In this document: piece by piece, positions 1-35,013 of the stretch
Layout: each line of letters begins with the position of its first letter
How positions within the stretch are numbered: the stretch's first letter is position 1
The notes under the pieces: generated by a model
The model's input: only the letters and a program-made list of their open reading frames with translations
Databases searched by the model: none
Told to the model about the DNA's origin: nothing
Position numbers and translations under genes: made by a program
Assembly: GCA_903920455.1 (NCBI GenBank)
Contig: CAIXLY010000012.1
Coordinates: forward strand, 1-35,013
Direction of reading: 5' to 3'
Source: an uncultured bacterium
Lineage (GTDB): Bacteria > Bacteroidota > Bacteroidia > Chitinophagales > Chitinophagaceae
Length of the DNA: 35,013 nucleotides

Positions 1-1249
1 CCTGAAAAAGATGAAAAACTATAAATGATAAGAAAATAGAATAACTGATAATGGAAAGCGAATGAAAATAATAAAGTCCTGTAAGTGAAATTACAACATG
101 CAGAAGTAGACTAATTAGATTTAGCCACATATCAATTTTTTCTAATTTCATTGATACCAAAATATTTGCCTGAAGGAGTGCTGTTGGGAAAACCAGCATC
201 GTTAGAAACATCTGATTACAATAAACGAAAGTATATTGATAGTTGGGGCCGAATAACCTAGGAATAATGAGGTCAGAATATGAAACAATAAAAGTATATG
301 CAAGGAGGCCATACAAAGCGTATAAAAAGAATGTTTGCTTATACACAGTCTGAATAGCATAACTCCCTTGTTGAAAGGCTTTAACTAAAACAGGAAATAA
401 GGATGTTGAAACTATAAAAGGTAAGATTTCAGCGATAGAAAAAAGTTTGAAAGAAACCTCATAGTCAGCAACATCTTCTACTTCAAGAAACTTAGAAACA
501 AAAATATTGCCTAGGCGCCAGTATATAACGGAAAGGCTTCCAATGATGATAAAGGACCAATTGGATCTGACAATCTGAATCGCAGATCGCCACTCAATCT
601 TTACAGTAAATATTGAGGTAAAAGAGAGTAGGCCAGATGACCCATAATGCATAAATAAATTAAGGGTGATGATCCTAAGAACAATGAGCAAGATTGATAA
701 ATACAGAATTGACATTGGAGCTAAGAGTAAGATACAACCAGCGATAAATTTTAAGATTGCTTCAATGGTAAGAATGTAAAATGTTTTTCGCTGATTTTCT
801 TCTGCAACGTTTACATGCTTTATAACATAAATTATATTATCGAAAACAATATTGATTCCCAACAAAAGAGATAGATTTCTAATGAGCTGGTCTTCGTATA
901 AAGCGTATGCAAGAACGATATGTAGAAAATAAAAAACAATGCCAATCAGGAATTGTAGTTTAAAATACTGGTTTATAAATGCCCTTTTATTAGATATTGA
1001 AATTACCTCTCTAATAAACCATTGTCCGAGCCCTAAACTTGATAAAGAAACCACCATGCCATATAGGGAATTAGCAACAATGTAATTGGCGAAGTCTAGA
1101 CGGGAATAAGCTCTTGCAAGGATGATAAAAAAAAGACTAAAAAGAATGTTTTGCCCAATATTTGAAGAAACCCCCCAAAAACTATTCTTAACCAAATTAG
1201 ACCTTTTAGCGTAAGAATAAAGGTGATTAAGGTTGCTAAACAACTTCAT
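1..1249 (-). CDS. Wzx-like polysaccharide flippase (3' end cut by window edge)
   Basis: The minus strand stays open from an ATG at 1249 to the left edge, giving 416 codons of a very hydrophobic protein. It starts MKLFSNLNHLYSYAKRS and continues through many predicted membrane helices with short charged loops, the pattern of the polysaccharide-biosynthesis (PST/Wzx) branch of the MOP flippases. Such proteins move lipid-linked sugar repeat units across the inner membrane before polymerisation. The start overlaps the last 14 nt of the upstream polymerase gene, which implies translational coupling and membership of the same export operon. The C-terminus lies outside the window. The family call rests on hydropathy, the N-terminal pattern and context; there is no catalytic motif to confirm it. 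A MATE-like transporter of other function is the main alternative. Confidence 0.8.
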   Translation of the reverse strand, partial: MKLFSNLNHLYSYAKRSNLVKNSFWGVSSNIGQNILFSLFFIILARAYSRLDFANYIVANSLYGMVVSLSSLGLGQWFIREVISISNKRAFINQYFKLQFLIGIVFYFLHIVLAYALYEDQLIRNLSLLLGINIVFDNIIYVIKHVNVAEENQRKTFYILTIEAILKFIAGCILLLAPMSILYLSILLIVLRIITLNLFMHYGSSGLLSFTSIFTVKIEWRSAIQIVRSNWSFIIIGSLSVIYWRLGNIFVSKFLEVEDVADYEVSFKLFSIAEILPFIVSTSLFPVLVKAFQQGSYAIQTVYKQTFFLYALYGLLAYTFIVSYSDLIIPRLFGPNYQYTFVYCNQMFLTMLVFPTALLQANILVSMKLEKIDMWLNLISLLLHVVISLTGLYYFHSLSIISYSIFLSFIVFHLFQ

Positions 1250-2534
1250 TGGTAGTTAATTTATAGTCAGCAATCATTAAGCCAATAATAGTTGCAATCA
1301 GAATAAGTATACGAATATCGCCTAAGGAATAAACTGTATAAAATCCAACGAGCCACGTTAGGACAGAAGCAGTCAAAATTAGCTGAAGGCTCCGCTGTGA
1401 TTTAAAATATAATGTGATGCCTTTATATAAGGGGATAAGAATTATTAGTAGTATAACAAGAAATCCAATGGCCCCATATTCAGTAAGCAGTTTTAGATAA
1501 CCGCTTTCAGGATGATCAAAAAAGGTAATCACATTATCGTCAATCCAGTATTGATCAGGATTATGAACAGAGACATAGTTTGCATAATTCCCTATACCAA
1601 TACCCCAAATAGGATTATCAAAAAAAATATGAATGGCATCCTGCCATATGGCATAACGAAAATTGTATGACTCGGTAAGATCTGCACCGCGTTGAAAAAT
1701 AGCAAATGAATTCGAATAATTATAGGCGACAATTGCAAGTAATGCAATAGAAAAAAACAAAACAAGCCTATTCTTAGCATTGCCCAAAAGAATCAAAAAC
1801 AAAATAGCCACCAACCAACCACCTAAGGCACCTCTTCCACCGGTCATGAAAATAGCTAATATAGAAAAGAACAGTAAGCAATAATTTAAGAATTGTCTAG
1901 TTCGAGAATCACTTGTCTTTATCAAAAAAAAGAAGCTGCAAGCAGAAAGAAATTGTCCATATTTCTGTGGGTCTTGAAAAAAGCTGGTATACCTAATACT
2001 AATACCACTGAGCACATTAATATTTGGCGACTTAGCTATCGTAAAAGAGGGGCCGATAAAGACCTGCCCAATCATAAATAATAATGAAACAAATAGTGTG
2101 ATTTTCAAACAGTTAACCAATTGGTAAACAAATTTTCTATCTGCCTCACACTCACCGACCAATACGCATGAAAATATAAATATTGAAAGATACTCGATCA
2201 AATAAGCAATAGACGTCAAAGTAAGATTTTCGGCATTGATAAGCCCTCCCACAACTATAACCGATAGAAGAATAAAAAGAAAATAATATAGACTTTTTTT
2301 GTTGCTGCGCTCTAGGGAGTTCTGTTTATAAAAGAAAATAAGAAAGATAATTGTAGTGAAGCAAAAAATGTTAGCACTTATGATGCTGGGCAATAGATCA
2401 ATTGCCAGTAAAGGGTAGGCAAGTAAAATATACTTTATGTATACTCTATTAAGATTGCCTGGAACAAATATCATCAAAATGAAAAATGCAACAAGGACAG
2501 TAAGCGCAAGCAAAATATACAGCATTGAGCCCAT
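1236..2534 (-). CDS. O-antigen polymerase/ligase family protein (Wzy-like)
   Basis: This 432-aa integral membrane protein has about ten to twelve hydrophobic segments. It carries the Wzy_C/O-antigen ligase signature: a GGRGALGGW stretch in the middle, then a periplasmic loop containing NPIWGIGIGNY, a conserved HNP, and HPESGYLKLLTEYGAIGFL. Members polymerise or ligate undecaprenyl-linked sugar chains at the periplasmic face. Its position between a polysaccharide deacetylase and a flippase fits repeat-unit polymerase in a Wzx/Wzy-type pathway. The ATG at 2534 lies 6 nt after the deacetylase stop; a second ATG three codons later is also possible. The 3' end overlaps the flippase start by 14 nt. 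Whether it acts as polymerase or ligase cannot be told from the sequence. Confidence 0.85.
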   Translation of the reverse strand: MGSMLYILLALTVLVAFFILMIFVPGNLNRVYIKYILLAYPLLAIDLLPSIISANIFCFTTIIFLIFFYKQNSLERSNKKSLYYFLFILLSVIVVGGLINAENLTLTSIAYLIEYLSIFIFSCVLVGECEADRKFVYQLVNCLKITLFVSLLFMIGQVFIGPSFTIAKSPNINVLSGISIRYTSFFQDPQKYGQFLSACSFFFLIKTSDSRTRQFLNYCLLFFSILAIFMTGGRGALGGWLVAILFLILLGNAKNRLVLFFSIALLAIVAYNYSNSFAIFQRGADLTESYNFRYAIWQDAIHIFFDNPIWGIGIGNYANYVSVHNPDQYWIDDNVITFFDHPESGYLKLLTEYGAIGFLVILLIILIPLYKGITLYFKSQRSLQLILTASVLTWLVGFYTVYSLGDIRILILIATIIGLMIADYKLTTNEVV

Positions 2535-2540
2535 GAGATA

Positions 2541-3440
2541 CTAATTTGGATGTTTATTGATAAACCACACTCCGGTCATTCTGCAAATATTCTCAATGAA
2601 TGAGGCAGATTCAAGCATTTCAAATCTAGGAATCTCAAACATTTCATTCAAGGAGTCCTTGGTCAGATATCCCGGCGACCCTGTAAAAGCAAACTCAAAA
2701 TTGGACTCCTTAATCAGTTCAACTTCTCTTTTTGAATAATCCCCATTAGGATACGAAAAGCTTGTTACTCGCTTTCTCAACCATTGTTCAAGTTTCTTTT
2801 TAGATTCAGAGATTTCATACAAGGCAACTTCTTCTGTGCATTGAGGTAAAATGGGATGTGATACTGAGTGGCTACCGATTGTAATATATTTAGAGTCTGA
2901 AATTGAGATCAACTCGTCCTTTGTCATTGCTTCGCGCTCTAGAAAAATACATGACCTTATGGTAGAAAGCATTTTTATACGATAATCGTTGTTCTGTTTC
3001 TTTAATGCTTCTACCGCCCACTGAGAGATTCCGAGTTTCTTTGCCTTTGAAACATAAGACCACCAATACCCACCCCCATGCTCTATTGGATCAGTAGAAA
3101 CAAATATGGTTACGGGTACGTGCAAGTCATCCGCTACATCTACAATATTATCCAAGTTGTTCCTCCATCCATCATCAACAGTCAAAAGCACTGCACCTTC
3201 TGGCAGACTTATTTCCCCTAATGCAAACTGCTGCAATTCTTGAAGTGAAATAAAATAAAACCCATTCCGCTGCAGCCATTTAATGCATGAAAGAAAAAGA
3301 TGTCTAGAAGGATCGTGAAAAAATATTGAAAGAATCAATTTTTCTCTAAATACCCTCTTTCTTGCACGTCTTACAAAACCAAATGTCAAAAGAAGAATTG
3401 CAAAGCAATAGGCTGCTACATTTCTGATACTTTTTTGCAT
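2541..3440 (-). CDS. Polysaccharide deacetylase family protein (NodB homology domain)
   Basis: A 299-aa protein with an N-terminal hydrophobic segment at about residues 8-22, probably a membrane anchor, followed by a carbohydrate esterase 4 (NodB) domain. Visible motifs are TVDDG (catalytic and metal-binding Asp pair), the metal-binding SHSVSHP motif (H-S-x-x-H) and FSYPNGDYS, the equivalent of the RxxYPxG groove motif. CE4 enzymes remove N- or O-acetyl groups from sugars with a divalent metal. Here it probably modifies the exopolysaccharide made by the surrounding operon. It follows the UpxY gene by 45 nt and precedes the polymerase by 6 nt. The substrate is unknown. Confidence 0.88.
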   Translation of the reverse strand: MQKSIRNVAAYCFAILLLTFGFVRRARKRVFREKLILSIFFHDPSRHLFLSCIKWLQRNGFYFISLQELQQFALGEISLPEGAVLLTVDDGWRNNLDNIVDVADDLHVPVTIFVSTDPIEHGGGYWWSYVSKAKKLGISQWAVEALKKQNNDYRIKMLSTIRSCIFLEREAMTKDELISISDSKYITIGSHSVSHPILPQCTEEVALYEISESKKKLEQWLRKRVTSFSYPNGDYSKREVELIKESNFEFAFTGSPGYLTKDSLNEMFEIPRFEMLESASFIENICRMTGVWFINKHPN

Positions 3441-3485
3441 AATATGATGATGGCTATTATAAAAGAATACGATATGAAACTGGTG

Positions 3486-4013
3486 CTAAGAGATTGTATT
3501 CTTTGCTCTATAGGGATAGTCGACCACTTCAACACTGGAAATATTCAGTTCGGCTACAACTGAATAGCCTAATGAAGGAAGATGAAGTTTAACCTTATTA
3601 TTATGTACCTCAGTTATTTGTCCATGACTATTTACAAGTGGGCCGCTAATCACCCTAACACGATCATTCACGTTTACAGTTATTTTTTCAAGTTTCACAT
3701 TTGAATGCTCCCCCATAAATAGTCTAATAGATTCTATCTCGTCATTTCTTACAACCGCTGGCTGCCCTAACCAATAAACAAAATTTACAATATCGCTTGT
3801 TGCTTGTTTAATGGTGTTAAAATCAGAGGCAAGCGCTTTTACAAAAACATAAGAGCTAAACAATGGCTCATGAACAATCTTGCGTCTATCTGACCATTGC
3901 CTTACTACTCGATTTAAAGGACAATAATTTTGAATATCCCGTTTAGTCAACATAACTGCAACCTTTTTCTCACAACGAGATCTTGTATACAATACATACC
4001 ATTTCATATCCAT
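3486..4013 (-). CDS. UpxY family NusG-like transcription antiterminator
   Basis: This 175-aa protein has the NusG N-terminal (NGN) fold at about residues 4-100, beginning KWYVLYTRSRCEKKVA and including the FSSYVFVKA strand. A KOW region follows at about 115-150 (VNVNDRVRVISGPL). It belongs to the NusG paralogues known as UpxY in Bacteroides, which bind RNA polymerase at their own capsule operon and prevent premature termination. It sits inside the exopolysaccharide operon after wza and wzc, with a 113-nt gap upstream that contains small hairpins, so it could act from that point or on the whole operon. Start codons at 4013 and 4007 are both possible. Confidence 0.88.
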   Translation of the reverse strand: MDMKWYVLYTRSRCEKKVAVMLTKRDIQNYCPLNRVVRQWSDRRKIVHEPLFSSYVFVKALASDFNTIKQATSDIVNFVYWLGQPAVVRNDEIESIRLFMGEHSNVKLEKITVNVNDRVRVISGPLVNSHGQITEVHNNKVKLHLPSLGYSVVAELNISSVEVVDYPYRAKNTIS

Positions 4014-4074
4014 GTCAATTCATTTATATATTGATTACGCTATAGTCGATTTTAAATTTACCGGTCAAATATGG

Positions 4075-4102
4075 CTCCGCCACGTTGGCCTACAAGGGCC
4101 AA
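4075..4102 (-). other. Pair of small hairpins in the gap upstream of UpxY
   Basis: The 113-nt gap between the Wzc-like gene and UpxY contains TTGGCC (4085-4090) and GGCCAA (4097-4102), a 6-bp stem with a 6-nt loop. Beside it is TGGC-TCC-GCCA, a 4-bp stem. No T-run follows on the minus strand, so this does not look like an ordinary intrinsic terminator. A pause or loading site for the UpxY protein, or an RNA-processing site, is conceivable but is inference. Confidence 0.35.
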
Positions 4103-4126
4103 GCACCTTAAAAACTTATCACTTAA

Positions 4127-6469
4127 TTAACTTGCTAAAACCGCAGGCTTGGTAGCTTTTTTAGGGTTATAAGCATCGCCGTATACATAGCCATAGCTGT
4201 ACCCAAAGCCATAAGCAGTATTTAGATACCCTCTTGTTTTAATCCCATTAAATATGATAACAGGATCTTTTAAAGGAGTTGTTTTGCTATTGATATCAAT
4301 ACGCTTAAGAAGCGATTTTGGCGAATAGTCATGACGAACGATATAAACAGTTAGGCTGCACAACTGCGACAACATATGCGCATCAGTTACAAGAATGGCT
4401 GGAGCAGTATCAATGATTACAACATCAAATTGATTCTCGAGTTTTTGAATTAGGTTTTCAATTTTTCCATTTGCCAGCAACTCAGATGGATCGTTCCTTA
4501 ATGTTCCTGCATTCAGGAAAAATAGATTTTCATAGTTGGGTATTGAACTAATGGTATTTGAAAGATCTACATCGCCGGAGAGATAGTCAGTTACGCCGTT
4601 GCCCCCGACAAAAGAAAATATCTCGCCGAGTGAAGAATTATGCAAATCAAGATCAACCAAGACCACACGTTTCCCAGTTAAAGAAAAACTAATTGCCAAA
4701 TTAGCTGCCACATAGCTTTTGCCTTCTCCAGAAATGCTCGATGTAATCAAAACAGTTTTTCGTGTAGGGCCAATACCAAGATGATTTAGGGAATACCTAA
4801 TCTTTCTAAATTCCTCTGCGCTATGCGTTCTCTTCCCAGCTTCCACCACAAGGGACCGGCCGGATTTATTAAACATCAGCTCACCAATAATTGGGATCGT
4901 AGTCAGCGATTCAATATCCTGGCGAAACAATATTGTAGTATTCAAAGTCTCCCTGGCTCCTACTAGGCCGATTGGGATTGCAAATATGGCAACGAAGAGT
5001 GCAGAAAAAACAAGAACTCGATTTGGGCTAACCGGTATATCAGAGGCCTGTGCATAATTTACCATCCTACTATCCGTAATTTTAGAAGCGTATGACAGCT
5101 CACTTTCTTCTCGTTTTTGAAGAAGAAAAGAGTAGATATCGCTTTTTATCGACTTATCCCTACTAATTTCAAGCAACTCCCGTTCCTTCATTGGGATACC
5201 ATGAAGCATATTCCTATAGCTGCTATTAGCCCGATTAAGTGATTGTTTACCAGACTCAATACCACGCCGATAGCTTTCAATATTTTCAATGATTCGCCTT
5301 TTTGTTACAGCAATCTGATCGTTTACAGATACTAAAATTGGATTGTTTTCAGCTACTGTTTTCTTAAGTTTTTCCCGCTCAAGCTGTGAAGTATGTAAAC
5401 TGTTCACCAACTGAGACAAAGTGGGGTCAGAAACACCTAGGGAGGCAGGAAGAATACCTGTATTGTTGTCGTCCTGGCTTATTTGAAATTCAAGTAAATC
5501 AATTACAGACAATTGCATTTCTAAATCACTAATGCGCTGATCATTGGTGCCAACATTCTGTAAAAATATTTGCCCCTGTGCTCCGATATCTACCGCTCCG
5601 CTACTCCCTTTGTACTGTTGTATTTTTGATTCAATCAAATCAAGGTCAGATCCAACAATGGCTAATCTGGATTCAATAAATGCAAGTGTAGATTTCGCCA
5701 ACGCATTTTTCTCACTAATGAGGACATTGTTGTAGGCAATAATAATCTCATTAAGAATGTCTTCGGACAGTTTAGGGAGTTTATCTCGGTAACGAAGATC
5801 AATGACACTGGATAATTTGTTTGTTGCAGTAACCTTTAGATTATCAAGTATATTTTCTGTCGTAGTTTTTTTATCGAGCAATAAAAAGTAATATGGCTTA
5901 TCGGGCTCAACATCGATATAAGATGTGGAGGGAGTGAATTTTATTCTGCCATATTTGGTATCCACCCATTCCCCGATGGCAAATACCGTCGTATCGTTTA
6001 TTCTTATACTACCAGATTTTTTATCTGCTGTAAAAAAGAATTTGTCTTCATTGACAGGTATCGAGTCAATATTAACGACTTCTATAAGTAAAGGAGAATT
6101 AATGTAAAGGGGCATATCCCTTACCTTTCCCTTTTTATATACTGGCGCAAACAGGTGCAGCTTTTTTACAACAGTATCAATAACAGCTCGCGATTTGAGA
6201 ACTTCAATCTCATTTTCGATAATTTTCTTTGCACTTATCATATTCAAAGACTCCATCAGTTTGGAATCCTCATTCCCCTTCTTTTCATCCTTTATAATCA
6301 GTGATGCTGTTGCCTGAAACATGGGCGTACTATACCGCAAATAAAGCAGAGTAGACACAATAGATAAAAATGCAAAGAAGATAAAAATAGGCCAGTACGG
6401 TATGTACTTTGCCAACATCTTTACAAAAAGACTTTCCTGATTAGCGGTATTTGAATTATGTGTATCCAT
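4127..6469 (-). CDS. Polysaccharide co-polymerase fused to tyrosine autokinase (Wzc-like)
   Basis: A 780-aa inner-membrane protein. The N-terminal Wzz domain starts with a helix at about residues 27-46. A long periplasmic coiled-coil region with a GNVR-type stretch follows, and a second helix lies at about 482-502. The cytoplasmic BY-kinase domain has Walker A SSISGEGKS (about 577-585), Walker A' VLVDLDLH (about 604-611) and Walker B VVIIDTAP (about 683-690). The C-terminus ends in a tyrosine cluster with seven Tyr within about 23 residues (GYLNTAYGFGYSYGYVYGDA), the usual autophosphorylation site. Such proteins set chain length and couple polymerisation to export through Wza. It starts 8 nt after the wza-like stop. 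The kinase and co-polymerase are in one chain, unlike the split Firmicutes form. No cognate phosphatase gene lies in the window. Confidence 0.92.
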   Translation of the reverse strand: MDTHNSNTANQESLFVKMLAKYIPYWPIFIFFAFLSIVSTLLYLRYSTPMFQATASLIIKDEKKGNEDSKLMESLNMISAKKIIENEIEVLKSRAVIDTVVKKLHLFAPVYKKGKVRDMPLYINSPLLIEVVNIDSIPVNEDKFFFTADKKSGSIRINDTTVFAIGEWVDTKYGRIKFTPSTSYIDVEPDKPYYFLLLDKKTTTENILDNLKVTATNKLSSVIDLRYRDKLPKLSEDILNEIIIAYNNVLISEKNALAKSTLAFIESRLAIVGSDLDLIESKIQQYKGSSGAVDIGAQGQIFLQNVGTNDQRISDLEMQLSVIDLLEFQISQDDNNTGILPASLGVSDPTLSQLVNSLHTSQLEREKLKKTVAENNPILVSVNDQIAVTKRRIIENIESYRRGIESGKQSLNRANSSYRNMLHGIPMKERELLEISRDKSIKSDIYSFLLQKREESELSYASKITDSRMVNYAQASDIPVSPNRVLVFSALFVAIFAIPIGLVGARETLNTTILFRQDIESLTTIPIIGELMFNKSGRSLVVEAGKRTHSAEEFRKIRYSLNHLGIGPTRKTVLITSSISGEGKSYVAANLAISFSLTGKRVVLVDLDLHNSSLGEIFSFVGGNGVTDYLSGDVDLSNTISSIPNYENLFFLNAGTLRNDPSELLANGKIENLIQKLENQFDVVIIDTAPAILVTDAHMLSQLCSLTVYIVRHDYSPKSLLKRIDINSKTTPLKDPVIIFNGIKTRGYLNTAYGFGYSYGYVYGDAYNPKKATKPAVLAS

Positions 6470-6477
6470 TATATATA

Positions 6478-7263
6478 TTATTGAATAACCCGATCAACAA
6501 CAAGAATGATAACAGACAACCCAGATAAAATTGCAGGTAGATAAGGAGTCATCCGCCCCACACTTGCAACCTTATTTTTATTTGCTTCCACATACACAAC
6601 ATCATTCGGCTGCAAATAATAGTATGATGAGCTCAAAAATGACTTCGAGTTAAGGTCAATATGTTTTACCCGTTTTTTACCATTCTCCTCCCTGATTAAT
6701 AATACATTGTCTTTTCTACCATAGATCGTGATATCACCAGCAAGTCCGAGTGCTTTTAAGAGAGATATTTTTTCATTGGGGACAGTTATAACTGAAGGAT
6801 TCCCAACTTCCCCAATAACAGTAACTTCGAAATTCAAGTGCCTGATATTTACAATTGGGTCTACCAGTAATTTTTTTTCTAGAATCAACTTGGTGATATT
6901 ATCTTTCAACTGGCTCTTTGATAATCCTGCGGCCTTAATACTTCCTATAATAGGTAATTGTATCTGGCCGTCTGAATTAACCAAATATCCTGAAGACTGT
7001 GTTTGACTTCCTGAGACCGACGATGAACTTATCGCAAAGTTATTTGTCGCATTAAAAATTGCAGAGGCCTCAGGACTTAAGCTGCTAATTGAAATACTGA
7101 GTATATCGTTGTTTCGAATTAATGTTTCTAGATCAGCACTAGGCTGTACATAGATGGTATCTGCTGCATTGTTAAAATAAGTGGATTCGCGAGTGCTGAT
7201 ACATGAACTACTACCAATAAACAACTGTGCTAATAATAAGAGTGCAATGCTAATTCTGATCAT
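6478..7263 (-). CDS. Polysaccharide export outer-membrane lipoprotein (Wza-like)
   Basis: A 261-aa protein beginning with a signal peptide and a probable lipidation Cys at residue 21 (FIGSSSC, a relaxed lipobox of the kind often seen in this phylum). A polysaccharide-export (Poly_export) domain spans about residues 38-130 and includes the GYLVNSDGQIQLPIIGSI stretch. One SLBB-like domain follows (VTVIGEVGNPSVITVP). A hydrophobic segment near the C-terminus (about 238-258) resembles the membrane-spanning helix of Wza. The protein would form the outer-membrane exit channel and dock with the co-polymerase encoded next. It is the first gene of the leftward operon, with a candidate promoter about 75 nt upstream. 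Confidence 0.9.
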   Translation of the reverse strand: MIRISIALLLLAQLFIGSSSCISTRESTYFNNAADTIYVQPSADLETLIRNNDILSISISSLSPEASAIFNATNNFAISSSSVSGSQTQSSGYLVNSDGQIQLPIIGSIKAAGLSKSQLKDNITKLILEKKLLVDPIVNIRHLNFEVTVIGEVGNPSVITVPNEKISLLKALGLAGDITIYGRKDNVLLIREENGKKRVKHIDLNSKSFLSSSYYYLQPNDVVYVEANKNKVASVGRMTPYLPAILSGLSVIILVVDRVIQ

Positions 7264-7337
7264 GCTTGTATGGTTGAGTTACTAATAACAACAGTAGCCT
7301 GATTGAAACGGACAACTGTGTATGTTGACTGAAGAAT

Positions 7338-7368
7338 CAAAAATATTTCCGAAACATATCCTCATCAA
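7338..7368 (-). promoter_or_regulatory. Candidate promoter of the exopolysaccharide operon
   Basis: On the minus strand TTG (7368-7366) is followed after 20 nt by TATTTTTG (7345-7338). This matches the Bacteroidota primary-sigma pattern TTG-N19/20-TAnnTTTG. It would give a leader of roughly 65-70 nt before the Wza-like start at 7263. The pattern match is good but short, so chance occurrence in AT-rich DNA cannot be excluded. Confidence 0.5.
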
Positions 7369-7714
7369 TGACTTAAATGAAACAACCTGATGACCCTAGT
7401 CATTAAAAATTATAAACCGCAGCCTACTTTGATCAGTCCAAAAAATGATCCGCAATTTGATGCTGGAATGCAGTATTTATAAAACTGAATTTTGTAATTA
7501 CGTCAATGCTACAGGTCAGCACTCTCCCATCCTAGGAGGTCCTAAATTCAATAATCCCAAATCAACTCGTTAGACCAAAAATCAAGATCAGTCGACTTCA
7601 TGACCCTTTTCATGGGAGTATTCAGGGATTTAGCGTTGAAAGCAATGCACATAATCAGTGAAAAAAGTCATTTTGGATATTGATAAGGGATGAATACCAT
7701 ATGAAGGCTTTCCT

Positions 7715-7722
7715 TATCTTTG
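7715..7722 (+). promoter_or_regulatory. Candidate -7 element, TATCTTTG
   Basis: TATCTTTG matches TAnnTTTG and ends 6 nt before the ATG at 7729. No TTG lies at the expected 19-21 nt upstream, so this is a half-match. If real, the transcript would have almost no leader. Confidence 0.35.
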
Positions 7723-7728
7723 TTCCCT

Positions 7729-8379
7729 ATGAAATTTTATAATTTATTTATCAAATACCGCTTGCCGATAGGTTTAGTGTCTTTAGCAGGTGGCTTGGCA
7801 GTCAATTTTGCTTACGGATTTTGGCAATCTCTCATATTGTACATTATTGCCTTATTATGCATTTTTACTCATTTTTTCATAGGACCCTTACGCCTTATTC
7901 AAGAATTTCTTGAGGATGGCGATTTTGAAGGCGCTGAGAAAATTCTCTCCGGAATAAAGTATCCAGGGCTATTGTATAAACCTATCCGCTCTGTATATTA
8001 TACGTTAAAAGGCAATATTGCCATGACCAAACAAGATTTCGTGTCTGCAGAAAAACACATGAAAAAAAGTCTGGATCTAGGATTGCCAATGAAAGAAGCA
8101 GAAGGGGCAAACAAACTTCAGTTGGGGATGATGGCCATGCAAAGGGGAAGTATGAAAGAAGGAGAAAGTCTAATTAGACAAGCGCTTCGCCTAGGAATTC
8201 CAGATAAAGAAAGTGCAGCGTTAGCAAATCTTCAAATGTGCCAAATCATGATCCAAAAACGTGAATTTAGGTCAGCTAAAGACTTTTTCAGGAAGGCAAA
8301 AGCACAAAAGCCAACAACCGACCAGGTAGTAGACCAAATAAAACAGATAGAGAAGTATATCTCAAGAATGCCGGGATAG
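7729..8379 (+). CDS. Membrane-anchored TPR-like protein of unknown function
   Basis: The ATG at 7729 gives a 216-aa protein (MKFYNLFIKYRLP). An in-frame TTG at 7720 is possible but forms part of a promoter-like TATCTTTG, so I prefer the ATG. Two hydrophobic segments near residues 12-28 and 32-53 anchor it in the membrane. The rest is helical, with TPR-like repeats: a unit around GDFEGAEKIL, another around KQDFVSAEKHMKKSLDLG, and a third around GSMKEGESLIRQALRLG, ending with KREFRSAKDFFRKAKAQKP. TPR modules mediate protein contacts; the partner is unknown. It is transcribed away from the export operon and converges on the SRPBCC gene with a 38-nt gap. Confidence 0.75.
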   Translation: MKFYNLFIKYRLPIGLVSLAGGLAVNFAYGFWQSLILYIIALLCIFTHFFIGPLRLIQEFLEDGDFEGAEKILSGIKYPGLLYKPIRSVYYTLKGNIAMTKQDFVSAEKHMKKSLDLGLPMKEAEGANKLQLGMMAMQRGSMKEGESLIRQALRLGIPDKESAALANLQMCQIMIQKREFRSAKDFFRKAKAQKPTTDQVVDQIKQIEKYISRMPG

Positions 8380-8417
8380 GGATTGCCCTAATAGGTGGTC
8401 AAAAAGAGGAAATGGGC

Positions 8418-8879
8418 TCAGGACCCAAACATTTCTTCAACTTTACGTTTCCTGAATTCAAATATGCCTTCCAGCTGCTTACGGATGAATAGGGCATTGG
8501 CAATATCTCCTAAGAATCCTAATGGAGCTTTGTAATGAATTAAGTCTGTCATCTCCACACCATTAGCCACTTCCTTGAAATGATGCTGGTGATGCCACAA
8601 TGAATATGGCCCAAAGCGTTGCTCATCAACAAAAAACTTTTTAGGCACCACATGTGTGATTTCAGTCATCCAAAACATTGGGATTCCAAGAACAGGCCTA
8701 ACGTTGTAGGTCATAACCTGGCCGGGATACATCTCGTCACCATATAATTCGTTCGTAAACTTAAGATTCAAGTAGGCAGGAGTCATCACAGCCAAATTTT
8801 TTGGATGAGAGAAGAAGTCCCATGCAACATCTAGCGATACAGGTAAGAATTGTGTGCGTTGAAATTTGTATACAGACAT
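8418..8879 (-). CDS. SRPBCC (START-like) ligand-binding family protein
   Basis: A 153-aa single-domain protein with the SRPBCC/START pattern: an N-terminal strand (KFQRTQFLPVSLDVAWDFF), then SHPKNLAVMTP. The middle strands include MTYNVRPVLGIPMFWMTEI and SLWHHQHHF, and the C-terminal helix is LEGIFEFRKRKVEEMF. These helix-grip folds enclose a hydrophobic pocket. Bacterial members of this subgroup (often annotated as cyclase/dehydrase-like or cell-division-inhibitor-like) mostly lack an assigned reaction, and none is assigned here. It is divergently arranged with the helicase gene across 116 nt. Confidence 0.8.
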   Translation of the reverse strand: MSVYKFQRTQFLPVSLDVAWDFFSHPKNLAVMTPAYLNLKFTNELYGDEMYPGQVMTYNVRPVLGIPMFWMTEITHVVPKKFFVDEQRFGPYSLWHHQHHFKEVANGVEMTDLIHYKAPLGFLGDIANALFIRKQLEGIFEFRKRKVEEMFGS

Positions 8880-8995
8880 TTAAAAGAGGTTGTGCTCTAT
8901 ATAATGCATTGACACAAAAATTGTTGTAAATTCAATGATTATTTTTTTGGGTCTCGCCACTTACCTTCTTATAAGAAAACATACAACCTAAGCCC

Positions 8996-11900
8996 ATGTC
9001 AGAAAAGGAAAAACTCCTGATTCACTTTAATCAGGAATATAAAAATCTTAACCCAAACCAGAAAGAAGCGGTAGACACGATTGAGGGTCCGGTTATGGTG
9101 ATTGCCGGGCCGGGAACAGGCAAGACACAAATACTTGCAATTCGCATTGGGAAGATATTATTGGAGACCGATACACAACCAGAAAACATATTGTGTATGA
9201 CATACACAGACTCTGGAGCAATATCCATGCGCAAACGATTGGTCAGAATGATTGGGCCTGATGCCTACCGGGTAAATATCCACACTTACCACTCTTTTTG
9301 CAATCAAGTCATTCAAGATAACCTTGCATATTTCGAAAAGAATTCTCTTGATGCAATCTCAGAACTTGAATCAATTGGGCTGATCAGGGAACTTATAGAT
9401 AGGTTTCCTAAAAACAATCCGCTGAAAAGATATCGCAGCGATGTATACTTTGAAACCAAAAATCTCAGGCAACTTTTTAGCACAATCAAAAGAGAGGGAT
9501 GGAAGCCAGCCGACATCTTGAATGCCATCAAAGACTACCTAAACGATCTGCCTAGTCGCGAAGATTTTGTGTACAAAAAGAAATATAAACAGTTTAATGC
9601 AGGCGACCTGAAAGCTGAGAAATTCAATGAGGAAAAAGAAAAGATGGCAAAGCTTGAGGCTGCTGTAAATGAGTTTGAAAAGTACCAACAGATGATGAAG
9701 GATAGAAGGCGGTACGATTTTGACGACATGATAAATTGGGTCATCAATGCATTTAGAGATAGCCCGTCGCTGCTCGCAAAATATCAGGAACAATATCAAT
9801 ATGTTTTGGTTGATGAGTACCAAGATACGAGCGGAACACAAAACACATTGGTTGAAATGCTGATCAGCTATTGGGATCAGCCAAATGTGTTTGTGGTCGG
9901 AGATGATGATCAATCTATTTTCAGATTTCAAGGAGCGAATGTTGAAAATATGCTGGTCTTTAGAAAGAAGTTTTCAGATATCAAAACAATCATGCTCACT
10001 GAAAACTATCGATCAATTCAACCCATTCTTGATATTTCAAAAACACTGATTGATAAAAATGAGGAAAGACTAATTAATCATATTGAGGGACTAACCAAAA
10101 CACTTACTGCTGAAAAGCAAGAATTAAAAAAAATTCATATCGCTCCTGTCATAAATGCCTGGAGGACAGCAAGAGAAGAAATGATTGGCATTGTCAAAAG
10201 CATTGAAGAGTTAGTTGGAGAAGGAATTGAGCCAAAGAGAATTGCAGTCATCTATAAAGAAAATAAATATGGGGAAGAGATTGCCGAATTTCTGAAATGT
10301 AGAAATATACCCTACTATAGCAAACGAAACCTAAACCTCCTCAACATCCCTCTCATTAAAAAAATCATCCGTGTATTTGAATACATTGATGCGGAGTTGG
10401 ATACGCCGTTCAGTGGAGATGAAATGCTTTTTGAAATTCTCCACTATGATTGGCTCAATATTAGGCCACTGGAAATTGCAAAATTAAGTATTGAAAACAC
10501 TGAACGGAGATACAAGAAAGAGGTATCAGGGTTTAGAAGAATTATCGATAGCAAAACTAATTCACCAGCACCAAGTTTATTTGATCTAGGGATTTCATCA
10601 GAACTGGCTGCTGCTGGCGCCCTTGTTGAAGAACTTATTGGTTCAGTTCAAAACGTCACACTCCAGCAATTGCTGGAAAAAATAATACACAAAACTGGTA
10701 TGCTTGGCATTGTCATGCAATCAGACGATAACCATTGGCAGCTTCAGATACTAACAGCTTTTTTTGATTTTGTAAAAGAAGAAACAAAAAAAGATCCTTC
10801 TCTTTCGCTCAATAAATTCATACGGCTGATTCAAATGATGAGAAAAGAAGAAATCTCACTTCCCATTGTTCAAGTCGGTGGCAGCGAAAAGGGGGTTAAC
10901 CTACTTACGGCACATGGCGCAAAGGGGCTTGAGTTTGAACATGTATTTATTGCTGGATGCAATGCTTCCTATTGGGAATCGAAGAAGTCAAATAACAGAG
11001 GCTACAAGCTTCCGGATACCTTATTTATTTCGAGTCCGAATTCAACTTCACATGAAGAACTAAGAAGACTTTTCTATGTGGCATTAACAAGAGCAGAGAA
11101 GCATCTAATTCTTTCATACGCAAAATTGAAGGACGAAGGCAAGGATCTTGAACCCAGTATGTTTCTTGAAGAGATCAAGTATGCCGATCACATCAAAGAA
11201 CAAAGCCCTATACCTGATGAAGAAGTAATATCAGCATTTTCAATGGTGAGAATTGTATCCTCTCAGTTGCCAGTGATCGAAAAAATGGATTCGGATATTA
11301 TTGATAAGGCATTAGATAAATTTTCGATGAATGTTACTGCATTAAATAATTATCTGAATTGTCCACTTGAATTCTATTTTCGAAACCTCATCCGAATTCC
11401 TTCACCAAAAAGTGAAACGCTTGAATTTGGATCAGCTGTTCACCACGCACTTGAATCTTTTTTCAATAAAATGAAAGAAGATCCAAATAAAAATTTCCCA
11501 ACAAAAGAGAATTTGATAGATGACTTCATAAACTATATTTATCGTCACAGGGAAAGTTTTACAAAAGAAGAGCTAGATAGGCGCCTTGAGTATGGAAAAG
11601 AATTACTAGATAAATACTATGAAAAAAAGATAAGCTCCTTTTCCAAAATCGTTTCTGTAGAACGCAATATTCGAAATATCTTGATTGATGGAATTCCACT
11701 AAAGGGAAAAATTGACAAAATGGAGTTTGATGGGCACCAAGTAAATGTGGTTGATTATAAAACCGGGAACCCTGATAACGCAAAAGAAAAACTTAAAACC
11801 CCATCGGAAGAACTTCCATTTGGTGGCGACTATTGGAGACAAGCAGTATTTTATAAGCTTCTGGTAGACAATAGTGAACAAGGCAAATATCAAGTGATGA

Positions 11901-12127
11901 GTACTGAGTTCGATTTTGTTGAGCCAAACTCAAAAAAAGAAATACGCTCAATTAAGGTTCCTATATCAAGAGAGGATACAGAAATAGTAAAGGGACAAAT
12001 CAAGTTCGCCTGGGAAAAGATCCAAGCCCGTGATTTTTATACCGGCTGCGGAAAAGAAGATTGTCATTGGTGCAATTTTGTTAGAACAAATAAATTAGAT
12101 CAGCAAGCAATAGAGGAAGAGCAATAA
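8996..12127 (+). CDS. UvrD/Rep-family helicase fused to a RecB/AddB-like nuclease
   Basis: A 1043-aa superfamily 1A helicase. Motifs: Walker A AGPGTGKT (about 37-44), DEYQDTS (about 273), GDDDQSIFRFQGAN (about 302-315), ENYRS (about 337), LLTAHGAKGLEFEHV (about 635-648) and RLFYVALTRAEKH (about 690-702). From about residue 780 a PD-(D/E)xK nuclease domain follows: LNCPLEFYF, FGSAVHHALE, GKIDKMEF and VVDYKTG. Four cysteines flank it, one in LNCP (about 788) and three in CGKEDCHWC (about 1018-1026), which suggests an iron-sulphur staple as in AddB and Cas4-type nucleases. It probably unwinds and trims DNA during repair. It is much longer than plain UvrD/PcrA (about 720 aa). No partner AddA/RecB gene lies beside it. 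Confidence 0.88.
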   Translation: MSEKEKLLIHFNQEYKNLNPNQKEAVDTIEGPVMVIAGPGTGKTQILAIRIGKILLETDTQPENILCMTYTDSGAISMRKRLVRMIGPDAYRVNIHTYHSFCNQVIQDNLAYFEKNSLDAISELESIGLIRELIDRFPKNNPLKRYRSDVYFETKNLRQLFSTIKREGWKPADILNAIKDYLNDLPSREDFVYKKKYKQFNAGDLKAEKFNEEKEKMAKLEAAVNEFEKYQQMMKDRRRYDFDDMINWVINAFRDSPSLLAKYQEQYQYVLVDEYQDTSGTQNTLVEMLISYWDQPNVFVVGDDDQSIFRFQGANVENMLVFRKKFSDIKTIMLTENYRSIQPILDISKTLIDKNEERLINHIEGLTKTLTAEKQELKKIHIAPVINAWRTAREEMIGIVKSIEELVGEGIEPKRIAVIYKENKYGEEIAEFLKCRNIPYYSKRNLNLLNIPLIKKIIRVFEYIDAELDTPFSGDEMLFEILHYDWLNIRPLEIAKLSIENTERRYKKEVSGFRRIIDSKTNSPAPSLFDLGISSELAAAGALVEELIGSVQNVTLQQLLEKIIHKTGMLGIVMQSDDNHWQLQILTAFFDFVKEETKKDPSLSLNKFIRLIQMMRKEEISLPIVQVGGSEKGVNLLTAHGAKGLEFEHVFIAGCNASYWESKKSNNRGYKLPDTLFISSPNSTSHEELRRLFYVALTRAEKHLILSYAKLKDEGKDLEPSMFLEEIKYADHIKEQSPIPDEEVISAFSMVRIVSSQLPVIEKMDSDIIDKALDKFSMNVTALNNYLNCPLEFYFRNLIRIPSPKSETLEFGSAVHHALESFFNKMKEDPNKNFPTKENLIDDFINYIYRHRESFTKEELDRRLEYGKELLDKYYEKKISSFSKIVSVERNIRNILIDGIPLKGKIDKMEFDGHQVNVVDYKTGNPDNAKEKLKTPSEELPFGGDYWRQAVFYKLLVDNSEQGKYQVMSTEFDFVEPNSKKEIRSIKVPISREDTEIVKGQIKFAWEKIQARDFYTGCGKEDCHWCNFVRTNKLDQQAIEEEQ

Positions 12128-12193
12128 ACATTCCGATTTACCATAGTTAACTGCCAATTGGAACAAGCAGAATGTGTTAACTTCGTTACAAGA

Positions 12194-13615
12194 ATGAAAA
12201 TTTTTAAGCTTAAACGTTTATTTATCGGCGCAATTTCGTTGATTATTTCATCGTTAATGCTTCTAGGCTGTGGGCAACAAATACCCCCGACTGGCGGGCC
12301 AAAAGACTCATTGCCTCCAAGGCTCATTACGGCAATACCGGCCTATGGGGCAAAGAACTTCAAATCGGATCGAATTGTATTGGTATTTGATGAGTACATC
12401 TCATTGGATAATCCATTTGAAAAACTTGCGTATTCACCCACTCCTAAAGTAAATCCCCTGGCAGAAGGTAAACTCAAAACAGTTACCATTAAAATAAAAG
12501 ACACTCTTGACGAGAATACAACCTACAGCATAGATTTTGGCAGCTCGATTGTAGACATCAATGAAAAAAATCCCTTGCGAAACTTTTACTATACTTTTTC
12601 TACTGGCGCATACTTAGATTCAGCCTTTATTACCGGGCAAATTTTAATTGCAGAAACAGGAAAAATAGACAGCACCATGATTGCTGTACTCCATGATAAG
12701 CTGGATGACTCTGCAGTAGCAAAAGAAAAACCCAGATATTATGCAAAACTGAAGGGTGATGGCAGTTTTATTTTTAGAAATCTACGCCCAGGCAAGTACA
12801 ATATCTTTGGCATTAAAGATGTGGATGGTGGGAAAAAATATGATCAGTCCAGTGAGCTCATCAGCTTTCTTGACAGTGCCATTGAAATTGGCATTGACAC
12901 CGCTGTAACGCTCTATGCATTTGAGGGGATAAGCGAAACCCTTCCTGTGACAAAGCCTTCGAAACCAAAGGTGGCTGGAGAAAAAAAGAAGGAAGAGGAT
13001 AAGCGTCTAAAATTTGGCAATACCCTGGAAGCAGGCAAACAGGATATCCTTAGTCCACTTGTACTATCATCTGATCATCCCTTAAAAGACTTAGATTCCA
13101 ACAAGATCAAGTTAACAGATAATGAGTTTAAGCCTGTCCCAGGAGTTAAAATTGAACAAGATTCAACTGGGAAAAAACTAATCATCAATTATGCTTGGCC
13201 TGAAAATACCGCCTTCAAGCTCATCCTTGAAAAAGATCTTGCAACTGACACACTAGATAACAAATACATCAAAACCGATACCATTAGCTTTACCTCCAAA
13301 AAAGAAACAGACTACGGCAGCATAGACATCCGAATTGACGAAATTGACAGTTCTAAACACCCAGTTTTACTGATTGTTAAGGAAAATAAAATCGTTTTTA
13401 AACAAAAAATTAAGCTGCCTCGCTATCAGATTAAACTGTTCAATCCTGGAGAATATCAATTGAGGATGCTCTATGATAACAATGAAAATGGCCAATGGGA
13501 CACAGGAGATTATTGGAAAAAAAATCAGCCCGAAAAGGTTGTTTCTCGAAAACAACCCTTCCTCATCAAGGCAAACTGGGACAATGAGTTGAGGATAGCT
13601 TCCAAAGACTTTTAG
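12194..13615 (+). CDS. Ig-like (Big_5) domain lipoprotein
   Basis: A 473-aa predicted lipoprotein. The ATG at 12194 places a short basic N-terminus before a hydrophobic helix and lipobox LLGC. An in-frame upstream TTG at 12158 would put the signal peptide too far inside. The mature start CGQQIPPTGGPKDSLPP is followed by PPRLITAIPAYGAKNF and IVLVFDEYI, the signature of the Big_5 Ig-like domain common in Bacteroidota. The rest is beta-rich, including an FRNLRPGKYNIFGIKDVDG carboxypeptidase-regulatory-like stretch and a C-terminal YDNNENGQWDTGDYW module. The role is unknown; it is likely anchored in the outer or inner membrane. It begins 66 nt after the helicase and may be cotranscribed. Confidence 0.82.
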   Translation: MKIFKLKRLFIGAISLIISSLMLLGCGQQIPPTGGPKDSLPPRLITAIPAYGAKNFKSDRIVLVFDEYISLDNPFEKLAYSPTPKVNPLAEGKLKTVTIKIKDTLDENTTYSIDFGSSIVDINEKNPLRNFYYTFSTGAYLDSAFITGQILIAETGKIDSTMIAVLHDKLDDSAVAKEKPRYYAKLKGDGSFIFRNLRPGKYNIFGIKDVDGGKKYDQSSELISFLDSAIEIGIDTAVTLYAFEGISETLPVTKPSKPKVAGEKKKEEDKRLKFGNTLEAGKQDILSPLVLSSDHPLKDLDSNKIKLTDNEFKPVPGVKIEQDSTGKKLIINYAWPENTAFKLILEKDLATDTLDNKYIKTDTISFTSKKETDYGSIDIRIDEIDSSKHPVLLIVKENKIVFKQKIKLPRYQIKLFNPGEYQLRMLYDNNENGQWDTGDYWKKNQPEKVVSRKQPFLIKANWDNELRIASKDF

Positions 13616-13658
13616 CCCAGCGACCCTAGATTAAAAATCTAAAAAACCCTCGTCGATA

Positions 13659-13690
13659 TTGCAATAGTGCATTAACCCTTAGTACCTTTG
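13659..13690 (+). promoter_or_regulatory. Candidate recR promoter ending 3 nt before the start codon
   Basis: TTG (13659-13661), 21 nt, TACCTTTG (13683-13690), then GAT-ATG... with the recR ATG at 13694. The two boxes match the Bacteroidota consensus with near-ideal spacing. Transcription would begin at or within a few bases of the start codon, implying a leaderless message. Confidence 0.5.
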
Positions 13691-13693
13691 GAT

Positions 13694-14308
13694 ATGCACC
13701 TCTCCTCCCAACTTCTTGAGTCGGCCGTTAAGGAATTCTCCCGCCTGCCAGGCATTGGGAAAAAGACTGCACTTAGGTTGGTGCTTCATCTGTTGCGACA
13801 AGAAAATAGCGACGTGCAGCAGTTCAGTGACACGATTTCAAGAATGAAAACAGAAATAAAATTCTGTAAAACCTGCTTCAATATTTCAGACCACGAACTA
13901 TGCGCCATTTGCAGCAACACCGGAAGAAAAAAAGAAATGATCTGTGTTGTTGAAAATATTAGAGATGTGATTGCAATTGAATCGACAGATCAATACAATG
14001 GCACCTATCATGTGCTTGGAGGTATTATATCTCCCTTGGATGGAATAGGACCAGATCAACTCACCATCGACGCCTTGGTAAGCCGAGTGGCCTTAGAAAA
14101 ATCTAAAGAGATTGTATTTGCACTTAACCCGACCATTCAGGGCGATACAACGATATATTATATCCGTAAAAAACTCAACGACCAAACGATTCGATTTACC
14201 ACCATTGCAAGAGGTATCTCCTTTGGTGGCGAACTGGAATATGCAGATGAAATGACCCTGGCTAAAAGCATCCGAAACAGGCTTCCTGTAGACAGTTATA
14301 TTCAGTAG
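13694..14308 (+). CDS. recR: Recombination protein RecR
   Basis: A 204-aa protein, the usual RecR length, beginning MHLSSQLLESAVKEFSRLPG. It has the N-terminal helix-hairpin-helix (LPGIGKKTALRLVLHLL), a zinc finger with four Cys (FCKTCFNIS and LCAIC), then a Toprim domain (ICVVENIRDVIAIE) and YHVLGGIISPLDGIGPD. RecR works with RecF/RecO to load RecA on gapped DNA. An in-frame TTG two codons upstream belongs to the promoter-like TACCTTTG, so the ATG is chosen. Confidence 0.95.
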   Translation: MHLSSQLLESAVKEFSRLPGIGKKTALRLVLHLLRQENSDVQQFSDTISRMKTEIKFCKTCFNISDHELCAICSNTGRKKEMICVVENIRDVIAIESTDQYNGTYHVLGGIISPLDGIGPDQLTIDALVSRVALEKSKEIVFALNPTIQGDTTIYYIRKKLNDQTIRFTTIARGISFGGELEYADEMTLAKSIRNRLPVDSYIQ

Positions 14309-14429
14309 GAAGCAAGGATTACTGCGCTTAAGGCAGCTCAGCTTTTATTATATAGATAAACCATAATATCAACCTCCGCAAACAGTGATCAAAGCCTTTG
14401 CCCCTGTGCCTTTGTCCCTATGTTTTTAT

Positions 14430-14437
14430 TATCTTTG
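14430..14437 (+). promoter_or_regulatory. Candidate -7 element upstream of the split methionine synthase
   Basis: TATCTTTG matches TAnnTTTG and lies 17 nt before the ATG at 14455. The nearest TTTG (14411-14414) is only 15 nt upstream, shorter than usual. No cobalamin or SAM riboswitch was recognised in the 146 nt after recR; the region contains GCCTTTG-type words only. Confidence 0.35.
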
Positions 14438-14454
14438 CAGCTCTGAAACCAAGC

Positions 14455-15498
14455 ATGAAAGACATTTATACAGCACTCAAAGAAAGGATTCTTATTATCG
14501 ATGGCGCAATGGGCACCATGATACAACGTTATAAGCTGTCGGAAGCGGATTATAGAGGAACTCGATTTGCAGATTGGGGCTCCGACCTCAAAGGGAATAA
14601 CGACCTCCTCTGTCTAACACAGCCCGAAATAATTAAAGATATTCACCTCCAATACCTAGAGGCAGGAGCTGATATCATTGAGACCAACACCTTTAATGCA
14701 CAGGCAGTTTCAATGGCAGATTATAACATGAGCGAACATGCTTACGAGATCAATGTTGCCGCGGCACACTGTGCGAACCAAGCCGTTAGGGAATTTCTCG
14801 AAAAACATCCAGAGAAAAAAGATCAGGGCGGACCCTATGTAGCTGGAGCCATTGGTCCAATGAACAAAACACTCTCCCTCTCACCCGATGTAAATAATCC
14901 TGGGTTCAGGGGAATCAGTTTTGATGAAGTGGCAGATGCCTATTACGAACAAGTAAAAGGACTGATAGAAGGGGGGATAGACTTAATCCTAATAGAAACC
15001 ATCTTTGATACCCTGAACGCAAAGGCTGCCATCTTTGCCATCAAGAAGTTTTTCCGTGATCATAAAATGAAAGAGCTGCCACTTATGATTAGTGGCACAA
15101 TTACTGATGCATCTGGCAGAACCTTAAGCGGACAAACATTAGAGGCATTTTATACTAGCATTGCACATGCGAACCCTTTGAGCGTAGGACTAAATTGTGC
15201 ACTTGGTGCAAATCAAATGCGCGGACATATTGAAGAGCTCTCTCAAATAGCATCATGCTACACTTCAGCTTATCCAAATGCCGGCCTACCTAATGCGATG
15301 GGAGAATATGACGAAGAGCCTGCTGAAACAGCACACTTCATCGAAGAATGGGCCCAGCAGGGTTTTGTGAATATCGTAGGGGGGTGCTGTGGAACCACTC
15401 CAGATCATATTAAACACATTGCTGATCATGTAAGAAAAATACAACCAAGACAATTGCCTGTGGTGGAAACATCGCTTACAGAAGAAGGAAACAATTAA
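14455..15498 (+). CDS. Methionine synthase, homocysteine methyltransferase module (split MetH part 1)
   Basis: This 347-aa protein corresponds to the first module of MetH, the zinc-dependent homocysteine S-methyltransferase barrel. It begins [20 protein letters not shown] with GAMGTMIQ, and the zinc ligands are visible as C248 (GLNCALG) and C311/C312 (GGCCGTTP). It would transfer the methyl group of methylcobalamin, held by the next protein, to homocysteine. Its stop is followed after 2 nt by the ATG of part 2, so the two are surely cotranscribed and translationally coupled. The ATG at 14455 fits family N-termini; an in-frame upstream TTG would add an unrelated hydrophobic stretch. The product could also serve other methyl donors, but context makes MetH far likelier. 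Confidence 0.92.
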
Positions 15499-15500
15499 TA

Positions 15501-18182
15501 ATGCAAAAAAAAGTACACATCAAGCCATATATGCGGTTGTCTGGACTGGAGCCATTGGTGATCAGACCGGAAACCAATTTTGTGAATGTTGGGGAAAGAA
15601 CAAACGTAACAGGCTCTAAAAAATTTGCCCGCTTAATCAGAGAAGAATTATATGAGGAGGCACTAAGTATAGCAAGGCAACAAGTTGAGAGTGGTGCGCA
15701 GATACTGGACGTGAATATGGATGATGCGCTGCTTGACGGAAAAAAAGAAATGGTTATTTACCTGAACCTCCTCCAAAGTGAGCCAGATATTGCCCGCATA
15801 CCAATCATGATAGACTCTTCAAAGTTCTCTATCATTGAAGCGGGGCTGAAATGTGTCCAAGGAAAATGTATAGTCAACTCCATCTCACTAAAAGAAGGCG
15901 AACAAAAGTTTATAGAACAAGCTATTATTTGCAGAAGCTTTGGGGCAGCGGTTGTTGTCATGGCATTTGATGAAAACGGACAAGCAGACACCCTTGAAAA
16001 AAGAGTTAAAATAGGGGAGCGCGCCTATGACATCCTAACAAAAACCGTAGGCTTTCCTCCTTCAGATATTATATTTGACTTAAACGTATTTGCAGTAGCA
16101 ACCGGACTTGAAGAGCATAACAATTATGCAGTTGATTTTATAGAAGCTACTCGGGTATTAAAGGCAAAATATCCACTAATAAAAATTTCAGGAGGGGTAA
16201 GCAACCTATCATTTTCTTTCCGTGGCAACGAGCATGTTAGAGAGGCCATGCACTCTGTATTTCTGTACCACGCTATCAAAGCCGGTATGGATATGGGCAT
16301 TGTAAATGCAGGGCAGCTGGTCATCTACGATGAAATTGACCAAACACTAAGGCAACTTTGTGAAGACGTTATATTGAATCGGAATAATGACGAAAATCAA
16401 GCAACAGAAAATTTAATTCAGTTCGCTGAAACCGTCAGGGCTAAAGGTAAGGTTCAAGAAAAAAATGAGGTTTGGAGAGAAAATACAGTAGAAGAAAGAA
16501 TCAAGCATGCGCTTATCAATGGGATTACAGAATATATTGAAATTGATACAGAAGAGGCACGACTAAATTATCCTAAGCCAATTGATGTAATTGAAGGCCC
16601 ATTGATGGATGGCATGAATGTGGTAGGAGATTTATTTGGAGTAGGAAAAATGTTCCTGCCTCAGGTTGTAAAAAGTGCGCGCGTGATGAAAAAAAGCGTT
16701 GCCATACTTACCCCGTATATCGAAGCTGAAAAACAAAAGGCATCATCTGCAGGTAAGATTTTGCTGGCGACGGTTAAAGGAGATGTTCATGACATTGGCA
16801 AAAATATAGTAGGCGTTGTGCTTGGCTGCAATGGATATGAAATCATTGACCTCGGGGTTATGGTGTCAACAGATAGAATTCTGGACGAAGCCCAAAAACA
16901 TGGTGCAGATATTGTTGGACTAAGCGGATTGATTACGCCTTCGTTAGATGAGATGGTTCACGTGGCGTCAGAGATGAAACGCAGAGGCATGAAACAACCC
17001 CTGTTGATTGGCGGAGCAACTACATCCCGCATGCACACTGCACTAAAAATTGCCCCTCAATATCCAGAGGGTGTAGTACACGTGCTGGATGCTTCAAGAA
17101 GTGTTTCAGTTGCAGGCGCTATGCTTAATAATAATAAAAAAGATTTTTTAGGTGCAATCGATACTGAATATGATAAACTCAGAATAGAATTTGCTAATAA
17201 AAAAACGAGCAAAGAGTTCTTAACGTATGCCAAGGCAGTTGAAAACAAGATGCATATTGATTGGGAAACTGCACCACTCCCAACTCCAACCTTTACTGGC
17301 AAAAAGATAATTGAAGAAATTGAATTAGGCGCACTCATACCTTACATTGACTGGACCCCCTTTTTTATTGCTTGGGAAATGCACGGCAAGTTTCCCGGAA
17401 TTCTAAAAGACGAGAAGATAGGAGTTGAAGCTACAAAGTTATATGATGATGCGAATAAGATGCTGGAAGAAATTGTTGCAGAAAAATGGCTGCAGCCGAA
17501 AGCCGTCCTTGGATTCTGGCCAGCAAACAGCGATGATAAAGATACTGTGACGTTATTGGATACAGAGAATCATGAAGAGATTGAATTGCAATTTCTTAGA
17601 CAGCAAATGAAAAAAGCAAGTGGCCAGCCCAATCTATCATTGGCAGACTTCATCGCACCCGCAAGGGCTTCGAAGCAAGACCATCTTGGTGCATTTGCCG
17701 TAACAATTCAAGGAATCGAAAAACATATTGAGCGCTTCGAAGCAGAACATGATGACTATAAAAAAATTATGTTGCAGGCCTTGGCAGATCGCTTGGCCGA
17801 AGCACTAGCTGAATATGTACACATGAAAGTGAGAACAGAATATTGGGGATACGATAAGCACGAATCCCTCTCAAACGAAGACATGATAAAGGAATCCTAT
17901 GTCGGGATAAGACCTGCGCCGGGATATCCTGCTTGTCCAGATCATACCGAAAAAAATAAATTATTTCACCTCCTCGATGTCACAAGACTCACTGGCATTG
18001 AATTGACTGAATCCCTTGCAATGTATCCTGCTTCTTCCGTTTGCGGCTGGTACTTCTCAAATTCTGAGTCGAAATATTTTGGAGTTGGAAAAATCAGCAA
18101 CGACCAGTTGTATGACTACGCTGAGCGAAAGAAAATAAGTAAGGAAGAAGCAGAACGATGGCTAAGCCCAGTATTAGACTAA
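15501..18182 (+). CDS. metH: Methionine synthase, folate/cobalamin/activation modules (split MetH part 2)
   Basis: 893 aa covering the remaining MetH modules in order. First is a pterin-binding barrel ([30 protein letters not shown]). A cobalamin cap region follows, then the Rossmann B12 domain with D428-V-H430-D-I-G433 supplying the cobalt-binding histidine and an [11 protein letters not shown] motif. Last is the reactivation domain with the S-adenosylmethionine signature [15 protein letters not shown] near residue 804. Together with part 1 it totals 1240 residues, close to single-chain MetH. It is read in a different frame from part 1 and has its own ATG. It takes the methyl group from methyltetrahydrofolate and passes it through cobalamin. 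Confidence 0.95.
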
Positions 18183-18283
18183 AGAAAAGATGCTGCAACC
18201 AAAGTTCATTGTGAAATAATTTCAATATTATTATTATTAATATTTACATGTCATTGGTATCGCTCACTAACTAACCTCTTCTT

Positions 18284-19054
18284 ATGCGCATCATATCCTA
18301 TAACGTAAATGGCATTAGAGCAGCAATTAAGAAGGGCTTTATAGAATGGTTAAAAACCAATCCAGCAGATATTATTTGCATTCAGGAAACTAAGGCAACA
18401 AAAGAAGATGTTGATGTTTCTGAAATTCAAGAGCTTGGATATCATGACTATTGGTTCAGTGCAAGCTCAAAAAAAGGCTATAGCGGCGTAGCCGTTTTTA
18501 CAAAAATCAAACCCGATAAAGTTATTACTGGCAATGGGCATGCCCAAAGTGATGATGAAGGAAGGGTCTTACAGCTTGAGTTTGGAGACATTCTACTGAT
18601 TAATGCATATTTCCCTTCTGGAACATCGGGAGAAGAGAGGCAATCATTCAAAATGAAGTGGCTGGAGGAGTTGATTCCCTATCTCAAAAAAGTGAAGAAA
18701 AAATATAGGGGATTGATCCTTTGTGGCGACTATAATATTGCACATCATGAAATTGACATCCATGATCCTAAAGGAAATAAAAAATCAACAGGATTTTTAC
18801 CAGAAGAAAGAGCGTGGATGGACAAGTTTTTTGAATCTGGCTGGATAGATACCTTCAGAACCATACATCAAGAACCACACAGATACTCTTGGTGGAGCCA
18901 GCGTTTCCCTAGTGTTAGGCTAAATAACAAAGGATGGCGAATTGACTACATCAATGTTACAGACAGCCTAAAAAACAGTATTCTGGATGCAGAAATCTTT
19001 CCCGAGGTGAAACATAGCGATCATTGTCCTGTTTACCTTGAACTGAAAAAATAA
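18284..19054 (+). CDS. xth: Exodeoxyribonuclease III (Xth/ExoA family)
   Basis: A 256-aa endonuclease/exonuclease/phosphatase-fold protein of normal length. Family motifs are the N-terminal IISYNVNGIRAA, IICIQETKA (metal-binding Glu), GYSGVAVF, LINAYFPSG, LILCGDYNIAHHEIDI (catalytic Asp and Asn), GWRIDYINVT and KHSDHCPV (catalytic Asp-His). It cleaves at abasic sites and trims 3' ends in base-excision repair. It stands 101 nt after the methionine synthase and is followed after 3 nt by a DUF4286 gene, so the two are likely cotranscribed. Confidence 0.95.
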   Translation: MRIISYNVNGIRAAIKKGFIEWLKTNPADIICIQETKATKEDVDVSEIQELGYHDYWFSASSKKGYSGVAVFTKIKPDKVITGNGHAQSDDEGRVLQLEFGDILLINAYFPSGTSGEERQSFKMKWLEELIPYLKKVKKKYRGLILCGDYNIAHHEIDIHDPKGNKKSTGFLPEERAWMDKFFESGWIDTFRTIHQEPHRYSWWSQRFPSVRLNNKGWRIDYINVTDSLKNSILDAEIFPEVKHSDHCPVYLELKK

Positions 19055-19057
19055 ATC

Positions 19058-19363
19058 ATGGTCATATATAACGTTACCTATTCAGTTGAAAATAGCATAC
19101 ATCAAGAGTGGCTAAGCTGGATGAGAGAGGCCCATATCCAGGAAATCATTGAGACGGGTTTATACGTAAAGTATCAGTTTGTAAAGCTGCTTGACATGAA
19201 TGAGGAAGAATCTGCTACCTATGCTGTTCAATTTTATGCAGAAACAAAAGCGAAGCATCTCGAATTTATGATTGAGCATGAAACGGCATTTAAGCTGAAA
19301 AGCAGCAGGCATTGGGGTAATGAAGTGATGAGTTTTGGCACATTAATGCAGATTGTGCAATAA
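19058..19363 (+). CDS. DUF4286 family protein
   Basis: A 101-aa protein beginning MVIYNVTYSVENSIHQEWL. It resembles the DUF4286 family, small soluble proteins found mainly in Bacteroidota. The pattern includes IYNVT at the start, HIQEIIETGLY, an YAVQFYAET strand and a final helix before FGTLMQIV; the fold looks like a ferredoxin-like alpha-beta sandwich. No catalytic residues stand out and the function is unknown. It starts 3 nt after the exonuclease III stop, which suggests translational coupling but not necessarily a shared function. Confidence 0.75.
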   Translation: MVIYNVTYSVENSIHQEWLSWMREAHIQEIIETGLYVKYQFVKLLDMNEEESATYAVQFYAETKAKHLEFMIEHETAFKLKSSRHWGNEVMSFGTLMQIVQ

Positions 19364-19586
19364 CTGTGGAAAATTAAGTGCCATGTAAATCCACTTAGTT
19401 TTACTATAAAAACAGCCACAATTGTCGGTAAAGATTTAGCAAAACGAACCTGCTCTTTTTCAAAACCCTTGTCAATACTGGGTTTCAAAGATTTTTACCG
19501 CGATAAGATAGCCGATTCTGATATTTAACCCCATGAAAACACAGAGCAGGCTTGGCTTTTATAGGAAAAGGATGAAGAAAAAAAAT

Positions 19587-19616
19587 TTTGTTTGAATCAA
19601 AAAGCCTATAAATTTG
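19587..19616 (+). promoter_or_regulatory. Promoter of the HU gene
   Basis: TTTG (19587-19590), 18 nt, TAAATTTG (19609-19616) matches the Bacteroidota promoter pattern. The start codon lies 31 nt beyond the -7 box, leaving a short A/T-rich leader without a Shine-Dalgarno sequence, typical of highly expressed genes in this phylum. A second TTTG at 19591 gives a poorer spacing. The rest of the 284-nt gap back to DUF4286 holds only a weak hairpin (AAACCC/GGGTTT, 19463-19485). Confidence 0.6.
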
Positions 19617-19647
19617 TGAGTACACAAACCAATTAAATTTTTTCATT

Positions 19648-19917
19648 ATGAACAAAGCTGAATTGATCGCCAAGCTCTCTGATGATGCTGGCATCACAAA
19701 GACTCAAGCAAATGCAACATTGGATTCATTCATTAGCGCAGTTACCAAAACTCTTAAAGGTGGCGGCAAAGTAACCCTTGTTGGTTTCGGAACATTTTCA
19801 GTAACCAAAAGAGCTGCACGTAATGGTCGTAACCCACAGACTGGTGCTGTGATCAAGATCAAAGCGAAAAAAGTTGCAAAATTCAAAGCAGGTAAAGAAT
19901 TGTCTGCAAAGATCTGA
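19648..19917 (+). CDS. hup: HU family DNA-binding protein
   Basis: An 89-aa protein of exactly the HU type: MNKAELIAKLSDDAGITKTQ, then the helical dimerisation region, LVGFGTFSVTKRAARNGRNP (the start of the beta-arm) and GAVIKIKAKKVAKFKAGKEL at the end. HU dimers bend and compact DNA. The arm tip contains the conserved RNP with proline for intercalation. It has its own promoter and a strong terminator, so it is mainly a single-gene transcript. Confidence 0.96.
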   Translation: MNKAELIAKLSDDAGITKTQANATLDSFISAVTKTLKGGGKVTLVGFGTFSVTKRAARNGRNPQTGAVIKIKAKKVAKFKAGKELSAKI

Positions 19918-19933
19918 TCGCAACAAAACAAAT

Positions 19934-19973
19934 AAAAGAAAAGCAAGACGCTTTCGTGTCTTGCTTTTCTTTT
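19934..19973 (+). terminator. Intrinsic terminator after HU
   Basis: A 16-nt arm (19934-19949) is perfectly complementary to 19958-19973. With a further G-T and C-G pair the loop is TTTC. The arm is A-rich on the 5' side and T-rich on the 3' side (CTTGCTTTTCTTTT), giving hairpin and U-tract in one. It would largely end the HU transcript before the THX gene. Confidence 0.9.
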
Positions 19974-19999
19974 CTAATCACTTTAATAAATAAACTATC

Positions 20000-20104
20000 A
20001 TGGGAAGAGGCGACAAAAAAACTAAGAAAGGAAAGATTTTTAAAGGTTCATTCGGTAAATCTAGACCGGCAAAGACAAAAAAGGTTTTTTCAAAAAAGGC
20101 ATAA
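20000..20104 (+). CDS. 30S ribosomal protein THX
   Basis: A 34-aa, extremely basic peptide beginning MGRGDKKTKKGKIFKGSFGK and ending KKVFSKKA. The GRGDKKTKKGK...GSFGKSRPAK pattern is that of bacterial THX, which sits in the head of the small ribosomal subunit and is widespread in Bacteroidota. It lies 26 nt beyond the HU terminator. I see no clear TAnnTTTG promoter in the gap, so it may depend on read-through from HU or on a promoter I cannot recognise. Confidence 0.88.
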   Translation: MGRGDKKTKKGKIFKGSFGKSRPAKTKKVFSKKA

Positions 20105-20212
20105 TTTATATGTGAGGCATGAGATGAGAGAGGCGAGCGATGACTCTATGCATAGGCTATTCTCCGTAACTATTCCCTTCTCATGTCTCTCATCACGGCA
20201 AATCCTATCTAG
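20105..20212. repeat. Intergenic dyad built from ATGAGA words
   Basis: Between THX and pdxH the plus strand carries GGCATGAGATGAGAGAGG near 20114-20131 and, about 50 nt later, TTCTCATGTCTCTCATCAC. CATGAGA and ATGAGAGA recur in inverted orientation, giving an imperfect stem. It may act as a bidirectional terminator for the convergent genes or be a decayed intergenic repeat. Confidence 0.35.
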
Positions 20213-20848
20213 CTAAGGAGCAAGCCTAACAATACTCCAACCTTCTTCCCTTTTTGTATATTCAATTCTGTCGTGCAGCCTGCTGCTACGTCCCTGCCAG
20301 AATTCGATCTTTTCAGGAATAACCCTAAATCCACCCCAGTGTGGCGGACGGGGAATCTCTTCTGTTGTAAAGCGGTCTTCAAGTGTTTTGAAGTTGTCTT
20401 CAAGATCCTTCCTGCCCTCAATTACCCTGCTCTGGGGTGAAGCCCAGGCACCAAGACGGCTGCCTATCGGGCGGCTATGAAAATACAGATCGCTTTCCTC
20501 TGCAGATACTTTTCCGCAAGAGCCTTCAATCCTCACTTGCCGCTCCAGCTCTTTCCAAAAAAACACCAAAGAAGCAAATGGATTGATCAATAGATGGATC
20601 CCTTTTTCGCTCTCATAATTTGTAAAGAATACAAACCCATTGTGATCGAAGCCTTTGAGCAATACAATACGGGCAGATGGCTTCCCTTCAGCGCTTACCG
20701 TTGAAAGCGTCATGGCGTTTACCTCATCAATTTTCGATGTTAGCGCATCTTCCCACCACTGTCCAAACTGACTTATTGGATCAGGCTGAACATCGCTTTC
20801 AGAGAGCGATTTAAATTGATAATCTTTTCGAATGGAAGAGATAGACAT
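20213..20848 (-). CDS. pdxH: Pyridoxamine 5'-phosphate oxidase
   Basis: A 211-aa FMN-dependent oxidase that makes pyridoxal 5'-phosphate from pyridoxine or pyridoxamine phosphate. Recognisable stretches are MTLSTVSAEGKPSARIVLLK, FVFFTNYESEKG (FMN binding), LVFFWKELERQVRIEG, FHSRPIGSRLGAWASPQS and the C-terminal WGGFRVIPEKIEFWQGRSSR followed by LHDR, all in family order. The ATG at 20848 (MSISSIRKDY) is preferred to an in-frame TTG two codons upstream, which is part of a TTTG box. It lies downstream of pyrH on the same strand, separated by an inverted-repeat region. Confidence 0.95.
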   Translation of the reverse strand: MSISSIRKDYQFKSLSESDVQPDPISQFGQWWEDALTSKIDEVNAMTLSTVSAEGKPSARIVLLKGFDHNGFVFFTNYESEKGIHLLINPFASLVFFWKELERQVRIEGSCGKVSAEESDLYFHSRPIGSRLGAWASPQSRVIEGRKDLEDNFKTLEDRFTTEEIPRPPHWGGFRVIPEKIEFWQGRSSRLHDRIEYTKREEGWSIVRLAP

Positions 20849-20867
20849 GTTCAAACTTTAGTTAATT

Positions 20868-20947
20868 GGCGCCAGATACCAGATTAAACCATTGGGTTCG
20901 GAGGGCTGAAACTATAACATGATGCTGGGCATCTGGCATCTGACGCC
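20868..20947. repeat. 17-bp imperfect inverted repeat between pyrH and pdxH
   Basis: GGCGCCAGATACCAGAT (20868-20884) and the reverse complement of 20931-20947 (GGCGTCAGATGCCAGAT) differ at only two of 17 positions, separated by 46 nt. Each arm itself contains the tandem word CCAGAT/TCAGAT. The transcript could fold into a long stem between pyrH and pdxH. No T-run follows. Confidence 0.7.
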
Positions 20948-20960
20948 TGATGCTTACTCA

Positions 20961-21671
20961 TCATTGAACCAACGTACCAATTTTATCTCCCAATATCAAA
21001 CGCTTCAGATTTCCTTCTTCATTCATATCAAATACTATGATTGGGACATTATTCTCCATACACAGCGTAAAGGCAGTCATGTCCATGATCTTCAAATTCA
21101 TATCAATGCATTCTTTAAAAGAAATGGTATCATACTTCTGAGCAGTAGGGTCTTTTTCCGGATCAGCAGTATAAATGCCGTTTACACGGGTTCCTTTAAG
21201 GATCACATCGGCCTGAATTTCAACAGCACGAAGAGAACCAGCAGTGTCTGTTGTAAAATATGGATTACCGGTACCAGCCCCAAAAATAACTACACGATTC
21301 TTTTCAAGATGCCTAATCGCTCTTCGTCTGATATACGGCTCAGCAATCTGTTCCATTTTAATTGCACTCTGAAGTCTTGTATGCATGCCTTGCTTCTCGA
21401 GCATAGCCTGAATAGCCATTGCATTGATCACAGTTGCAAGCATTCCCATATAATCGCCATGAGCACGCTCAATACCTGTTTCAGATTCATTCATACCCCT
21501 ATAAATATTTCCACCGCCAATAACTATGGCTACTTGCACACCAAGGTCAACTACACTTTTAATTTCGCGGGCATATCTACTCACCATATTGGGGTCGATG
21601 CCAAAATTACTTTCTCCCATTAGAGACTCGCCAGATAACTTTAGCAATATTCTTTTGTATATAGGTTGCAT
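20961..21671 (-). CDS. pyrH: UMP kinase
   Basis: A 236-aa amino-acid-kinase-fold UMP kinase, normal bacterial length. Motifs are [12 protein letters not shown] at the N-terminus, [13 protein letters not shown], the UMP-site region around [15 protein letters not shown], and [18 protein letters not shown], then [13 protein letters not shown]. It phosphorylates UMP to UDP. It follows tsf on the minus strand but a terminator separates them, so it probably has its own promoter. A long antisense open frame over this gene is a coding shadow. Confidence 0.96.
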
Positions 21672-21726
21672 ACTGCGAATATACGATGGATAAGGAAACC
21701 TTTATATCCCAAAATTCACAAAAACA

Positions 21727-21754
21727 AAAAGGGCCCCAATGTTGGAGCCCTTTT
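21727..21754 (-). terminator. Intrinsic terminator after tsf
   Basis: On the minus strand AAAAGGGC (21754-21747) pairs with GCCCTTTT (21734-21727), with CCAA/TTGG extending the stem inside. A T-rich tail (TTTTTGTTTTTG) follows. It would end the rpsB-tsf transcript before pyrH. Confidence 0.85.
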
Positions 21755-21774
21755 CAAGAATATATTTGTGCTTT

Positions 21775-22608
21775 CTAGCCTAGTGCAACGCGCTTAAACA
21801 TCAATACTTTAAGGTCTGCATCTTTAGATTTGATATAATCAGCTACAGACATTCCGCCATCTTTTACAAAGGCTTGGGCAAGTAGTGTGCTTTCTTTAAA
21901 GAAGGAGTTTAGTTTGCCGTCAGCAATCTTTAAAATCATTTCATCAGGCTTGCCTGCCATCTTAGGATCATTTTTGATCAACTCAATGATTACTGCCTTT
22001 TCTCTTTCCACTGCTTCTGGAGAAACAGATGAAGGATCAACTGCAACAGGGTTCATTGCTGCAATTTGCATTGCAAGATCTTTACCCACTTCAGGATTTG
22101 CCTTGCTCAGTCCAACCAAAACACCCATGCGGTTTGCACCGTGAATGTATGATGATACGAATTCAGCATCAATTCTCTCAAATTTTGAGATGCCTATCTT
22201 TTCTCCGATACTTGCAAGTTTATCATTGATAAGGTCTGCAACTTTAACACCGTTAATCTCAATAGCATTGAGCTCGTCGGTGGATTTTACATTTTTTGCA
22301 ATCGCAGCATCCATGATGCTTTGAGCAAATGCAATGAATTCAACATTCTTACTCACGAAATCAGTCTCACAACTAAGGCACAATGTAATGCCAGTTTTGT
22401 TATCCGCTGTTGTCTTTGCAAGAACAACACCTTCTTTAGCATCACGGTCACCCCTTAGTGCGGCAACTTTTTGTCCTTTCTTTCTAAGCCAATCGATAGC
22501 GGCCTCGATGTCACCATTATTTTCGGTGAGGGCCTTACGACAATCCATCATACCAGCTCCAGTCATTTGACGAAGCTTATTTATTTCTGCTGCTGTAATT
22601 GTTGACAT
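21775..22608 (-). CDS. tsf: Translation elongation factor Ts
   Basis: A 277-aa EF-Ts starting MSTITAAEINKLRQMTGAGM, with the family signature TGAGMMDCRKAL (EF-Tu contact helix) and SCETDFVSKN. The later region contains GVLVGLSK and LAMQIAAMNP. It exchanges GDP for GTP on EF-Tu. An in-frame upstream start would add ten residues before the conserved MSTITAAEI and is disfavoured. It lies 73 nt after rpsB. Confidence 0.96.
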   Translation of the reverse strand: MSTITAAEINKLRQMTGAGMMDCRKALTENNGDIEAAIDWLRKKGQKVAALRGDRDAKEGVVLAKTTADNKTGITLCLSCETDFVSKNVEFIAFAQSIMDAAIAKNVKSTDELNAIEINGVKVADLINDKLASIGEKIGISKFERIDAEFVSSYIHGANRMGVLVGLSKANPEVGKDLAMQIAAMNPVAVDPSSVSPEAVEREKAVIIELIKNDPKMAGKPDEMILKIADGKLNSFFKESTLLAQAFVKDGGMSVADYIKSKDADLKVLMFKRVALG

Positions 22609-22681
22609 ATCTAATCTCCGGCACCATGATACATTCAATCTGGGGCACGTATTTTAAGTTATTGAAATGATAAGGTTGATG

Positions 22682-23554
22682 TTATCTCTTTTGAGCAGGC
22701 TTGCGACCACCGGTACCCGCTGCAGGAACCCTGCGTTTAGGTGCTCCAACAGCTTCTTTGCCTCTCTTTGCCCCTTCACTATCTACATCTTCATCAACAG
22801 AAAACTTCATTGTGCTTTCTGATGAATCATCGCTTTCATCGCCTTCTTCAGACTTCTCAGCCTGACGCTCTGCAAGACCTTCTGCGATAGCAGCAGTGAT
22901 GTAATTGGTTATGATTGCAATAGATTTGGTTGCATCATCATTGGAAGGAACTGGGAAATCAACCTTGTTAGGATCACAGTTGGTATCAACCATGCCAAAT
23001 GTTGTTATGCCGAGGCGCTTTGCTTCTGACATAGCAATGTGTTCGTGGCCAATATCAATGATAAACAATGCTGCAGGTACACGTCCAAGCTGAGCTATAC
23101 CGCCCAATACCTTTTCCATTTTATCCCTGTCTCTTGAAAGTTGAAGACGTTCTTTTTTTGTGATGTTATCGAAACTTCCATCACTAAGCATTTTTTCAAT
23201 GCTCTGCATTTTCTTCACCGACTTACGAACGGTATTGAAGTTGGTAAGCATACCACCAAGCCAACGCTCAGTAACAAACGGCATGTTCACCTTTCTTGCA
23301 CACTCAGTAACGATCTCTTTTGCCTGCTTCTTAGTACCAACAAACATGATCTTTTTACCGCTTTTGGCGATATTCTTAAGTGCTAGTGCAGTTTCCTGTA
23401 AGCACTCAACAGTTTTGTTCAGATCAATGATGTGAATACCTTTTTTCTCTGCATAGATGTAAGGCAACATCTTCGGATTCCACTTCTTACGTAAGTGCCC
23501 GAAGTGAACACCGGCTTCCAAGAGTTGCTGCTGCAGTGTAGTATTGTTTTCCAT
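22682..23554 (-). CDS. rpsB: 30S ribosomal protein S2 with long charged C-terminal tail
   Basis: The first about 230 residues are standard S2: LLEAGVHFGHLRKKWNPKM, YIYAEKKGIHIIDLNKT, KIMFVGTKKQAKEIV, RWLGGMLTNF and GMVDTNCDPNKVDFPVPSNDDATKSI. After this the protein continues for about 58 residues, first acidic (EKSEEGDESDDSSE), then basic (GAPKRRVPAAG ... GGRKPAQKR), giving 290 aa against about 240 in Escherichia coli. Such tails occur in Bacteroidota S2, and their role is unknown. It is in the order rplM-rpsI-rpsB-tsf. Confidence 0.96.
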   Translation of the reverse strand: MENNTTLQQQLLEAGVHFGHLRKKWNPKMLPYIYAEKKGIHIIDLNKTVECLQETALALKNIAKSGKKIMFVGTKKQAKEIVTECARKVNMPFVTERWLGGMLTNFNTVRKSVKKMQSIEKMLSDGSFDNITKKERLQLSRDRDKMEKVLGGIAQLGRVPAALFIIDIGHEHIAMSEAKRLGITTFGMVDTNCDPNKVDFPVPSNDDATKSIAIITNYITAAIAEGLAERQAEKSEEGDESDDSSESTMKFSVDEDVDSEGAKRGKEAVGAPKRRVPAAGTGGRKPAQKR

Positions 23555-23632
23555 TGTAAAATGTATGTTTTAAATTCTTGATTAAATGTTAGAACACAGT
23601 CTATCGTCGAGTTGTCAACAATAGAGATTCCA

Positions 23633-24022
23633 TTATCGTTTGCTGAACTGGAAGCTTCTTCTTGCTTTCTTCTTACCGAATTTCTTACGTTCAACACCCC
23701 TAGGATCCCTTCTAAGCAGTCCAGCTGCTTTTAGAACAGGCCTAAATTCAGGATTGAGGGAAATCAATGCGCGTGCAATTCCGAGCTTTGATGCCTCAGC
23801 TTGTCCTTTTTTACCGCCGCCGGCAGCATTGATTTTGATATCGTACTTTCCTGCGCCTTCAACAGCGATGATAGGAAGTTCCACCTGGTTTTGAAGGTAT
23901 ACCTGAGGGAAATATGCCTTATAATCAAGATCGTTTACTACGATATTACCAGCTCCCTTACTAAGGAAAACCCTGGTAACCGCTTCTTTTCTACGACCAA
24001 GTCCATTTTTTTGTTTTTCCAT
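23633..24022 (-). CDS. rpsI: 30S ribosomal protein S9
   Basis: A 129-aa S9 with family hallmarks: GLGRRKEAVTRVFLSKGAGN, INVAAGG-type sequence (INAAGGGKKGQAEASKLGIA), RALISLNPEFRPVLKAAGLL, RRDPRGVERKKFGKKKARR and the C-terminal FQFSKR, whose end reaches the decoding site. It starts 27 nt after rplM, the near-universal L13-S9 pair. Confidence 0.97.
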   Translation of the reverse strand: MEKQKNGLGRRKEAVTRVFLSKGAGNIVVNDLDYKAYFPQVYLQNQVELPIIAVEGAGKYDIKINAAGGGKKGQAEASKLGIARALISLNPEFRPVLKAAGLLRRDPRGVERKKFGKKKARRSFQFSKR

Positions 24023-24049
24023 TACTATTTTTTTGAAATCGTTTTAAAA

Positions 24050-24493
24050 TTAGAATTTGAAAGGAGTTGGCTGTTGCGCAGTGTGCGGATGCTCCACGCC
24101 TGCATAAACAAACAACTTCTTGATCATTTGGCGACCGAGCCTGTTTTTTGGAAGCATTCCCTTCACAGCCCTTTCTACGATTTGCTCTGGACGACGCTTA
24201 ATCAAATCCTTTGCAATTTCAATCTTTTGTCCACCTGGATACCCAGTCACGTGCTGGTATTCCTTGTAATTCAATTTGTTTCCTGTAAAAACGACCTTTT
24301 CTGCGTTGATAACGATAACATAGTCTCCGCAATCAACATGGGGCGAATAATACGCTTTGTTCTTTCCGCGTAGAACTGAAGCGATCTTGCTGCAGATTCG
24401 TCCCACAGTTTGATTGGTTCCGTCTACAACGTGCCATTTGCGTTGTACGGAAGCTGCATTTGCATGCTTTGTGGTAAAATGTAGTTTACTCAT
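24050..24493 (-). CDS. rplM: 50S ribosomal protein L13
   Basis: A 147-aa L13 with WHVVDGTNQTVGRICSKIAS, LRGKNKAYYSPHVDCGDYVI, VINAEKVVFTGNK, YKEYQHVTGYPGG, RPEQIVERAVKGMLPKNRLG and a C-terminal VYAGVEHPHTAQQP, all in family order. It is first of the rplM-rpsI-rpsB-tsf cluster and has a leader of roughly 80 nt with small hairpins. Confidence 0.97.
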   Translation of the reverse strand: MSKLHFTTKHANAASVQRKWHVVDGTNQTVGRICSKIASVLRGKNKAYYSPHVDCGDYVIVINAEKVVFTGNKLNYKEYQHVTGYPGGQKIEIAKDLIKRRPEQIVERAVKGMLPKNRLGRQMIKKLFVYAGVEHPHTAQQPTPFKF

Positions 24494-24865
24494 ATTAACT
24501 TATTTTCGGATTTGAATCCGGGTTTAAAAATATGTTCCCGCCATCCCGGGGACATCCCTTTCTCTTTAAAAGGGAGCGCAAAGTTAATGGAAAGACTGAG
24601 CATAATCGCATAAAAATAGGCATATTTTTTACAGGGCCTCCATAACTAATTGATTTTCAATAAATATTTTGCCTTCTAATAAATTCATCCCCTTCATCCG
24701 TGGGAATTCCCCCCTTGTGTTCCCCAAAAAATTGATTCCCCGCCCAACCGATTAGTTCGCAAAACGTTAAACAGTGGGTGCCAGAAAAATGATCTGTCAA
24801 CAAAAACAATCTCAATAATGCAATGACAGAAAAGAAATTCTACTTTTAAGGCTTAAGGAATCAAC
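24494..24865. other. 372-nt divergent intergenic region between rplM and ligA
   Basis: No gene is seen on either strand. It holds the rplM leader and its candidate -7 box on the left, with hairpins near 24515-24530 and 24555-24575. The ligA side is AT-rich with no convincing two-box promoter; TACTTTTA near 24840-24848 is one base off the -7 consensus. The centre contains C-rich stretches with no structure I recognise. Confidence 0.45.
24579..24586 (-). promoter_or_regulatory. Candidate -7 element upstream of rplM
   Basis: On the minus strand TAACTTTG matches TAnnTTTG, about 85 nt before the L13 start. No TTG is found 19-21 nt further upstream. The leader that would follow contains CCCTTT...AAAGGG and CGGATT-CA-AATCCG hairpins, which could take part in autogenous ribosomal-protein control. 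Confidence 0.35.
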
Positions 24866-26950
24866 ATGCAGCAGGGTAAAGACATTGTGTTCTTTCAGGA
24901 TAAAAGCAAAGAATTCATCGCTCAATCGGAAGACCAGGATTTTCTAAGGGAAAACATAGCATTATTAAGGGATGTAATCCGTTTTCACGAAAACAGGTAT
25001 TATGTAATGAACGATCCGCTGATCGCTGACGTTGAGTTTGATCTTTTGTACGCCTCCCTTAAAAAGGTAGAAGACAACACCCCCTCCTTAATAACCCCAG
25101 ATTCCCCTACGCAACGGGTTGGACCCGGAATCACAAAACAGTTTAAGACGGTTCAGCACCTGGTGCCCATGCTTTCATTGGAGAACTCATACAATGCAGA
25201 GGATTTATTGGAATGGGATCGAAAAGCGAGAGAACTCTCAGGATTAGACCGCTTGTCTTTTTGTGTTGAGCCAAAATTTGATGGGGCAAGCATTTCCATC
25301 ATGTATGAAAATGACCTGTTCATCAGGGGTGCAACAAGGGGAGATGGGATTGCAGGCGAAGACATTACCTTAAACCTAAAACAGATTAAGTCAATTCCGC
25401 TATCAGCCGCGTTCTCAACATACGGAATTGAACAAGTGGAAATTCGCGGAGAGGTGTTGATGAATAAAGAGAACTTCAGAAAATTCAATGAGCAACTTCT
25501 CGAACAAAATATGCCCCCACTGGCAAATCCGCGAAATGCAGCATCTGGATCATTAAGAATGAAAGATGCCAAGCTCGTTGGAAAGAGAAACCTTGAAGCA
25601 TTTATTTATCACATCGCTTATGTTCATTACAAGGATGATGCAAAAGAGATTCCCTCCCATTCAAAAAGTCTTGAAATGCTCTGGGAACTTGGGTTTAGAA
25701 GTCCAGTTCATGAAAAGAAAGTCTTAACCGGAATTCAATCAGTTATTGATTTCTGTCAGGAATATGAAGAAAAACGAGATACGCTTCCCTATGAGATTGA
25801 TGGATTGGTCATTAAGGTAAATGAGCTTGCACTGCAGGATAAACTAGGGATGACAACCCATCATCCCCGATGGGCCATTGCTTATAAATTTAAAGCAAGG
25901 CAATCAACCAGCAAATTGCTGCAGGTAGAGTTTCAAATCGGAAGAACCGGAAGCATCACCCCTGTTGCAAAAATTCAGCCAGTACATATCGGTGGTGTAA
26001 TGGTATCTTCCATTTCTTTACACAATGAAGAATTTATCCGTGAAAAAAATATCCGCATCGGAGATACATTGCTGGTTGAACGCGCCGGAGATGTGATACC
26101 ATATATTGTAAAATCATTCCCTGAACTAAGAAATGGAACCGAGACAGAAATTAAATTTCCTTCTCACTGTCCGGTCTGCAACACCCAACTCATCAAGCCC
26201 GAAACCGAGGCAGTATGGAGATGCCCAAACAACCAGTGCGAATCGCAAGTAATAGAAAGAATAATCCATTTTACGAGTAAAGATGCGATGGATATCCGTG
26301 GATTAGGCGATGCCAGTATTAAAAAGTTTTACGAAATGGGATGGATAAAAGACATCCCATCAATTTATCATCTCCCATATGATAAATTGAAACAGATGGA
26401 GGGATTGGGGGCAAGATCTGTTTCCAATCTCATGGAAGCAATTGAAAAATCAAAATCACAACCACTATACCGACTAATCAATGCCCTTGGCATTAGATAT
26501 GTTGGTGAAACAACAGCCAAAACAATTGCACAATCAGTAAGCCACCTGCTGGACCTTAGCAAGATGGACAAAGAGCAGATGCAACAGATTGAAGACGTTG
26601 GAGTAAAAGTTGCTGAAAGCATCTGCCAGTTTTTTAAAGCAGAAGAGCATATTGAAATGCTAAAAAAACTTGAGGAGTCAGGACTTCAGCTTCACAGCAT
26701 TAAAAAACAATCCAGTGGCGGATCCCTTGAAGGAAAAACATTTCTATTTACTGGAACCCTAATGAAATTAAAAAGGTCTGATGCAGAATCAATGGCGGAA
26801 TCACAAGGAGGAAAAATACTCACTGGCGTTAGCTCAAAACTCAACTACCTCGTTGTTGGAGAAGATGCAGGATCCAAGCTTGAGAAAGCAAAAAAAATTG
26901 CCACGATACAGATATTGGATGAGGATGGATTTTTGAAATTATTGGAATAA
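24866..26950 (+). CDS. ligA: NAD-dependent DNA ligase LigA
   Basis: A 694-aa ligase with the complete domain order. The N-terminal Ia domain has the ENRYYVMNDPLIADVEFD NMN-binding pattern. The adenylation domain has active Lys137 in EPKFDGAS, followed by RGDGIAGEDIT and EVRGE-type IRGEVLM. The OB fold contains QIGRTGSITPVAKIQPV. A four-Cys zinc finger (CPVCNTQL ... RCPNNQCE), helix-hairpin-helix repeats and a BRCT domain (GKTFLFTGTL to LVVGEDAGSKLEKAK) complete the chain. It seals nicks in replication and repair. The first ATG gives a slightly long N-terminus; no better internal start is seen. Confidence 0.97.
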   Translation: MQQGKDIVFFQDKSKEFIAQSEDQDFLRENIALLRDVIRFHENRYYVMNDPLIADVEFDLLYASLKKVEDNTPSLITPDSPTQRVGPGITKQFKTVQHLVPMLSLENSYNAEDLLEWDRKARELSGLDRLSFCVEPKFDGASISIMYENDLFIRGATRGDGIAGEDITLNLKQIKSIPLSAAFSTYGIEQVEIRGEVLMNKENFRKFNEQLLEQNMPPLANPRNAASGSLRMKDAKLVGKRNLEAFIYHIAYVHYKDDAKEIPSHSKSLEMLWELGFRSPVHEKKVLTGIQSVIDFCQEYEEKRDTLPYEIDGLVIKVNELALQDKLGMTTHHPRWAIAYKFKARQSTSKLLQVEFQIGRTGSITPVAKIQPVHIGGVMVSSISLHNEEFIREKNIRIGDTLLVERAGDVIPYIVKSFPELRNGTETEIKFPSHCPVCNTQLIKPETEAVWRCPNNQCESQVIERIIHFTSKDAMDIRGLGDASIKKFYEMGWIKDIPSIYHLPYDKLKQMEGLGARSVSNLMEAIEKSKSQPLYRLINALGIRYVGETTAKTIAQSVSHLLDLSKMDKEQMQQIEDVGVKVAESICQFFKAEEHIEMLKKLEESGLQLHSIKKQSSGGSLEGKTFLFTGTLMKLKRSDAESMAESQGGKILTGVSSKLNYLVVGEDAGSKLEKAKKIATIQILDEDGFLKLLE

Positions 26951-26958
26951 ATATTTAG

Positions 26959-27116
26959 TTGAGAAAGTTGAGTGGCCTGCGGCCGGTTGAGGGAGTTGAG
27001 AGTGTTTATACTTGTCTTAAAATATCTACCTTTTTTTAGCCTGCCTAAAAATAAACAACAAACTCAACTTTCTCAACTCCCTCAACTCTTTCAACTTTCT
27101 CAACTCCCTCAACAAA
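26959..27116. repeat. Nonamer repeat array forming a long inverted repeat
   Basis: The right part holds six tandem 9-nt units from 27063 to 27116: CTCAACTTT, CTCAACTCC, CTCAACTCT, TTCAACTTT, CTCAACTCC, CTCAACAAA. The left part (26959-27002) holds the same words in reverse complement: GTTGAGAAAGTTGAG, a GGCC-TGC-GGCC mini-hairpin, then GTTGAGGGAGTTGAGAG. Either strand can fold into an extended stem between the convergent ligA and asd genes. The array ends 1 nt before the asd stop codon. Confidence 0.85.
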
Positions 27117-27117
27117 C

Positions 27118-28107
27118 CTAAATCAATCCCTTCCCTACAAGATACTCTGCAATCTGCACAGCATTGGTAGCAGCACCTTTTCGCAAATTATCGCTCACAA
27201 TCCACATGTTCAATGTCTTTGGCTGCGTTTCATCTCTACGAAGGCGGCCAACAAATACTTCATCCTTTTCATGAGCGTCCATTGGCATTGGGTATTGTTG
27301 ATTAGGTAAATCATCAACAACTATAACACCAGGTGCAGCAGCAAGTATACTCTTGACCTCATTCAAATCATATTCCTCTTCAAACTCAATATTTACGCTC
27401 TCACTATGGCCACCCATCACAGGGATGCGAACCGTAGTAGCTGTTACACGAATAGAATCATCACGCATGATCTTTGTCGTTTCTTTCACCATTTTCATCT
27501 CCTCTTTGGTGTATCCATTATCCAAAAACACATCGATTTGTGGAATAACATTCAGGTCGATTGGATACTTATAAGCCATCTCACCTTGAATGCCTTTACG
27601 TTCATTCATCAGTTGATTGACGGCTTTAACTCCGGTACCGGTAACACTCTGGTAGGTGCTTACAACAACACGCTTGATCTTATAACGCAAGTGCAACGGA
27701 TTAAGCGCAACAACCATCTGAATGGTTGAGCAGTTTGGATTGGCAATAATTTTATCCTCTGCGGTGAGTGCATCGGCATTGATTTCAGGAACCACAAGTT
27801 TCTTTGTTGGATCCATTCTCCATGCTGATGAATTATCAATCACTGTGATTCCCGCCGCAGCAAATTCAGGCGCCCATTCTTGAGAAGTACTGCCCCCTGC
27901 TGAAAACAAGGCTACCGCAGGTTTCATATTAATGGCATCGCGCATGCCAACCACCTTATACTGTTTCCCCTTAAAACTAACTTCTTTACCAACAGACCTC
28001 TCGGAGGCAACTGGAATAAGTTCAGTGACAGGAAAATTTCTCTCTTCTAAGATCTGTAACATTTTGGTGCCGACCAGACCGGTTGCTCCAACGACTGCAA
28101 CTTTCAT
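27118..28107 (-). CDS. asd: Aspartate-semialdehyde dehydrogenase
   Basis: A 329-aa enzyme of normal length that reduces aspartyl phosphate to aspartate semialdehyde with NADPH, the branch step to lysine/diaminopimelate, threonine and methionine. Motifs are MKVAVVGATGLVGTKML (nucleotide-binding loop), ALFSAGGSTSQEWAP, VIDNSSAWRMD, NPNCSTIQM with catalytic Cys126, VSTYQSVTGTG and RIPVMGGHSESVNIEF. It is preceded by a promoter, a lysine-rich leader ORF and an intrinsic terminator arranged as an attenuator. It converges on ligA. Confidence 0.96.
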   Translation of the reverse strand: MKVAVVGATGLVGTKMLQILEERNFPVTELIPVASERSVGKEVSFKGKQYKVVGMRDAINMKPAVALFSAGGSTSQEWAPEFAAAGITVIDNSSAWRMDPTKKLVVPEINADALTAEDKIIANPNCSTIQMVVALNPLHLRYKIKRVVVSTYQSVTGTGVKAVNQLMNERKGIQGEMAYKYPIDLNVIPQIDVFLDNGYTKEEMKMVKETTKIMRDDSIRVTATTVRIPVMGGHSESVNIEFEEEYDLNEVKSILAAAPGVIVVDDLPNQQYPMPMDAHEKDEVFVGRLRRDETQPKTLNMWIVSDNLRKGAATNAVQIAEYLVGKGLI

Positions 28108-28137
28108 ATTTACGTTTTTTCCCTTGCGGGTTTGGTT

Positions 28138-28166
28138 AAAAAAAAGCCTCCCAAAAGTGGAAGGCT
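28138..28166 (-). terminator. Intrinsic terminator in the asd leader (attenuator)
   Basis: On the minus strand AGCCTTCC (28166-28159) pairs with GGGAGGCT (28152-28145), 8 bp with one G-U pair and a 6-nt loop. It is followed by a run of T's (28145-28138), only about 30 nt before the asd ATG at 28107. Because it lies after the promoter and before the gene, it would stop asd transcription unless melted or prevented. Confidence 0.85.
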
Positions 28167-28194
28167 GTTACATATTTGACACACATATATGGAA

Positions 28195-28251
28195 CTAACC
28201 TTCCTTGTGGGAATGTTTGCTGCTCTTTTTTATGTGTTTTAACTTGATCAT
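28195..28251 (-). CDS. Lysine-rich leader peptide of the asd attenuator
   Basis: An 18-codon ORF, MIKLKHIKKSSKHSHKEG then TAG, starts about 10 nt downstream of a strong promoter match and ends about 30 nt before the leader terminator. Six of 18 codons are Lys (positions 3, 5, 8, 9, 12, 16) and three are His. Its last codons contain GGAAGGTT (28204-28197), complementary over 8 nt to the 5' arm of the terminator. A ribosome slowed at the Lys codons would leave this segment free to form an antiterminator, while one reaching the stop would cover it. This is the classic layout of amino-acid attenuation. I recognise no named family for the peptide, and A-rich sequence alone would favour some Lys codons. 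Confidence 0.65.
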   Translation of the reverse strand: MIKLKHIKKSSKHSHKEG

Positions 28252-28261
28252 GTTGTGGGTA

Positions 28262-28293
28262 CAAATCTAATACTGAAAGAAATTTCCTCCAAA
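28262..28293 (-). promoter_or_regulatory. Promoter of the asd leader transcript
   Basis: On the minus strand TTTG (28293-28290), 20 nt, TAGATTTG (28269-28262) matches both boxes of the Bacteroidota consensus with standard spacing. Transcription would start a few bases before the leader-peptide ATG at 28251. Confidence 0.75.
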
Positions 28294-28344
28294 TAAATGT
28301 TGTTACCCCTTTTTTGCAGCGCCACGCCATCTTAGTTTCATCCC

Positions 28345-30042
28345 ATGATCAAATACCTTTTTTGGATAATCCCAAGTGTGATTGCCCAATTTGCCGAAGG
28401 CCAAACTGCCCGATATTCAGTGGTCATCAATGAAATATTGGCTGACCCATCTCCAATCGTTGGACTCCCTAACACCGAGTTCATTGAGCTCAAAAATATT
28501 TCCAATAGGCCCATTCAACTGGCAAAATGGCGAATAGACAACGGAAATACATCGGCTGTGGTTAATACATCCTACCTGCTGCAGCCAGATAGCCTGGTTA
28601 TTCTTTGTACAAAAACACAGACAGCTGCCTTTAATGCGCCGAAGAAAACAATCGGACTAAGCTCCTTCCCTACTTTGGGAAATGAGGGCGGGATAATCAC
28701 ACTAAAAGATCCAACAGGTAAAACAATACATGCTGTTGAGCATAATCAATCATTGTTTGACAGCCCTCTAAAGTCGGAGGGAGGATGGACGCTGGAGATG
28801 ATTGATCCCATGAAAGCCTGCGACCCTGAAAATTGGAAAGCCAGCATAAACAATCTAGGAGGAACTCCGGGAAATGAAAACAGTATCTACAAGCAAAATC
28901 AACCGACTGAGAAAATCAATGCTCTCCAATGTACCGCAATCAACCCCAATTCCTTATTGCTGCAATTGAATAAAGGGGCTGATAGTGTATCACTATCAAG
29001 CATTCAGCAATACAGCTTATTAGCTACCAACATACATATTACATCCGCTAACGCATTAGCCCCATTGTTTAAAGAAGTATCCATTCAACTTTCACTTCCC
29101 TTAGAATCAAATAAAATATATCAACTTGATGTGAAAGATATCGGCCACTGCAATCAAGCAGTAGTGGATAGCATGAAAATAAAAACTGGACTTATTAAGC
29201 AGCCTGAAAAAGAGGACCTTATACTCAATGAAATATTATTTAATCCCGAAACAGGAGGAGCCGACTTTGTTGAAATTTACAACAAGAGCAATTCAATTAT
29301 CGATGCAAAAGATGTGTTTCTCACTGCAAAGAATTTAAATGGAGCTCCCTCGAATACAGCATACCAAGCAAGCAAGGACCACTTAAATATTTTCCCAGAC
29401 GAATATATTGTGCTCACAACAGATACTAGCTATGTAAGGCGAATATGGCCGATAAAATCGGCGCAGCTGATTCAGATGAATACAATGCCTTCGATGCCAG
29501 ACGATAAGGGCAATATTGTAATCCTAGACAAACAAGGCAGAATCCTCGATGAGATGACCTACACAGAAAGTATGCATTTCCCGTTACTGACAAATCATGC
29601 GGGTGTTTCCCTAGAACGAATAAATACATTCAATTCCTCATCTAATCCCAACAACTGGCATTCCGCATCTTCAACGAATAATTATGCAACCCCCACTAGA
29701 AAAAATTCACAACATGTTTCGATTGAAAACACAGATCATGAAATAACCTTGTCCCCAGAAATGATAAGTCCAAATAATGATGGGATTGATGACCTATTGA
29801 ATATAGCATACAGATTCCAGCACCAAGGAACCCTCATCACAATTGCGGTGTATGACTATAATGGACGATTAATTACGACAATTGCAAACAACCAATTGTG
29901 TGGGACAAGTGGGTCTATCACATGGAATGGTCTTGATAGAAAAAATCAAAAGCCGCCCTCAGGAATATACATTATATATGCCGAGACTTTAAATCTTGCC
30001 GGGAAAATCAGAAGAGTAAAAAAGATAATAGCAATTAAATAG
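28345..30042 (+). CDS. Secreted lamin-tail-domain protein with FlgD-like C-terminal domain
   Basis: A 565-aa exported protein. An N-terminal signal peptide (MIKYLFWIIPSVIAQFAEGQ) precedes a first lamin-tail domain at about residues 26-150 (VVINEILADPSPIVGLPNTE, FIELKNISNRPIQL). A middle beta region follows, then a second lamin-tail domain from about 292 (LILNEILFNPETGGADFVEI). The C-terminus, ISPNNDGIDDLLNIAYRF to YDYNGRLITTI and WNGLDRKNQKPPSGIYII, is the FlgD/gliding-associated Ig-like fold found at the ends of Bacteroidota secreted proteins. It may be a type IX secretion cargo, though no strict sorting motif was confirmed. The ligand is unknown; related proteins are sometimes linked to nucleases or adhesion. 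Confidence 0.82.
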   Translation: MIKYLFWIIPSVIAQFAEGQTARYSVVINEILADPSPIVGLPNTEFIELKNISNRPIQLAKWRIDNGNTSAVVNTSYLLQPDSLVILCTKTQTAAFNAPKKTIGLSSFPTLGNEGGIITLKDPTGKTIHAVEHNQSLFDSPLKSEGGWTLEMIDPMKACDPENWKASINNLGGTPGNENSIYKQNQPTEKINALQCTAINPNSLLLQLNKGADSVSLSSIQQYSLLATNIHITSANALAPLFKEVSIQLSLPLESNKIYQLDVKDIGHCNQAVVDSMKIKTGLIKQPEKEDLILNEILFNPETGGADFVEIYNKSNSIIDAKDVFLTAKNLNGAPSNTAYQASKDHLNIFPDEYIVLTTDTSYVRRIWPIKSAQLIQMNTMPSMPDDKGNIVILDKQGRILDEMTYTESMHFPLLTNHAGVSLERINTFNSSSNPNNWHSASSTNNYATPTRKNSQHVSIENTDHEITLSPEMISPNNDGIDDLLNIAYRFQHQGTLITIAVYDYNGRLITTIANNQLCGTSGSITWNGLDRKNQKPPSGIYIIYAETLNLAGKIRRVKKIIAIK

Positions 30043-30057
30043 TAGGCCTTAACAATG

Positions 30058-30087
30058 ATCGCTTATCAATGTGAGATGATAAGCGAT
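30058..30087. terminator. Bidirectional stem-loop between convergent genes
   Basis: ATCGCTTATCA (30058-30068) and TGATAAGCGAT (30077-30087) form a perfect 11-bp stem with an 8-nt loop in the 51-nt gap between the lamin-tail gene and the PfkB gene. No strong T-run follows on either side, so it may stop or stabilise transcripts rather than act as a canonical terminator. Confidence 0.6.
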
Positions 30088-30093
30088 ATTCAT

Positions 30094-31017
30094 CTACACC
30101 AATTTAATCTCAAAATTTACCAAGTCGACAAATTGATTAATTCTTGAATTGATGTCTTCTTTCGTTATTTCCCTCATCCGGGTAGTACCAAACTTTTCAA
30201 CGCAAAAAGAAGCCATAGCAGAACCAACAATAATGGCCGTCTTCATATTTTCAAAAGAAATGTCTTTTGTTTTTGCCAGGTGCCCTACAAAACCTCCTGC
30301 AAAAGTATCTCCTGCTCCAGTCGGATCAAACACCTCTTCTAAAGGGAGTGCGGGAGCTACAAAAACCTTGTCTGCATGAAACAATAACGCACCATGCTCC
30401 CCTTTTTTAACCACAACATATTTTGGCCCCATTGCCATAATTGATTTTGCCGCCTTGACAAGAGAATATTGTGCACTTAACTGACGTGCTTCACTATCGT
30501 TTACAAGTAAGACATCTACGTGTTTGAGAACCTCCTCCAAATCTGCCATGGCAGTATCCATCCAGAAATTCATGGTATCCAATACAACAAGCTTGGGCTT
30601 GTTTTTCATCTGTTTTAATACACTGTGCTGCACCGCAGGAACCAGATTGCCCAACATTACAAATTCACAATCCTGATAACTCTCTGGAACAATAGGATTG
30701 AAATCTGCAAGCACATTGAGCTGGGTCTCTAATGTATCCCTCTCGTTCATGTCAAGATGATATTTCCCAGACCAAAAGAATGACTTTTCATCTTTTTTGA
30801 TCTGAACCCCTTCCAGGATAACACCCCTAGAAGCAAGGTGATCCAGCTCTTCTTGAGGGAAATCTCCTCCAACAACTGAAACCTGTTTGATGGTGGAAAC
30901 AAAGTTGGAGGCACTCAATGCAATATAAGTTGCTGCTCCACCAATGATTCGATCGCTTTTACCAAATGGGGTTTCAATAGCATCAAAAGCCATAGTTCCA
31001 ACTACAAGAAGTGACAT
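30094..31017 (-). CDS. PfkB family carbohydrate (sugar/nucleoside) kinase
   Basis: A 307-aa ribokinase-fold kinase starting MSLLVVGTMAFDAIETPFG. The substrate-binding IIGGAATYIALSAS and VSVVGGDFP stretches are near the N-terminus, and VDVLLVNDSEARQLS is in the middle. The catalytic signature DPTGAGDTFAGGFVGHLA lies at about residues 230-247, with the catalytic Asp in GAGD. The family phosphorylates ribose, fructose, adenosine and similar compounds; the substrate cannot be read from the sequence. The ATG at 31017 is chosen over an in-frame TTG at 31038 that belongs to a TATCTTTG promoter box. It is the second minus-strand gene after the flavin reductase-like gene. Confidence 0.9.
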   Translation of the reverse strand: MSLLVVGTMAFDAIETPFGKSDRIIGGAATYIALSASNFVSTIKQVSVVGGDFPQEELDHLASRGVILEGVQIKKDEKSFFWSGKYHLDMNERDTLETQLNVLADFNPIVPESYQDCEFVMLGNLVPAVQHSVLKQMKNKPKLVVLDTMNFWMDTAMADLEEVLKHVDVLLVNDSEARQLSAQYSLVKAAKSIMAMGPKYVVVKKGEHGALLFHADKVFVAPALPLEEVFDPTGAGDTFAGGFVGHLAKTKDISFENMKTAIIVGSAMASFCVEKFGTTRMREITKEDINSRINQFVDLVNFEIKLV

Positions 31018-31035
31018 AAGGGTTAGTTTAGAGCG

Positions 31036-31043
31036 CAAAGATA
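31036..31043 (-). promoter_or_regulatory. Candidate -7 element of the PfkB kinase gene
   Basis: On the minus strand TATCTTTG (31043-31036) matches TAnnTTTG and lies 18 nt before the ATG at 31017. No TTG at the expected upstream distance, so the match is partial. Confidence 0.4.
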
Positions 31044-31088
31044 GGGACTTGCAAACTCTCTGTCTACTGCATCACTGAAAAGAAAATA

Positions 31089-31727
31089 TTACAGTTCGAT
31101 TTCAGATGAGGGTCTATCGTATTTGGCGTACGCATAACGCTTTACTGGCGAGGGAAGATAATAAGCGTCGATGCCAAGACTAACAAGACTTGAAGCTTTA
31201 GATAAGTCAATCAACCCATCCTTGCTCACAAAGGATTCATCTACAAAAGCATGCAACAATTTGCCTATCACAAAAAAGCTATTGTTGATTTTAAGGGGTA
31301 TAATTTCTGACAATTCAAGCGCATACTGAACATGGCTTTCCCCAACAAATGGTGCAGGAAAATTTTCTTTGAAAACAGGAGTTAGTCCTACCGCCTCAAA
31401 TTCACTCACTTCAGCCGGATATTTTGCACTGGCTTGATGCGCTTTTGACAACCAATCCGAATGCATATGATTGATGGTGTAAAACCCTGAAGATTCAATG
31501 TTTGCGAGGGTATGTGGGGCGGCCTCTTTCGGCCTGTTGATAAACCCTATACATGCAGGATTGGCACCAATGTGAACAATGTTGCTGAATACCCCAAGGT
31601 TATCGATTTTATTGCTATCACGGGTTCCGATAAGACTAACCGGCTTAAACCCACTTAATGAATTCACAAAATTTGCCCTAAAAAATCTTTCCCAGCCCTG
31701 TATTTTGTCAATTGAAAAATGTTTCAC
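31089..31727 (-). CDS. Flavin reductase-like (FMN-binding split barrel) protein
   Basis: A 212-aa protein of the flavin reductase/flavoredoxin-like split-barrel group: GFKPVSLIGTRDSNKIDNLG, FSNIVHIGANPACIGFINRP, DTLANIE-type HTLANIESSGFYTINHM, and a C-terminal SLGIDAYYLPSPVKRYAYAK. Such proteins bind FMN and may use NAD(P)H; the partner is unknown. The start is GTG at 31727, because an in-frame TAA lies three codons upstream and no ATG exists in the following 100 nt of frame that would keep the conserved N-terminus. It precedes the PfkB gene by 71 nt. Confidence 0.85.
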   Translation of the reverse strand: MKHFSIDKIQGWERFFRANFVNSLSGFKPVSLIGTRDSNKIDNLGVFSNIVHIGANPACIGFINRPKEAAPHTLANIESSGFYTINHMHSDWLSKAHQASAKYPAEVSEFEAVGLTPVFKENFPAPFVGESHVQYALELSEIIPLKINNSFFVIGKLLHAFVDESFVSKDGLIDLSKASSLVSLGIDAYYLPSPVKRYAYAKYDRPSSEIEL

Positions 31728-31815
31728 AAATCCTTAAACGTATATGAGTCAAAATGGTTTGAAATTCGCAAATAGAAGTAAAATAACACCGAATAAACAA
31801 TAAACCCATCTGCTC

Positions 31816-32574
31816 ATGACTACACCGCCATCGAAATTCACGAATCGCTCATCTGCTGCTATGGTATTTGTTGTTTCGTTAATCACGCTCCTCTCATTCA
31901 CTGCAATCGGTAAAAATGCTAAGGCAACGTTGCCTAGAAATTATGGCGCCATCAATAAAGCAGAAAGTTATAATTCATCAATAGGATATTCCATTTATCA
32001 ACAAGTATACAAGGCTGGCGCAGACATCTCAGAAGAGGTTTTCGCCCTTGCTTTCAAAGGGTTTGAAAAACTCAGTGCTTCTGGACGGCTAAGTACCGAC
32101 AGCATACTGACCATCATAGATTTTTCAAGATCATCTCGTGAAAAAAGAATGTTTGTTATAGACTTAAAAGCAGAAACACTGTTATTTAAGACAGTAGTAG
32201 CACATGGAAGAAACACTGGAGAAGAATATGCCCTGAAGTTTTCAAACAATATGAATTCGCACCAAAGCAGCCTAGGCTTTTATATTACCAAGTCTACCTA
32301 CACAGGATCAAATGGCTATTCACTCATGTTGGATGGAATAGAACAAGGCATCAATGACAAAGCCATTTCGAGAGCAATCGTAATGCATGGTGCTGAGTAT
32401 GCGAGCGAGGAGATGATTGGGAAAAAAGGATACCTGGGAAGAAGCTTTGGCTGTCCGGCATTGCCAAAACAAATCAACAAGCAGGTTATTGACAAAATCA
32501 AGCAAGGCAATTGCATGTTCATCTACTATCCTGATCAACAATACTTATGCAACTCCAAGATACTAAATGGGTGA
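31816..32574 (+). CDS. Exported L,D-transpeptidase catalytic-domain family protein (YkuD_2-like)
   Basis: A 252-aa protein with an N-terminal membrane or signal segment (AAMVFVVSLITLLSFTAIG). A catalytic domain with the murein L,D-transpeptidase pattern follows: FVIDLKAETLLFKTVVAHGR, NSHQSSLGFYIT, then AIVMHGAEY and GRSFGCPALP. The His in HGAEY and the Cys in SFGCPAL are the expected catalytic pair. The family cross-links peptidoglycan stems or attaches proteins to them in the periplasm. It converges on the PAP2-like gene with only 20 nt between stop codons. Confidence 0.87.
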   Translation: MTTPPSKFTNRSSAAMVFVVSLITLLSFTAIGKNAKATLPRNYGAINKAESYNSSIGYSIYQQVYKAGADISEEVFALAFKGFEKLSASGRLSTDSILTIIDFSRSSREKRMFVIDLKAETLLFKTVVAHGRNTGEEYALKFSNNMNSHQSSLGFYITKSTYTGSNGYSLMLDGIEQGINDKAISRAIVMHGAEYASEEMIGKKGYLGRSFGCPALPKQINKQVIDKIKQGNCMFIYYPDQQYLCNSKILNG

Positions 32575-32594
32575 ATGCGCCAACAAAGGTTCGA

Positions 32595-33242
32595 TTAAAA
32601 CCACAAAGCAACAAGCTGACAGATAAAGCCGAGTATAAACCCGGTGATGATATCAAACCACTGATGATCTGAAGCAATTCGTCTTGCTGTAATCACAAGT
32701 CCAGAAATTAGCAGGGCTATTAAAACAGGGAGGCCAGCATATAATGTACCGTCAAATACAGTAACTACCGTGAGTCCAAGTAGGCCGCCCACACCAATGC
32801 CATGCATGCTGATTTTATAATAGTTATTCAGCAGCAGTGCTCCACTTGTAGCAAAGAACATCCCCCTACACATATATACCAGCACACGCGGTGTTTCTGG
32901 CTGACTTCTAAAAATATAGTAGGTCCAAAAGAAAAACGTAATGCTAGCAATATATGGAACTATGCGCTCCTTTTGTGTATTCAGCAGTACAGACTTATTA
33001 AACCCAAGTCCCTTTAACAAGGCAACGACCAATAATGGAAAAAAGACATTGTTGTTGATTACAGCAAGTAGTTTCAATAATTTTATCTTCTCAGAAAATC
33101 CAATAAAATAAGAAGGGTGAATATATAATAAGTAAGCCGCCATGATTACTCCAACAACAAGCGGATGAAATGCAATAGATATCAGCTTTGCAAAAAATCT
33201 TAACTGAGGGGAGTATGAAGTATTTGAGTCTGTAGGGTTCAT
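32595..33242 (-). CDS. PAP2-like integral membrane protein
   Basis: A 215-aa protein with about five to six hydrophobic helices. It has pieces of the PAP2 phosphatase signature: KERIVPY near residue 92, KISMHGIGVGG in place of the SGH box, and ARRIASDHQWFDIITG, which fits R-x5-H-x3-D of the third box. The first two boxes are degenerate compared with lipid or undecaprenyl-pyrophosphate phosphatases, so catalysis is uncertain. The start lies 8 nt after the rpoN stop, so the two are probably cotranscribed. Substrate and function are not known. Confidence 0.65.
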   Translation of the reverse strand: MNPTDSNTSYSPQLRFFAKLISIAFHPLVVGVIMAAYLLYIHPSYFIGFSEKIKLLKLLAVINNNVFFPLLVVALLKGLGFNKSVLLNTQKERIVPYIASITFFFWTYYIFRSQPETPRVLVYMCRGMFFATSGALLLNNYYKISMHGIGVGGLLGLTVVTVFDGTLYAGLPVLIALLISGLVITARRIASDHQWFDIITGFILGFICQLVALWF

Positions 33243-33250
33243 TGTATTAA

Positions 33251-34732
33251 TTATAATTCCTTTCTAAGTCTTGCTACTGGTATGTTCAATAACTCTCTAT
33301 ACTTAGCAACAGTTCTGCGTGCAATATTATATCCTTTGGCTTGAAGCATATCTGTTAAGTTATCATCACTTAACGGGCTATGCTTATCTTCTGACAGGAT
33401 CATATCCTGAAGAATGTTTTTTACTTCTCGGGTAGATACTTCCTCACCGCTGTCTGTGCTTAGTGACTCGCTGAAAAAATACTTGAGCCTAAAGCTTCCA
33501 AATTCAGTTTGTACAAACTTGCTGTTTGCCACTCGGCTTATGGTGGAAATATCCAATCCGGTTCTCTCTGCAATATCCTTTAGGATCATTGGCCTCAATG
33601 AGGCTTCATCCCCAGTAAGGAAAAAATTATGCTGCAGTGTAATAATGGCCTGCATCGTAAGGTATAGTGTTTCTTGGCGCTGCTTGATGGCATCTATAAA
33701 CCATTTAGCAGAATCAATCTTTTGCTTGATAAATACTACTGCCTCTTTTTGTCTTTTGTCCTTCTTGCTCCCCTTTTCGTAATCCCTCAACATTCCCTTA
33801 TACTCATTGCTAACGCGGAGGTCAGGAGCATTGCGCTGATTTAACGTGAGCTCAATCTCTCCACCATTGTTGTATGCAAAAAAATCAGGGATGATGTACT
33901 GTTCGGCTTTGTTAATTGTTCCAGCCTGAGCTCCTGGCTTGGGATTAAGCTTGCGAATTTCCTGCATTGCTTCCTTAAACACAGATTCATTAAGCTCAAG
34001 GGATTTGATCACCTTTTCAAAATGCCGTTTCGTGAACTCTTCGAAGTGAAATTCAATAATCCTTAGTGCAGTTTTTACAGAAGCGCTTGGGCTATTGTTC
34101 ATCTTTCGCCTTAGCTGTATCAATAAACACTCTTGCACATCCCTAGCTGCAATACCCGAAGGATCAAAGTGCTGAATGCTTCTGATAATATCCTCGACTT
34201 GTTTACTTTCAACAATAATATTCTGCTTGAACGCAAGATCATCTACAATTGAATTGGTGTCGCGACGCAAATATCCATCATCATCAATACTCCCAATAAT
34301 TTGTTCTGCTATTTTCTCCCCAACGGTATCAAGATTGAGTAGCCCAAGTTGTTCAACAAGCATCTCGTGAAGTGAAGTCGACACAGGATGTGGGATAACG
34401 CCGTTGCCTTGAAGCTCAGGCACATGATCTTCCCGCATTTTATATTCTGCCACATCATCTTCATCCCCATAGTCAGTGTACAAATCATCATCTCCCTCAC
34501 TGCCCAATTCCTCTTCGGCAGTATCGCCTATCCCATCTAGGTCATCAGTACTCTCTTTTTCTTGCTCTTCAGATACTTCTTCACCCATTTCTAAGGCTGG
34601 ATTATCTTCAATTTCCTCCTTGAGCCGCTCCTCAAGCAATGCAGTGGGAACCTGCAATAGCTTCATCAGCTGAATCTGCTGAGGAGAAAGCTTTTGCTGG
34701 AGTTTTTGCTGAAGTCCCTGATACATTGCCAT
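33251..34732 (-). CDS. rpoN: RNA polymerase sigma-54 factor
   Basis: A 493-aa sigma-54. The glutamine-rich region I (QQKLQQKLSPQQIQLMKLLQ) interacts with enhancer-binding proteins. An acidic region II spans about residues 48-95, which is strongly Glu/Asp-rich. The core-binding domain includes FDPSGIAARDVQECL. A helix-turn-helix (LKDIAERTGLDISTISRVA) and the C-terminal RpoN box ARRTVAKYRE near residue 475 complete the factor. It recognises -24/-12 promoters. Start codons at 34732 and 34726 are both possible. No sigma-54 activator gene lies nearby. Confidence 0.96.
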   Translation of the reverse strand: MAMYQGLQQKLQQKLSPQQIQLMKLLQVPTALLEERLKEEIEDNPALEMGEEVSEEQEKESTDDLDGIGDTAEEELGSEGDDDLYTDYGDEDDVAEYKMREDHVPELQGNGVIPHPVSTSLHEMLVEQLGLLNLDTVGEKIAEQIIGSIDDDGYLRRDTNSIVDDLAFKQNIIVESKQVEDIIRSIQHFDPSGIAARDVQECLLIQLRRKMNNSPSASVKTALRIIEFHFEEFTKRHFEKVIKSLELNESVFKEAMQEIRKLNPKPGAQAGTINKAEQYIIPDFFAYNNGGEIELTLNQRNAPDLRVSNEYKGMLRDYEKGSKKDKRQKEAVVFIKQKIDSAKWFIDAIKQRQETLYLTMQAIITLQHNFFLTGDEASLRPMILKDIAERTGLDISTISRVANSKFVQTEFGSFRLKYFFSESLSTDSGEEVSTREVKNILQDMILSEDKHSPLSDDNLTDMLQAKGYNIARRTVAKYRELLNIPVARLRKEL

Positions 34733-34801
34733 GAAAGAAATATTCCTGATTAGATTTAAAATGAGGTTTACGCTGTAAATTTACGAACAAAAAAGAGACC
34801 A

Positions 34802-35013
34802 TTGCGACTATTGATTATCATATTATTGCTGAACAGCAACTGTTGCCAAGGCCAACAAAAAAATCAGCTGCCAAAGTATTTTGTCTTTATCCCGACTACC
34901 TATTCGCTCGAAACAAAAAAATCATCCCGCCCTATTCAGCCAGATTATTCAAGTAAAAAACAAGGATTCATCTGTAAGCAAGAATGGAAATTTGAAAAGA
35001 GAACTGGAGTGCC
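34802..35013 (+). CDS. Exported protein of unknown function (3' end cut by window edge)
   Basis: An open frame runs from a TTG at 34802 off the right edge for 70 codons. No ATG exists upstream in frame after the stop at 34757. The product has a hydrophobic N-terminus (RLLIIILLLNSNCCQ) that could be a signal peptide, possibly a lipoprotein signal with Cys, followed by KYFVFIPTTYSLETKKSS, then FICKQEWKFEKRTGVP. I do not recognise a named family. It is divergent from rpoN across about 70 nt. The TTG start is tentative. Confidence 0.55.
   Translation, partial: MRLLIIILLLNSNCCQGQQKNQLPKYFVFIPTTYSLETKKSSRPIQPDYSSKKQGFICKQEWKFEKRTGV

Follow-up and report, generated by a model that had tools for sequence, protein, structure and literature searches.

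Lysine genes are textbook riboswitch targets, and the lysine riboswitch (L-box, RF00168) binds lysine directly, without a coding sequence. In other phyla it controls lysine genes (PMC1262725). In the ribosome-mediated attenuators of enteric bacteria (trp, his, thr, leu, ilv and pheA), an ORF with cognate codons is combined with an early hairpin, an antiterminator and an intrinsic terminator, and the position of the ribosome decides the outcome; the word lysine is absent from the main text of the paper that sets out these systems (PMC1183508). Leader-peptide systems, at first assigned to Proteobacteria and Actinobacteria, were later also described for Firmicutes (PMC2965389). An account of Flavobacterium psychrophilum sees "strong clues" that leader-peptide attenuators precede amino-acid operons and names structured 5' elements for hisG and pheA; its main text nowhere mentions lysine, asd or dapA (PMC9723704). 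Finally, the small ORF SEP5 of Sinorhizobium meliloti holds three Lys and six Thr codons and has been proposed as a leader peptide (PMC10117765).

Here we describe the DNA upstream of asd in the window, the whole stretch of 35,013 nucleotides that was analysed, and propose that it is very probably a ribosome-mediated transcription attenuator sensing charged lysyl-tRNA. The original prediction, made from the letters of the window, had placed the asd ATG at 28107 and, ahead of it, a two-box promoter, an ORF of 18 codons, six of them for Lys, and a terminator ending in a T tract. All of these were confirmed by coordinate on the minus strand. Its set of hairpins was incomplete: a third helix, A:C (28237-28231 with 28187-28181), had been missed. 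The features are as follows.

28293-28289, minus strand: -33 promoter element TTTGG, predicted by sequence reading
28269-28262, minus strand: -7 promoter element TAGATTTG, predicted, Bacteroidota type
28251-28195, minus strand: leader ORF MIKLKHIKKSSKHSHKEG, 18 codons
28237-28231, minus strand: segment A, ACACATA, within the Lys codons; pairs with C (early hairpin, "1:2" type)
28204-28197, minus strand: segment B, GGAAGGTT, 5' strand of the antiterminator
28187-28181, minus strand: segment C, TATGTGT, 3' of the leader stop codon; pairs with A
28166-28158, minus strand: segment D, AGCCTTCCA, 3' strand of the antiterminator and 5' arm of the terminator
28153-28138, minus strand: segment E (TGGGAGGCT) and T tract, 3' arm and tail of the terminator
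28166-28138, minus strand: predicted intrinsic terminator AGCCTTCCACTTTTGGGAGGCT with T tract
28107-27118, minus strand: asd, aspartate-semialdehyde dehydrogenase, 329 aa, putative regulated gene (NCBIfam NF011456)

The promoter boxes stand 24 nt apart, start to start, and we take them to be of the Bacteroidota type (consensus TTTG / TAnnTTTG); a sigma-70 scan called no promoter at the leader. The neighbouring ORF upstream of the leader (28345-30042) is divergent. Lys codons 3, 5, 8, 9 and 12 of the leader ORF lie upstream of the antiterminator strand and codon 16 overlaps it, and the total of six in-frame Lys codons compares with 3.2 in dinucleotide shuffles (P ~0.01, 200 shuffles). As had been claimed for the end of the ORF and the terminator 5' arm, GGAAGGTT (28204-28197) pairs with AGCCTTCC (28166-28159) over 8 nt with one G-U. 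Antiterminator and terminator are mutually exclusive, D being common to B:D and D:E. In the window alone, 28105-28262 folds with z = -3.54, equalled by none of 200 shuffles. The leader stop is separated from asd by 87 nt in all, with the terminator between, and the asd product scores 451.8 bits against NCBIfam NF011456 (cut-off 223), which bears out the identity first assigned to it.

Overall, the locus holds the features of an attenuator: repeated Lys codons, an intrinsic terminator, an exclusive antiterminator, an early hairpin over the codons and fitting spacing. Unlike the enteric systems, it has a Bacteroidota promoter, an apparently near-leaderless ORF and no Rfam leader family at gathering score. 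The F. psychrophilum candidates come from the same phylum and another Bacteroidota family; unlike the analysis here, the relevant passages of that account give no regulatory codons, strands or covariation (PMC9723704). SEP5 resembles the asd leader as a Lys-bearing ORF before a gene given as aspartate dehydrogenase, and trpL of the same organism is leaderless; it differs in being dominated by Thr, with conservation confined to Sinorhizobium, in another phylum, and presented in the relevant passages without an antiterminator (PMC10117765). No lysine-specific leader-peptide attenuator was found in the literature searched, with most subscription papers and all preprints outside it (PMC7366714, PMC9413887, PMC6386406, PMC4046918). 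The lysine-specific form in Bacteroidota thus appears new, and the original remark that no named description exists fits this literature, leader-peptide attenuation as such having been suggested in another Bacteroidota family by the F. psychrophilum account (PMC9723704).

In the sequence of events that we infer, transcription would start just 5' of the leader ATG and a ribosome would trail RNA polymerase along the Lys-rich ORF. Under lysine shortage, it would slow on the Lys codons, covering A and leaving B free; free B would then pair with D, the D:E terminator would be blocked and asd would be transcribed. When lysine is plentiful, a ribosome at the stop codon would cover B, D would pair with E and transcription would end before asd. 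A:C would form when no ribosome occupies the Lys codons, and probably acts as an early pause or anti-antiterminator hairpin. Lysine codons are common. In one model of attenuation, sensitivity rises with the rarity of the regulatory codon (PMC1183508).

We collected 110 asd loci, 80 from named contigs and 30 from 60 related genomes (55 of which gave a match). Alignment A1 comprises the 52 leaders among them that were picked for having a terminator and a leader. The 58 loci outside A1 are 54 of the named ones together with L088 (the same as L001), L099, L100 and L105. The 54 are mostly, to judge by their names, from other families and have no visible leader, including Chitinophaga sp. CF118 (L018); in two, L030 and L052, the upstream sequence is too short to judge. 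Of 37 genomes in the window's genus, 34 yielded an asd gene, and 32 of these 34 genes have a match to R1, a model of the asd leader, directly upstream by coordinates (weakest E 4.3e-5). The attenuator is absent from the remaining two, L099 and L100 (genomes G015 and G001), where the asd ATG follows directly on like promoter boxes, as though the leader and its terminator had been cut out. The hisG leaders of these two genomes are still intact (L229 and L236).

Beyond the genus, a draw of 396 genomes from the order gave R1 matches at E <= 1e-6 at 93 places in 88 genomes, all in the window's family among the matches listed, and at least 20 genomes of that family were without a match at E <= 0.01. 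A draw of 395 genomes from the class gave 15 genomes with a match at E <= 1e-6, six in the window's family and nine in two further families, one of which has a member, L002, in the set from which R1 was built. All nine further-family loci precede asd; the seven examined closely carry leaders such as MKMILKNKKHGKKRFHSGKVN, with L269 lacking a Lys excess. Weak R1 matches at L180, L182, L185, L186 and L274-L276 proved on inspection to be terminators or unrelated sequence; the counts include neither the other weak matches (E 1e-2 to 1e-5) nor loci L277-L279. One further match, L184 (G016:C122:7057-7148), is a copy of an asd leader truncated at a contig end; it resembles L082 of the same genome and is probably an assembly duplicate.

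The promoter layout recurs across A1. By a loose pattern, the 24-nt box spacing is found in 37 of 52 leaders, and 50 have a -7 box no more than 60 nt before the leader ATG. The leader ATG stands only 6-10 nt 3' of the -7 box in 41 of 52 leaders (28251 and 28262 in the window), a distance that makes a leaderless or near-leaderless transcript the probable template for the leader peptide. Lys occupies four aligned positions in 47/52, 48/52, 44/52 and 46/51 leaders, counted by column with no amino acid required; both AAA and AAG are used, the third and fourth positions belong to none of the counted helices, and in the window's leader Ser replaces one of the four. Every leader has at least three Lys codons (mean 4.7). 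Lys codons number 246 in frame versus 89 and 109 out of frame, frame 0 being highest in 50 of 52 leaders, an excess somewhat inflated by the choice of ORF partly by Lys count. An anchor pattern that itself requires Lys matches 42 of the 52 leaders, with misreadings in two (L001 and L084); the aligned counts and the codon-to-B spacing were therefore used instead.

All three helices are supported by compensatory changes. In A1, D:E is paired in 94.2% of cells with 50 double-changed cells versus 16.0 in shuffles, B:D in 92.3% with 18 versus 3.7, and A:C, which joins the Lys codons to the segment after the stop, in 83.0% with 22 versus 7.2; none of 500 shuffles, which ignore the relatedness of the leaders, reached these counts for any helix, and slid partners score below the true ones for all three. 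Two of the five covariation measures are less extreme: pairs changed on both sides were reached by 73 (A:C), 14 (B:D) and 7 (D:E) of 500 shuffles, and further pair types by 36, 16 and 0, respectively. In single lineages (L013, L166), D has changed together with both of its partners, B and E. The test set beforehand, that relatives should share the Lys codons, the GGAAGG/CCTTCC pairing and the terminator with compensatory changes, thus came out positive in all three parts.

Energies likewise favour A:C. Segment A pairs with the C of its own leader at -8.6 kcal/mol versus -6.8 (sd 0.26) for swapped partners (p < 1e-4) and -3.3 for shuffled C over the 52 leaders. In 39 further leaders, the values are -11.1 and -8.5 (sd 0.35; p < 1e-4); these were mostly found with R1, so they lean to its structure and are not fully independent (one duplicate was dropped, two lie near A1 rows, B was mispicked in L150, and L269 is without a Lys excess). 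A:C is weak in some members, at -2.1 in L104 and -2.5 in L009. A possible inner helix, C:C', by which the antiterminator would be lengthened, has a mean z of -0.79, with 39 of 52 leaders below zero and a swap-test p of 0.063. A:C and B:D may cross as one pseudoknot. Short B:D matches also turn up in leaderless loci (e.g., L029, L041 and L063).

Spacing between codons and helices is constrained. From the start of the last Lys codon to B, leaving out codons nearer than 10 nt, the distance is 11-20 nt with a mode of 14 (21/52); in the window, the first base of Lys codon 12 lies 14 nt ahead of the start of B. The stop codon lies at -6 to -2 relative to the start of B in 14 of 52 leaders and at +7 to +12 in 38. 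The ribosome was assumed to cover -17 to +12 relative to the A site, an extent that comes from toeprint data. In all 52 leaders, a ribosome so modelled leaves B free while on the last Lys codon and covers it once at the stop, in keeping with the early claim that a finished ORF would mask the antiterminator strand. For transcripts ending at D, the mean probability of B:D is 1.00 with the ribosome on the last Lys codon and 0.00 with it at the stop; the spacing dictates this outcome and is itself what carries the information. The claim that a stall at Lys codons 8-9 would free B also holds, with the amendment that codon 12 is the last productive one: codon 16 overlaps B, and a ribosome stalled there would cover it.

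For full-length leaders without a ribosome the prediction is mixed: the terminator has a mean probability of 0.91 over the 52; in the window's leader, B:D has 0.998 and the terminator 0.001. With the ribosome on the last Lys codon, the full-length terminator still averages 0.77 (median 0.99; 52 leaders). In the model, the terminator is therefore favoured at full length in most leaders even with a ribosome on Lys, and the switch would have to be kinetic, with the order of synthesis mattering.

The same layout stands before other biosynthetic genes. In other genera, similar Lys leaders stand before dapA, the gene of the committing step towards diaminopimelate and lysine (5 of the 39 further leaders, e.g., MQLIKKHTKRVKKHSVYREG), the identity of DapA being confirmed for one locus, L168. 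Inspection by eye showed no leader before dapA in the window's genus, the window's genome included, and no such leader at the lysC found in that genome.

For hisG, we gathered 32 upstream regions, 24 found by gene and eight by R1. A leader with a terminator is present in 30, with three to five His codons each, and L228 and L240 gave no terminator. The 30 leaders hold 132 His and 20 Lys codons, the ORFs having been picked by His count, and the last His codon lies 14-18 nt from B in 27 of them (B was mispicked in L217). A:C is supported more weakly here, at -11.1 for own versus -10.1 for swapped partners (p 0.006). The window's own genome carries MFLTIHNHHHKFPPIR before hisG (L237, G000:C106), with a weak A:C of -1.5. 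Before trpE, a short Trp-bearing ORF ahead of a GC-rich terminator was seen by eye in all five regions inspected, out of eight loci, with three Trp codons in L290 (MAMINNNWWWHTNS) and only one in the other four, among them MKLNQTNNGWHIIPFQG in the window's own genome (L294, G000:C79). For leuA-like genes, six of ten loci were inspected and showed no such leader. The loci concerned are:

L217-L227, L229-L239; L172, L174-L176, L178, L179, L181, L183: His-rich hisG leaders with antiterminator and terminator
L290-L292, L294, L295: Trp-bearing ORFs before trpE, identified by eye

Codon identity in these leaders tracks the pathway of the gene downstream. His codons before hisG and Trp codons before trpE (the latter by eye) support sensing of the cognate amino acid, and the Lys codon counts together with the occurrence before dapA indicate lysine rather than threonine. 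It is unlikely that the signal is something other than lysyl-tRNA alone, whether a joint Lys/Thr or Lys/His sensor or stalling caused by the basic nascent peptide itself. The conserved leader motif does hold His at one position (43/52) and Thr at the next (39/52), and asd feeds threonine and methionine as well by the established pathway; however, both positions belong to segment A and are constrained there by the RNA helix, Thr is missing from six of 52 leaders including the window's and His from three, and Lys is never below three and is kept at two positions outside the helices (44/52 and 46/51). Arrest by basic peptides, for its part, does not predict hisG leaders of the same layout in which His so outnumbers Lys.

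A lysine-binding riboswitch or another RNA-only sensor, with the ORF there by chance, is very improbable. It would account for a strong conserved RNA structure 5' of a lysine-pathway gene, but not for the in-frame excess of Lys or for codons that change with the pathway (hisG, trpE). No Rfam family, T-box and RF00168 included, reaches its gathering score in the window. The best sub-threshold match, rejected at 24.6 bits versus 55, is the leader-peptide family Phe_leader. The lysine riboswitch, RF00168, was found in none of the 60 relatives at E <= 0.01 under stricter search filters, while four of 14 control genomes were positive. We give as little weight to a plain terminator beside a short ORF without regulation, or to a leader that enhances reinitiation. 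Short ORFs near starts are indeed common and may aid reinitiation (PMC4833913), but here the terminator and 87 nt in all separate the leader stop from asd, B co-varies with D though the terminator needs only D and E, and Lys codon, B and stop keep to a limited range of distances.

The comparison lends strong support to the lysine-sensing peptide attenuator originally suggested for a Bacteroidota genome. If so, a phylum other than the riboswitch users appears to read lysine supply by the ribosome itself. The placing of Lys, His and, more thinly, Trp codons on one layout amounts to a natural codon-exchange series from which the logic of attenuation can be read in sequence, and the leader family predicts regulators for several pathways within one genome. 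More tentatively, and at somewhat less than even odds in our judgement, Bacteroidota may possess a modular attenuator chassis, copies of which have had their codons exchanged to serve lysine (asd, dapA), histidine (hisG) and perhaps tryptophan (trpE). Its parts would be the Bacteroidota promoter, the near-leaderless ORF, A:C over the codons, B:D and D:E, with the last regulatory codon mostly 13-18 nt from B. R1, although a model of the asd leader, also matches some hisG leaders (E down to 2.9e-6), which is weak support for common descent. Were the chassis real, exchanging a few codons would re-address the sensor, and lysine would be a new specificity for attenuation.

Short ORFs of another kind occur before thrA (aspartokinase-type) in L271 (G000:C13, the window's genome), L243, L260 and L272. 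They are rich in Thr and Ile and end in TTR, TTTR or TTTTR plus the stop, followed by GGGTTG; no clear intrinsic terminator was seen in these four upstream regions, and the start codon in L271 is ambiguous. Finally, a small hairpin, CCC-GCAA-GGG, lies at 28121-28130 in the window, between the terminator and the asd ATG and possibly near the asd ribosome entry site, and similar forms are present in several members of the genus.
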